NCBI GenBank assembly: GCA_017857855.1
Contig: JAFMCI010000013.1
Coordinates: 1 to 50,814, forward strand
Reading direction: 5' to 3'
DNA: 50,814 nucleotides
From: Bacteroidia bacterium
GTDB lineage: Bacteria; Bacteroidota; Bacteroidia; NS11-12g; UBA9320
This document shows positions 1-50,814 of this stretch, piece after piece. Under the pieces are notes generated by a model. That model had not been told where the DNA came from. It was given only the letters and a program-made list of their open reading frames with translations, and searched no databases. A program made the position numbers and the translations under genes. Within the stretch, counting starts at the first letter, position 1, and each line of letters begins with the position of its first letter.

Positions 1-2822
1 GTTCTCATGGGTTTAAGTGACGAGAATAATTGATTTTCTGCACCGTAAGATACATATTCAAAATAGCGCTCACTGCCCATAATATTATTAGCTGTCAGAC
101 TCCACTTCCACTGATCATTTTTGCCACTAGCTTTGCTTGCCTTAAAGTTAAGACTATGAAATGGCATTTCATATACATCAGGATTACGAGCAACACCTAC
201 TACAGATAACCTTGGCCCTTGCACATTGTAGGTAAATGTAGCATCCCACTTGCTTTTAAGATTAGTGTAGTTGATGTAGGCATTTACGATATATGGAGAT
301 TGACCTACCATGTCTCTATTTGTTCCTATCACCTCTCCTACTCTTGCTGCTGATATTCTACCTAGTCTTTCTGCAACCGTCATTTCTACACTTGATTTCA
401 CTAGTGTAACATTACTACCGAAAGTAGTTATTGAATTGGTGTCACTCAATTTATCTATTAATAACTTAGCTTCAAGCTCCACACCGTATACATTAGCAGT
501 ACCCACATTTCTAGGCTGAAAATTGTTTGGATTTTGACTGTTATAGGCCACCAATTCTATTGGATCTGTAAATCGTTTATAGAAAGGACTTACTGAAAGT
601 AATTGTCCTCCTTTTAGGAATGACTCATATCGCAAATCAATGTTATCAATAGAAGTTTGAGTAAGGGTATCGTTCCCTAGGAAAGTACGTCCAGATATTC
701 GATCGACAATCTCCGCATTTGATAATTCTTTAAACGATGGTCGTGCCACTGTTCTGGCGTAAGTGAAACGTGCATTAGTTTTCGGTGTTACCTTATAAAT
801 AAAGTTAACTGATGGAAGAATACTTGTTTTATTGAGTAACAAGGAATCTCTTAATCGCACTCCATCTTGATTTTGTCCTGTATAGTGATTTCTAGTTTGC
901 TCCAAACGAGCACCGTAAATCATATTCAGTCTCTCTGAAAATGGATATTCATGCATAATATAAGCCGCAGCTATATTTTGAGTAGCGCTATAGGTATTAG
1001 AGAGCTGACGCTGTCCATTGATATAAGATCCGCTATCTTCAACACCTAAAGGAGCTGGTGTCCAAATATTTTCATCTGCCAAGAGTTCATTAGGGTCTCC
1101 AGTCCAAGAAAATTTACCTTCCGACTGTATTCTAATACGGTAATCTAGAATGCTGTAGTCTCTCGCTTTATATGTTTCAAGTAATCCAAATTTAAGCTTA
1201 GCTACGCGCTTTGGCGCAATCTTCATGGTTTTTTCAAGATCGATTCTGGCATTGTAATTTTGCTCTTGTAAATTTCTAAAAGAACGTGTTACTCCTGCTC
1301 CCACTGCTTCATTTATAGCATATTTAGGATTGATATCATCCGTTAGCTCAAAAGCGGTTAAACGCATATCAGGTTCGTCAATAGAGCTAAAAGTAGGTGA
1401 AAGCTTCCAATCAAGTTGCCATTTTCCACTATCTAAAACGTGTTTACCACTCAGCATAAAATTAGTAACACTTCGTTGGGTATATTCCAAGTTACTTCTG
1501 AATTGCACATTGGGATTTTCTCTATAATCCTCTTGTCTTAAAAAGGCCGATCTAGATTCAGCGTTTTGAGTTCTGAACCCGCTGAGCGAGTATTTACTAT
1601 TCCCTTTTTTATATGCACCTCCGGCTAAAATACTCCAAGCCGCAGTGCTATTGCCCATGTTTCCTTTAAGGTCTTTGTCTCGCAATAATTCATTTTGTAC
1701 AATTTCTTGGGGTTTAATATAAGAGCTAAAAATAGCTTCCTCATAGTATTCTGTTTGCAAGCTGTAATTCAGGGCTAGGTTATATCCGAGAGTGTTCCCA
1801 TTTTTTTTATTGAATTGATCTCCTTGACTAAAAGAGAGGGAAGTATTGGGTGCATTTAATTTTCGCTCGGTAGCTAAATTATTGCTAAATTTTTTTGTTA
1901 TGGTTGTCAGTTCAGGATTATTTGCACTGGGATCATATTGATTTTTGGTTAAGTCAATAGAACGGCTTATAGGCAACGCACGGTCTCCATTATCAAAAGC
2001 CAAAAAATCTGTTGAACTACCTTTATAGGTTATATAATCTTTATTTAAGTGCATGGTAGGATTATATCCTAAGCTGGCAGAGAATGATCTTGATTTTTTA
2101 CTAGGGAATGCTTTTGTAGAAATATCTACCAAACCTCCTGCAAAATCTCCAGGTAAATCTGGAGTAAATGTCTTGTAAACCATAATGTTATCTAACACAT
2201 TGGTTGGAAAAATATCCATTTGTACGGCATTTTTATCCGGATCTAAACCTGGAATAACCATACCATTAAGAATTGTTTTAGTGTATCTATCACCTAGGCC
2301 TCGGACAAAAACATGCTTTCCTCCTTGCACACTAATACCCGTTACACGAGCTACAGCTTGTCCTGCATCGCTATCGCCAGCACGTTTTGACGCCTCTGCC
2401 GAAACACCGTCAACTGCATTTATTGAATTTTTCTTCTCTGCTAGAATAGCTGCATCTGTATTCGTTTTACGTACCCCAGACACCACAATTGGTCCTTTGG
2501 TAAGCACACTCTCTACCTCCCCTACTATACGTACGTCTCTTACGGTTACTTTATCCGCAAGAATCACTACATCATACTCTTTGTATTCTGGCAAACCAAT
2601 GTATTTAAAAGTTAGCGTATACGTTCCTGGAGGTAAAGAAAATACATAAGTACCTTCAAAATCTGAGATCGTACCACCGTTTACGCCTATCGCTTTAACA
2701 ATAGCGCCTACACAAATTTCATTGGTCGCATCATCATAGATTTTACCTCTAAGTGTGCCATTTTGCGCAAACGTAAAATTTGCAATTAGAATAAATAAAA
2801 GGGTATTAAGTGTTTGTTTCAT
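1..2822 (-). CDS. TonB-dependent outer-membrane receptor, C-terminus cut off by window
   Basis: The minus-strand frame is open from an ATG at 2822 to the window edge (940 codons) with no internal stop in the parts I translated. It begins with a signal peptide ending in FTFAQ. A carboxypeptidase-regulatory-like beta-sandwich follows (about residues 22-110, with GTISDFEGTYVFSLPPGTYT). Next comes a plug domain with RGLGDRYTKTILNG and DIFPTNVLDNI, then a long beta-barrel. The visible end (WKWSLTANNIMGSERYFEY) is typical of the last barrel strands, so probably only about ten residues are missing. Such receptors import a ligand across the outer membrane using TonB energy. The lipoprotein gene at 2904-4217 lies just upstream on the same strand and is the likely partner. 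The ligand cannot be read from the sequence. Confidence 0.93.
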   Translation of the reverse strand, partial: MKQTLNTLLFILIANFTFAQNGTLRGKIYDDATNEICVGAIVKAIGVNGGTISDFEGTYVFSLPPGTYTLTFKYIGLPEYKEYDVVILADKVTVRDVRIVGEVESVLTKGPIVVSGVRKTNTDAAILAEKKNSINAVDGVSAEASKRAGDSDAGQAVARVTGISVQGGKHVFVRGLGDRYTKTILNGMVIPGLDPDKNAVQMDIFPTNVLDNIMVYKTFTPDLPGDFAGGLVDISTKAFPSKKSRSFSASLGYNPTMHLNKDYITYKGSSTDFLAFDNGDRALPISRSIDLTKNQYDPSANNPELTTITKKFSNNLATERKLNAPNTSLSFSQGDQFNKKNGNTLGYNLALNYSLQTEYYEEAIFSSYIKPQEIVQNELLRDKDLKGNMGNSTAAWSILAGGAYKKGNSKYSLSGFRTQNAESRSAFLRQEDYRENPNVQFRSNLEYTQRSVTNFMLSGKHVLDSGKWQLDWKLSPTFSSIDEPDMRLTAFELTDDINPKYAINEAVGAGVTRSFRNLQEQNYNARIDLEKTMKIAPKRVAKLKFGLLETYKARDYSILDYRIRIQSEGKFSWTGDPNELLADENIWTPAPLGVEDSGSYINGQRQLSNTYSATQNIAAAYIMHEYPFSERLNMIYGARLEQTRNHYTGQNQDGVRLRDSLLLNKTSILPSVNFIYKVTPKTNARFTYARTVARPSFKELSNAEIVDRISGRTFLGNDTLTQTSIDNIDLRYESFLKGGQLLSVSPFYKRFTDPIELVAYNSQNPNNFQPRNVGTANVYGVELEAKLLIDKLSDTNSITTFGSNVTLVKSSVEMTVAERLGRISAARVGEVIGTNRDMVGQSPYIVNAYINYTNLKSKWDATFTYNVQGPRLSVVGVARNPDVYEMPFHSLNFKASKASGKNDQWKWSLTANNIMGSERYFEYVSYGAENQLFSSLKPMR

Positions 2823-2842
2823 TTTATTTTTTTAAGCATAAA

Positions 2843-2869
2843 ATGCCTACTGCTTTGTGCAGTAGGCAT
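2843..2869 (-). repeat. Intercistronic hairpin between lipoprotein and TonB receptor genes
   Basis: A perfect 11-bp inverted repeat (ATGCCTACTGC / GCAGTAGGCAT) with a 5-base loop lies 34 bases after the lipoprotein stop and 20 bases before the receptor ATG. In the direction of transcription it is followed only by a short TTTTAT, so it could be a leaky terminator or an mRNA-stabilising stem that sets the ratio of the two proteins. Confidence 0.7.
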
Positions 2870-2903
2870 CATAATAGTATATAAATTAAAGTGTTTCGTT
2901 CGG

Positions 2904-4217
2904 TTATAATTTATTGTTAACTGATGTCCAAGACCATCCAGTAAACTCAGACTTATTCGCACCTTTAGAAGAAGCTGTGTTAAGAGCATTCCCAGAAGTA
3001 GCCATTAAAGCATCTAGAGCTGTTTCTGCTGCAGAATCAAAACATCCACAAGAAACACAAGAAGCTGTGTAACCAGAAGCCATAGCAGTTAAGCTAGAAG
3101 CACCTAAATCATTATTTTTAACGATTAATTTTGGCGTAGCAGCAATGAAGTATGCGTAAGCATCAGATTTAGAAGTACAATTAGTAGTATCTCCAAAACT
3201 TGCTCTGAATTTGATGTATTTACCTGAGTAACCTGCAAAAGAACAGTTTTCGATAGTACCTTGTGCTTTAGATTTTAAATCTGCAGCAGAACCTTTACCA
3301 TCTGTTGAGATAATAGTACCATTTTTCAAGGTAAATAAACCTGAAGTATTAGTAGTTCCCTCTGGACCGTCTATTTCTAATCCTTCATCAGTGTCACCAC
3401 CATGCATTACTATAAAATTATTTACAGTACCACTATAGTTGAAATCGATATCTATTCCGTCGTCACCATGGTTATATACTAATGCGTTTTGTACATTAAC
3501 AGATCCTCCAAAAAACTCAATACCGTCATCTAAAGTAGCAACTATTTCTACGTGATTTATAACAGTACCAGAACCTACACCACCAAGTGTAAGACCATTA
3601 ATCTCGTTACCTTCTCCAATAAGAGCACCACCATGACGTATAGATACGTAAGTTAACACACCTGAGTTATCAGCATCGTTGTCTCCACCGAAAGCACCAT
3701 AAGTAGCTGTAGCTGGGATACCTTCTATTTGTGCAGAGATATCACCATTTTCAGCAGAAATTTTAGCTTGACCTAAGATGATAAGACCTCCCCATTTTTC
3801 TCTGTCGTTTCCAGTAAGATTTGTACCTGTTTTTTGACCAAGAGCGATGTTATCTAACTCTGAAGTGAAGATGATAGGCATATCAGCTGTACCTTCTGCC
3901 ATTAGCTTGCCACCTTTTGCGATAATAAGTGCAGATGCATTTGCTTCTGTTCCAGTTCTACCTTTAACGATTGCACCTTTTTCTATAGTAAGCGTAGCAC
4001 CACTTTCTACCCAAACTCTTCCTTTAATAAAATGAATTGTATTTGCAGCCCATGTAGTGTTGGTAGTGATAGCTCCAGAATGCTCTAAGTCAGCAACTGG
4101 TGGCGTAACGTAACAATCGCTTGATGGATCAGACTCGTCACAATCTTTGCAACCTACAAAAGATACAGCAGCAACTGCTAGCATCATTAGAAATAAGATT
4201 TTTGAAATGTTTTTCAT
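2904..4217 (-). CDS. Surface lipoprotein with beta-helix-like repeats, partner of the TonB receptor
   Basis: 437 residues. The N-terminus MKNISKILFL followed by AAVSFVGC is a lipoprotein signal peptide with the lipid-bearing Cys at residue 23. The residues after it (KDCDE) are lysine- and acid-rich, resembling the surface-export signal of Bacteroidota lipoproteins. The rest is rich in G, N, D and V with recurring short strands and turns (SGATLTIEKGAIVKG, WGGLIILGQAKI, DDGIEFFGGSVNVQ, DDGIDIDFNYSG), which suggests a right-handed parallel beta-helix. A C-terminal CVSCGC cluster is visible. It is the first gene of a two-gene unit with the downstream TonB receptor, separated by a hairpin. Function is inferred as ligand binding at the cell surface; the ligand is unknown. 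A direct repeat at 4296-4311 may regulate it. Confidence 0.8.
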   Translation of the reverse strand: MKNISKILFLMMLAVAAVSFVGCKDCDESDPSSDCYVTPPVADLEHSGAITTNTTWAANTIHFIKGRVWVESGATLTIEKGAIVKGRTGTEANASALIIAKGGKLMAEGTADMPIIFTSELDNIALGQKTGTNLTGNDREKWGGLIILGQAKISAENGDISAQIEGIPATATYGAFGGDNDADNSGVLTYVSIRHGGALIGEGNEINGLTLGGVGSGTVINHVEIVATLDDGIEFFGGSVNVQNALVYNHGDDGIDIDFNYSGTVNNFIVMHGGDTDEGLEIDGPEGTTNTSGLFTLKNGTIISTDGKGSAADLKSKAQGTIENCSFAGYSGKYIKFRASFGDTTNCTSKSDAYAYFIAATPKLIVKNNDLGASSLTAMASGYTASCVSCGCFDSAAETALDALMATSGNALNTASSKGANKSEFTGWSWTSVNNKL

Positions 4218-4295
4218 TTGATTGAATTTTTAAATTTTAATTGTTTTGCTTTGAATTTTGTACTGCAATGGTGCGGGGGTAATGTTATGTGATTG

Positions 4296-4311
4296 TTAAC
4301 TTACATTTAAC
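4296..4311. promoter_or_regulatory. Direct repeat TTAAC-N6-TTAAC upstream of the lipoprotein/TonB pair
   Basis: Two TTAAC copies start 11 bases apart (4296 and 4307), with a degenerate third copy TTATG at 4285 in the same phase. They lie 79-94 bases upstream of the lipoprotein ATG. One helical turn between copies is the layout of response-regulator boxes such as Pho boxes. Assignment to any regulator is inference. Confidence 0.35.
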
Positions 4312-4400
4312 TTTTAAACATGTGGAAAACAGGTGCACTTCTGACCAATCAAAGCTTACTACGAAACAATTCTAACTGCGCTTAAAACAAGTAACATCCT

Positions 4401-5228
4401 TTATCCACGCATCTTTTCAAACAACTTAACACATTCTACGGCTTCTTTCACATCATGCACTCTCAGCAAGTTTGCTCCATTTTGAAGCGCGAAAGAATGC
4501 AAAAACGAGGTGCCATTTAGCGCATTACTCGCATCCGTTCCCAAAAAATTATAAATCATTGATTTTCTAGATAATCCAACCATTAAGGGTATTTCTAAGC
4601 TATTAAAAACCTTCAATTGTTTCAATAATGTATAGTTATGTTCTAATGTTTTGCCAAAACCGAAACCTGGATCAATTATAAGATCATTTATTCCCGCCAT
4701 ACGACATTCTTCATTTTTAGCCAGCAAATAATCAAAAACATCTTGCACTACTTCTAGGTACTGCGGATTATTCTGCATGGTTTTTGACTTTCCTTGCTTG
4801 TGCATCATAATATAAGCAACTCCAAGTGCGGCAACACTAGGAATCATATCCTCATCATCATCGCCTGCACTTATGTCATTTACTATACAAGCTCCAGCTT
4901 GCACCGCTGCAATCGCTACTTTGCTTCTAAAAGTATCAATAGAAATAGGAATATCAACTGTATTTGCTAGCTTTTCTATAATAGGAATAACACGATCTAA
5001 TTCTTCCTGCACACTTACATCTGCCGCTCCCGGTTTTGAGCTATATCCGCCCACATCTATTATTCCGGCACCATCATTTATCATTTTATGAGCTTGTGTA
5101 AGGGCCGTATTCACTGTATCATATTTGCCACCATCCGAAAAGGAATCAGGAGTTACATTTAAAATTCCCATGACCATAGGCCTACGTAAATCTAATTCTG
5201 TGCCTTTTATGTGGATGCTTCTTTTCAT
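4401..5228 (-). CDS. folP: Dihydropteroate synthase
   Basis: 275 residues, the usual family length. It condenses p-aminobenzoate with dihydropterin pyrophosphate to 7,8-dihydropteroate in folate synthesis and is the sulfonamide target. The pterin-binding signature MGILNVTPDSFSDGGKY is near residue 20. GAGIIDVGGYSSKPGA, SIDTFRSKVA, VNDISAG, DPGFGFGKT and the late GLSRKSM motif follow in the standard order of the TIM barrel. The start is the ATG at 5228, with MKRSIHIKGTELDLRRPMVM reading naturally into the first strand. It is transcribed divergently from the DUF1599 gene, 44 bases away. A near-consensus -7 box (TTAATTTG, minus strand, 5258-5265) lies 29 bases upstream. Confidence 0.97.
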   Translation of the reverse strand: MKRSIHIKGTELDLRRPMVMGILNVTPDSFSDGGKYDTVNTALTQAHKMINDGAGIIDVGGYSSKPGAADVSVQEELDRVIPIIEKLANTVDIPISIDTFRSKVAIAAVQAGACIVNDISAGDDDEDMIPSVAALGVAYIMMHKQGKSKTMQNNPQYLEVVQDVFDYLLAKNEECRMAGINDLIIDPGFGFGKTLEHNYTLLKQLKVFNSLEIPLMVGLSRKSMIYNFLGTDASNALNGTSFLHSFALQNGANLLRVHDVKEAVECVKLFEKMRG

Positions 5229-5246
5229 TAGTATGGTTTGGAAAAT

Positions 5247-5254
5247 TATCTTCG
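5247..5254 (+). promoter_or_regulatory. Candidate -7 box for the DUF1599 operon
   Basis: TATCTTCG matches the Bacteroidota -7 box TAnnTTTG at 5 of its 6 fixed positions and ends 18 bases before the TTG start at 5273. No clear -33 TTTG was seen, so support is moderate. Confidence 0.35.
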
Positions 5255-5272
5255 CAGCAAATTAAATTCATT

Positions 5273-5824
5273 TTGAGTACAGATACACCTATACTGTTTG
5301 ACTATTCCATTGCAAAATGCAGAGAAATTTTTAGTAAAAAAACCTATGACTACGGCACCGCTTGGCGTATTCTTAGGCCCATATCCATTACAGATCAAAT
5401 CTTTATTAAGGCTCAACGTATTAGAAGCATAGAAGATAAGAAGGAAAATAAAGTGGGTGAAAGTATAGAAAGTGAATTTATAGGTATCGTTAACTACTGC
5501 ATCATAGCACTGATTCAATTAGAATTAAAAGATGGTGATGACATGGAAATGGATCCAAATGCAGTTTTAAAACTTTACGATTTAAAAGCCAATATGTGCA
5601 AAGAACTAATGGCTACTAAAAACCACGATTACGGGGAGGCTTGGAGAGACATGCGCGTTAGTACATACACAGACCTTATCTTAATGAAAATTTTACGCAC
5701 CAAGCAAATAGAGGACAAAGGAGGTAAAACGCTAATATCTGAGGGCATCGATGCCAACTTTAGCGATATGTTAAACTATGCTGTTTTCGCCTTAATCAGA
5801 ATTAATAATTTTTACAATTCATGA
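5273..5824 (+). CDS. Tandem DUF1599 protein
   Basis: 183 residues starting at TTG 5273; no in-frame ATG fits, and the N-terminus leads directly into the first domain. The protein is an internal duplication. Residues about 16-85 contain CREIFSKKTYDYGTAWRILR and end with VNYCIIALIQLE. Residues about 107-180 contain CKELMATKNHDYGEAWRDMR and end with LNYAVFALIRIN. Each copy keeps the C-x(10)-DYG-x-AWR core and an IEDK element. DUF1599 is an all-alpha domain; I recall it being linked to nucleotide modification, but its reaction is not established. The stop overlaps the next ATG (ATGA at 5821), so it is translationally coupled to the DoxX-like gene. It is cytoplasmic, with no signal peptide. Confidence 0.85.
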   Translation: MSTDTPILFDYSIAKCREIFSKKTYDYGTAWRILRPISITDQIFIKAQRIRSIEDKKENKVGESIESEFIGIVNYCIIALIQLELKDGDDMEMDPNAVLKLYDLKANMCKELMATKNHDYGEAWRDMRVSTYTDLILMKILRTKQIEDKGGKTLISEGIDANFSDMLNYAVFALIRINNFYNS

Positions 5825-7347
5825 AATATTTAGTTAACGTATTACGTGTTCTTGTAGGGCTCCTCTTTATTTTCTCAGGTCTAATTAAGGCAAATGACCC
5901 TACCGGATTCAGTATTAAGTTAGACGAATACTTTTCTGTTTTTTCTGCTGATTTAGAAGCAACGCAAGACAGCGTAACTATTTCTATAACTACTCCTGAT
6001 GGAATTAATTCAATCAAAAAAGCAATCCAATCCAGTAACCCAATAGCAGAATTAAGTGCCGAAAACACTCCCTGGAAAGCAGTTTCGTTGGGTGAAAATT
6101 TAAACGATAGTGTTTACTTTAGTGACGCTTTTATTTATTGGGGAAGTCAAGAATTATACACTTCATCTCTTAATGCAGAAGACAGTAATACGACGCTATT
6201 AAAAATCACCGTGAATTATGCGGTAAACGATCACGCTATAGGGGAACAACATTTTATCTTTAACGCTTTTGAAAGTAAAGCACAGAAAACAACAATTGAT
6301 CTATCTGACCACCTTATTAGCAATTCATGGCTGGTAAATTTATTGCAAAGTCTTAGACCTTACGCTGTAAGTATAGGTATATTACTATGTGTTTTTGAAA
6401 TAATACTTGGATTGTCTCTACTTATTGGTTGGGCTCCAAAACTCACCATCACAATGTTGGTCCTATTGATGACTTTTTTTACCTTTCTTACGTGGTACAG
6501 CGCTATCTACAATAAAGTTACCGATTGCGGTTGTTTTGGAGACGCAATCAAACTTACACCTTGGCAAAGTTTTAATAAAGACATCATTTTATCGATAGCC
6601 ATAATTATTATTTTATTGGGTTTAAAACATGTAAAAGCCATCTTCAGTAAGCCATTTGCCGCAAGACTACTTACCGTGTTTACCTTATTGTCTTTTGGTT
6701 TTGCAGCATATTGTTATCATTATCTTCCAGTCAAAAATTTCTTAAAATTCAAAGTGGGTAATGACATTGAAAAAATGGTAACCATACCTGAGGGAGCCCC
6801 TACTGACATCTACACTAATGTTTTCTCGTATTCTAAAGATGGCAAAACAAAAGAATTCACTATTGAAGAAATAGGAAATAGGGATTTAAAAGCCGAGGGT
6901 TATGTTTTTGTAGATCGAATAGATAAATTGATTAGCAAAGGATACGAACCGGAAATTTATGATTTCAAAATGATGGACGAAGGACGAACCAATGATTACA
7001 TCGACGTATTTTTTGCAGATTCTGGTTTCAAATTACTTTTAGTCTTAAGTGAGGTTGAATCCGCCAATACTAAAAATATGGAAGAGCTTCGAGAAATTTT
7101 GCGGGCCTGTAAAAAAAATAAGGTTAAGGTCTATCCTCTTACAGCAAGTAGCCAAGAAGATGTAGATATATTCAGACATGAACACCAATTAGACATGCCT
7201 TTTTACTATGGCGATAAAACCAACCTTAAATCTATCATACGTTCTAACCCAGGCTTATTATTATTCAAGGATAACATCGTGCACAACATTTGGCCGTCAA
7301 CACGACTACCCAATGTAAAGCGATTCATAAAACAATTAAACAAATGA
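5821..7347 (+). CDS. DoxX/MauE-like membrane protein with thioredoxin-like tail (BT_3928 type)
   Basis: 508 residues. The N-terminus MKYLVNVLRVLVGLLFIFSG is the first DoxX membrane segment, followed by the family motif IKANDPTGFSIKLDEYF. Then comes a soluble segment (about residues 40-170), probably extracytoplasmic, before the remaining membrane helices resume at LRPYAVSIGILLCVFEIILG. The loop VTDCGCFGD (about residue 238) is the MauE/DoxX cysteine signature. After the last helix a long soluble C-terminal region contains a thioredoxin-fold-like half ending in LLLFKDNIVHNIWPSTRLPN, without an obvious CxxC. A redox or respiratory role is plausible from the family but not shown. ATGA overlaps join it to both neighbours. 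The long inserted segment appears unusual for the family. Confidence 0.85.
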   Translation: MKYLVNVLRVLVGLLFIFSGLIKANDPTGFSIKLDEYFSVFSADLEATQDSVTISITTPDGINSIKKAIQSSNPIAELSAENTPWKAVSLGENLNDSVYFSDAFIYWGSQELYTSSLNAEDSNTTLLKITVNYAVNDHAIGEQHFIFNAFESKAQKTTIDLSDHLISNSWLVNLLQSLRPYAVSIGILLCVFEIILGLSLLIGWAPKLTITMLVLLMTFFTFLTWYSAIYNKVTDCGCFGDAIKLTPWQSFNKDIILSIAIIIILLGLKHVKAIFSKPFAARLLTVFTLLSFGFAAYCYHYLPVKNFLKFKVGNDIEKMVTIPEGAPTDIYTNVFSYSKDGKTKEFTIEEIGNRDLKAEGYVFVDRIDKLISKGYEPEIYDFKMMDEGRTNDYIDVFFADSGFKLLLVLSEVESANTKNMEELREILRACKKNKVKVYPLTASSQEDVDIFRHEHQLDMPFYYGDKTNLKSIIRSNPGLLLFKDNIVHNIWPSTRLPNVKRFIKQLNK

Positions 7348-8405
7348 TAACTTTTCTGATAAAAAGGATAATCAATGGTATTTTTATACTCTTTAGTGTA
7401 GTTACCGTAGTATTCTTTTTATTCAGCTTCTCCTTCCCTAGTCCTGAAAAAATGGCTGTAGGGCAACGCACTGATGTTGAAACCCAAGAAGCAATAAAAC
7501 GAGAATTTGGCTTAGACAAACCTCTTTTCACACAGTATCTACTTTTTTTAAACGACCTCTCTCCAATATCTTATCATGGTGATATTACTTCATCTGAACT
7601 ACGCAAAAAGTACGGCTCTCTTCTTGCAATCAGCTTTGGCTCCAAATTTATTGCTATTAAAAAACCTTTTCTAAGACGAAGTTTTCAAAATCGCGAAAAG
7701 ACATCAACATTAATCGCAAATTCTTTTAAAGGAACATTTGTCCTGGCACTAGTTGCCATCATTTTTGCAGCATTTATAGGTATTAGTTTGGGTATTTTTT
7801 CGGGCATAAAAGCCAATTCGTGGCTTGATCAAAGCATTGTATTTATCAGTACACTAGGCATCTCCGTGCCTTCATTTTTTTCCGCAATCATTCTAGCATG
7901 GTTCTTCGGATACGTGTTGCACGATATTACCGGACTTAACATGTCTGGCAGTTGGATAGATATAGATCCATTCAATGGAGAATTTTACCAATGGAAAAAT
8001 CTAATTCTTCCTGCAATAGCTCTAGGCGTTAGACCTCTATCTATTTTTACCTTGCTCACACGCAGTTCTATGTTAGAAACGTTAAATAAAGATTTTATCA
8101 AAACAGCTAAGTCTAAGGGATTAAGCTCACGGGAAATCCTCACCAAACATGCGTTGCCTAATGCATTAAATCCGGTTATTACAGCTATTTCTGGTTGGTT
8201 CGCATCTTTACTGGCAGGCGCTTTTTTTGTGGAATATATATTTAACTGGCGCGGTTTAGGAAAACTCACTATAGACGCTTTAGAGATGAACGATCTACCT
8301 GTCGTTATGGGAAGTATTTTATTTATAGCCATGCTATTTGTGATCATCAACATAATAGTAGATATAATCTATGTGAAATTAGACCCACGAATCCAGCTGG
8401 CCTAA
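7344..8405 (+). CDS. Peptide/nickel-type ABC transporter permease
   Basis: 353 residues from the ATG at 7344, which overlaps the previous stop as ATGA. An in-frame start at 7290 would lie well inside the upstream gene and is rejected. The family is DppB/OppB-like. There is an N-terminal membrane helix (MITFLIKRIINGIFILFSVV), the FGLDKPLFTQY element, five further helices, and the cytoplasmic EAA loop KTAKSKGLSSREILTKHALP that docks with the ATPase. An extended, charged periplasmic loop (about residues 70-125) separates the first two helices. No second permease or binding protein is adjacent. The fused double ATPase at 34744-36387 could be its partner, although it is 26 kb away. Confidence 0.92.
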   Translation: MITFLIKRIINGIFILFSVVTVVFFLFSFSFPSPEKMAVGQRTDVETQEAIKREFGLDKPLFTQYLLFLNDLSPISYHGDITSSELRKKYGSLLAISFGSKFIAIKKPFLRRSFQNREKTSTLIANSFKGTFVLALVAIIFAAFIGISLGIFSGIKANSWLDQSIVFISTLGISVPSFFSAIILAWFFGYVLHDITGLNMSGSWIDIDPFNGEFYQWKNLILPAIALGVRPLSIFTLLTRSSMLETLNKDFIKTAKSKGLSSREILTKHALPNALNPVITAISGWFASLLAGAFFVEYIFNWRGLGKLTIDALEMNDLPVVMGSILFIAMLFVIINIIVDIIYVKLDPRIQLA

Positions 8406-8908
8406 TGATATATTTTATCACAGGATTTACAGGCGTGGGTAAGACCACGATAGGAAGAGAGCTCGCATCGCTAACTAACCTAACATTTATAGATTTAGAT
8501 GAGACTATTGAGGTTAAAATAAATCAGACTATAGCAAGCTATTTTGAAGAATATGGCGAGGAGGCATTCAGAGATATAGAGCGGCAGACATTGATAGAAT
8601 CCATTACATTGCATTCAGACGGCATTATAGCCTTAGGAGGCGGTACATTATCTTATCGGCTAAATCATGTAAACATTTTGCAAGGTGGAACCTTAATTTA
8701 TTTAGAATTACCCTGGGCTGAACTGTATCTCAGAATAAAAAAATTAAAAAATAGACCAACTCTTAAGGATAAAACAGAAGCTCAAATCAAAGCCATTTTT
8801 AATCAAAGATTACCTTTTTACGAACTTTCACAGCTCAAGATGCCTATAAATAGTGGGTTTAGTACTCAAAAACTGGTTGATATTTTGAAATTATCAACAA
8901 ATAGGTAA
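8405..8908 (+). CDS. aroK: Shikimate kinase
   Basis: 167 residues, normal length. It phosphorylates shikimate to shikimate-3-phosphate with ATP in the aromatic amino acid pathway. The P-loop GFTGVGKTT is at residues 7-15. The shikimate-binding region has DLDETIE (residues 31-37) and FRDIERQTL. The GGGT glycine motif follows near residue 79, and the lid region has LKNRPTL with the conserved arginine. It is the last gene of the four-gene operon starting at 5273. Its ATG shares a base with the permease stop (TAATG). Confidence 0.95.
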   Translation: MIYFITGFTGVGKTTIGRELASLTNLTFIDLDETIEVKINQTIASYFEEYGEEAFRDIERQTLIESITLHSDGIIALGGGTLSYRLNHVNILQGGTLIYLELPWAELYLRIKKLKNRPTLKDKTEAQIKAIFNQRLPFYELSQLKMPINSGFSTQKLVDILKLSTNR

Positions 8909-8914
8909 CAACCC

Positions 8915-8946
8915 TTGTATTGGTGCGGTTCTTCACGTTAACATTG
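8915..8946 (+). promoter_or_regulatory. Candidate promoter of the HU gene
   Basis: TTG at 8915 is followed, after 21 bases, by TAACATTG (8939-8946). This gives the Bacteroidota -33/-7 arrangement with one mismatch in the -7 box. It leaves a leader of about 30 bases before the ATG at 8981. Confidence 0.45.
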
Positions 8947-8980
8947 GACTTTTAATCACATTCATTAATAAATAAACCTT

Positions 8981-9253
8981 ATGAACAAATCAGATTTAAT
9001 ATCAGCTATGGCTGATAAAGCTGGCATCACAAAATCACAAGCTGGTGAGGCCTTAGACGCATTTATGGATTCAACTTCTGCTGCACTTAAAGGTGGTGAG
9101 AAACTTATCCTTGTTGGTTTTGGTACTTTCTCTGTAAGCGAAAGAGCTGCAAGAACTGGAAGAAACCCAAGAACTGGTAAAGAAATCGCAATCGCTGCTA
9201 AAAAAGTAGTGAAATTCAAAGCGGGATCAGGCCTTTCTGACAAAGTAAACTAA
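8981..9253 (+). CDS. hup: HU family DNA-binding protein
   Basis: 90 residues, exactly the HU size. A small basic histone-like protein that binds and bends DNA as a dimer. [20 protein letters not shown] forms the helical dimer region. [20 protein letters not shown] leads into the DNA-binding arm with the signature RNPRTGKEI, including the conserved proline that intercalates into the minor groove. It is a single-gene unit with its own candidate promoter and a strong terminator 17 bases after the stop. Confidence 0.97.
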
Positions 9254-9270
9254 GAAACCTTAGAAAATTA

Positions 9271-9308
9271 AAAAAAGCCTCTTGGGAGAATTCCTGAGAG
9301 GCTTTTTT
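9271..9308 (+). terminator. Terminator after the HU gene
   Basis: AAAAAAGCCTC and GAGGCTTTTTT form an 11-bp stem around a 16-base loop, ending in a T run. This is a classic intrinsic terminator, usable in both directions. Confidence 0.88.
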
Positions 9309-9405
9309 GCTTTATCATTTTGAGGTCTTACAAAATTCGTAATTCTATTTAATAAGAACACCCAACATTCACCCCAAAAACAATGCATTAATATTTTCTT
9401 AAAAC

Positions 9406-9413
9406 TACATTTG
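9406..9413 (+). promoter_or_regulatory. -7 box of the ZIP transporter gene
   Basis: TACATTTG is an exact TAnnTTTG match ending 19 bases before the ATG at 9433. A second exact match, TAAATTTG at 9420-9427, is only 5 bases from the ATG and would give a leaderless transcript. Confidence 0.55.
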
Positions 9414-9432
9414 GTTAGCTAAATTTGCAGAG

Positions 9433-10149
9433 ATGCAATTTTGGTGGCTTTTTCTGTTGTTTTTCTTTCCTTTTATAGGCGGTGTAGTGGGTTTATTAAT
9501 TCAGTCAGAGAAAACACGACAACTAAAACTTTTTCTTGCTTTTAGTGGGGCGTTTTTAATTAGTATCACTATTCTTAATCTTATTCCTGAAGTATACGAG
9601 AAAGTAGGTCACAAAGCAGGCTATTTTATCTTAGCAGGATTCTTTTTACAAATCATATTAGATTTTTTTACTAAAGGAATAGAACATGGACACCTGCACT
9701 TTCATGAGTTTAAAAAAGGATTTCCTTATTCTGTATTTATTGCACTAAGCCTACACGCTTTTATTGAAGGTTTAGGCCTTGGTGGTGGTGCTTTTTCAGA
9801 ATCCATTCAGAACAATATGGTTTTCGCCATTGGATTACATGAACTACCTGCCGCATTTGCCCTTGCGGTAGTGCTTAAGAGCGTTTTTTCAAAAAGCAAC
9901 TCAAACTATATATGGATTGCTATTTACGCAGCTATGGTGCCCCTAGGAATGCTTGTAGGATCGTCATTAACCAATTATCAGGACATCTTGAGTGGACTTA
10001 TCGGCCTGGTTATCGGTGTTTTCTTGCATATCAGCACTACCATTTTATTTGAGAACAACGAAAGCCACACCTACGGCAGATATAAACTCGTAGCCATATT
10101 AATAGGATTAGGGGTCGCATTGTTGGCGGTTAATCTTCACGTGCATTGA
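9433..10149 (+). CDS. ZIP family divalent metal transporter
   Basis: 238 residues with about eight hydrophobic helices. ZIP proteins move zinc, iron or related metals towards the cytoplasm. The histidine-rich cytoplasmic loop HGHLHFHEF (about residue 82) is characteristic. So are the paired helices carrying metal ligands: SLHAFIEGLGLGGG (helix 4) and GLHELPAAFALAVVLKS (helix 5, H-E-x-P motif). The late HISTTILFENNESH has further histidines. The metal cannot be decided from sequence. The last bases overlap the next gene's TTG start (TTGA at 10146), so the two are probably cotranscribed. Confidence 0.93.
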   Translation: MQFWWLFLLFFFPFIGGVVGLLIQSEKTRQLKLFLAFSGAFLISITILNLIPEVYEKVGHKAGYFILAGFFLQIILDFFTKGIEHGHLHFHEFKKGFPYSVFIALSLHAFIEGLGLGGGAFSESIQNNMVFAIGLHELPAAFALAVVLKSVFSKSNSNYIWIAIYAAMVPLGMLVGSSLTNYQDILSGLIGLVIGVFLHISTTILFENNESHTYGRYKLVAILIGLGVALLAVNLHVH

Positions 10150-10778
10150 CCCAAGCACGTAAATTAAAACTCATCATCTATTGCCTAGCACTTGCTGGGT
10201 CAATTCTATATTGGATTAAAGTAACCTTCCCAAGAACCTCCGAAATTAAACAAATCCCAATTCAGATTAATACACCTAAGAAAGACACCTCTAGATTAAT
10301 TAATGCTGTTACTTTTTGTGATTCGATGAAGTACAATAAGGAATTTGTGATATTAATTGACTTATCTGGATATTCTGGCTCGTATCGATTGTTCGCAGTA
10401 AATCTTATAACGAATGACACCCTACTTAAAGGATTAGTAACACATGGCCACTGTAAACGATCTGAAGGTCGCATTGCGCGTTTTAGTAATGAGATAGGAT
10501 CTAACTGTTCTTCGCTAGGCAAATATTCCATTGGACAAAAGTACAATGGAAGCTTTGGCATAGCCTACAAAATGCATGGGCTAGATGTCAATAATAGCAA
10601 CGCTTTTGAGCGATTCATCGTCCTTCATTCACACTCTTGCGTACCTGATAATGAACAAGAAGATGACATTTGTGAAAGCGAGGGATGCCCAACTGTGTCA
10701 CCGCGCATTTTGGCTCAGCTAAGCAAACACCTGGATGCATCACTTTTACCCGTGTTAGTATGGATTTACGCTAGTTAA
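10146..10778 (+). CDS. Murein L,D-transpeptidase-like protein (YkuD_2 type)
   Basis: 210 residues starting at TTG 10146, which overlaps the ZIP stop. There is no in-frame ATG before the domain. One hydrophobic segment (KLIIYCLALAGSILYWI) acts as a signal anchor. The catalytic domain carries FVILIDLSGYSGSYRL, VTHGHCK, SSLGKYSIGQ, then FIVLHSHSCVPD and the active-site motif SEGCPTVS with its cysteine. In this family the Cys and His make a thioacyl intermediate on peptidoglycan peptides, or the protein acts in wall modification; activity is inferred. The stop lies only 2 bases from the end of the convergent gene at 10781, with no terminator between them. Confidence 0.85.
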   Translation: MTQARKLKLIIYCLALAGSILYWIKVTFPRTSEIKQIPIQINTPKKDTSRLINAVTFCDSMKYNKEFVILIDLSGYSGSYRLFAVNLITNDTLLKGLVTHGHCKRSEGRIARFSNEIGSNCSSLGKYSIGQKYNGSFGIAYKMHGLDVNNSNAFERFIVLHSHSCVPDNEQEDDICESEGCPTVSPRILAQLSKHLDASLLPVLVWIYAS

Positions 10779-10780
10779 TC

Positions 10781-12538
10781 TTAATCTACTGTTATCTTGT
10801 ACCAAACTACCTTTTTACCGTTTTGAGCTGGTGCTAAAATAGTGTCTTCGTTTACCGTTTTGCGGTACGTGAAATATTTACGTTTCATTCCAGGTATTTT
10901 TTCGCTTCTGCTGAACGCTTTTAATTCAGCGTCTCTAACCTTCGTCAAATCACCATCACTTTTTACGATATGACCTTGTGTCATCACTGTCAATTCCCCG
11001 TCTTTCAACGAAACATCCATGCTTTTTTGCAACGGTGCGTTAATCGATACAAAACTCTTTTTGTAATAGTTCTGGACTACATCGTCACCTATAAACTTCG
11101 TAAAAATAAGATCATCATAATGATAATAATAGGTTGTAGTCGTGGTTGTACGACCGTTTGCATCCGTATAGGTGGTAGTTACTATTTCTAAATGCTGTTC
11201 CTCTAGAACTATCATGGCATCACCATTTTCATCTAAACCACTAAAAGCAATGCTGTTCACATTTAACGCAGCACGTTTCTTAATATCAAAATAAGCTTTC
11301 TCCTCTGGAGTCATTTTAGCTAATTTTTTCTTGGCTTTCTTCTGAATCCGACCTTTTCGATTTCCATTTTTCATGTTATCTATTGCTTTTTCAGATTCCA
11401 TGATATCATTTACATTTTCGAGTACATCCTCCGTAAAATTATCATTAACATTACTAATTTCATCTAAATTGTCGTTGTCTAAAACAATTCTACTCACACC
11501 CGTAGTAGCTAATTTAGCATATACTTGTTCACCATTTAGTCCTACTAAATTAATATTCCCTTTTTTATCAAAAAGGATATTCATATCTACAAATAAGTCG
11601 TTTTCCGGGGTAATATATTGTTCTGTTGTACCATCTGAATTTATTTTTTCCAAGACAAAAGCTGATTTATTGATATCTACCCATGTGGCACGCTTGTTAG
11701 ATTTCACTTCTGCACGTGTCAGTTCATCTACCACATTATTTTTACCCAAGATATAAATAGCACCTTTATCATCAACAGCGAAGTCACGCACATAGAACTT
11801 ATCCGACGATTCCTTTAGCGTTACGGCATAATTTTTTTCATAATTGACAATTTCAAAATCCTTGTCCAACACCCAAAAGGTGAATTTAAAATCATATGTT
11901 CCAATTTTACTCTGCTTGCTACTCTTGCCAAAGAAACTTTTTGATTTCTTTTTAATCGGCTCCGCATCTTTTCCAAAAACAACCATGTATTTTTCGTCTT
12001 TGGAGAGTGATATATCAAAACTAGATTCTTCATACCCCGTTTTTGCAGCAGGATCTTTTACTTCAGCTACTTTTATAAAGCTGCCTTCCAGCGCCATTTT
12101 CTCCACATTAAGCTTCGAATAAAATAAGTACTTTTTCTTGTTCTTTTTATTTACAAAAGTTGAAAATACATAAAATTCATTTTGGAATTTTACTAATTTT
12201 TCAAATGCTAAATTCTTGCCTAAGTGGTCAATATCTAATTGTTTTTGTTCAACTAGATCAAGATTTTTATCATACCTCTGGATGTAATATAATGCTTTGT
12301 ATTGTACAAAATGGATAAAGCTCCCAATAGAGACGGCGCCACCGGCACTACCAACGCTAAGAGACATATACCCTCCGTTTGGCAGTTCTACAACATCAAT
12401 AAAACCTCTTCCCTTTTGCTCAAAAAGATCACCATGAGTTTCTTTTACCCTTATTTTACCTTGAGCTACACTAGTATTAGTACATACTACCATAAAGAAT
12501 AGCAGCACACTTATTTTAGCTAATTTCATTTTTTTCAT
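10781..12538 (-). CDS. Secreted protein of unknown function, beta-propeller-like
   Basis: 585 residues; not a family I recognise. A signal peptide (MKKMKLAKISVLLFFMVV ending at SVAQG) directs export. The body has repeated blade-like phrases: ELPNGGYMSLS, YDKNLDLVEQKQL, SKDEKYMVVFGKD, VDDKGAIYILGKN, FDKKGNINLVGL and GLDENGDAMIVLEEQ. These are typical of secreted beta-propeller proteins. A basic stretch RKGRIQKKAKKKLAKMTPEE (about residue 395) interrupts the repeats, and a YTDANGRTTTTTTYYYH strand follows. It lies 3 bases after the small barrel gene at 12542, so they form a two-gene operon and may work together in the envelope. Confidence 0.75.
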   Translation of the reverse strand: MKKMKLAKISVLLFFMVVCTNTSVAQGKIRVKETHGDLFEQKGRGFIDVVELPNGGYMSLSVGSAGGAVSIGSFIHFVQYKALYYIQRYDKNLDLVEQKQLDIDHLGKNLAFEKLVKFQNEFYVFSTFVNKKNKKKYLFYSKLNVEKMALEGSFIKVAEVKDPAAKTGYEESSFDISLSKDEKYMVVFGKDAEPIKKKSKSFFGKSSKQSKIGTYDFKFTFWVLDKDFEIVNYEKNYAVTLKESSDKFYVRDFAVDDKGAIYILGKNNVVDELTRAEVKSNKRATWVDINKSAFVLEKINSDGTTEQYITPENDLFVDMNILFDKKGNINLVGLNGEQVYAKLATTGVSRIVLDNDNLDEISNVNDNFTEDVLENVNDIMESEKAIDNMKNGNRKGRIQKKAKKKLAKMTPEEKAYFDIKKRAALNVNSIAFSGLDENGDAMIVLEEQHLEIVTTTYTDANGRTTTTTTYYYHYDDLIFTKFIGDDVVQNYYKKSFVSINAPLQKSMDVSLKDGELTVMTQGHIVKSDGDLTKVRDAELKAFSRSEKIPGMKRKYFTYRKTVNEDTILAPAQNGKKVVWYKITVD

Positions 12539-12541
12539 TTC

Positions 12542-13177
12542 TTAATACTTAATATAATAGCCAAAGCCTGCTGAGAAGCCTCCATAAAATCCGGTTTTTT
12601 TCACATCCTCAATTACTGTTGTAGTTCCAGTAGTAGGTACCGTTTGAGCATATTTAGCTAATCGCAGTCCTGCGTTAAAGCCTGCTTGAGCACTAACGCT
12701 ATTGCTCAATAGGTATTTCCATCCAAAAGTATAAAATATATCTTGTGCATTGTAGCTATATGTTTCGAAATCACTGTTCCTATTCCTATAGGTTAAGGCT
12801 TGAAAAGTCATCTCTGAAATGGCCTCTTTACCACCATACCTTTTGGCCGTTACCGAAAAACCCATACCCTTGGTAAGTACTTCATCATATGGAAAAAACT
12901 CCAATTCATTAACTAACTTAAACACATCTATACCTCTATTAAACTGATAACCTCCACCCAGTTCTACCGAATAAGTATGATTGATTCTTTGCTCGTATGC
13001 CAAATCCAAAAAACCTGTTACAATAGAGGTAACAGCAATTCTAATATCGGCATCTGCATCCGTATTCTTGCCGTCATCTAGATACTTTTTAGCATTACTG
13101 TCCGTCGTAGGGAGGTCTTTTTGAGAGAAAGCATTTAGAGTGATTCCGATACAAAAAAACAATATTATTCGTGTCAT
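12542..13177 (-). CDS. Small outer-membrane beta-barrel protein, function unknown
   Basis: 211 residues with a signal peptide (MTRIILFFCIGITLNAFSQ). The remainder shows alternating hydrophobic strands (YSVELGGGYQFN, FSVTAKRYGG, MTFQALTYRNRN, FYTFGWKYLL, AQAGFNAGLRLA) and ends in FYGGFSAGFGYYIKY with a terminal aromatic, typical of barrel proteins. The segment DIRIAVTSIVTGFLDLAYEQ starts the barrel. A near-consensus -7 box (TTAATTTG, minus strand, 13194-13201) ends 16 bases before the ATG. It is cotranscribed with the 585-residue secreted protein. Confidence 0.72.
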   Translation of the reverse strand: MTRIILFFCIGITLNAFSQKDLPTTDSNAKKYLDDGKNTDADADIRIAVTSIVTGFLDLAYEQRINHTYSVELGGGYQFNRGIDVFKLVNELEFFPYDEVLTKGMGFSVTAKRYGGKEAISEMTFQALTYRNRNSDFETYSYNAQDIFYTFGWKYLLSNSVSAQAGFNAGLRLAKYAQTVPTTGTTTVIEDVKKTGFYGGFSAGFGYYIKY

Positions 13178-13273
13178 ATTTTTTTTACAAAGTCAAATTA
13201 AAAGAAAAAACCTCAACTAAACCACAATTAATTAATTAATGTCACTCACTTTAAATAAGGCTACTTTTTTAGA

Positions 13274-14050
13274 TTAGTCGTATATACTGTTCAGTAAGCC
13301 TGCAAGCCTTACTCCTGCTTGCTCGAGTCTTAACTCTACCGTTTTTAAATGCCTAAACGAGTATTCATATTTCAGATTTACATTATCACCAAAGTCATAA
13401 CATGCTTTTCGCAAGTCTTGGCTTTCTTGAGCCCAATCTCTAACGGTAGAGCTTTGCCAAGCTTTCACTTGCCATTTTTCTATATTTCTATTTACATGCT
13501 TGCCCCACTCCTCATAACTTAACTGCTCATTATCTATGATTTCACTATCCCATACGTGGTGCAAATTTGTAGCTTCCCCAAACCATTTCACTTTTATATC
13601 ATTTCCTCCTTTATCTTCCGCCAAGCCTACGTGCAAAGGCTGATGTAAATCACCTACCAAATGTACCAATGCCATGATCGCAAATTCTTCATCTTTCACT
13701 AATTTAAATTGTTTGGTTCGCAATTCAACAATCAATTGCTCTATGATGCTGATAACATCACCTTTGGGATTTGGGATAATATCTTCATACCGCATTCCGT
13801 CAGGAATACTTACATAATGCCACGAATTCATAAATCTGTAATTGGTGTCTGATCTTAAAAAGTCCATATAGTTCCCACTCATTTCAAGCGAAAATTTTGT
13901 AAGGACTTGGTTAACCCGCTTACTTGCTTTGGCACTAAGATGTTGTTGAGCTACGTAGCCTACTACCCGATGCCCAGTTTGTCCCCAAGCCCATAATTGA
14001 ACTGCCGCACATAAAAAGACAAGCAGTGTTGATATTCTAATCAATTTCAT
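13274..14050 (-). CDS. S1/P1 family zinc-dependent nuclease
   Basis: 258 residues from the ATG at 14050; a TTG nine bases further upstream belongs to a promoter-like box instead. The signal peptide ends just before Trp22, giving a mature WGQTGHRVVG terminus. This matters because the N-terminal Trp amine binds zinc in this family. Other ligands appear in order: the early His27, an aspartate in FLRSDTNYRF, NSWHYV, HLVGDLHQPLHVG (His, Asp, His) and LHHVWDSEII (His, Asp). The full trinuclear zinc site is therefore present. The enzyme cleaves single-stranded nucleic acid outside the cytoplasm, probably for nucleotide or phosphate scavenging. Confidence 0.93.
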   Translation of the reverse strand: MKLIRISTLLVFLCAAVQLWAWGQTGHRVVGYVAQQHLSAKASKRVNQVLTKFSLEMSGNYMDFLRSDTNYRFMNSWHYVSIPDGMRYEDIIPNPKGDVISIIEQLIVELRTKQFKLVKDEEFAIMALVHLVGDLHQPLHVGLAEDKGGNDIKVKWFGEATNLHHVWDSEIIDNEQLSYEEWGKHVNRNIEKWQVKAWQSSTVRDWAQESQDLRKACYDFGDNVNLKYEYSFRHLKTVELRLEQAGVRLAGLLNSIYD

Positions 14051-14056
14051 AAAGTG

Positions 14057-14064
14057 CAATGATA
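14057..14064 (-). promoter_or_regulatory. Candidate -7 box of the S1/P1 nuclease gene
   Basis: Minus-strand TATCATTG matches TAnnTTTG with one mismatch and ends 6 bases before the ATG at 14050. Its terminal TTG is in frame and mimics a start codon. Confidence 0.4.
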
Positions 14065-14081
14065 GAATATCTAATTCAGCT

Positions 14082-14089
14082 TAACTTCG
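14082..14089 (+). promoter_or_regulatory. Candidate -7 box of the ChaN-like gene
   Basis: TAACTTCG has one mismatch to TAnnTTTG and ends 7 bases before the ATG at 14097, implying a very short leader. Confidence 0.35.
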
Positions 14090-14096
14090 CTGCTAA

Positions 14097-14951
14097 ATGA
14101 AAAAAACGTTAATTCTTCTTCTTTTGATGGCGACAGGAGTTTCGCTGCAAGCTCAAAACCTTTCTCCCTATACCATTTACAATGCAAAAGGAAAAGAAAT
14201 AAGCTATTCAAAAATGATGGCGACACTATCCAAACAAGATATTATACTTTTTGGAGAACTTCATAACAGCGCTTTGGCTCATTGGTTACAAGTAGAAGTA
14301 ACAAAAGAATTAGCCACGAAAAGAGCGCTACAACTTGGTGCAGAAATGCTAGAAGCAGATGATCAAAACGCCGTCAATCTTTACCTATCTGATTCTATCG
14401 ACCAAAAAGGCTTAGATACCTTAGCACGCCTTTGGCCCAATTATACAACAGATTACGCACCCTTAGTGAATTATGCTAAAGAAAATAAGCTCGAATTTAT
14501 AGCGACAAATATCCCAAGGAGATACGCTCGATTGGTTAATAAAGGAGGGTTTGAAGCGCTAGACACACTGCCAGCTATCGAAAAATCTTATGTTGCCCCA
14601 TTGCCAATCGCTTTTGATGCAGAACTCCCAACCTATAAGAGCATTTTAGAAATGATGGGTGAACATGGAACGCCTTCCCTTGTCAAGGCACAGGCTAGCA
14701 AAGATGCTACCATGGCCCATTTTATTTTAAAAAACTATAAAACAGGAAAGCTATTTATTCATTATAACGGTGCTTTCCACTCAGATTACTATGAAGGAAT
14801 AGGTTGGTATCTTAAACGACAATCCCCCACATTAAACTATTCTACTATCTCTACAGTAACCCAAGCCGACATTACAAAACTAAATGCCGAGCACATAGGA
14901 AAAGCTGACTTCATCTTAGTTATAGATGAGGATGTAACTACTACGTACTAA
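14097..14951 (+). CDS. ChaN-like haem/iron-associated protein
   Basis: 284 residues. A cleavable signal peptide (MKKTLILLLLMATGVSLQAQ) without a lipobox Cys means it is probably periplasmic or secreted rather than a lipoprotein. The ChaN/Tiki fold is shown by ILFGELHNSALAHWLQ (catalytic-like or metal-binding GELH), GAEMLEADDQ, LEFIATNIPRRYARLV and the closing IHYNGAFHSDYYEG. ChaN of Campylobacter binds haem, and the wider fold includes proteases, so haem handling is inferred. It is divergent from the S1/P1 nuclease, 46 bases away, and is a single-gene unit. Confidence 0.85.
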   Translation: MKKTLILLLLMATGVSLQAQNLSPYTIYNAKGKEISYSKMMATLSKQDIILFGELHNSALAHWLQVEVTKELATKRALQLGAEMLEADDQNAVNLYLSDSIDQKGLDTLARLWPNYTTDYAPLVNYAKENKLEFIATNIPRRYARLVNKGGFEALDTLPAIEKSYVAPLPIAFDAELPTYKSILEMMGEHGTPSLVKAQASKDATMAHFILKNYKTGKLFIHYNGAFHSDYYEGIGWYLKRQSPTLNYSTISTVTQADITKLNAEHIGKADFILVIDEDVTTTY

Positions 14952-14986
14952 CTTGAAAGGTTGATTTAGCAATAAATAGTTTCTTC

Positions 14987-17900
14987 CTACATATTACGTC
15001 TATACTGCCCTCCTACTTCAAATAATGAATTGGTTATTTGACCTAGTGAGCACACTTTACACGCTTCCATCAAAGCATCAAAAACATTACCATTTTGCAG
15101 TGCCACTTGCTGTATGTCAGCGAGTATTTGATCGGCTTCATTAGCATAACGTTTATTTAAACTTTGTAGCGTATTAATTTGAAATTGCTTCTCTTCCTCT
15201 GTAGCTCGAATTACTTCTTTAGGTAACACCGTAGGCGAACCTTTGCTGCTTAAGAAAGTGTTTACCCCTATAATCGGAAAATCTCCATTGTGCTTCAAGG
15301 TTTCGTAATAAAGACTTTCTTCCTGAATTTTGGATCGTTGGTACATTGTTTCCATGGCACCAAGTACTCCGCCTCTTTCCGTAATTTTATCAAATTCTGC
15401 TAAAACAGCTTCTTCTACTAGCTCAGTTAATTCTTCCGTGATAAATGAGCCTTGCATAGGATTCTCGTTCTTAGCTAATCCTAATTCCTTATTTATAATC
15501 AACTGAATGGCTACTGCACGTCTTACACTTTCTTCTGTAGGCGTAGTAATTGCTTCATCATAGGCATTGGTATGCAGTGAGTTACAATTATCATATATCG
15601 CATAAAGTGCCTGTAGCGTAGTACGTATATCATTAAAATCTATCTCTTGCGCATGTAAACTTCTACCACTGGTTTGGATGTGGTATTTTAGCATCTGGCT
15701 GCGCTCATCTGCACCATACTTTAGCTTCATAGCTTTTGCCCAAATCTTACGTGCAACTCTTCCTATTACAGCATATTCAGGATCAATACCATTGGAGAAG
15801 AAGAACGATAAATTAGGACCAAAGTCATTAATATTCATTCCCCGACTCAAGTAATACTCCACATAGGTAAAACCATTGGCCAAAGTAAATGCCAATTGTG
15901 TAATAGGATTCGCACCTGCTTCGGCTATGTGATATCCACTTATAGATACCGAGTAAAAGTTTCTCACTCCATTATCGGTAAAGTACTGCTGAACATCACC
16001 CATAAGTCTAAGTGCAAATTCAGTAGAAAAAATACACGTATTCTGAGCTTGATCTTCTTTTAAAATATCTGCCTGCACGGTTCCTCGTACTTGCTTGAGT
16101 GTTTCCGTTTTTATCTTTGCATATACATCTGCAGGAAGCACTTTATCTCCGGTAAGTCCGAGGAGCATGAGACCTAAACCTTCATTTCCTTCCGGTAAAT
16201 CACCATCGTATTTAGGTTGTTCGCTCCCTTTTTCTTTAAAATACGCATCTATTTTTTGTTGAGTTTCTGCCTCAAGACCATTTTCTTTAATGTAAATCTC
16301 ACACTGTTGATCGATTGCCGCGTTCATGAAAAAACCAAGCAACATAGGCGCAGGACCATTTATGGTCATACTCACAGAGGTCATGGCATCTGCTAAGTTA
16401 AAACCCGAATACAATTTCTTAGCATCATCAAGACAACAGATACTAACACCCGCATTTCCTATTTTTCCATAAATATCTGGTCTATAGTCTGGATCATTGC
16501 CATATAACGTAACCGAATCAAAGGCGGTACTCAATCTTTTAGCAGGCATGCTACTGCTCAAATAATGGAAACGTTTATTTGTTCGCTCCGGTCCTCCCTC
16601 GCCGGCAAACATCCGTGTAGGATCTTCTCCTTGGCGTTTAAACGGATAAATACCTGCCGTAAATGGAAATGTTCCTGGTACGTTTTCTTGTAAATTCCAT
16701 TGTAATACATCACCCCAAGCCTCATACTTTGGCAATGAAACCTTACTGATTTTTTGATGAGAGAGAGATATGGTTTTGGTCTCTACTCGTATCTCTTTAT
16801 TCCTTACTAAGTAGGTGTAAATATCATTTGCGTATGACTCTTTGACTTTATCCCAATTATCAATAACTACCTGTAATTTTGGATCAAAATCTAAGGCAAT
16901 TGTAGTATAGGTTTCCTCTAAATCCTTTATGAGTCTGTCTGCATCAGCAATTTTAGCTTCTCTAACAGTAGTAATGGTTTTATGTATCCCATATAACTTT
17001 TGTGCAATAGCAGATTGCTCTTTAGCCCACTTGTCATATCCTCGGTTGGTTTCCGCAATCTCAGATAAATAGCGTACACGTTTAGGCGGTATAATAAAGA
17101 TCTTTTCAGACATTTCATTAGCTGCCACAAGATGTGAGTCTAAATTGGCTTCCGTCTTTTCATTAATGGTTTGAATAAGTTGAGCATACAATGAATTAAC
17201 CCCTGGATCGTTGAACTGGCTTGCTATGGTGCCAAATACAGGCATTGTTTCAACATCATCTTCAAATCGAACGTGGTTACGTTGAAACTGTTTTTTGACA
17301 TCTCTAAGTGCATCCAACCCCCCTCTTTTATCAAATTTATTTAGTGCAATCACATCGGCAAAATCTAGCATGTCAATCTTTTCCAATTGAGTTGCCGCAC
17401 CGTATTCTGGGGTCATTACATATAGACTTGCATCGCAATGATCTGTGATTTCGGTATCACTTTGACCTATGCCCGAAGTTTCTAATATAATCAAATCAAA
17501 ACCAGCTACTTTCAGTATGTCTTTGGCTACATCAATATGCGCTGAGAGTGCTAAATTAGCTTGACGCGTAGCTAAAGAACGCATATAAACTCTGTCGTTT
17601 CGTATGCTATTCATTCTAATTCTGTCACCTAACAACGCTCCTCCTGTTTTTCGCTTTGAAGGATCCACCGATATAATGGCTATGTTCTTATCCTTAAAAT
17701 CCAATAAAAACCTACGTACCAATTCATCTACTAAGCTACTTTTACCTGCACCTCCAGTCCCTGTTATTCCCAAAACAGGTGTTTTTAGTTTTTTTGCTTC
17801 TTGGGTAATTCCTGCAAGAAGTGATTTATTCTCGTTCGGAAAATTTTCTGCTGCAGATATTACACGTGCGATAGACATTTTATTCATCAGACGAAAAGAC

Positions 17901-18367
17901 TCTTGTTCATCCGTGAGATTTTGGCCTGTAGGGAAATCAGATGTTTTTACCAAATGATTGATCATACCTTGTAGTCCCATGGCTCGACCATCATCTGGAT
18001 GGTAAATTTTACTTATACCATAGGCTTCTAACTCGGCTATTTCCGAAGGTAAAATGGTGCCACCTCCACCACCAAAAAGCTTAATATGACCAGCACCTTT
18101 TTGCACCAAAAGATCCCTCATATATTTAAAGTACTCATTGTGACCGCCTTGATAGCTTGTCATAGCAATTGCATTAGCATCTTCTTGAATGGCTGTATTC
18201 ACTACCTCTTCAGCGCTTCTATCATGCCCAAGATGAATAACCTCACAACCTGTTGCTTGTATGATTCTACGCATAACATTAATTGCTGCATCATGTCCGT
18301 CAAACAAGGAAGCGGCAGTTACTATACGTACTTTATTTTGGGGGATATATATGGTTTGGTCTTGCAT
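14987..18367 (-). CDS. icmF: Fused isobutyryl-CoA mutase (IcmF): cobalamin-binding, GTPase and mutase domains
   Basis: 1126 residues from the ATG at 18367. A TTG at 18388 would add seven residues but lies inside a -7 promoter box. Domain order is that of IcmF. Residues 10-145 bind B12, with DGHD (the His25 cobalt ligand), TSYQGG and FGGGGG. Residues about 195-410 form a MeaI-like G-protein chaperone with P-loop [36 protein letters not shown] and NKFD. The C-terminal radical mutase TIM barrel includes [46 protein letters not shown] and [15 protein letters not shown]. It interconverts isobutyryl-CoA and n-butyryl-CoA. Substrate-selecting residues cannot be aligned safely by eye, so related acyl-CoAs remain possible. 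Confidence 0.94.
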
Positions 18368-18385
18368 TATTTTCTTAAGAAGGAA

Positions 18386-18393
18386 CAAAGATA
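18386..18393 (-). promoter_or_regulatory. -7 box of icmF
   Basis: Minus-strand TATCTTTG is an exact TAnnTTTG match with 18 bases between it and the ATG at 18367. Its presence rules out the upstream TTG as a start codon. Confidence 0.6.
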
Positions 18394-18607
18394 GGCTAAG
18401 ATAGGAATTGAGTTTAGCTTGACACCTAGATTAGATTGTATCAAAAAAACATCCATCCAACACTAACTTGAAAATAACGTAATTTTTAAGCAGTACATCA
18501 TTTATAAAATCGTTAAAACTAAGAATAAACGGGTCAACTGTCCATCTCAAGTTGTTACGTGGGTATATTCAAGTAATGAATTGAATTTCCGAACTTAAAG
18601 ATTCCAT

Positions 18608-18615
18608 TATATTTA
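18608..18615 (+). promoter_or_regulatory. Candidate -7 box of the nucleoside transporter operon
   Basis: TATATTTA has one mismatch to TAnnTTTG and ends 20 bases before the ATG at 18636. The rest of the 18394-18600 intergenic stretch shows no gene and no clear repeat. Confidence 0.4.
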
Positions 18616-18635
18616 CCGCCTTAAAATAAATCGTA

Positions 18636-19937
18636 ATGGAGATACTTCGGGGATTATTAGGTCTTACTGCATTAATAGGAATTGCTTTTGTGTTTAGTAA
18701 GCACAAAAAAAAGATAAACTGGCAGTTAGTTGGATCAGGAGTGGCCATACAAATAGTTCTTGGAATTTTGGTTTTTAAAGTCCCTGTTTTTGCCAATTTC
18801 TTTGGCGTAATAGCTGGATTTTTTACGCAGTTGCTCTCATTTACAGATGAAGGAGCCCGTTTTATATTTGGCAATTTAGTAGCTAATGATCCAGAAATAA
18901 GTAAAACAATGGGATACATATTTGCTTTTAAAGTATTGCCAACGGTGGTATTCTTTTCAGCTCTTACCTCACTTTTGTATTATTTAGGAGTATTGCAAAA
19001 GATAGTCTTTGGTTTTGCTTGGATACTTAGTAAGACGATGAGACTATCTGGCGCCGAAAGCTTAGCAGCAGCTGCAAATATATTTATTGGTCAAACTGAA
19101 GCTCCGCTGGTGGTGAAACCGTACATCTCTAAAATGACAAAATCAGAGATAATGTGTCTAATGACAGGTGGTATGGCGACCATAGCGGGAGGCGTTTTCG
19201 CTGCATTTATTGGATTTTTAGGAGGTGATGATCCTGAATCTCAAAGAGAATTTGCTAAACACTTACTTACCGCTTCTATACTCTCTGCACCAGCCGCAAT
19301 TGTGTGCGCAAAAATACTTTATCCTGAGACTGAACAAGTTGACGAAAAACTAGATATTGATAAATCTAAACTAGGTAACGGACCACTTGAAGCCATATCT
19401 ACCGGAACTACTGAAGGAATAAAATTAGCCGTAAATGTTGGCGGAATGATATTGGTTTTCCTAGCATTTATAGCCATGCTTAACTATATACTATTCGATA
19501 TTATTGGCGCGTACTCCGGACTAAATACCACGATCGCAGCAAATACTATATACAACGGATTTAATCTGCAAATGATACTTGGATATGTTTTTGCGCCACT
19601 TGCTTGGGTTATCGGTATAGACGCTCAAGACATGATTCTTAGCGGTCAACTGCTTGGCGAAAAAACTGTTATCAATGAATTTATCGCATATTTATCACTT
19701 AAAGGAATGATTGCCGCAGAAGGTGGCCCCATGTTAACCCAACGATCTATTATCATACTCACGTATGCATTATGTGGTTTTTCAAACTTCGCATCAATAG
19801 GAATACAAATAGGCGGCATTAGTTCTTTGGCTCCAAACCAGCGAGGACATTTAGCGCAATTGGGTTTAAGAGCGTTATTAGGTGGTACTTTAGCATGTTT
19901 AATGACAGCTGCCATCGCTGGTATGTTATTCTCTTAA
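18636..19937 (+). CDS. Concentrative nucleoside transporter (CNT/NupC family)
   Basis: 433 residues, typical CNT length, with about ten membrane segments. CNT proteins import nucleosides with H+ or Na+. The core signature FIGQTEAPLVVKPYI (about residue 150) forms the substrate-binding hairpin. MTGGMATIAGGVFAAFIGFLG follows. The second conserved half has LALGSN-type replacement GFSNFASIGIQIGGI and LAPNQRGHLAQLGLRALLGG. The N-terminus (MEILRGLLGLTALIGIAFVFS) matches the family's first helices. It lies one base upstream of the aminotransferase gene, so the two are an operon. Confidence 0.95.
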   Translation: MEILRGLLGLTALIGIAFVFSKHKKKINWQLVGSGVAIQIVLGILVFKVPVFANFFGVIAGFFTQLLSFTDEGARFIFGNLVANDPEISKTMGYIFAFKVLPTVVFFSALTSLLYYLGVLQKIVFGFAWILSKTMRLSGAESLAAAANIFIGQTEAPLVVKPYISKMTKSEIMCLMTGGMATIAGGVFAAFIGFLGGDDPESQREFAKHLLTASILSAPAAIVCAKILYPETEQVDEKLDIDKSKLGNGPLEAISTGTTEGIKLAVNVGGMILVFLAFIAMLNYILFDIIGAYSGLNTTIAANTIYNGFNLQMILGYVFAPLAWVIGIDAQDMILSGQLLGEKTVINEFIAYLSLKGMIAAEGGPMLTQRSIIILTYALCGFSNFASIGIQIGGISSLAPNQRGHLAQLGLRALLGGTLACLMTAAIAGMLFS

Positions 19938-19938
19938 A

Positions 19939-20649
19939 ATGAATAGAGGTTTTCTTTATGGGGACGGATTTTTTGAGAGTATTCGAATAGTTAACGGCAT
20001 CGCTCCGTTACTGCGTTTTCATACTGAAAGAATTATAGATGCCTTCTGCATATATCAAATGACTCATTCTTTTGATATTCACGAAGTCCTTCAGAAAAGT
20101 GTAGATAAATATCACACCGATGGTATTCTTAGAATCAACTTTTACCGAGATGGAAAAGGTAAATACTTACCCGAAACAGATAATGTAGTTTTTGATTATG
20201 CATTTACCCCAACTAGTAGTGTTTTTTTCTTGCCTGAATCTTCTGATTTGCAAAGTTCTTTAGCAAGCGCTCCTCAATTTCATGGAAACATTGGCATTTA
20301 TCTAGAACCTAAACCCAATGTTCCTTGGATGACCGTAAAAACGTTAAGCAGCGCTTTTTATGTTTTTGCTGCCAAATACAAACAACAAAATGAATTAGAT
20401 TACTTGCTTATTCAAAATAGCGAGGGTGAAATATGCGAAGAACTTGTAAGTAATATAATAGTCCAAATCGGAGATCGCTTAATAGTGCCAAGCAGAAATT
20501 GCGGTGGCGTGAATGGCGCAACTTTACGCTACCTATTAAGCAAATACGGGACGCAACTGACAGAAGAAATCGTCACTTTATCTGACGTTGAATCTGCAAC
20601 TGCCATCTATTCCTGTAAAGGGAGTATCGGAGTTTCTCAAATAAAATAA
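19939..20649 (+). CDS. Class IV PLP aminotransferase/lyase, N-terminally short
   Basis: 236 residues. This fold-type IV family includes branched-chain aminotransferases and 4-amino-4-deoxychorismate lyase (PabC). RGFLYGDGFFESIRI opens the protein, the PLP lysine is probably K134 in TVKTLSSA, and EELVSNIIV then GGVNGATLRYLL bind the cofactor phosphate. The start is odd: most relatives have about 18 more residues before RGxxYGDG. Here the ATG follows the transporter stop by one base and the upstream frame has a stop at 19903 with no ATG between. PabC would fit the folP gene in this window, but substrate is undecided. Confidence 0.85.
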   Translation: MNRGFLYGDGFFESIRIVNGIAPLLRFHTERIIDAFCIYQMTHSFDIHEVLQKSVDKYHTDGILRINFYRDGKGKYLPETDNVVFDYAFTPTSSVFFLPESSDLQSSLASAPQFHGNIGIYLEPKPNVPWMTVKTLSSAFYVFAAKYKQQNELDYLLIQNSEGEICEELVSNIIVQIGDRLIVPSRNCGGVNGATLRYLLSKYGTQLTEEIVTLSDVESATAIYSCKGSIGVSQIK

Positions 20650-20650
20650 A

Positions 20651-20684
20651 AAAAGCCCTACTCAAAAATATGCGTAGGGCTTTT
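20651..20684. terminator. Bidirectional terminator between the aminotransferase and ahcY
   Basis: AAAAGCCCTAC and GTAGGGCTTTT form a perfect 11-bp stem with a 12-base loop. A and T runs on both sides suit the two convergent genes ending at 20649 and 20715. Confidence 0.88.
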
Positions 20685-20714
20685 AGTATTTAAAAATTAT
20701 TTTATCTGACTAAA

Positions 20715-22025
20715 TTAATATCTGTATGCGTCATTTTTATAAGGTCCATTTAAACCTACACCGATGTACTTGGCCTGGTCTACACTCAGTTCCTCTAACT
20801 CAACGCCTATTTTCGAAAGGTGAAGTGCTGCAACCTTTTCATCTAAATGCTTAGGTAAAACATACACTTCATTTTTATAATTACCGGCATTTTGCCATAG
20901 CTCTAATTGTGCCAAGGTTTGATTCGTAAATGAATTACTCATTACAAATGAAGGATGACCTGTTGCACAACCAAGATTCACTAATCTTCCTTCTGCAAGA
21001 AGTATAATTTCATTCCCATCAATGTTATAAACATCTACTTGTGGCTTTACCTCAAATTTAGTGTGACCATATTGTTTATTTAAATACGCAACATCTATCT
21101 CATTATCAAAATGACCTATGTTACATACAATAGTCTTATCATTCATCAACTTGAAGTGTTTCTCCGTTAAAATATCTTTGTTACCTGTTGCCGTTACAAT
21201 TATTTGAGCTCTTGAAATAGCATTCTCCATTTTCTTAACCTCAAAACCATCCATTGCTGCTTGTAAAGCACAAATAGGATCTATTTCAGTTACGATAACT
21301 CTAGCTCCTGCACCTGCAAGAGATGCCGCAGTACCTTTACCTACATCACCATAACCCGCAACAATAGCGACTTTACCGGCAATCATTACGTCGGTAGCTC
21401 TTCTTATCGCATCTACTGCAGACTCTTTACATCCATATTTGTTATCAAATTTAGACTTAGTTACAGAATCATTAATATTAATAGCAGGAAGTGGTAATGT
21501 GCCAGCTTTCACTCTATCATGTAATCTAAGCACACCTGTTGTAGTTTCTTCTGAGATACCTTTTATACCTTCTGCTAATTGAGGGAATCTATCTAAAACC
21601 ATATTGGTTAAGTCTCCACCGTCATCCAGAATCATGTTCAATGGTTTTCCACCTTCAAAAGCATGTAAAGTTTGTTCTATACACCAATCAAATTCCTCTT
21701 CGTTCATTCCTTTCCAAGCAAAAACAGGAGTTCCTGCAGCAGCGATTGCAGCAGCAGCTTGATCTTGCGTTGAAAAAATATTACAACTACTCCAAGTTAC
21801 CTCAGCACCTAACGCTTGAAGCGTCTCAATAAGAACTGCAGTCTGAATAGTCATGTGCAAACAACCCGCGATACGAGCGCCTGCTAATGGTTTACTAGCC
21901 CCAAATTCCTCTCTTAAAGACATTAACCCCGGCATTTCTGCTTCGGCAATATTGATTTCTTTTCTACCCCACTCTGCTAGCGAAATATCTTTTACTTTGT
22001 AGTTACTCATTGATTGTGTTGTCAT
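20715..22025 (-). CDS. ahcY: Adenosylhomocysteinase
   Basis: 436 residues, the usual bacterial length. It hydrolyses S-adenosylhomocysteine to adenosine and homocysteine, removing the inhibitor of methyltransferases. Visible motifs are [31 protein letters not shown], the NAD-binding [40 protein letters not shown] and [13 protein letters not shown]. The C-terminus KNDAYRY carries the conserved Lys and Tyr that close over NAD of the neighbouring subunit. The ATG at 22025 follows an exact -7 box; a second Met (residue 6, MSNYKVKD) is also possible. Confidence 0.98.
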
Positions 22026-22042
22026 TTGTATTATAAACGTTG

Positions 22043-22050
22043 CAAATTTA
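22043..22050 (-). promoter_or_regulatory. -7 box of ahcY
   Basis: Minus-strand TAAATTTG is an exact TAnnTTTG match with 17 bases between it and the ATG at 22025. Confidence 0.6.
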
Positions 22051-22085
22051 GCATTTATAGAACAAAGGCATCCCTAGTTTTGTTG

Positions 22086-22093
22086 CATATTTG
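22086..22093 (+). promoter_or_regulatory. Candidate -7 box of the bacilliredoxin gene
   Basis: CATATTTG has one mismatch to TAnnTTTG and ends 20 bases before the ATG at 22114. An upstream TTTTG at 22079-22083 is too close to be a normal -33 box. Confidence 0.35.
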
Positions 22094-22113
22094 CAAGAAT
22101 TAATTAAAATATT

Positions 22114-22527
22114 ATGTATCCAGAAGAATTAGTGGCTCCAATGCGAGCAGATTTAACCAATAACGGCTTTGTCGAATTAATTGATAAAAGCCAAGTAGAT
22201 AACACTTTACCCTCAGCAAAAGGCACGAGCTTACTTGTAGTAAATAGTGTATGTGGTTGTGCGGCAGGAAGTGCAAGACCAGGTGCCATTGGCTCCTTGA
22301 ACGGCGAAAAAAAACCAGATAATCTTTTTACGGTATTTGCAGGACAAGATTCTGCTGCAGTTGCCGCAGCGAGAGAACTTCTTTTACCATACCCTCCGAG
22401 CAGTCCAAGTATTGGTCTTTTTAAAGATGGTGAGCTTGTTCATTTCGTAGAACGTCATCATATTGAAGGTCGAAGTGCTGAGATGATAGCTAGTCATTTA
22501 CAAGAAGTGTACAAAGAGTTTTGCTAG
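22114..22527 (+). CDS. Bacilliredoxin (BrxA/BrxB, YphP/YqiW family)
   Basis: 137 residues, full family length. Bacilliredoxins have a thioredoxin fold and remove bacillithiol from proteins after oxidative stress. MYPEELVAPMRADL is the family's N-terminal signature. The active site is the unusual C-G-C at residues 47-49 in VVNSVCGCAAGSARPG. TVFAGQDSAAVAAARE, PPSSPSIGLFKDGE and HHIEGRSAEMIA follow in the expected order. The gene implies that this organism makes or uses bacillithiol, which some Bacteroidota do. It is a single-gene unit ending in a strong terminator. Confidence 0.95.
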   Translation: MYPEELVAPMRADLTNNGFVELIDKSQVDNTLPSAKGTSLLVVNSVCGCAAGSARPGAIGSLNGEKKPDNLFTVFAGQDSAAVAAARELLLPYPPSSPSIGLFKDGELVHFVERHHIEGRSAEMIASHLQEVYKEFC

Positions 22528-22565
22528 TGAATAGTTAAGAAACAACACGTTATTATCTACTTATC

Positions 22566-22597
22566 AAAAAAAGCACTGCATACTCAGTGCTTTTTTT
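22566..22597 (+). terminator. Terminator of the bacilliredoxin gene
   Basis: AAAAAAAGCACTG and CAGTGCTTTTTTT form a 13-bp stem with a 6-base loop and a T run. Confidence 0.88.
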
Positions 22598-22615
22598 GTG
22601 CAGAATACCATAGGC

Positions 22616-22656
22616 AAAAAAAATCCCAACCACTTACGTGGTTGGGATTTTTTTTT
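22616..22656 (-). terminator. Terminator of gldJ
   Basis: ATCCCAACCAC and GTGGTTGGGAT with a 4-base loop, flanked by A and T tracts, form a long perfect stem 13 bases past the gldJ stop. It is separate from the neighbouring bacilliredoxin terminator. Confidence 0.88.
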
Positions 22657-22668
22657 AAGATCTTTCTA

Positions 22669-24093
22669 TTATGGAGCACCAACTCTGTGCATTGCACATC
22701 TAAAACCGAGTGTAGATAGAGCTTGTTGCTCATCTAGGTATCTCCTAGTCCCAGGTGAAGCCCAGTAAATTCTATCGTTCCATGAACCGCCTTTGTAAAC
22801 TCTTGCTTGGTTATCGATAAGTGTAGATACACCATACTCGTAACCTTGCTCGCCATCCATATAAGTCTCTTCATCTATAGATCCTTTATTGTCAGATCTT
22901 TTATAATTTCTTCTTCCTACATTTTCTTCTTCTGTAACAGGCACATAAACTATTCTACCTAAACTGTCTTTAAGATCAACTATACCATCTTGGTCTAGTT
23001 TAATTTTATTAAACGCGTTACCACGGAATGCGTTGAAATCCGTTACATCTTCTAACGACAATGGACGATAAACATCCATTACCCATTCAGAAACGTTACC
23101 TGACATATTATAAAGACCATGATCATTTGGCCAATAAGAAGCAACAGGAGCTGTTATTAAAGCACCATCGTTAAGACGATTAGCAATACCACCTTGGTCT
23201 CCTTTTCCTCTTTTTATATTATCCATTACATAACCTCTATCACGCTCTTTACCTCCGCTGTAACGGATAGTTAGGCCTTCCCAAGAATAAATCTTCTTTT
23301 GATTAATATTTTCGTAAGTGGAAGATCCTACACCTGCTTGTGCCGCATATTCCCACTCTGCCTCTGTTGGGAGTCTGTATTCTGGTAATAAAATACCATC
23401 TTCAATTCTTACATCTCTTCTAGCTTTTTTATCTCCTGCATAATTCCTCATTTGGTGTTTTCCAAATGTAAGTCCATCATGTTGACCAACGTAATAAGCG
23501 CCCGTATTAAAGTTTGTTTCGTTTTGTTGACCTGGATCTGGTTTTAAGACTCCTTCTCTGATAAGAATCATTTCATTCACACGATCACTTCTCCAAGCTG
23601 CATAAGCAGCAGCTTGCTGCCAATTAACTCCTACAACAGGGTAATCTTGGTAAGCAGGATGGCGATAATATAAATCCACGTATGGCTCGTTATAAGCCAA
23701 CTTGTTTCTCCAAACATTTGTATCTGGCAATGCATTGATTCCTACCTCTGGGTAGTCAACATAAACTCTATTTAACCAATACACATATTCTCTGTAGTGC
23801 ATGTTGGTTACTTCTGTTTCATCCATATAGAACGAGCCAACTGTTATCTTACGCTCAACATTATTATGCTCATAGGTGACGTCTTGTTCAGATGAACCCA
23901 TGGTAAATGCACCACCATGAACTAGAACCAACCCAGGTCCTGTTTCTTGACCTGCATATTCATGCTTCTCAAAACCACCCCACTTCGAATCATTATAATT
24001 CCATCCAGTACTTGATGACTGCTCTTTTTTACAAGCTACAGTTGACATAACTGTTAGCGCTAGTAATCCTATTTTAACTTTATTTAATTTCAT
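22669..24093 (-). CDS. gldJ: Gliding motility/type IX secretion lipoprotein GldJ
   Basis: 474 residues. The lipoprotein signal ends at VMSTVAC (Cys21). SSTGWNYNDSKWGGFE is the GldJ-type N-terminal motif. The rest is a formylglycine-generating-enzyme (SUMF1-like) fold: VLVHGGAFTMGSSEQD, FYMDETEVTNMHYREYV, VNWQQAAAYAAWRS, YRLPTEAEWEYAA, GLYNMSGNVSEWVMD, RVYKGGSWNDR and GFRCAMHRV. GldJ forms part of the ring or track associated with gliding and T9SS function, and GldK is a paralogue with the same fold. Assignment to GldJ rather than GldK rests on the N-terminal motif and on the porU-porV neighbours, an association also known from Flavobacterium johnsoniae. A one-mismatch -7 box (TATCATTG, minus strand, 24142-24149) lies upstream. 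Confidence 0.9.
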   Translation of the reverse strand: MKLNKVKIGLLALTVMSTVACKKEQSSSTGWNYNDSKWGGFEKHEYAGQETGPGLVLVHGGAFTMGSSEQDVTYEHNNVERKITVGSFYMDETEVTNMHYREYVYWLNRVYVDYPEVGINALPDTNVWRNKLAYNEPYVDLYYRHPAYQDYPVVGVNWQQAAAYAAWRSDRVNEMILIREGVLKPDPGQQNETNFNTGAYYVGQHDGLTFGKHQMRNYAGDKKARRDVRIEDGILLPEYRLPTEAEWEYAAQAGVGSSTYENINQKKIYSWEGLTIRYSGGKERDRGYVMDNIKRGKGDQGGIANRLNDGALITAPVASYWPNDHGLYNMSGNVSEWVMDVYRPLSLEDVTDFNAFRGNAFNKIKLDQDGIVDLKDSLGRIVYVPVTEEENVGRRNYKRSDNKGSIDEETYMDGEQGYEYGVSTLIDNQARVYKGGSWNDRIYWASPGTRRYLDEQQALSTLGFRCAMHRVGAP

Positions 24094-24164
24094 ATTATAA
24101 GAAACTACTTTATAAACTTTTTCTTTCTTTTAAATATTGTGCAATGATAGCAATTTACCTCTAA

Positions 24165-25157
24165 TTAAAAATCTGGACAAGACAGCTTTCTGTATTTACG
24201 ACTAGGCTTACGTGCACACCACTCAATACCTGCTGAAATTTCATGCGATGTTGGTGCTGCCGCTCTTGCGTCAGAAACTGTCAAATCAAAACTATATCCA
24301 AATTTGAATCTATCTTTCCTAAATCCTACTAATGCCATTAGGGCATCGGAATTACCATATTCTCCAAACGTTTGTCTGAACCAAAGACCAGTAACAAGAG
24401 GTCCTTTGTTATAATAGAATCCAATGTTCATTTGAGTAAATTTTTGTTGCATCATAAATAGCACATTAGGAGAAATAGTAGACTCTGGATTTTTACGTCC
24501 ATCTAATGGAATAACCAACCCTCCGTGAGCCGTATATCTGCGGGGAATAATAGCACCTGGATTCCCATAAAAAGACTGAACAGGTTGCGTAAGGTTGTGT
24601 GCTGCTAAACCAAAATAAAAACGTTCGCTGTAACCCAAAACACCTGCCGCAAAATTAACGTACCCAACTTGGTCTGATGACCATTGCTCTTTTGTCGCAT
24701 TTACGAAACCTCTAGATGGATCAATTTGATCTTCGAAACGAAGTTTAGCCCAATCTATACTGCGCTGTCCATATTGACCTTCAATACCAAATCTCATGGT
24801 AAAACGTCTATTTACTGGCATTTGAAACGAATATCCAGCTGAAACCGACTGGGAAGTCAATAATCCTTCACCCGCTCTATCATCCAGAATAAGTAATGAA
24901 ACACCACCTCCAATTTTATCAAAGTTTTGGTCATAACTAGCCGCGGTTGTTATAAATGTCCCCGGTAAAGATGGCCATTGATTCCTGTAATTAAGCACCA
25001 CTCTACCACCTCCACCACAACTTCCAGTACCAGCCATGGCCGGGTTGGTATATACAGGGGCCGCGTAGAATTGCGTAAATTCAGGGTCTTGTGCGTACAC
25101 CTGAACACCCATTACCAGGCCAAGTGCAACTAAAATCACTGCTTTTATTCGTTTCAT
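24165..25157 (-). CDS. PorP/SprF family type IX secretion membrane protein
   Basis: 330 residues. Signal peptide MKRIKAVILVALGLVMGV...YAQ. Mature protein begins DPEFTQFYAAPVYTNPAMAG, the hallmark of the PorP/SprF family, then RVVLNYRNQWPSLPG and SYDQNFDKIGGGVS. The rest is an outer-membrane beta-barrel of the 14-strand type. Family members escort or anchor particular T9SS cargo, such as SprF for the adhesin SprB. Genomes hold several paralogues, so this copy's cargo is unknown. It sits between gldJ and porU, divergent from porU with 161 bases between. A short C-terminal tail (CARKPSRKYRKLSCPDF) contains two cysteines. Confidence 0.92.
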   Translation of the reverse strand: MKRIKAVILVALGLVMGVQVYAQDPEFTQFYAAPVYTNPAMAGTGSCGGGGRVVLNYRNQWPSLPGTFITTAASYDQNFDKIGGGVSLLILDDRAGEGLLTSQSVSAGYSFQMPVNRRFTMRFGIEGQYGQRSIDWAKLRFEDQIDPSRGFVNATKEQWSSDQVGYVNFAAGVLGYSERFYFGLAAHNLTQPVQSFYGNPGAIIPRRYTAHGGLVIPLDGRKNPESTISPNVLFMMQQKFTQMNIGFYYNKGPLVTGLWFRQTFGEYGNSDALMALVGFRKDRFKFGYSFDLTVSDARAAAPTSHEISAGIEWCARKPSRKYRKLSCPDF

Positions 25158-25178
25158 TCTGACTTAAATTCTAATAGA

Positions 25179-25186
25179 CAAAGATA
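25179..25186 (-). promoter_or_regulatory. -7 box of the porP/sprF gene
   Basis: Minus-strand TATCTTTG is an exact TAnnTTTG match with 21 bases between it and the ATG at 25157. Confidence 0.6.
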
Positions 25187-25219
25187 TAACTTTTCTATTT
25201 ATACGAGCAGAAATTATAA

Positions 25220-25261
25220 TTATTGTGTCAATTTATTCTAATTACCGCCGATACACAATAA
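25220..25261. promoter_or_regulatory. Dyad between the divergent porP and porU promoters
   Basis: TTATTGTGT (25220-25228) and ACACAATAA (25253-25261) are perfect inverted 9-bp arms whose centres are 33 bases apart, about three helical turns. The dyad lies between the two -7 boxes, so one protein could act on both genes. No known binding consensus was matched. Confidence 0.35.
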
Positions 25262-25270
25262 AAATACTGC

Positions 25271-25278
25271 TAAGTTTG
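25271..25278 (+). promoter_or_regulatory. -7 box of porU
   Basis: TAAGTTTG is an exact TAnnTTTG match 40 bases before the ATG at 25319. Confidence 0.55.
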
Positions 25279-25318
25279 TTAGTCAATAGATGATTACAAA
25301 AATTCAAAAGTCTTTTTA

Positions 25319-28300
25319 ATGAAAATTGTTTCCCTACTTCGAGCGAGCATTTCCTTCTTGCTAATTTACATAGTATTCCCATTGGAAGCCCAACAAAACA
25401 ACGTACATCTTACTTGGGATATCAACCTATCAGAAAAAACAGATTCAAAGGAGTTGCTTATCCCTTTCAAATGCGATGATTGTGACCAAATCCTTGTAAA
25501 AAAGGCAGTTATACCCACATATAGCTTTAAAATTTCCGCCAACGCTATAAATACCACCTCAGTCTCTCTTAAAAATATTAAAACTCAATTTAGCCCATTC
25601 AATGGATTACACACGATTATTGATGAAGATTTTACTATAACACAACAGATACTTTACGAAAAAAGGAAGAGGTCTATTTTAATCACCGTTACTCCAATTC
25701 GTAAAAGTGGTAGCAAAACTGAGTATCTTACTGATTTTGAATGGGATATCAAAACAATACCTAACACAGACAATCCCAACACAACTAAAAATAAGAAGGA
25801 TGCCACTTATGAATCAGTCCTTAACTCCGGAGATTTTTACAAAGTGAAGATTGAAAGTGATGGTGTTTTTAAGATAAACAAAACCTTTTTGGAAGCAAAC
25901 GGTATTGACATAAATACGGTTAGCATGTCTAAATTCAAGGTGTATGGCAACGGTGGAGAAATGCTTCCAGAACTAATTCAAACCCCTCGTGCTGAAGATT
26001 TAGTTGAAAATGCAATTTACAGCGTTGACTTAAACGGTAATGACAAAATGGATGCCGATGATTATCTATTATGGTATGCAAAAGGTCCAACGAAATTCAA
26101 TTATGTACCTGGTTCTGAATCTTATACAGCCATAGGACATGACTTTGATGTTGCATCATACTATTTCTTCAATTGGCAAGGTGCGTCAGGAAAAAGAATC
26201 GCGAGTTTACCTGATGGAAATAATATTACGCCTAATTTGACACTCACCGAATATGATCATTTAATTTACCATGAACGTAATGAGGAAAATCATATCAAAT
26301 CTGGACGTGTTTGGTGGGGAGATAAAATGCAACTAACTACCTTAAAAACATTTGACTATTCAGTACCGGGTTTACTTCCAAAAACAGGTAGACTTTATAC
26401 TGTAACCACCGCTAGGAGTACCGTTAATTCTAGTATGAATATTAGCCTAAATGAAACACCTATTTCACAAGTATATTATAACTGGGTAACAGGTGAATAC
26501 GATGATGATTTTGCTGATGCGCCAAAAACAACCATAGTATCTTTCAATCTCAGCTCTACAGATGTTAAATTACAGTACAGCTATAACAAATTACAAAACG
26601 ATGCAGCTGCATACATTGACTATTTTGTGCTCTCCCTTCCTAGAAAAATGAGCGCCTACAGTGATCAGCAAATTCTGAGAATAGACAGATTAGCGGTAAA
26701 TGGAGCAATCAAATATAACTTTGATAACCTTATTGACCATTTTGTTTGGAATATTTCGGACATTGGTAATCCTGCTTTACAACAAACTGCCAAAACAGGA
26801 GCAGGTGGTTATTTTACCACTTCGAATGTTAACACCTCTAATCCACCCCTTTTCATTGTATTTAACCCCAACAGTGCGCCTCTTCCTAATTTCATCGGAA
26901 AGGTTGAAAATCAAAATCTACACGAGAATACTGGAACCAATTATCTGATTGTAACACATAAATCACTATTGGATCAAGCTAATCAGTTGGCAGATTTCCA
27001 TAGGCAACGAGGCTTGAGTGTCACCGTTTCGAGCACCGAGCAAATATTTAATGAATTTTCGAGTGGCTCTCAAGATGTAACTGCGATTAGAGATTACGCC
27101 AAACTACTTTATGATCGAGGTGATGGCAAGTCAGATTCACTTCAATACATTTTATTATTTGGAGACGCAAGTTATGACTACAAAGACGTTGAGCCTAATA
27201 ACACCAACGTGGTACCCATTTATCAAAGTTACAATTCAAATCAGCACACATATTCTTATTGTTCTGACGACTATTATGCCATCCTGGATAATAGTGAAGG
27301 AAAATGGGGTACAAGTAGTGTAAATGAGTCCTTGGATATTGCAGTGGGCAGGCTACCTGCTAGTAATGTAAACGAAGCCAAAATACTGGTAGATAAAATT
27401 ATACACTATCACAGTGAAGCCAGTAAAGGTGACTGGATAAATACCCTCACATTTGTGGCCGACGATGAGGACAGAAACGCTCACCTTGACCCTTCTGAGG
27501 CTATGACTTCTAGTTTAGATCTTGAATCTCCAGCGTATAATATTAAAAAAATATGGCTTGATGCTTATGAACAAGTTTCATTTGGTAGTGGTAATAAATA
27601 TCCTAAAGTAAATGAAGAAATCACCAAAATGGTGAGCAATAAAGGTACACTTATTTTTAACTACGTTGGTCACGGAGGAGAAAATTCTATGGCACACGAA
27701 AGAGTAGTTACGCGAGACGAGATTGTAAATTGGGATAACTACGATAAACTATCCTTCTATATAACTGCAAGTTGCGAAATTGCTAAAATTGATAACTTAA
27801 TTGTTGAAACTCCGGGCGAGCTCATGCTAATGGACGAAAACGGAGGAGCTATTGGCATGGTAGCAACCACTCGTGCGGTTTATATAGGCCTTAATACACG
27901 ATTAAATAGTTCACTTGTAAATGATAATTTACTCAAAAAAGTAAATGGTCAAAAGCCCGCTATTGGCGAAGCATATCGTATTATGCGAAACTTAAGTGCC
28001 AGTGAAGGCACTAACCAACGTTGTTTTATTTTGTTGGGCGACCCCGCTATGCGATTGTTAGATTATCAATATGATGTGGTAACTACTGCCATTAACGGAA
28101 CCGAAATTGGTCTTTTTTCTGATACTCTAAAAGCCCTTAGCTTAGTTACCATCGAAGGTGAAATTAGAGGAAAAGATGGACAAGTAGTTACAGACTTTAT
28201 GGGAGAAGCATACCCCACCTTTTATGATAAAAAATCAAAATATAAAACGCTTGGGCAAGACCCATCAAGCAAAGTAATCGAATTTGAAGAGCAAAACAGG

Positions 28301-29155
28301 ATCATCTACAAAGGAAAAGTTTCGGTAACAAATGGAAAGTTTAGCTTCAAGTTTGTCGTACCAAAAGATATCGCTTACAACGTCGCCAAAGGCAAATTAT
28401 CCTACTACGCTAAAGATGGCACGCGAGATGCTGGAGGTACGGAATACAATTACCCTATAGGCGGCACATCCGACAGTCTAATGGTGGATAATCAATTTGA
28501 CGAACTTGAATTATTTATTGACGATGAATCATGGGTTTTTGGAGGGACTACTTCGGGTAAGCCACTATTACTAGCTCATCTCAAAGATAGCAATGGCATC
28601 AACACCATAGGAAGCGGAATAGGAAGAGAGATGGAGGCCATAATTGATGCAGGCACGGAAAGCCAACAATCTGTAATTCTCAATGATTATTTCAAAGCAC
28701 AATTAAATAGCTACACCGAGGGAACCATAGAATACCCTTTGGAAAATATGAGCGCAGGGAGACATACGCTTAAGTTGATTGTGTGGGATGTTTATAACAA
28801 CTCTGCAGAGGCGTATACTGAATTTGTGATTGGAGAAAATGAGGACATATCACTTAATAATGTCCTTAACTACCCAAATCCCTTCAACAACTATACAGAA
28901 TTTCATTTTGATCACAATAAATCAGGCCAAAATATCACTGTAAAGTTGAACATACTTTCAGTAGCCGGTAACGTGGTAAAAAGCATAACCCAAGAAATAA
29001 CAAATGCACCTGCTCATTCTTCAGAAATAACCTGGGATGGCAGGGATGATTTTGGAGATCGCTTGGCTAGAGGAGTGTATCTATACAACCTGGAAGTCAG
29101 AGCAGAAGATGGCACCACTTCTTCGAAAACAGAAAAATTATATATCGTAAATTAA
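25319..29155 (+). CDS. porU: Type IX secretion sortase PorU (C25 gingipain-like)
   Basis: 1278 residues. A signal peptide (ending PLEAQQ) precedes a long N-terminal region. The C25 cysteine-peptidase core begins around YLIVTHKSLLDQANQLADFH and QDVTAIRDYAKLLYDRG, with YILLFGDASYDY. Catalytic residues are His785 in FNYVGHGGENSM and Cys819 in YITASCEIAKID, 34 residues apart as expected. The C-terminus has LNYPNPFNNYTEFHF and an FlgD-like/T9SS type-A-like beta domain ending TEKLYIVN. PorU removes the C-terminal signal of secreted cargo and attaches it to lipopolysaccharide at the surface, working with PorV, whose gene follows 35 bases later. Confidence 0.95.
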   Translation: MKIVSLLRASISFLLIYIVFPLEAQQNNVHLTWDINLSEKTDSKELLIPFKCDDCDQILVKKAVIPTYSFKISANAINTTSVSLKNIKTQFSPFNGLHTIIDEDFTITQQILYEKRKRSILITVTPIRKSGSKTEYLTDFEWDIKTIPNTDNPNTTKNKKDATYESVLNSGDFYKVKIESDGVFKINKTFLEANGIDINTVSMSKFKVYGNGGEMLPELIQTPRAEDLVENAIYSVDLNGNDKMDADDYLLWYAKGPTKFNYVPGSESYTAIGHDFDVASYYFFNWQGASGKRIASLPDGNNITPNLTLTEYDHLIYHERNEENHIKSGRVWWGDKMQLTTLKTFDYSVPGLLPKTGRLYTVTTARSTVNSSMNISLNETPISQVYYNWVTGEYDDDFADAPKTTIVSFNLSSTDVKLQYSYNKLQNDAAAYIDYFVLSLPRKMSAYSDQQILRIDRLAVNGAIKYNFDNLIDHFVWNISDIGNPALQQTAKTGAGGYFTTSNVNTSNPPLFIVFNPNSAPLPNFIGKVENQNLHENTGTNYLIVTHKSLLDQANQLADFHRQRGLSVTVSSTEQIFNEFSSGSQDVTAIRDYAKLLYDRGDGKSDSLQYILLFGDASYDYKDVEPNNTNVVPIYQSYNSNQHTYSYCSDDYYAILDNSEGKWGTSSVNESLDIAVGRLPASNVNEAKILVDKIIHYHSEASKGDWINTLTFVADDEDRNAHLDPSEAMTSSLDLESPAYNIKKIWLDAYEQVSFGSGNKYPKVNEEITKMVSNKGTLIFNYVGHGGENSMAHERVVTRDEIVNWDNYDKLSFYITASCEIAKIDNLIVETPGELMLMDENGGAIGMVATTRAVYIGLNTRLNSSLVNDNLLKKVNGQKPAIGEAYRIMRNLSASEGTNQRCFILLGDPAMRLLDYQYDVVTTAINGTEIGLFSDTLKALSLVTIEGEIRGKDGQVVTDFMGEAYPTFYDKKSKYKTLGQDPSSKVIEFEEQNRIIYKGKVSVTNGKFSFKFVVPKDIAYNVAKGKLSYYAKDGTRDAGGTEYNYPIGGTSDSLMVDNQFDELELFIDDESWVFGGTTSGKPLLLAHLKDSNGINTIGSGIGREMEAIIDAGTESQQSVILNDYFKAQLNSYTEGTIEYPLENMSAGRHTLKLIVWDVYNNSAEAYTEFVIGENEDISLNNVLNYPNPFNNYTEFHFDHNKSGQNITVKLNILSVAGNVVKSITQEITNAPAHSSEITWDGRDDFGDRLARGVYLYNLEVRAEDGTTSSKTEKLYIVN

Positions 29156-29170
29156 AAAGAAAATAAATAA

Positions 29171-29178
29171 TACATTTG
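29171..29178 (+). promoter_or_regulatory. -7 box of porV
   Basis: TACATTTG, an exact TAnnTTTG match, ends 12 bases before the ATG at 29191, so porV may be transcribed separately from porU as well as with it. The terminal TTG is in frame and can be mistaken for a start. Confidence 0.55.
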
Positions 29179-29190
29179 CCACATAACCGA

Positions 29191-30372
29191 ATGAAATTGA
29201 AACAAAAATCGGCGCTAATTATAGCACTTTTTGCCGCAATAGGCATACAAGCTCAAACCGTAAACACCAATACAGATTTACTTGGCCAACGCAATGTTAT
29301 AACAACAGCAGCGCCATTTCTTCTTATTAGCCCAGACTCTAGGGGTGCAGCAATGGGCGACCTTGGTGTGGCAACTTCTGCTGATGCTAATTCCATACAT
29401 TGGAATCCATCCAAACTTGCTTTTATAGAAGATGACGCAGGTATAGCCATATCCGCAGCACCTTGGCTTCGCCAACTAGTACCAGATATTTGGTTTTACT
29501 ACCTAAGTGGCTATAAAAGAATAGACAAACAGAGTACAATCGCAGGATCATTGCGTTACTTTACCTTAGGACAAATACAATTTACCGATCAATTAGGAAA
29601 TCCTGCTGGAAATTACGAACCTAAAGAATTTGCCCTTGACGGAGCTTATGCTCGTAAATTATCCGACAATCTTGCTCTAGGCATTGCACTCCGTTTTATT
29701 TTTTCTGACCTAGCACGTGGTCAAACTGGCTCTAGTGGTTCTGAGATAAAAGCAGGAATTGCAGGAGCAGGTGATGTTTCAATGACCTATCGAAACGATA
29801 CCAAAATATCCGGTAAAAAATTCGATTATACTATCGGAGGAAACATTAGTAATATTGGTAATAAGATAACCTATACGAATGAAGCTAACAGAGATTTCAT
29901 CCCTGTAAATTTGCGTTTAGGCACCTTTTGGAAAACCCAATTAGATGATTATAACGAAGTAGGCTTTGGTGTTGATTTTAATAAACTATTAGTACCTACG
30001 CCACAGTACTTGTTTGACTCATTGGGAAATATTACGGGAAGAACCCTAAATGATGGCCCTGGGATAAGTGGGATGATTTCCTCTTTAAATGATGCTCCGG
30101 GAGGATTTAGAGAAGAACTTAATGAATTTACCGTTTCTGCCGGTTTTGAATATTGGTATGCAAAACAATTTGCACTAAGAGCAGGGTACTTTCATGAGGC
30201 TCAAACCAAAGGTGCTCGTCAGTATCTAACTTTTGGGGCAGGATTAAAGTATAACGTGTTCCAAATAGACGCAGCTTATTTGCAACCATTTGCAAGAAGA
30301 CACCCGCTTCAAAACACCATTAGATTCAGTATCTTATTTGATATTGACGCTTTTAAAGCACAAAAAAATTAA
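29191..30372 (+). CDS. porV: Type IX secretion outer-membrane protein PorV (LptO)
   Basis: 393 residues from the ATG at 29191; an upstream TTG at 29176 lies in a -7 box. A signal peptide ends at GIQAQ. The mature part opens with APFLLISPDSRGAAMGDLGV and DANSIHWNPSKLAFIE, the PorV/FadL-like signature. It continues as a 14-strand barrel with long DGAYARKLSDNLALGIALRF and AKQFALRAGYFHEAQ strands. PorV binds the cargo's C-terminal domain, shuttles it from the translocon to the sortase PorU, and is conserved next to porU in Flavobacteria. Confidence 0.95.
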   Translation: MKLKQKSALIIALFAAIGIQAQTVNTNTDLLGQRNVITTAAPFLLISPDSRGAAMGDLGVATSADANSIHWNPSKLAFIEDDAGIAISAAPWLRQLVPDIWFYYLSGYKRIDKQSTIAGSLRYFTLGQIQFTDQLGNPAGNYEPKEFALDGAYARKLSDNLALGIALRFIFSDLARGQTGSSGSEIKAGIAGAGDVSMTYRNDTKISGKKFDYTIGGNISNIGNKITYTNEANRDFIPVNLRLGTFWKTQLDDYNEVGFGVDFNKLLVPTPQYLFDSLGNITGRTLNDGPGISGMISSLNDAPGGFREELNEFTVSAGFEYWYAKQFALRAGYFHEAQTKGARQYLTFGAGLKYNVFQIDAAYLQPFARRHPLQNTIRFSILFDIDAFKAQKN

Positions 30373-30396
30373 ACGATAACTTGGCTACAACGTCAC

Positions 30397-30436
30397 AAAA
30401 AAAAGCATCCGTCTGATTAGATGGATGCTTTTTTTT
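30397..30436. terminator. Bidirectional terminator between porV and the thiolase gene
   Basis: AAAAAAAAGCATCC and GGATGCTTTTTTTT pair across an inner GTC/GAT extension and small loop. Both convergent genes end within 30 bases of it. Confidence 0.88.
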
Positions 30437-30453
30437 ATGCTATTTATGTAGTA

Positions 30454-31653
30454 TTAACATCGCTTAAAGACGACAGCAACTCCTTGCCCTACTCCTATAC
30501 ACATGGTAGCCAACGCATATTGAGCACTAGGGCGACGTTTGAGCTCATGTAATAAAGTACTTGTAATCCTAGCTCCGGATGCTCCTAAAGGATGACCTAT
30601 AGCAATAGAACCACCGTTCACATTAACGATATCTGGATTTAAATCCAAATCTCGCATACAGGCTATGGCTTGTGCCGCAAAAGCCTCATTTAGCTCAACC
30701 AGATCAAGATCTTTAACTCCTATCCCAGCTCTTTTCAATGCCTTTTGTGTGGCGGGAACGGGTCCAATGCCCATTATTTCTGGAGGCACGCCAGCTGCTG
30801 CACTGCTCACCACTTCTGCTATTGGTTCTAGATTATATCTTTTTAAGGCTTCTTCACTTACAATGAGCAAAGCTGCAGCTCCATCATTGATACCGCTGGC
30901 ATTTCCTGCCGTTACAGTTCCTCCACTTTTAAAGGCTGCGGACAGCTTAGAAAGCTGATCTACCGTACTTAATCTTGGATGCTCATCTTGTTGAAAAACC
31001 AAAGCATCACCCTTTCGTTGAGGTATATGAACAGGAATTATTTCATTTTCAAATTTATTGGCATTTAATGCATTCTGATAATTTAATTGGGTTTTATATG
31101 CAAATTCATCTTGCTCTTGACGGGTAATTCCATATTTCTCAGCGATATTTTCTGCGGTTTCGCCCATAGTATAAGGATGATATAAAGCTGATAGTTTGGG
31201 ATTAATAAATCGCCAACCTATAGAAGTATCGTATACTTGACCCGCTCTGCTGTAAGCTGATTCTGCTTTAGGCAACACAAATGGTGCACGCGTCATACTT
31301 TCTACTCCTCCGGCTATAAACATATCTCCGTAGCCAATGGCAATATTCTTAGAAACATCAGCAATCGCTTGAAGACTACTCGCACATAATCGATTTATAG
31401 TAAGACCCGGGACTGTTACTGGTAATCCTGCCATCAAAAGACTCATACGTGCAACATTACGATTATCTTCTCCTGCCTGATTGGCAGCACCAAAAACAAC
31501 GTCTTCAATTTCGTTGAGATCGATACTTGAATTTCTTGCGACCAATGCTTTGATAACGTCAGCACCCAAATCATCAGGCCTTACGGTTGAAAGTGTTCCT
31601 CCAAATTTACCCACCGCTGTGCGCGCGGCATCTACTACATAAGCTCGTTTCAT
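30454..31653 (-). CDS. Acetyl-CoA acyltransferase (thiolase), 3-oxoadipyl-CoA-type signature
   Basis: 399 residues from the ATG at 31653; the in-frame TTG at 31662 lies inside a -7 box. Thiolases cleave 3-ketoacyl-CoA or condense acyl-CoAs. The nucleophile is Cys90 in INRLCASSLQAI. GGVESMTRAPFV, GNASGINDGAAALL, LNEAFAAQAIACM, GGSIAIGHPLGASGAR (His) and CIGVGQGVAVVF (second Cys) complete the active site. The STVRPDDLGA segment near residue 22 resembles PcaF/PaaJ 3-oxoadipyl-CoA thiolases, but no other aromatic-degradation gene is present, so general fatty acid or branched-chain use is equally possible. Confidence 0.92.
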   Translation of the reverse strand: MKRAYVVDAARTAVGKFGGTLSTVRPDDLGADVIKALVARNSSIDLNEIEDVVFGAANQAGEDNRNVARMSLLMAGLPVTVPGLTINRLCASSLQAIADVSKNIAIGYGDMFIAGGVESMTRAPFVLPKAESAYSRAGQVYDTSIGWRFINPKLSALYHPYTMGETAENIAEKYGITRQEQDEFAYKTQLNYQNALNANKFENEIIPVHIPQRKGDALVFQQDEHPRLSTVDQLSKLSAAFKSGGTVTAGNASGINDGAAALLIVSEEALKRYNLEPIAEVVSSAAAGVPPEIMGIGPVPATQKALKRAGIGVKDLDLVELNEAFAAQAIACMRDLDLNPDIVNVNGGSIAIGHPLGASGARITSTLLHELKRRPSAQYALATMCIGVGQGVAVVFKRC

Positions 31654-31659
31654 TGCGAG

Positions 31660-31667
31660 CAAAAATA
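31660..31667 (-). promoter_or_regulatory. -7 box of the thiolase gene
   Basis: Minus-strand TATTTTTG is an exact TAnnTTTG match ending 6 bases before the ATG at 31653. The mRNA would begin at or next to the start codon. Confidence 0.5.
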
Positions 31668-31671
31668 AGTA

Positions 31672-32091
31672 CTAATCTATGGTTTTGGTAATAAAGCTGT
31701 ACATCGGATGATTCGTTTTTAGATTAGCTTTCACGAATGCTTTGTCTGATGTCATATGATTATTATCTAAAAGCCATGAAGGGGTATGTTTTTCAATCAT
31801 ATACCTGTGGTATTTATATTCCACATTATTAGCGTTTTTTGATATCAGGTTATTCAGTGTACTATACCCTTTTTTAAACGAGTTTAGTTTTTGATATGGA
31901 TTATATAGATACTCCGCTTTCATACATTGAAAAACTGCTTTATAACAAAGCTCATCTGAAGTAAGACTCGTCTTTGATTCCAATACCTTCAACATTGCAG
32001 TAACTTTACCTTCATCTTGCGATTGATATACTAATCTATACTGCGATATGGTAGATGTATAAAAAACAAGTATTAAGGCTATCCATTTCAT
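31672..32091 (-). CDS. Small exported protein of unknown function
   Basis: 139 residues; no family recognised. A short hydrophobic N-terminus (MKWIALILVFYTSTISQ) suggests export. The mature region is mostly helical, with SDELCYKAVFQCMKAEYLYN and KKGYSTLNNLISKNANNVEY. The YRYHRYMIEK-like stretch reads KYHRYMIEKHTPSWLLDN. Two cysteines (LCY and QCM) are seven residues apart. It follows cruF by 16 bases on the same strand, so it is the third gene of the crtD-cruF unit. Whether it has any role with carotenoids is unknown. The gene ends with TAG just before the thiolase promoter. Confidence 0.65.
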   Translation of the reverse strand: MKWIALILVFYTSTISQYRLVYQSQDEGKVTAMLKVLESKTSLTSDELCYKAVFQCMKAEYLYNPYQKLNSFKKGYSTLNNLISKNANNVEYKYHRYMIEKHTPSWLLDNNHMTSDKAFVKANLKTNHPMYSFITKTID

Positions 32092-32107
32092 ATTATTATG
32101 TCTGAAA

Positions 32108-32734
32108 CTACATCAGCAATAAAATCCAAAAGAAAGCGGCTTGAATAAAAATCATCCAATAGCTTCTTCGAGCAACACTAGGAACTTTTCTGAAAGTGAG
32201 TTGAAAAATAAGGGAGAATACAAACCAACACGCGTAGTTAAATAAAGGAACAGAGCCATTATCCCATGCCCACCAACCAAATCGAATAGCAACCGGCTCG
32301 AGCAGATAATCATATGCTGTGACTACTGCCGCTGCTAAAAATGACGATAACACAGCATTCTGACTGACTAAGTTTACTAAACTTCTTGACGCTACACAAA
32401 GCATTACCCAGTTAACTGCAATAATAACGGGCACTCCTTGGTAAGCGTATCCAAGCATCTTACCGTAGCTATAATCGCCAAATACATAACCGTACGTAAC
32501 TCCTAAATACTCCAAACCAAAACTCGCCAAAAGTATAAAAATTAGCCCAAGTATGTTGTACCGCAGCCACTTGGACTCTTCTACCATTACCAGAATAAAA
32601 CTAAAGATTAAGTTAAAAGGAGTTAAGCTTAAAAAAAGAGATCTGCTCACGGGCAATAGTATTCCAATCAGCCCCACTACGTATGGAACTATCAACAGTA
32701 AATAAAAATTTTTATTAAAAAAGCTTGAAATCAT
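32108..32734 (-). CDS. cruF: Carotenoid biosynthesis protein, CruF-like carotenoid 1,2-hydratase
   Basis: 208 residues with six or seven membrane helices. It belongs to the carotenoid biosynthesis family that includes CruF and archaeal bisanhydrobacterioruberin hydratase, which add water to the psi-end of a carotenoid. Recognisable pieces are SFGLEYLGVTYGYVFGDYSYG, VPVIIAVNWVML and YDYLLEPVAIRFGWWAWDNG with conserved Asp, Glu and Trp. It overlaps the upstream crtD by 20 bases, so the two are coupled. Together they fit synthesis of myxol-, saproxanthin- or flexixanthin-like pigments of marine Bacteroidota; the actual product cannot be read. Confidence 0.88.
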   Translation of the reverse strand: MISSFFNKNFYLLLIVPYVVGLIGILLPVSRSLFLSLTPFNLIFSFILVMVEESKWLRYNILGLIFILLASFGLEYLGVTYGYVFGDYSYGKMLGYAYQGVPVIIAVNWVMLCVASRSLVNLVSQNAVLSSFLAAAVVTAYDYLLEPVAIRFGWWAWDNGSVPLFNYACWFVFSLIFQLTFRKVPSVARRSYWMIFIQAAFFWILLLM

Positions 32735-34193
32735 TTGCTATTATATCTGATGTAATTTTACCTGAGAGCAAACATAAGGGTATTCCTCCACCTGGATGTA
32801 CACTTCCTCCACAGAAATATAGTCCTTTGTGTACACTACTAAAATTAGGTTGACGCAAAAAAGCCGCCGTTCTGTTATTGGAGCTGGAACCATATAATGC
32901 TCCCTTGTAACTTCCTGTCTGTTTTTGGATTAGCTGCGGTGTGAGCTTATGTTCTAATACAATATGCTGAGCAATGTCAATTCCAAGTGATCGACTTAGC
33001 TTTTTTACAATATGTTCTCGTGCCAAGGCAACCATAGTATCCCAATCTTGATTTTCTACGTAAGGCGCGTTTACCATTACGAACCAATTTTCCGATCCTT
33101 TTGGAGCATCATCTGGTTTTTGTTTACTGCTTATGTGCACATATACCGTTGGATCATCATCAATTTGTTTCTGAGAAAAAATAGAATGAAATTCTTTCTT
33201 ATAATCATCAGAGAAAAATATGTTATGCAGACCTAAGGACTCAAATTCTTGATTAATACCCCAGTAAAAAATAAGAGCCGAGCTCGATGGCTCGTAATCC
33301 TTTCGCTTGCCACCTAACAAATGTTTCAAAGGACCTCTAGCTGCCGATGCCACGTCCATATTACAAACTACAATGTGCGACTCCGTTAGCCCATTCAAAA
33401 GATACTTTTCTCCACGTTTCTCCACCTTGTCTATGGGTGAATTAAAGTGAAATTCCACGCCCAGAGATAGCGCCTTCTTGTATAATGCATCAGCTATAGA
33501 CCGAATTCCATTCTTAGGAAAAAAAGCCCCAAATCCATACTCATAATGCGGTATCACATTTAAAGTTGCAGGAGCTTCATACGGGTTTGACCCATTATAG
33601 GTTGCGTATCTATTAAAAAACTGAACCGTCTTTTCTTGTTTGAATTGGCGTTCATTTTGTGCAGCCATTGTTTTAAAAACTTGAATACGATGAAGTCTAA
33701 AAATACTTTTAATCGTACCCCAGCTAAAGTATGTTTTTAGCTTATGAAGCGATTTTTCCAAAAAAACATGATTCGTTATCTCATATTTAGTTTGGCTGTC
33801 TTTTAGAAAAGAAGCAATATTTTCTTTTGGTTCCCCAATATTTTTCTCAAAAGAATCCTTGAGTTGTTCCAAATCTTTAGTAGCTCGGAATGTTGTACCA
33901 TCATCCCAAAAATAGTGACAAATCACCTCTAATTCCTCAAAATCAAACGGAACATCATTCTTACCGTCTATCGTCAATAGATCTTGCACATAGTGCGGCA
34001 TGGTGAATAACGAAGGTCCTGTGTCAAAACGATAACCATTTTGCTCCCAGACACCCATTTTACCTCCGTAAGTGTCCTGCTGTTCAAATACTTTAACTTG
34101 TATTCCCTTGTTTGCCAACCGAATAGCCGAAGACAAACCGGCTACCCCAGCGCCTATTACCAGCGCGGATGTATCTTTTGTATTGTGTTTCAA
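32715..34193 (-). CDS. crtD: CrtI-family carotenoid desaturase, probably CrtD
   Basis: 492 residues starting at TTG 34193; the upstream frame meets a stop without an ATG, and the FAD-binding strand starts only nine residues in. ALVIGAGVAGLSSAIRLANK is the dinucleotide-binding motif, followed by YGGKMGVWEQNGYRFDTGPS, typical of CrtI enzymes. The C-terminal FAD signature is GLYFCGGSVHPGGGIPLCLL. Phytoene desaturase CrtI and 3,4-desaturase CrtD look alike. The overlap with cruF argues for CrtD, which acts on the hydrated end group, so the choice is inference. No phytoene synthase gene is present in the window. Confidence 0.85.
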   Translation of the reverse strand: MKHNTKDTSALVIGAGVAGLSSAIRLANKGIQVKVFEQQDTYGGKMGVWEQNGYRFDTGPSLFTMPHYVQDLLTIDGKNDVPFDFEELEVICHYFWDDGTTFRATKDLEQLKDSFEKNIGEPKENIASFLKDSQTKYEITNHVFLEKSLHKLKTYFSWGTIKSIFRLHRIQVFKTMAAQNERQFKQEKTVQFFNRYATYNGSNPYEAPATLNVIPHYEYGFGAFFPKNGIRSIADALYKKALSLGVEFHFNSPIDKVEKRGEKYLLNGLTESHIVVCNMDVASAARGPLKHLLGGKRKDYEPSSSALIFYWGINQEFESLGLHNIFFSDDYKKEFHSIFSQKQIDDDPTVYVHISSKQKPDDAPKGSENWFVMVNAPYVENQDWDTMVALAREHIVKKLSRSLGIDIAQHIVLEHKLTPQLIQKQTGSYKGALYGSSSNNRTAAFLRQPNFSSVHKGLYFCGGSVHPGGGIPLCLLSGKITSDIIANDFKLF

Positions 34194-34222
34194 ATTATGG
34201 TCAACCTACTTAATAAGTGAAG

Positions 34223-34230
34223 CAAAGGTA
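34223..34230 (-). promoter_or_regulatory. -7 box of the crtD-cruF operon
   Basis: Minus-strand TACCTTTG is an exact TAnnTTTG match 29 bases before the TTG start at 34193. Confidence 0.55.
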
Positions 34231-34254
34231 AAACACTAGAACTTAGTTAATGTT

Positions 34255-34262
34255 TACATTTG
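34255..34262 (+). promoter_or_regulatory. -7 box of the DUF4293-abc-rnr operon
   Basis: TACATTTG is an exact TAnnTTTG match ending only 4 bases before the ATG at 34267, predicting a leaderless mRNA. It is divergent from the crtD promoter, 24 bases away. Confidence 0.55.
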
Positions 34263-34266
34263 CCAA

Positions 34267-34740
34267 ATGATTCAAAGACCTCAGACACTATTTTTTTTAG
34301 CTAATATTGCTATTAGCATAATGTTATTGTTTTCGAACCTGGTATTTTTTGAAGCCGAAAATATAGAAGATCAACAACGTGTTGTAATTCAGTACGACTT
34401 AACTAAAATGATGGCTGCTGATGAAGCAGATCAGGAAACAAACACCTATCTAATAGCTTTTATTGCTGCTGTGGGAGCGTTTAGTTTAGCTGCAATGCTT
34501 ATGTTTAAAAATAGAAAAACTCAACTATTGCTCACTTCTATCAATTATGTATTGATTTTGGGATGTATAGCAATGATGTATTTATACAGTTTACACATGG
34601 ATTATTTTGACGGTAAAGGAACTCAAAGTATTGAGATCTCAGCGGTTCTACCCATAATGCTAGTCATTTTTAACTTTTTAGCCGGTAGAGGAGTCAATAA
34701 GGATATGCAGCTTATTAGATCCATGGACAGATTACGTTAA
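34267..34740 (+). CDS. DUF4293 family membrane protein
   Basis: 157 residues with four predicted membrane helices: TLFFLANIAISIMLLFSNLV, YLIAFIAAVGAFSLAAMLMF, LLLTSINYVLILGCIAMMYL and SAVLPIMLVIFNFLAG. The N-terminal MIQRPQTLFFL and the C-terminal KDMQLIRSMDRLR are the family's characteristic ends, with positive charges that would face the cytoplasm. It is widespread in Bacteroidota; no function is known. It is the first gene of a plus-strand group with the ABC ATPase (3 bases later) and rnr. Confidence 0.85.
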   Translation: MIQRPQTLFFLANIAISIMLLFSNLVFFEAENIEDQQRVVIQYDLTKMMAADEADQETNTYLIAFIAAVGAFSLAAMLMFKNRKTQLLLTSINYVLILGCIAMMYLYSLHMDYFDGKGTQSIEISAVLPIMLVIFNFLAGRGVNKDMQLIRSMDRLR

Positions 34741-34743
34741 TCA

Positions 34744-36387
34744 TTGAAAATACTAGACGTACATAACTTTAGCGTTGGATTTAAAATCTCGAAACAAAAA
34801 ACGTTTGATGCGGTGAAAGGAATCAGTTTTTGTATCCATCAAGGTGAAATTTTAGGTTTAATAGGCGAGAGTGGAAGCGGAAAGTCAGTAGCAAGTCAGA
34901 GTATAACTCGCTTAATAGACGACGCCATTATGGCTGGAGAGGTACTTTTTAATCATCTGGATCATCACGTAAATTTACTCACCATAGACAATGACCAGCT
35001 AACGCAAATACGCAAACGAGAAATATCTTATATTTTTCAAGAACCAATGACTGCTTTAAATCCACTGCTTACATGTGGTAAACAAATACTGGAATGTGCA
35101 GAGGTTAAAAGTACTGATTATTTAAATGAGCTCCTACTTAAAGTTGAGCTCACAGACACCGATAGAGTCTCAAAAAGCTATCCCCATGAACTAAGTGGAG
35201 GACAAAGACAGCGTGTTATGATAGCCATGGCACTTGCTAAAAAACCTAAGCTGCTTATAGCCGATGAGCCAACCACTGCTTTAGATATAGCGGTACAATC
35301 TGAGATTTTAGCCTTGCTTAAAAAGCTAAGTCGCGAAGAAAAAATGGGAATCCTCTTTATCACCCATGATCTCCTTTCACTAAAAGGATTTGCTGATAAT
35401 ATAGCGGTGATGTATCATGGCAATATTGTAGAAGTAGGCACAGAGACCCAAATTTTAGCCAACCCAAAACATCCTTATTCTAAGGCACTAATTGAAAGTA
35501 GAGCCACGTATAATAAAAGAGGTCAAGTATTAGCAGAAATCAATGATTTGCTTCACGATATCAGTGGTGAATTATCATTTGAACAGCCCGCAAGTGTTGC
35601 ACTGAGTGCTGAGAAAAATTCAGATGATATCATTCTGGAACTTAAGAAAATTGAAAAATCGCACTTTAAATCTTTCTTATTTGCCAAAAAAGAAACTAAG
35701 GTGCTTAATAATATCAATCTATCCTTGCATCAAGGAGATATACTTGGACTTATTGGAGAAAGTGGAAGTGGAAAAAGTACAATTGCCAAACTTATCCTTG
35801 ATATATGGAAACCGACAAGTGGTAGTATTAAGTTGCACAACACAGAACTATCTAAGATAACAGATTTATCAAAAGAGATTCAATTGGTTTTTCAAGATCC
35901 ATTTTCCTCTCTAAACCCAAAGCACAAAATAGGAAATGCGATAGCCGAAGTTGTACAAACATTAGACAACGATATAGACTCAAAAACAGCACTTAAAAAT
36001 AAAGTAGTATGTTTGCTCCAAGAAGTAGGTCTAACAGCTTCTGATTTTGACAAGTATCCTCACGAGTTTTCTGGCGGACAAAGACAACGGATTTGTATTG
36101 CAAAGGCCCTCGCCAAAAACCCCAAAATTATAGTTTTAGACGAGGCGGTAAGTGCACTAGATGTAAGTGTTCAAGCGAAAGTTTTAAACTTGCTAAATGA
36201 CCTAAAGAGAGAAAAAGGACTAACCTATTTACTCATAAGCCATGATATGAATGTGGTGAGCTATTTTTGCAATAAAATAATAATTCTAAAGCAGGGACAA
36301 GTTATAGAGGCAGGTGAAACCGATGAATTAATACGTAATCCCCAATCGGATTACACCAAAACACTGCTAAAACACAGCATTAATTAA
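34744..36387 (+). CDS. Fused double ABC ATPase of peptide/nickel type (DppD-DppF-like)
   Basis: 547 residues from TTG 34744; the first strand ILDVHNFSVGF starts immediately after, so no residues are missing. Two complete ATPase domains are joined. The first (1-265) has GESGSGKSVAS, the Q-loop FQEPMTALNP, signature LSGGQRQRV, Walker B LLIADEPTTALD and the switch His in FITHD. The second (about 295-547) has GESGSGKSTIA, FQDPFSSLNP, FSGGQRQRI, IIVLDEAVSALD and LISHD. The second Walker B ends in EAV rather than EPT, but the catalytic Glu remains. Dipeptide or oligopeptide import is the family's usual role. No permease is adjacent; the one at 7344 is the only candidate here. Confidence 0.94.
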   Translation: MKILDVHNFSVGFKISKQKTFDAVKGISFCIHQGEILGLIGESGSGKSVASQSITRLIDDAIMAGEVLFNHLDHHVNLLTIDNDQLTQIRKREISYIFQEPMTALNPLLTCGKQILECAEVKSTDYLNELLLKVELTDTDRVSKSYPHELSGGQRQRVMIAMALAKKPKLLIADEPTTALDIAVQSEILALLKKLSREEKMGILFITHDLLSLKGFADNIAVMYHGNIVEVGTETQILANPKHPYSKALIESRATYNKRGQVLAEINDLLHDISGELSFEQPASVALSAEKNSDDIILELKKIEKSHFKSFLFAKKETKVLNNINLSLHQGDILGLIGESGSGKSTIAKLILDIWKPTSGSIKLHNTELSKITDLSKEIQLVFQDPFSSLNPKHKIGNAIAEVVQTLDNDIDSKTALKNKVVCLLQEVGLTASDFDKYPHEFSGGQRQRICIAKALAKNPKIIVLDEAVSALDVSVQAKVLNLLNDLKREKGLTYLLISHDMNVVSYFCNKIIILKQGQVIEAGETDELIRNPQSDYTKTLLKHSIN

Positions 36388-36395
36388 AAACAATA

Positions 36396-38513
36396 TTGAA
36401 AAAGAGAAATAACCGCACTAGGAAGTCTAATCAAAATGACGAAGTGCTTCAGGTACTGGCAAACAGTCCAAATAAAGCTCTAAATTACAAGCAAATAGGT
36501 GCACAAGTACCTCAAATATCCTACAAAGAAGTTTCTCAAATTTTGGAACAGCTTGTAAATGATAACAAAATAAAGCAGCCTGAAATTGGCAAATACGTTT
36601 TTGAAAGATTAGCAGTAGACGAAATTATAGGTAAATTAGATTTCAATGCACGTGGTGATGCATATCTCATGGTAGAAAATCTAGATGATGATATCAAAAT
36701 AAAATCAGGCGATACGCTTGACTCATTTGATGGTGATGAAGTTGCCGTAAAACTAAGCTATACCAAAGGCAAAACAAAACCTAGAGCATTTGTAACTCGT
36801 GTTATAACCAGGGCACGAGAAACCTATGTAGGAACGGTTTCAGCCGGAGGAAACTCATTTTTCGTAATACCAGATGGACATAAAATTCATACGGATTTTT
36901 ACGTACCTAAAGAACGTATGAACGGTGCCACTGATGGAGATAAAGTTATTTTCAAATACAGAGATTGGCCCGCTAAAGCTAAGAATCCGTATGCTGAGAT
37001 TCTCACTATTCTTGGTCGTTCAGGTGAAAATACTGCCGAAATGCACGCGATTGTCGCAGAGTTTGGATTTGATACCCAGTTTAGCGATGCCTTAGAACAA
37101 GAAGCAGAGCTATTACCGAAAAAAATAAGTGCTGAAGAAATTGCCAAACGTGAGGATTTCAGAAAAATTACCACTTTTACAATTGACCCAGCAGATGCCA
37201 AAGATTTTGATGATGCTCTTAGCTTTCAAATTTTACCTAACGGAAATATTGAGTTAGGGGTGCACATAGCGGACGTTTCTCATTATGTTACTCCAGGAGA
37301 CATTATAGACCAAGAAGCTGTGGATAGAGCAACTTCTGTTTACTTAGTAGATAGAACAATACCCATGCTTCCTGAGCGACTAAGTAATGAGTTGTGCTCA
37401 CTTAGGCCACATGAAGAATCATTAACCTTTTCAGCTATTTTCGAGTTAGATCATAAAGGTACAGTTAAAAAATACCGATTTGCTAAAACGGTGATTTATT
37501 CGGACCATAGATTCTCTTATGAAGATGCCCAAGAAGTAATAGCAAATAAAGTTGGGCCTTATGCTTCTGAGTTAGAAATGATGAATAATGTCGCCTTAGA
37601 ACTTAAAAATGCTCGCTATAAAAATGGAGCAATCAATTTTGAGACTACTGAATTCCGATTCGTATTAGACGATAAAGGGGTACCTACCGCTGTAATACCC
37701 AAAGTGAGAAAAGATGCTCACAAAATGATAGAGGAATACATGCTACTGGCGAATAAATACGTGGCAATGCACCTATATACCAAAAACGACAAGATGCCTC
37801 TACCATACCGCGTACACGAACAACCTTCGGTAGAAAAAATGACAGAATTTGCTGAAACAGCATTAGAATTCGGGCATAAAATTGACATCAGCAGCAACAA
37901 AGCGTATAGCGCATCCATCAACGAGATGGTTGCTAAAATAGATGGCACTATAGAAGGTGACATTCTCCAACCATTAGCCATTCGAAGCATGGAAAAAGCG
38001 TATTATACCAGTAAAAAAATAGGTCATTTTGGATTAGCATTTGATTATTACGCTCATTTTACATCTCCTATACGAAGATATCCCGATTTAATAACGCACA
38101 GAATGCTGCAAGACTATTTAACCAAGCATAAGTCTTTTGATTACGGAAACGTTGAGAAGATGGCTAGTCACAGCAGCAAGCAAGAACAAAAAGCAACAAG
38201 TGCTGAACGTGCAAGTATCAAATACAAGCAAGTTGAGTATATGTCTAACTTTAAGGGTGAAGAATTTGATGGTATTATCAGTGGAGTAACAGACTGGGGC
38301 ATATTTGTAGAAATAGTAGAGAACAAATGCGAGGGAATGGTGAGACTTCGTGATATGAAGGGCGACCACTACACCTTCCTTCCTGAAAAGAAAAAGGTTA
38401 TTGGCGATCGTACAAAAAAAACATTTTCTATGGGGCAACAAGTTAGAATTCGTGTAAAAAACACAGATCTGGCTAAGCGTAACATTGATTTTATGTTTGT
38501 TGAGCAAGATTAA
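36396..38513 (+). CDS. rnr: Ribonuclease R
   Basis: 705 residues, starting at TTG 36396, 8 bases after the ABC gene; no nearby ATG fits the N-terminus. RNase R is a processive 3'-5' exonuclease able to degrade structured RNA. An N-terminal winged-helix part (DEVLQVLANSPNKALNYKQI) precedes cold-shock domains (GKLDFNARGDAYLMV; RETYVGTVSAGGNSFFVIPD). The RNB catalytic core follows with TIDPADAKDFDDALSF (metal-binding aspartates), HIADVSHYVTPGD and SVYLVDRTIPMLPE, later FTSPIRRYPDLITHR. A C-terminal S1 domain (FDGIISGVTDWGIFVEI) ends the protein. The long basic tail of the enterobacterial enzyme is absent. Confidence 0.96.
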   Translation: MKKRNNRTRKSNQNDEVLQVLANSPNKALNYKQIGAQVPQISYKEVSQILEQLVNDNKIKQPEIGKYVFERLAVDEIIGKLDFNARGDAYLMVENLDDDIKIKSGDTLDSFDGDEVAVKLSYTKGKTKPRAFVTRVITRARETYVGTVSAGGNSFFVIPDGHKIHTDFYVPKERMNGATDGDKVIFKYRDWPAKAKNPYAEILTILGRSGENTAEMHAIVAEFGFDTQFSDALEQEAELLPKKISAEEIAKREDFRKITTFTIDPADAKDFDDALSFQILPNGNIELGVHIADVSHYVTPGDIIDQEAVDRATSVYLVDRTIPMLPERLSNELCSLRPHEESLTFSAIFELDHKGTVKKYRFAKTVIYSDHRFSYEDAQEVIANKVGPYASELEMMNNVALELKNARYKNGAINFETTEFRFVLDDKGVPTAVIPKVRKDAHKMIEEYMLLANKYVAMHLYTKNDKMPLPYRVHEQPSVEKMTEFAETALEFGHKIDISSNKAYSASINEMVAKIDGTIEGDILQPLAIRSMEKAYYTSKKIGHFGLAFDYYAHFTSPIRRYPDLITHRMLQDYLTKHKSFDYGNVEKMASHSSKQEQKATSAERASIKYKQVEYMSNFKGEEFDGIISGVTDWGIFVEIVENKCEGMVRLRDMKGDHYTFLPEKKKVIGDRTKKTFSMGQQVRIRVKNTDLAKRNIDFMFVEQD

Positions 38514-38538
38514 TCTAGGTCAAAAAAGATAAAATTTA

Positions 38539-38552
38539 TTGATGTAAATCAC
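38539..38552. promoter_or_regulatory. FNR/CRP-like site upstream of the polyprenyl synthase
   Basis: TTGATGTAAATCAC fits TTGAT-N4-ATCAA, the FNR/CRP-family half-site layout, at 9 of 10 positions. It is centred about 80 bases upstream of the expected transcription start. Confidence 0.35.
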
Positions 38553-38613
38553 TTTTTTTTAATCAAAAGAACCAAATATTATTTTCAGGGGTTATACTTT
38601 TTTTTAATCCGAT

Positions 38614-38621
38614 TAACTTTG
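38614..38621 (+). promoter_or_regulatory. -7 box of the polyprenyl synthase gene
   Basis: TAACTTTG is an exact TAnnTTTG match ending 5 bases before the TTG start at 38627. Confidence 0.5.
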
Positions 38622-38626
38622 CTTCC

Positions 38627-39586
38627 TTGAACAAGCTAAAACAACTTCTTGCCGATTTAGAACCTGCTATTGCAGATATCATTGCACAGCCCGGATCTCC
38701 TAGAGCCGTTTATGAACCTATTAGCTACATACTTAGTTTAGGGGGAAAGCGTATACGTCCAGCTATGGTGTTAGCAGCCTACAGACTTTATAAAGAAGAA
38801 TATTCCAATGAAGTTATAAAAGTAGCTCAGGCCGTTGAAATGTTTCACAACTTCACGCTACTGCACGATGACATTATGGATAATTCGCCGTTGCGCAGGG
38901 GTCAAGAAACGGTACACGTAAAATGGGATGATGCGACTGCTATTCTATCTGGTGATTTACTCCAAATTGAAGTTTATGAAAAGCTTGCAGAAGTAGGGAA
39001 CGTAGAAATACTTAAACTATTTAACGCAATGGCTCGTGAACTCTGCGAAGGTCAAATGAATGACATGCAATTTGAGCAAACAGGAGAAGTAAGTAACCAT
39101 TCATACTTGAACATGATACGCCAAAAAACAGCAGTGTTACTTGGATTTTGTTTGCAAGCAGGTGCTATTTTGGGCGGCGCCCCAAGCAATGATGCACAAA
39201 AACTTTATGATTTAGGGATATCCATTGGTCTATCTTTCCAGCTCATGGATGACTACCTGGACAGCTTTGGTGAAACTGCCAAAGTAGGTAAACGTATTGG
39301 TGGCGATATTTTAGAAAAGAAAAAAACATACCTCTGGAATGAGATGTGGAATAACTTAAATGCGGAGACAAAGAGTGAAGTAATGACGATATATAGCCAT
39401 CCTGAACAAGAGATAATAACCTTTATAAAATCAAAAATGGATGAAACCGGGGCCAAGGTTTCTACCTTGCAGAAAGCGGAAGAATATTCCGAAAAAAGTT
39501 CGGATGTATTGCGAGATCTAAACAGTAAAGGAGACAAAGAATATCTCGAACAAATTTTAGAAATGCTTGCCAGCAGGGAAAGCTAA
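38627..39586 (+). CDS. Polyprenyl diphosphate synthase
   Basis: 319 residues, starting at TTG 38627 because no in-frame ATG lies nearby upstream. It elongates allylic diphosphates with isopentenyl diphosphate. The first aspartate-rich motif is DDIMD (81-85), preceded by LGGKRIRPAMVLA, and the second is DDYLD (208-212). KTAVLLGFCLQAGAILGG and GDILEKKKTYLW are also conserved. Phe76, five residues before the first Asp-rich motif, is the pattern of short-chain (C20-type) enzymes, which would suit carotenoid synthesis, but longer quinone chains cannot be excluded. It stands alone between rnr and the convergent MBL-fold gene. Confidence 0.9.
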   Translation: MNKLKQLLADLEPAIADIIAQPGSPRAVYEPISYILSLGGKRIRPAMVLAAYRLYKEEYSNEVIKVAQAVEMFHNFTLLHDDIMDNSPLRRGQETVHVKWDDATAILSGDLLQIEVYEKLAEVGNVEILKLFNAMARELCEGQMNDMQFEQTGEVSNHSYLNMIRQKTAVLLGFCLQAGAILGGAPSNDAQKLYDLGISIGLSFQLMDDYLDSFGETAKVGKRIGGDILEKKKTYLWNEMWNNLNAETKSEVMTIYSHPEQEIITFIKSKMDETGAKVSTLQKAEEYSEKSSDVLRDLNSKGDKEYLEQILEMLASRES

Positions 39587-39637
39587 TTACCGAACATTAA
39601 CCAAAACCCATACTCCTCAATCTGTTTTGTAATATCC

Positions 39638-40279
39638 TTAAGCCTGCAGATACGGGTTAGAAATTCGTTCTTGTCCGATGGTTGTTAAGGGACCATGTCC
39701 AGAATAAACCAAAACATCATCAGACATAACCATTAATTGACTTTTTATACTTCTAATTAAGGTATCAAAATCGCCACCTGGTAAATCTGTTCGACCAATG
39801 CTGCCTTCAAAAAGTACATCACCAGCTATAACATACTCCTCTTTACGGTTATAAAAACAAACACTGCCAGGAGAGTGTCCCGGCGCATGAAGAATATCAA
39901 ATATAGTTTCACCAAATTCAAGGACAGTCCCATCCTCTAGTCCTAAGTCTGTTTCAATTAAGTCATCCATTTTAAGCCCGTACTGTCGAGTCACGTTTGC
40001 TGCATTATCGTATATAAACTTATCTGCTTGATGCAAAACTGGTGTTAGGCCATATTGCTGATGAACCCAGTTTATGCCAAATACGTGATCTAAATGAGCA
40101 TGGGTGAGTACTAGTTGTATAGGTTTTAAATTTTGAGCATTCACATACTCAAAGAATCTTGCATTCTCAACTGAATCATACATTCCTGGATCAATGATAA
40201 GTGCATTTCCATCGTCATCCGAAACAATATAGGTGTTTTCAGCAAAAGGTCCGAAAGTAAGTTGATGTACGTGTGTCAT
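39638..40279 (-). CDS. Metallo-beta-lactamase-fold hydrolase (glyoxalase II-like)
   Basis: 213 residues. The zinc-binding signature THAHLDHVFG (about residue 59) is the H-x-H-x-D-H motif. Further ligands are HAPGHSPGSVCF and IAGDVLFEGSIGRTDLPGGD. The C-terminal YSGHGPLTTIGQERISNPYL supplies the last His. The length and the GxFAENTYIV start match the short YcbL/glyoxalase II-like hydrolases that cleave thioesters such as S-lactoylglutathione analogues; the substrate is unknown. Its ATG shares a base with the rodA stop (TAATG at 40277-40281), so it is the last gene of the cell-shape operon, an odd partner for that set. Confidence 0.9.
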   Translation of the reverse strand: MTHVHQLTFGPFAENTYIVSDDDGNALIIDPGMYDSVENARFFEYVNAQNLKPIQLVLTHAHLDHVFGINWVHQQYGLTPVLHQADKFIYDNAANVTRQYGLKMDDLIETDLGLEDGTVLEFGETIFDILHAPGHSPGSVCFYNRKEEYVIAGDVLFEGSIGRTDLPGGDFDTLIRSIKSQLMVMSDDVLVYSGHGPLTTIGQERISNPYLQA

Positions 40280-41532
40280 TAGTATTCTGAGGTTAAATCT
40301 TCATCTCTGGAAGCATCCATTTTGAGGGCTGTAAACATAAAAACGGTAAATGAGAGTATAGACGACCCGCCATAGGAAATAAAAGGCAATGGAATTCCTA
40401 TTACCGGCATTATTCCAATGGTCATACCCACATTTATGGTTAAGTGAAAAAACAGAATAGAGGCTAAACTAAAGATAAACACTCTCTTGTATTTTTTCTT
40501 AGCTCTATTTGCCATATGATATAATCGTAAAATGAGCAAAACAAATAATAGAATAGTACCAGAGCTTAACAACCAGCCACCTTCCTCCCCTATAGTACAA
40601 AAAATAAAATCAGTTGTTTGCTCAGGGATAAAATTTCCTTTTGTGTGAGACCCATTTAAAAAACCTTTACCACTCCAACCGCCAGAGCCGATAGCGATTT
40701 TACTTTGGTTAACATTATAGCCCGCACCTTGATTATCCTCTATTAGATTTAAGGTCACTTGAATGCGTTTCTTTTGATGTTCCTGCAATACATTATCAAA
40801 CAAGAACTGTACGCTTAAACTTAATAGGATCGTTAAGACAGCTATTATTATACTAGGTAAAAGAATTTTTTTATTGGTATATGTAAAAGCGAAAACAACA
40901 CCCAAAAGCACTATCATAGCCACACTAAAAATAAGGGAGCCATAAATAAGCGTAATTACAAATATGGCAATGATAGAGATACCTAAAACAAGTAGTAACG
41001 GAGAAAGGCCTTCACGGTAGAAGACGAGTATGAAGCTTGCAAAAACTAATGCAGACCCCGTATCTCCCTGTAATATAATAAGCCCCATAGGTAGTAAGAT
41101 TACCAATAAAAGCTTTACAATGTCTGCTTTTTTAGAAAACGAAAAACCAATAGTACTTAGTAATGCTGAAACCGCAAATGCTGTCCCATACTTAGCGAAT
41201 TCTGAAGGTTGTAGGCTAAACGAGCCAATCTTAATCCAAGACCGTGCACCATTAATATCTGAGCCCACAAAGAGAACAGCGACCAATAGCAACATAATTG
41301 CGCCATAAATAGGCCAACTAAAAAGCTCAAAAAAATTAGAATTAAGCAAGAAAAAGACTAGGCCAATAAATATAGCGATACCTAAAAACATCATCTGTTT
41401 GCCGCTTCTGCCCTCAAATAGACTAAAAACACCAAATTCAGAAGTAGCAGAATAAACACACGAAATACCCAATGTTGCAATACATAGAAATAAGAAAGTA
41501 GCGATTATATCTATACGTGATTTAGTCTGCAT
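40279..41532 (-). CDS. rodA: Rod-shape peptidoglycan glycosyltransferase RodA
   Basis: 417 residues with about ten membrane helices. SEDS proteins polymerise lipid II into glycan strands. GSDINGARSWIKIGSFSLQP SEF is the family signature (helix 3 to 4 loop). ILQGDTGSALVFASF, KGNFIPEQTTDFIFCTIGEE and the C-terminal TIGIMPVIGIPLPFISYGGS are conserved, with the catalytic Asp region after QTTD. It overlaps the upstream mrdA by 11 bases and is cotranscribed with PBP2, its transpeptidase partner. Confidence 0.95.
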   Translation of the reverse strand: MQTKSRIDIIATFLFLCIATLGISCVYSATSEFGVFSLFEGRSGKQMMFLGIAIFIGLVFFLLNSNFFELFSWPIYGAIMLLLVAVLFVGSDINGARSWIKIGSFSLQPSEFAKYGTAFAVSALLSTIGFSFSKKADIVKLLLVILLPMGLIILQGDTGSALVFASFILVFYREGLSPLLLVLGISIIAIFVITLIYGSLIFSVAMIVLLGVVFAFTYTNKKILLPSIIIAVLTILLSLSVQFLFDNVLQEHQKKRIQVTLNLIEDNQGAGYNVNQSKIAIGSGGWSGKGFLNGSHTKGNFIPEQTTDFIFCTIGEEGGWLLSSGTILLFVLLILRLYHMANRAKKKYKRVFIFSLASILFFHLTINVGMTIGIMPVIGIPLPFISYGGSSILSFTVFMFTALKMDASRDEDLTSEY

Positions 41533-43390
41533 TTAAGGATGTAACTGATTTTCGAATAAACTTTTCAGGAATTAAATTAGCTTCTCGTAATCTAGTTTCA
41601 AGATACGATCTTGAGCTACCTTCTACAGAATCTGGTTTTAGATAATGCTCTATCATTAAATTAGCAATTGGGGCTGCCCATGTAGCTCCATAACCAGCTT
41701 CTTCCACTATTACAGCAATTGCGATACGTGGATTTTCTGCAGGTGCGAATGCCATATAAGCGGCATGATTTTTACCATGAGGATTTTGAACCGTACCAGT
41801 CTTACCCGCGATATTTATACCCTTTATAGATACACCTGCGGCTGTTCCACTTTCATTTACCAACAACATTCCTCTTATTACAGGATCAAATGTAGTAGGA
41901 GAAATCATTGTTCTATGTTTTACTCTGTACTTTTCTGGTATTTCATTAACCCCTTCAATGCGATGAACGACATGAGGCGTGTAATAATGTCCTCTATTAG
42001 CTATTATGGCTGCTACATTTGCCATTTGAATTGGCGTCATACCGAGTTCTCCTTGCCCAAAGGAAAGAGAAATTATTCTGGAATAATTCCAAGAACCTTT
42101 CCCATGCATTCTATCGTAAAAGCTAGCATCTTTTAGCCAACCTTTGAACTCACCACTCACATCTACCCCGAGCTCTTGACCAAGACCGAAACTTTCTAAG
42201 TAATTTCTCCAACTATTATATGCTGCTTCGGTATTGGCATATTTGTCTGATTGCATCATCGCCTTAAACGTATTACAGTAGTAGGTATTGCAACTACTCG
42301 CAATACTTCGTTCTAGACTGGTATTAAAGGTATGACCATGACACTTTATTATTCTCCGTCCCAATCTATAATATCCTGGACATCCAAAATGTGTTTCAGG
42401 GTAAATTGCACCATCTTGCAGGCCTATTAATGCCATGATAGGTTTAAACGTAGAACCTGGCGGATAAGGGGCAGAAACTGCTCTATTAAACATGGGTTTT
42501 GTTGGATCCATGAGTGCATCAGCATAATGCTTACTCCTGTTTTGAATATTAAAATTCGCAGGGTCAAAAAACGGACTAGAAATCAGCGCTAGGATTTCAC
42601 CTGTTTTAGGATCTAAAGCTACTACACTTCCCATTTTATTATCCAGCAATCCCTCTCCATACTGTTGTAAATCTATATCTAAACTGAGAAATAAGTTATT
42701 CCCATCTTTAGGATCAACATCCAGTTTCCCCTCTTTATATATCCCCTTATTTACACCAAACTTGTCAACGTAAAAATAGCTCTCTCCCTTTTCACCTCTC
42801 AGATACTCTTCATAGAATTTTTCAATTCCGTTTTTACCCATAAAGTCACCTTGCTCATAATAAGATTCTTGCTGAGATTCTAAATCATTTCGTGTAATTT
42901 CACCGAGATAGCCCAAAACATGAGAAGAACTATTGTACTTGTAATTTCTATCTTGTCTAATCTCAAAAAAGAAACCTTTGTACTCATAGAGACGCTCTTG
43001 AAGCCTTGCAAAAATGATATTTGATACATTTTTTGTAAAAATAGCTTTGCCATGATACGCCGTTTTTTTAGCTTTTTCTAGGCGTTTATCAAACTCTGTC
43101 CTTTCTATCTCAATTAGCCTACAAAACTCTGAAGTATCAATGTCTTGCAACTTAATAGGAACAGAGAGCATAAGATCATATACAGGCTCGTTGTACACCA
43201 TAAGCTTTTTATTTCTATCCAGAATAAGTCCTCTTTGAGGATAGATTGTTTGCTTTCTCAGGCTTATTTTTTCAGCTATAAGTGAGTATTTATCGTCTAA
43301 GACTTGAATTTCAAGAAGGCGAAGAATATAGATTAGTCCGATAAAAACTACTGCTACATAAATATAGTATGATCTAAATCTAAAATTCAC
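41522..43390 (-). CDS. mrdA: Penicillin-binding protein 2 (elongation transpeptidase)
   Basis: 622 residues. A single N-terminal membrane helix (YIYVAVVFIGLIYILRLLEI) is followed by the PBP dimerisation domain (RKQTIYPQRGLILDRNKKLM, VLGYLGEITRNDL, GKNGIEKFYEEYLRG). In the transpeptidase domain the active-site serine is S313 in PGSTFKPI (SxxK), SxN is S366-C-N, and KTG is 530-532 (AGKTGTVQNPHGKNHA). It crosslinks lateral wall peptidoglycan with RodA and MreBCD. A cysteine-rich stretch around 336-374 (FGCPGYYR, IIKCHGH, SSCNTYYCN) is typical of Bacteroidota PBP2. It overlaps mreD and rodA by 11 bases each. Confidence 0.96.
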   Translation of the reverse strand: MNFRFRSYYIYVAVVFIGLIYILRLLEIQVLDDKYSLIAEKISLRKQTIYPQRGLILDRNKKLMVYNEPVYDLMLSVPIKLQDIDTSEFCRLIEIERTEFDKRLEKAKKTAYHGKAIFTKNVSNIIFARLQERLYEYKGFFFEIRQDRNYKYNSSSHVLGYLGEITRNDLESQQESYYEQGDFMGKNGIEKFYEEYLRGEKGESYFYVDKFGVNKGIYKEGKLDVDPKDGNNLFLSLDIDLQQYGEGLLDNKMGSVVALDPKTGEILALISSPFFDPANFNIQNRSKHYADALMDPTKPMFNRAVSAPYPPGSTFKPIMALIGLQDGAIYPETHFGCPGYYRLGRRIIKCHGHTFNTSLERSIASSCNTYYCNTFKAMMQSDKYANTEAAYNSWRNYLESFGLGQELGVDVSGEFKGWLKDASFYDRMHGKGSWNYSRIISLSFGQGELGMTPIQMANVAAIIANRGHYYTPHVVHRIEGVNEIPEKYRVKHRTMISPTTFDPVIRGMLLVNESGTAAGVSIKGINIAGKTGTVQNPHGKNHAAYMAFAPAENPRIAIAVIVEEAGYGATWAAPIANLMIEHYLKPDSVEGSSRSYLETRLREANLIPEKFIRKSVTSLNAD

Positions 43391-43886
43391 CGGAAGACTT
43401 GTCGGACAGTAGTTGGACTATTCCTATTACAGTTAGCGTAAATAATGCGCTAACTAAAGTAGTGAGCAAAATAAATAACCAATTTATAGCACCTATACTT
43501 TCTAGCCAAAATACATAGAAATGATAAAAAAGCACTAAGATAGCCGTAGTGACAGCAAATGTTGAAAGCCCGACCGAATGAACATTAAAGGGCAAATGAT
43601 TTGCAATTTGCTCTTTCAAATCTTGCGCACCGAGCAGCCCAAATCTTATCATAACTAGCCACATACAAGCAGAAGCATGAATACCCGGAGTACCAACAAA
43701 GAAATCAGCGATGAGTCCTAAAAAAAAACCAAGTAAAACTTGATATGGTTTAGAAATATGAAGAGGTAAGGTAATAAGTAATACTATAAAAACTTGCGGC
43801 GCTAAATATGCCGTAAATCCCAAATGATTAAACACTATAAATTGTAAAAACAATATGGCTGTCCAATAGAATATAAGTCTAATCAT
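43380..43886 (-). CDS. mreD: Rod-shape-determining protein MreD
   Basis: 168 residues, five predicted membrane helices (LIFYWTAILFLQFIVFNHLG; LLGFFLGLIADFFVGTPG with the conserved DxxxGTPGIHAS motif; FAVTTAILVLFYHFYV; LFILLTTLVSALFTLTVIGI). MreD joins the cytoskeletal MreB with MreC and PBP2 in the elongasome membrane part. It sits between mreC (8-base overlap) and mrdA (11-base overlap), the standard order. Confidence 0.9.
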   Translation of the reverse strand: MIRLIFYWTAILFLQFIVFNHLGFTAYLAPQVFIVLLITLPLHISKPYQVLLGFFLGLIADFFVGTPGIHASACMWLVMIRFGLLGAQDLKEQIANHLPFNVHSVGLSTFAVTTAILVLFYHFYVFWLESIGAINWLFILLTTLVSALFTLTVIGIVQLLSDKSSGEF

Positions 43887-44703
43887 TAGCTGGCAATAGA
43901 GTAGAAAGTTGATCGATATCCTTATTTACAATGACATATACATATTCGAGGTTTCTGAAATTAGTAGCTGTTTTTACATGTGTAGTAAAGTATTGACTTG
44001 AATGAGACGTCTCTAATTTACTTATTTCACCGATCAATATACCCGCTGGAAATAATAATGAGGACTTACCAGTATACACCTTGTCTCCCACTTTAATTTC
44101 TTCTAGTTTATTCAGTCCTGTTATTTTTAAAGTTTGAGGATTAGCATTATCCCATTTCAAACCGGTGTAGTACTCCAGATTATTAATCGTTGGAATTACA
44201 TTCATATTGATATGAAGCAAAGACATAACAGAGCTATAATTCTCATTACTTTGTAATACGATGCCAGCCAGTCCTTGAGATGATATGACGCCCATGTTTT
44301 TTTGAATACCGTTTTTAATCCCTTTATTAATGATAAATATATTACTTGCTTTATAAACAGTATTATAAATAACCTCGGCGGGAATGACATCAAATAATTT
44401 ATGCCTTGAAGTATCACGTAAAGTAATGGTATCGTTCATAAAGGAAAGACTACTTCGAGCATCATTCTTAAACTGATTCGCCACTTGGGCCTGCAAAATA
44501 TTATTTTGTTGTTGAAGATCGAAGTAACCTGTCACCGTTGAAGACAACTGATTACTTTTATCGGTAAAAACAGCTGCAGAGTGCGTAAATGAAGCTTGCT
44601 GATAAGGGTTTAAGAAGAACAATAATACTGCACACATCATCTGCAATATTACAAACAGCATTATGTGTATGTTATGCTCTATAAACGCTATCAGGCGTTG
44701 CAT
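43879..44703 (-). CDS. mreC: Rod-shape-determining protein MreC
   Basis: 274 residues. A cytoplasmic start and one membrane helix (IMLFVILQMMCAVLLFFLN) lead to a coiled coil around LQQQNNILQAQVANQF. The periplasmic beta-barrel domains follow (AEVIYNTVYKASNIFIINKG, IKNGIQKNMGVISSQGLAGIV, VKTATNFRNLEYVYVI). MreC links MreB to the cell-wall synthases. The ATG overlaps the mreB stop by one base (cell-shape operon). Confidence 0.93.
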   Translation of the reverse strand: MQRLIAFIEHNIHIMLFVILQMMCAVLLFFLNPYQQASFTHSAAVFTDKSNQLSSTVTGYFDLQQQNNILQAQVANQFKNDARSSLSFMNDTITLRDTSRHKLFDVIPAEVIYNTVYKASNIFIINKGIKNGIQKNMGVISSQGLAGIVLQSNENYSSVMSLLHINMNVIPTINNLEYYTGLKWDNANPQTLKITGLNKLEEIKVGDKVYTGKSSLLFPAGILIGEISKLETSHSSQYFTTHVKTATNFRNLEYVYVIVNKDIDQLSTLLPAND

Positions 44704-45731
44704 TAGGACTGATTAAAAAGGGTTTTATGGTTTTTTATATCTTTCAACGCAATAGCAGTTCCCCTTACAACGGCTCTAAGTGGATCTTCAGCCACGTATA
44801 CAGGTAATTTTGTTTTGCTTGAAATCCGTTTATCCAATCCTCTAAGAAGTGCACCTCCACCAGTCAGATAGAGCCCTGTTTGATAAATATCAGCAGATAA
44901 TTCAGGAGGAGTTAGCTCTAACGCCTTCATAACTGCTTCTTCTATTTTAGATATTGATTTATCTAAAGCTAATGCTATTTCTGAATAAGATACCATAATT
45001 TGTTTTGGTATTCCTGTCATTAGATCTCTACCATTTACAGGACAATCCTCAGGTGGATTTTCAAGTTCTGGCAATGCTGCACCAACTTCTACTTTAATAA
45101 ACTCTGCGGTACGATCTCCAATCATTAGATTGTGTTGACGTCTCATATATTCTATGATATCATTTGTAAAATCGTCACCAGCTACGCGTATAGATTCGTC
45201 AGAAACGATTCCAGAAAGCGCTATTACGGCAATCTCTGTAGTACCTCCACCTATATCAATTATCATGTTTCCCATGGGTGCAGAAACATCGATACCTATA
45301 CCAATTGCCGCTGCCATCGGCTCAGGTATCATATAAACTTCTTTTCCACCTGCACGCTCGGCACTTTCTTTAACTGCGCGTTTTTCAACTGCAGTAATAC
45401 CACTGGGTATACAAATGACCATTCGTAATTGTGGACTACCAAAAGCAGATTTCTTATTTATCATTTTAATAAAATGACTAATCATTTGTTCGGCAGCTTC
45501 AAAATCTGCGATCACTCCATCTTTAAGCGGACGAATAGTCTTAATATCCTCGTGAGTCTTACCATGCATCTTTTGAGCCTCAGTACCCACCGCCAATATC
45601 TCACCCGTTCTTCTATTTCTTGCAATGATAGACGGCTCGTCTACCACCAATTTATCTTTATATATTATTAAGGTATTAGCAGTACCTAAGTCTATCGCTA
45701 ATTCTTGAGTTAAAAAGTTGAAAATTCCCAT
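44703..45731 (-). CDS. mreB: Rod-shape-determining protein MreB
   Basis: 342 residues. Bacterial actin that organises lateral wall growth. The phosphate-1 loop LAIDLGTANTLIIYKDK, the adenosine region MIIDIGGGTTEIAVIALSGI and the ATP-binding LYLTGGGALLRGLDKRIS are all present, along with PEPMAAAIGIG. The first gene of a six-gene minus-strand operon, with an exact -7 box 40 bases upstream. It begins MGIFNFLTQELAIDLG, giving the membrane-binding N-terminal helix. Confidence 0.98.
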   Translation of the reverse strand: MGIFNFLTQELAIDLGTANTLIIYKDKLVVDEPSIIARNRRTGEILAVGTEAQKMHGKTHEDIKTIRPLKDGVIADFEAAEQMISHFIKMINKKSAFGSPQLRMVICIPSGITAVEKRAVKESAERAGGKEVYMIPEPMAAAIGIGIDVSAPMGNMIIDIGGGTTEIAVIALSGIVSDESIRVAGDDFTNDIIEYMRRQHNLMIGDRTAEFIKVEVGAALPELENPPEDCPVNGRDLMTGIPKQIMVSYSEIALALDKSISKIEEAVMKALELTPPELSADIYQTGLYLTGGGALLRGLDKRISSKTKLPVYVAEDPLRAVVRGTAIALKDIKNHKTLFNQS

Positions 45732-45771
45732 TTAGGTTTATGTGTTCGTTGGATTGGTGAAAATAAGTATA

Positions 45772-45779
45772 CAAAAGTA
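45772..45779 (-). promoter_or_regulatory. -7 box of the mreB operon
   Basis: Minus-strand TACTTTTG is an exact TAnnTTTG match, 40 bases before the mreB ATG. Confidence 0.55.
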
Positions 45780-45907
45780 CCTATTTTTTAAGTAAATTCT
45801 ATGCGGGATAGGGTAATTATAAGGAGTAATTAAAAAAACAAAGAGCCCTAATTAACTCTTTATCAAATCATAGGAATTCGAGAAGCTTTAAAACAACAGT
45901 TTGACAA

Positions 45908-45937
45908 TATAATTATCTGAATAAAGATAATTATATG
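45908..45937. promoter_or_regulatory. Operator-like inverted repeat upstream of the S24 regulator
   Basis: A perfect 12-bp inverted repeat (ATATAATTATCT / AGATAATTATAT) with a 6-base centre ends 12 bases before the -7 box at 45950. It would cover the expected -33 region, so binding there should block transcription. The most likely binder is the regulator encoded immediately downstream (autoregulation); this is inference. Confidence 0.6.
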
Positions 45938-45949
45938 ACCCAATTTTAT

Positions 45950-45957
45950 ATATTTGC
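45950..45957 (+). promoter_or_regulatory. -7 box of the S24 regulator gene
   Basis: TATATTTG is an exact TAnnTTTG match ending 6 bases before the ATG at 45964, predicting an almost leaderless mRNA. Confidence 0.6.
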
Positions 45958-45963
45958 AAAGTC

Positions 45964-46671
45964 ATGTATTTCGATCAAAACATAAAATTACTTCGGACAA
46001 AAAAAGGATACTCACAGCAAGACTTGGCCGATTCACTTAATCTTACACGCTCTAAACTAAATAGTTACGAACGAGGCGTTCAACCTCCATTTGATATTCA
46101 AATAGATATTGCAGATTATTTTAACGTAACACTTGACGGATTAGTTCGCCATGACCTTTCTAAACTCACACATTTTAAACTCTCACAAATATTAAAAGGA
46201 AGTGAAGCAGATGTTCGAGGCAGAAAACTACGTTTATTAACCGTAAGTGTAGATGCTAATGAAGATGAAAATATTGAAATAGTCAGCATGAAAGCACAAG
46301 CAGGCTATACCGGCGGATATGCTGATCCAGAATTTATCAGTAATCTACCGAAGTTTAAACTTCCTTTCTTACCTAAAAATAGAACTTACAGAAGTTTTCA
46401 AATAAAGGGAGACAGTATGCCTCCAGTAAGTGAGGGATCTTGGGTTACTGCAAGTTACTTGCAAGATTGGAACGACATAAAAGATGGAGAAAACTACATT
46501 GTCGTAACTAAAGACGAGGGAATTGTTTTCAAACGGCTATACAATAAGATAAAAAAAGAGCAAAGTATTACATTAGTAAGTACTAATAGCGCTTATGCTC
46601 CCTATACGTTGCACATCGACCAAGTAGTTGAAATTTGGAAATTTGAAACATGGAATGGGTTTGAGTTCTAA
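45964..46671 (+). CDS. XRE-family regulator with LexA-like S24 peptidase domain
   Basis: 235 residues. An N-terminal helix-turn-helix (residues 6-60: LLRTKKGYSQQDLADSLNLT, SYERGVQPPFD) is followed by a linker and an S24 autoprotease fold. The candidate cleavage pair is A113-G114 in MKAQAGYTGGY, the nucleophile S151 in IKGDSMPPV, and the lysine K190 in GIVFKRLY. Spacings of 38 and 39 residues are close to LexA. So it may cut itself when activated, for example after DNA damage, and release repression; whether it does is inference. A 12-bp-arm inverted repeat sits at its promoter. It is a single-gene unit divergent from mreB. Confidence 0.88.
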   Translation: MYFDQNIKLLRTKKGYSQQDLADSLNLTRSKLNSYERGVQPPFDIQIDIADYFNVTLDGLVRHDLSKLTHFKLSQILKGSEADVRGRKLRLLTVSVDANEDENIEIVSMKAQAGYTGGYADPEFISNLPKFKLPFLPKNRTYRSFQIKGDSMPPVSEGSWVTASYLQDWNDIKDGENYIVVTKDEGIVFKRLYNKIKKEQSITLVSTNSAYAPYTLHIDQVVEIWKFETWNGFEF

Positions 46672-46724
46672 AAACAATCTTCGCGAATTTAAACAAATAT
46701 CATTATATACGGTCGAATTAACCC

Positions 46725-46783
46725 ATACAAAAAGGCCTCGGTTTTCAAGCTATTAGTGAAACATATTCGAGGCCTTTTTGTAT
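46725..46783. terminator. Terminator between the S24 regulator and degP genes
   Basis: ATACAAAAAGGCCTCG (46725-46740) and CGAGGCCTTTTTGTAT (46768-46783) are perfect 16-bp arms around a 27-base loop that can partly pair (GTTTTCA with TGAAAC). It can serve both convergent genes. Confidence 0.85.
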
Positions 46784-46806
46784 AAATTCAAGCGCTATAT
46801 TGGTGA

Positions 46807-48276
46807 TTAGTCTAATCTAATCGCAAACGCTTCTTTATCACCTTTTGAAGTTACTCCCTCTATAAGAACTGCACCAGATTTGCCCTTTAGCAAAGTTTCT
46901 ACGTCTTTAGTCGTATACATCGGTGTTTTATCTATTTGAGTTATAACAAAGCCAAGAGGAATACCCTTTTGCTTAATCACTCCATTTCCCAATTTTACAA
47001 TTTTGACACCATGTTTAATTTTTAATGATAATCGCTCTTCACGCGACGTATTTTCAATCTCCGCTCCCAATACTTTTTTCTCATCGCGATTTATCTCTGA
47101 ACTTATTTCATTGGAACCATCTTTAGAAAGAAGAACTGCTGTAAAAACCTTTTCAGATTTATTCCGGATTACGGTAACATCTACTTTATCCCCTGGATGG
47201 TATTTACTTATTTGTTCTTGCAAGTCTGAACCTTTATTTACGACAACATCACCTATTTTAATAATAACATCACCTTCTTTAATACCCGCCTTATCAGCAC
47301 TCCCTCCATTACTTACCGAAGGAACAAATACTCCATTTAAATTCCTAAGACCCTTTTCATCCGCTAACTCCTGTGTCACATCTTGTATTCTAACACCCAG
47401 TATTGCTCTTTTTACTTCACCAAAATCCTTTAAATCTCCTACTATTTTTTTTGCTAAATTAATCGGGATGGCAAAACTATAACCGGAATAAGAACCCGTT
47501 TGTGAAGCTATAGCCGTATTAATACCAATTAACTCACCTTTAGTATTTACTAGAGCTCCTCCACTATTACCAGGATTTACAGCTGCATCTGTTTGTATAA
47601 AGTTTTCAATGGCATAGTCTCCACCGCGCTCTCTCAGTAGGTTAATATTTCGTCCTTTTGCGCTCACTATACCAGCCGTAACAGTACTAGTCAGGTTAAA
47701 AGGATTTCCAACAGCAACTACCCATTCTCCAACTTTTAATTCATCACTATTTCCCAGGTTAAGAAATGGTAAATTATCTTCATCTATTTTAAGTAAAGCC
47801 AAATCTGTCTCCGGATCAGTGCCAATTACTTCAGCCACATAACTTCTCTTATCATCTAATACTACCTCTACAGTAGAAGCATTGTCTACCACATGATTAT
47901 TTGTGACTATATATCCATTTTGCCTAATAATAACACCAGAACCAGTAGCCTGCTGAGGGCCTTGCTGTTGAGGAAAACTCGGACCTCCAAAAAACTCTTC
48001 AAACGGATTAATCATTTGACCACGAGGGCTACTTTTTATCGTACTTATAATATGTACCACAGACGGTGTAGCAATTTCTGCTACTGAAACAAAGTTCACT
48101 TCAGGAGAGGCTGCCAATTTTTCAGCCAATGTAAATTTGGCATTTTGATGTTGTGTAAATTGACTTGAGTTATCACCATTCATCGTAAGACGATTAACTC
48201 CCAGAGCTATTAATCCTCCAATAATGGCGATAGCTAAAACGCTTAATACTTTCTTAAAATTCATACTTTTTATCAT
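46807..48276 (-). CDS. degP: DegP/HtrA-family periplasmic serine protease
   Basis: 489 residues. A hydrophobic N-terminus (VLSVLAIAIIGGLIALGVNR) anchors or exports it. The trypsin-like domain has the triad His128 (VTNNHVVDNA), Asp158 (DPETDLALLKID) and Ser238 (NPGNSGGAL). Two PDZ domains follow: one from about 290 (ILGVRIQDV, VSNGGSADKAGIKEGDVI) and a second near 410 with IPLGFVITQIDKTPM. HtrA proteins degrade or refold damaged envelope proteins. Start is uncertain between Met1 at 48276 and Met5 at 48264. The gene sits 196 bases from the divergent ECF sigma gene, consistent with an envelope-stress setting though no regulatory link is shown. Confidence 0.94.
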   Translation of the reverse strand: MIKSMNFKKVLSVLAIAIIGGLIALGVNRLTMNGDNSSQFTQHQNAKFTLAEKLAASPEVNFVSVAEIATPSVVHIISTIKSSPRGQMINPFEEFFGGPSFPQQQGPQQATGSGVIIRQNGYIVTNNHVVDNASTVEVVLDDKRSYVAEVIGTDPETDLALLKIDEDNLPFLNLGNSDELKVGEWVVAVGNPFNLTSTVTAGIVSAKGRNINLLRERGGDYAIENFIQTDAAVNPGNSGGALVNTKGELIGINTAIASQTGSYSGYSFAIPINLAKKIVGDLKDFGEVKRAILGVRIQDVTQELADEKGLRNLNGVFVPSVSNGGSADKAGIKEGDVIIKIGDVVVNKGSDLQEQISKYHPGDKVDVTVIRNKSEKVFTAVLLSKDGSNEISSEINRDEKKVLGAEIENTSREERLSLKIKHGVKIVKLGNGVIKQKGIPLGFVITQIDKTPMYTTKDVETLLKGKSGAVLIEGVTSKGDKEAFAIRLD

Positions 48277-48371
48277 TTTTTTTACTTTTTTTTCTTAATC
48301 CAAATTTTATACCAAAACCAGTGCTGAACTAAGTTTAACAGCTCCAGCAAAAAATAATTAATTTTGCCAAG

Positions 48372-48379
48372 CAAATGTA
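48372..48379 (-). promoter_or_regulatory. Candidate -7 box of degP
   Basis: Minus-strand TACATTTG is an exact TAnnTTTG match, but it lies 95 bases before the ATG, giving a longer leader than elsewhere in the window. Confidence 0.35.
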
Positions 48380-48446
48380 CCATTGCCATCTATTGTTTCC
48401 AACGTGTGGAGTATCGATTTTGATGCTGATGATTTACCTTTCTCGA

Positions 48447-48460
48447 TTAATACGTATTAA
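48447..48460. promoter_or_regulatory. 14-bp palindrome just upstream of the ECF sigma gene
   Basis: TTAATACGTATTAA is a perfect palindrome ending 12 bases before the ATG at 48473. It could be an operator; AT-rich palindromes of this size can also arise by chance. Confidence 0.3.
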
Positions 48461-48472
48461 CCATCTACAAAA

Positions 48473-49036
48473 ATGTTTGGCTTAGGTAGTTTAAGTGATC
48501 AAGCCATCCTTGAGCGGATAAAACAGGGAGACGAATCCGTTCTCATTTTATTATATAGAAAACATTATGGTATGGTAAAAAACTTTATTCTAAAAAACAA
48601 CGGAGACGAATCCGTGGTTGATGATATAATGCAAGACACCATCATTGCGTTATGGAAAAATGCTAATAAGCCCGCATTCCTTTTGCAATCAAAGCTTAGT
48701 ACCTACGTACTTGCAATTTCAAAAAACCTATGGTTTAAAGAACTCAAGAAACGAAGTAAATTTAAACTAGTCGATGAAGCGAGCCACTTAAGCATTGGCA
48801 GTGAGAACCAAAAGGATAATTTTGATAAGGAAATAATTGCAGAAATGGTAAACGAGATGGACGAGACATGCAGAAAGCTTCTCTCTTACTTTTACTTTGA
48901 TGGTTATAGTACCAGATTAATTGCAGAAAAACTAAATTTTGCCAATGCCGACTCTGTAAAAAGTAAAAAATATCAATGTTTTAAGAAATTACAAGCCACG
49001 GTACTCGCAAGGTATAACAAAGCAGATTTAATCTAA
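48473..49036 (+). CDS. ECF-type RNA polymerase sigma factor
   Basis: 187 residues, normal for the family. Region 2 holds LYRKHYGMVKNFI, DDIMQDTIIALW (the core-binding D-x-x-Q-D-x-x motif) and STYVLAISKNLWFKELKK, which recognises the -10 element. Region 4 holds CRKLLSYFYFDGYSTRLIAEKLNFANADSVKSKK, here split by a variant helix-turn-helix for the -35. It probably pairs with the next gene, a membrane protein whose ATG overlaps its stop by one base (TAATG). The signal it responds to is unknown. Position next to degP suggests envelope stress, as an inference. Confidence 0.9.
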   Translation: MFGLGSLSDQAILERIKQGDESVLILLYRKHYGMVKNFILKNNGDESVVDDIMQDTIIALWKNANKPAFLLQSKLSTYVLAISKNLWFKELKKRSKFKLVDEASHLSIGSENQKDNFDKEIIAEMVNEMDETCRKLLSYFYFDGYSTRLIAEKLNFANADSVKSKKYQCFKKLQATVLARYNKADLI

Positions 49037-50061
49037 TGGAAGATCAAAAACGATATCATTTGATTGATAACTACCTTAGTGGAGATTTACAAGGTACGGA
49101 ATTAGATAAATTTAAAATTGCTCTAAAAAATTCAAAAGCGTTACGACAACAAGTTGCTCTTCAAAGTGCTGTGATTGATGAGATTTCTAAACATCGAGAA
49201 GCAGAACTTCGAGCAATAATAAGTAACGAAAACAGCTCTAGTCTAAAGACTATAAGTGTCAAATCAAATATAAGAACAGTTCTGAGCATGGCAGCATCTA
49301 TCGCCTTGTTTTTATTGACTTATATTTATTTTGTACAGGAGCAACCTACAAAAAACAATAAGTCGTTAACAGAGAAACAACCTACCGAAGTTAAAAGCAG
49401 TACAACGCTTAAAAAGAAAAAAGTAACTGCAAAAGAACCACCATTACTCGCTACAAATAAAATACCCGCACCAGAGATGGAAATGACAGTAGAAGAGTAC
49501 TCTGATTTTGATAATTTACTAGAAAAGGAATTATTGCCAACTGAAAATAATGCAGAAAGGGATGAAACAAAAGAGATTATAACTGCAAAGTCCGAAGAAT
49601 TTGTTGTGGAGCGTGACGAATTACTCGCCAGTAAAATTTTTTCTTTGCAGAGTTTGGATAACATAGTTAATAACACCTACGATGAGACAGGTTTAAAAGA
49701 GAATTCATTAAAAGCTACAACTAGTAAAGCCGTTAATAAGACGGAAATAACACTTGAAGATGCATCTGTACTAAAAAAAGACAAACAGAATACACCATCA
49801 GAGGAAATTAAAATCCCTCAAACTAAAAAATTAGATGTAGAATATTGGAAGAGTGTAGTAAATTTTAAAGGATATATCTATGATGGCAACAAAGTACAGC
49901 TTTATGGTATTCCTCAAAATAAACTTCTAATATTCAAAGAATTAGATAATAGAATTTACTTGAAAATGGATAGTAAGTACTACTTTATCGAAAAAAATAA
50001 AACCTATAAAAGACTTAGTGAGGTTTCAAATCCTACACTTTTAAACATATTAAATGACTAA
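49036..50061 (+). CDS. Putative membrane anti-sigma partner of the ECF sigma factor
   Basis: 341 residues; no clear family. A cytoplasmic N-terminal helical part (YHLIDNYLSGDLQGTELDKF, QQVALQSAVIDEISKHREAEL) is typical of anti-sigma factors. One membrane helix follows at residues 81-100 (TVLSMAASIALFLLTYIYFV). The long periplasmic segment is rich in K, E and T with low complexity (about 103-270). A folded C-terminal part has YWKSVVNFKGYIYDGNKVQL and IYLKMDSKYYFIEKNKTYK. The topology and coupling to the sigma gene suggest an anti-sigma or sensor. A zinc-binding HxxxCxxC motif is absent. It overlaps the dapF start by 8 bases. Confidence 0.7.
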   Translation: MEDQKRYHLIDNYLSGDLQGTELDKFKIALKNSKALRQQVALQSAVIDEISKHREAELRAIISNENSSSLKTISVKSNIRTVLSMAASIALFLLTYIYFVQEQPTKNNKSLTEKQPTEVKSSTTLKKKKVTAKEPPLLATNKIPAPEMEMTVEEYSDFDNLLEKELLPTENNAERDETKEIITAKSEEFVVERDELLASKIFSLQSLDNIVNNTYDETGLKENSLKATTSKAVNKTEITLEDASVLKKDKQNTPSEEIKIPQTKKLDVEYWKSVVNFKGYIYDGNKVQLYGIPQNKLLIFKELDNRIYLKMDSKYYFIEKNKTYKRLSEVSNPTLLNILND

Positions 50062-50814
50062 ACAAATACATTTTTATAAATACCAAGGTACTGGAAACGA
50101 TTTTGTAATCACTACAGATATTTTTGACCTGTCCACGGAGCAAATTCAAGCATTGTGCGATCGCAAATATGGGATAGGATCAGATGGCTTAATCGTAATG
50201 AAAAAAGAAAGCAAGTACGACTTCGAAATGATGTACTATAACGCAGACGGCAGTGAAAGTTTTTGTGGTAACGGAAGCAGATGCGCGGTGATGCATGCAA
50301 AAAGTATTGGATGGATAACCAATGAATGCACATTCGGATCTAATGACGGTCCACATGAAGCAAGAATAGAAGATGCAATTGTATTCTTGAAAATGCACAA
50401 TGTAGATATGGTACTGGTAGAAGATGAAGGCTATATGTTAAACACCGGATCGCCACATTATATAGCATACACCGAGGAGTTAGATGCATTAGATTTAATA
50501 GAAGCTGCACATGCTATTCGTTACAGCGAACGCTTCGAAGAAACTGGGATTAACGTCAACTATCTCGAAGCGCGAAATGGGGTATTGTATATTCGCACCT
50601 ATGAACGCGGAGTAGAAGAAGAAACCTTAAGCTGTGGAACTGGCGTAACCGCCGCGGCCATTGCCCATTACCTTGAGCAAGACAGTAGCATTAAACACTT
50701 CTCACAAAAAATCCAAACTAAGGGAGGACCACTCATGGTTTCGTTTGATAAAAAACCAAAGTCTTTTGAAAATATATTTTTATCGGGACCTGCAGTAAAA
50801 GTTTTTGAAGGAGA
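50054..50814 (+). CDS. dapF: Diaminopimelate epimerase, C-terminus cut off by window
   Basis: The ATG at 50054 opens a frame that runs to the window end (253 codons). It converts LL- to meso-diaminopimelate, the lysine precursor and cell-wall crosslinker. YQGTGNDFV starts the protein. The two catalytic cysteines are C71 in FCGNGSRC and C194 in LSCGTGVTAAA, with GSPHYIAY and the RTYERGVEEETLSCGTG segment between. Only the last few residues are missing. It overlaps the anti-sigma gene by 8 bases, so it may share that transcript. Confidence 0.96.
   Translation, partial: MTKQIHFYKYQGTGNDFVITTDIFDLSTEQIQALCDRKYGIGSDGLIVMKKESKYDFEMMYYNADGSESFCGNGSRCAVMHAKSIGWITNECTFGSNDGPHEARIEDAIVFLKMHNVDMVLVEDEGYMLNTGSPHYIAYTEELDALDLIEAAHAIRYSERFEETGINVNYLEARNGVLYIRTYERGVEEETLSCGTGVTAAAIAHYLEQDSSIKHFSQKIQTKGGPLMVSFDKKPKSFENIFLSGPAVKVFEG

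Follow-up and report, generated by a model that had tools for sequence, protein, structure and literature searches.

The question raised by this locus is why a perfect inverted repeat should stand at the promoter of a gene for a LexA-like protein, and what the sequence that surrounds it would control. Within the window, i.e., the whole stretch of 50,814 nucleotides that was analysed, the arms of the repeat (45907-45918 and 45925-45936) are 12 nt each, separated by a 6-nt spacer and 100% complementary, in agreement with the perfect 12-bp repeat with N6 claimed in an earlier sequence-only reading. The -7 box that had been placed 12 bases from it was likewise recovered, as an exact TATATTTG at 45949-45956 of the forward strand, 12 bases past the repeat, which we take to be the -7 box of a Bacteroidota promoter type; the ATG of the regulator gene is at 45964. 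Five perfect inverted repeats (arms of at least 12 nt, spacer of 0-20) were found in the window in total, and eight Markov-1 control windows contained 0, 1, 0, 0, 0, 0, 0 and 0. By eye, the other four have G+C-rich stems between A/T runs and are terminator-like, the promoter repeat being the sole one of the five that is not. A terminator or RNA hairpin was also considered for the promoter repeat and rejected by reading, given that its arms are nearly all A+T, that no T-run comes after it and that the -7 box lies downstream. Elsewhere in the window, a hairpin whose stem contains GGCCTC, with A/T runs, was seen by reading at about 46725-46786, where the regulator and htrA genes converge, and is likely a bidirectional terminator; positions 48473-50061 encode an ECF-type sigma factor and then a 341-aa protein that matched nothing in Pfam or NCBIfam and may be its anti-sigma partner.

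When up to 3 mismatches were allowed, a single copy of the 26-base core of the repeat was found in the window, where shuffles predict 0.01. A search of the whole 2.2-Mb genome for the repeat, which the sequence-only reading had proposed, returned its own site and elsewhere just one further place, with 3 mismatches. The comparison with related genomes, also proposed there, showed that the repeat is not conserved in the form described: the inner half-sites, TTATC-N8-GATA, are present in 16/19 genus promoters, whereas perfect pairing over 12 bp with N6 is confined to the nearest relatives (L003/L001, L004 and L005), among which L005 carries a matched change in both arms.

The gene itself (45964-46671, forward strand) encodes a protein of 235 aa, the proposed SOS repressor, with an HTH_3 domain (PF01381; residues 7-60, 43.1 bits) and a Peptidase_S24 domain (residues 110-224, 36.9 bits), both above the Pfam cut-off. 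The residues previously picked out in this helix-turn-helix protein are as stated: the predicted scissile bond A113-G114 (46300-46305, forward strand) and the predicted catalytic Ser151 (46414-46416, forward strand) and Lys190 (46531-46533, forward strand) are each invariant in 40/40 aligned sequences, namely the regulator and 39 chosen homologues, down to 41% identity. The AlphaFold model of the regulator (mean pLDDT 80.4, pTM 0.62) was matched by Foldseek to LexA with an E of 3.7e-6; in VIA-align comparisons, residues 101-234 were superposed on Thermotoga LexA with 121 positions aligned (Z 13.5, rmsd 2.4), and residues 1-64 on the DNA-binding domains of ImmR and P22 c2 (Z 11.6 and 11.1, respectively). 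As modelled, the fold is LexA-like in its C-terminal part and CI-like in its N-terminal part, the predicted DNA-binding domain being CI-type and not LexA-type. With E. coli LexA, the protein shares the S24 fold (VIA-align Z about 12), the cleavage residues and the proposed SOS role, but LexA has the winged HTH PF01726 (PMC8565304, available part), and for our regulator neither a LexA_DNA_bind (PF01726) nor a lexA family match was returned by Pfam and NCBIfam at an E threshold of 0.001.

The regulator is single copy, and matches to it were found in 19/19 genus genomes (in G030 as two parts on different contigs) and in 28/38 family genomes (a weak HTH match only in G003). A canonical LexA elsewhere in the same genome was considered as a candidate and rejected, the regulator being the sole S24 protein found in this genome (98% complete), with no second one, neither LexA nor UmuD, detected.

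As judged from conservation, the unit preserved at the promoter is not the 12-bp repeat itself: it consists of two 15-bp palindromes, GAYAAT-N3-ATTRTC, whose inner halves form the arms of the repeat, so that the feature first noticed (45907-45936, forward strand) corresponds to the inner half-sites of both operators plus adjoining bases. The left operator, GACAATATAATTATC, lies at 45903-45917 (forward strand; PWM score 18.9), and the right one, GATAATTATATGACC, at 45926-45940 (forward strand; 14.7), 23 bp from the left one and over the expected -33 region. They are the only sites in the window scoring at least 13, and both belong to the training set of the PWM, a symmetrised matrix for which 15 regulator promoters supplied 21 distinct sites. 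When 20 upstream regions were aligned with MAFFT, the operators appeared as high-information columns, L021 being shifted; in 15 promoters anchored on the consensus, an anchoring that favours the operators in this comparison, the information per column amounts to 1.63 bits in the left operator, 1.62 in the right one, 0.88 in the 8-bp spacer and 0.45 in the 45-bp flank.

Both the anchored promoter analysis and the scoring of target genes imposed the 23-bp spacing or the consensus anchor, which biases them towards a pair; a rerun with the spacing left free (15-40 bp) agreed with them, the best and second-best sites being separated by exactly 23 bp in 19/19 regulator promoters (the training set). 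The strict pattern GAYAA-N5-TTRTC was found in the regulator's own promoter in 15/18 genus rows, and a strict double-site scan gave pairs in just 2/19 genus promoters, owing to degeneracy in the outer half of the right operator. Beyond the right operator, TAnnTTTG was found in 15/15 promoters examined, at a distance that varies from 0 to 9 bp; thus, the fixed 23-bp spacing is a property of the pair rather than of the promoter, as would be required for two repressor dimers side by side. The self-repressing, cleavable LexA-like switch that had been suggested for this gene is supported as a prediction by the homology, by catalytic residues that are invariant and by the conserved pair of operators that overlies the promoter.

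On its other side, the regulator gene has mreB as a divergent neighbour (44703-45731, reverse strand; Pfam MreB_Mbl, E 3.2e-128), an arrangement kept in 18/18 non-redundant genus rows. This conserved divergence would fit a regulator of the mre cell-shape operon, a reading that we regard as very improbable: the operators are some 170 bp away from the mreB start, on its upstream side, and, by reading, far from the mreB -7 candidate TACTTTTG (45779-45772), the gap between the regulator ATG and the beginning of the mreB match ranges from 131 to 349 bp, and homologues of similar length outside the genus are mostly beside another gene, being divergent from dinB in 19/24 rows (17 of them within 600 bp; one of the five non-dinB rows has just 170 bp of upstream DNA).

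The regulon and its trigger had been given as unknown in the sequence-only reading; an SOS regulon, with RecA-ssDNA as the trigger, can now be proposed, because the operator recurs at recN, dinB or umuDC, recA and a YegP-like gene. At recN, it was found at 13/14 loci with scores of 15.9-19.9, L179 being without a site (2.8); 16 rows had been found, from which L185 (start missing) and L187 (weak) were left out. A second recN site is weak or absent overall, with scores of 1.1 to 7.1 at 24 bp in 8/14 loci. All dinB loci (10/10) carry the operator (11.1-17.9), and with the spacing free the second site lies exactly 24 bp away in 10/10 (8.8-13.5). In L132, by reading, the dinB operator overlaps a TTG that is in frame with the ATG used and seven codons ahead of it. 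Six of the 16 IMS loci (L167-L172) correspond to umuC preceded by umuD, in genus genomes where no dinB was found; there, umuD has an S24 match in 6/6, and among the three scanned, UmuD was over the cut-off in 3/3 and UmuC was the best match, below the cut-off, in 3/3. GATAAT-N5-TATC precedes umuD in 6/6, with scores of 14.0-15.2 and no strong partner. The empirical p-values of the target-gene scores are inflated, as the background windows contain the operator itself.

At recA, the operator was found at 12/12 loci, over the ATG, with scores of 13.2-15.5 (three weak non-RecA rows were left out). We consider recA a weaker case than the other targets, with one site over the ATG and no partner, because 15 to 47 single sites scoring at least 13 arise per 2 Mb of random sequence. 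By reading, the operator in L139 overlaps the recA ATG. RecA (PF00154) was not found in 7/19 genus genomes, a point against the SOS reading; this set includes G028, which is 99% complete in about 10 contigs and has the regulator, umuDC and operators.

The occurrence of the operator at unlinked repair genes also bears on the origin of the regulator. A domesticated immunity repressor of a phage or mobile element, controlling itself only, would have a CI-type HTH, as found here, and an RstR-type NCBIfam match falls in the HTH region, below the cut-off; such a repressor would, however, hardly be expected as a single copy in 19/19 genus genomes, among housekeeping neighbours and divergent from mreB in every genus row, with its operator at unlinked repair genes, and we regard this origin as extremely improbable.

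Genome-wide, no operator enrichment was found, single sites being at control level. GAYAATNNNATTRTC with 1 mismatch occurs at 55 places in the genome versus 51 for the reversed pattern, GAYAATNNNNNTRTC gave 17 and 24 (forward and reverse) versus 17 and 16 in the control, and TTATC-N7-10-GATAAT gave 9 and 7 versus 9 and 11. Among the TTATC-N7-10-GATAAT places, a high-scoring operator is found at the regulator, recN and the YegP-like gene only; among places matching the GAYAATNNNNNTRTC pattern, to which scoring was applied, 9/39 score at least 13, namely the regulator, recN, dinB, recA, two at the YegP-like gene and three in coding sequence. Random sequence contained 15 and 47 single sites scoring at least 13 in 2.03 Mb (two models), and since random single sites are frequent, single sites alone prove little, and it is position, pairing and conservation that carry the argument. 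Pairs with both sites scoring at least 10 and 21-25 bp apart were absent (0 in 2.03 Mb) from simulations under each of the two models; in the genome itself, pairs with both sites scoring at least 10 were found at the regulator, the YegP-like gene and dinB. As a further control, the recN genes of 18 family genomes outside the genus gave a best operator score of 3.3; 19 genomes were searched, G012 being without recN, some of them lacking the regulator and others having a more distant one.

The top score among the pattern matches, 20.2, belongs to one of the three coding sites (C51:16278; L130:2279-2293), at the 5' end of a radical SAM gene of the PA0069 family, presumably COG1533/SplB, and splB is an SOS gene in PMC8565304; this site lies inside an open frame whose start codon is uncertain and was not counted as a target. 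The other two coding matches fall, by reading, in an MscS-like and a RimO-like gene.

The YegP-like gene (123 aa; L129:2444-2815, genome C50:39443-39814) was noticed through the operator pair that precedes it in the same genome, at C50:39354 and 39377. The gene was found in 17/19 genus genomes, with protein identities of 44-100%, and the pair is present in 17/17 (best site 13.6-21.2, second site 3.9-15.2), exactly 23 bp apart in all of them with the spacing left free and with sites that are not in the PWM training set; it is as well conserved as the pair at the regulator gene. A profile of the 17 sequences matched E. coli YegP (2k8e, E 3.9e-6) and SO_3888 (2k49, E 0.0017), and the structure model (mean pLDDT 72.6) gave Foldseek TM values of 0.78/0.82 to YegP and 0.75/0.78 to SO_3888, so that the profile and the model both match the double DUF1508-repeat fold of YegP; single-sequence Pfam matches to DUF1508 are weak (2/17 members, best E 0.0014). 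Compared with YegP/UPF0339/DUF1508 proteins, the 123-aa protein is thus alike in profile match and fold, but has 17% identity and adds an SOS-type operator pair and a C-terminal VA. Its variable tail ends in VA in 16/17, which may represent a protease tag, and at 4/17 loci a MATE transporter lies downstream within the flank examined. In the available part of PMC9501238, the one paper found for yegP together with LexA, yegP is counted as one of the stress hubs and is tabulated under DNA repair, and a literature search found no paper joining DUF1508 and SOS; the assignment of the 123-aa gene as an SOS gene, proposed here from sequence, is apparently new.

The targets also help to define the binding unit. 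The 30-bp repeat, with its TTATC-N8-GATAA core, could itself be the dimer site, the outer half-sites being incidental; its perfect 12-bp arms invite this reading, and the N8 distance between the inner half-sites is kept in the 16/19 genus promoters mentioned above, in 4/6 promoters of a second clade and in 10/31 promoters of L082-L112, most of which belong to the CTAA clade. We nonetheless judge it unlikely, as the outer halves are also conserved (see the left operator above), the unit tested in the related family is a dyad-N5-dyad (PMC8565304, available part), the dinB distance of 24 bp turns the inner halves into N9, and umuD (6/6) and recA (12/12) have one 15-bp site with no partner scoring at least 1 within 40 bp. 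The binding unit is most likely the 15-bp palindrome, present twice, rather than one 30-bp palindrome.

We consider it highly probable that the regulator is the SOS repressor of this organism, a non-canonical LexA with paired 15-bp operators that would repress itself and, upon cleavage triggered by RecA-ssDNA, release repair genes. The domains, the invariant residues, the operator pair with its conservation at several SOS promoters and the lack of another S24 protein among those found in the genome are observed in the sequences, and from them we infer binding, co-operation of the two sites, cleavage and damage induction. In the proposed mechanism, repressor dimers would bind the palindromes GAYAAT-N3-ATTRTC, and the two operators 23 bp apart would cover the -33 region of the regulator's own promoter, leading to self-repression; once DNA is damaged, RecA-ssDNA would induce the S151/K190 dyad to cut the protein's own A113-G114 bond, and expression of the regulator, recN, dinB (umuDC in some relatives), recA and the YegP-like gene would be released.

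A non-canonical LexA has been described as the SOS repressor of Bacteroidetes (Sanchez-Osuna et al. 2021, PMC8565304; cited here from the part of the article available), with members that bind such sites and whose genes are mitomycin-induced, although the recA gene of S. agarivorans was not induced. Its published targets include umuDC, recA, recN, dinB and splB, and, as in our regulon, two or more sites are reported in several promoters. With the CTAA-N5-TTAG group of that work, our regulator shares the CI-type HTH and S24 domains, the Ala-Gly and Ser-Lys residues, an N5-dyad palindrome in its own promoter and SOS genes under the same motif; it differs in its GATAA-N5-TTATC operator, in the absence of the C-terminal extension (235 versus about 260 aa), in its location beside mreB and in that it is the sole S24 protein found in its genome. 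Neither CTAA-N5-TTAG nor GGA-N5-TCC was found within 200 bp upstream in the genus (0/18 rows each), and the regulator was therefore filed in neither subgroup. The regulator of Elizabethkingia anophelis (TTAC-AAATT-GTAA) is comparable in having a diverged motif of the same geometry and in lying opposite an error-prone polymerase, as some relatives of our regulator do, but its sequence differs, and our genus has mreB, not dinB, beside the regulator (PMC8565304, available part). Since the testable features of the family were found, and the subgroup motifs and the C-terminal extension were not, we propose that the regulator is most likely a diverged member of the Bacteroidetes non-canonical LexA family, outside its two subgroups. 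The string "GATAAT" is absent from the main text of PMC8565304 as available, and its Table S10, on diverged palindromes, may list the motif.

Among the relatives, CTAA-N5-TTAG was found in 18/42 promoters of longer homologues and in 0/18 and 0/24 of the shorter ones. In a tree of 73 homologues, which includes many CTAA-motif homologues and was built without the PMC8565304 reference proteins and S24 outgroups, the rows with our motif (10) and the CTAA rows (19) each need one change (100/100); the GAYAA label was given only within a preset list of 13 rows, of which 10 bore it, and one longer homologue with the strict GAYAA pattern was left unlabelled, so that the clean separation is partly by construction. 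A middle group showed GATTA-N5-TAATC in 6/13 members examined versus 1/74 others, counting L026-L029, which are absent from the tree, and 5/6 of these GATTA-bearing promoters have two sites 23 bp apart. In the 235-aa clade outside the genus, a drifted pair at 23/24 bp was, by reading, the best or joint best in 7/10 promoters, among spacings of 22-24. Several CTAA-N5-TTAG homologues (L085, L088, L090, L104 and others) come from records titled Bacteroidales; in the available part of PMC8565304, neither motif group was found in the Bacteroidales.

In the sister genus g2 (G001), the regulator lies by dinB with a GAYAA-type operator, and none was found at recN (L235, score -5.5), as if the regulon had grown in our own genus. 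This history fits the published take-over model, with a diverged paralogue assuming control of the SOS regulon (PMC8565304, available part), the lost CTAA-type paralogue being putative; both the motif and the move from dinB to mreB are apparently new. A tentative and more far-reaching version, which we think less probable than not, is that a former dinB-side regulator became the sole SOS repressor of the lineage by moving to mreB, acquiring a new operator and taking over recN, recA and the YegP-like gene, with the YegP-like protein as a lineage-wide SOS effector, perhaps short-lived owing to its VA terminus, acting for instance in a damage checkpoint.

With these results, an unexplained repeat becomes an SOS circuit that can be tested, in a lineage of uncultured Bacteroidota, and the operators GATAA-N5-TTATC and GATTA-N5-TAATC, whose paired geometry recurs across clades, are added to a family with two main and some diverged motifs. 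The most interesting lead is the YegP/DUF1508-like protein, which is conserved, uncharacterised and likely a damage-response effector. If true, the proposed history would provide an example of the published model of a diverged paralogue taking over the SOS regulon.
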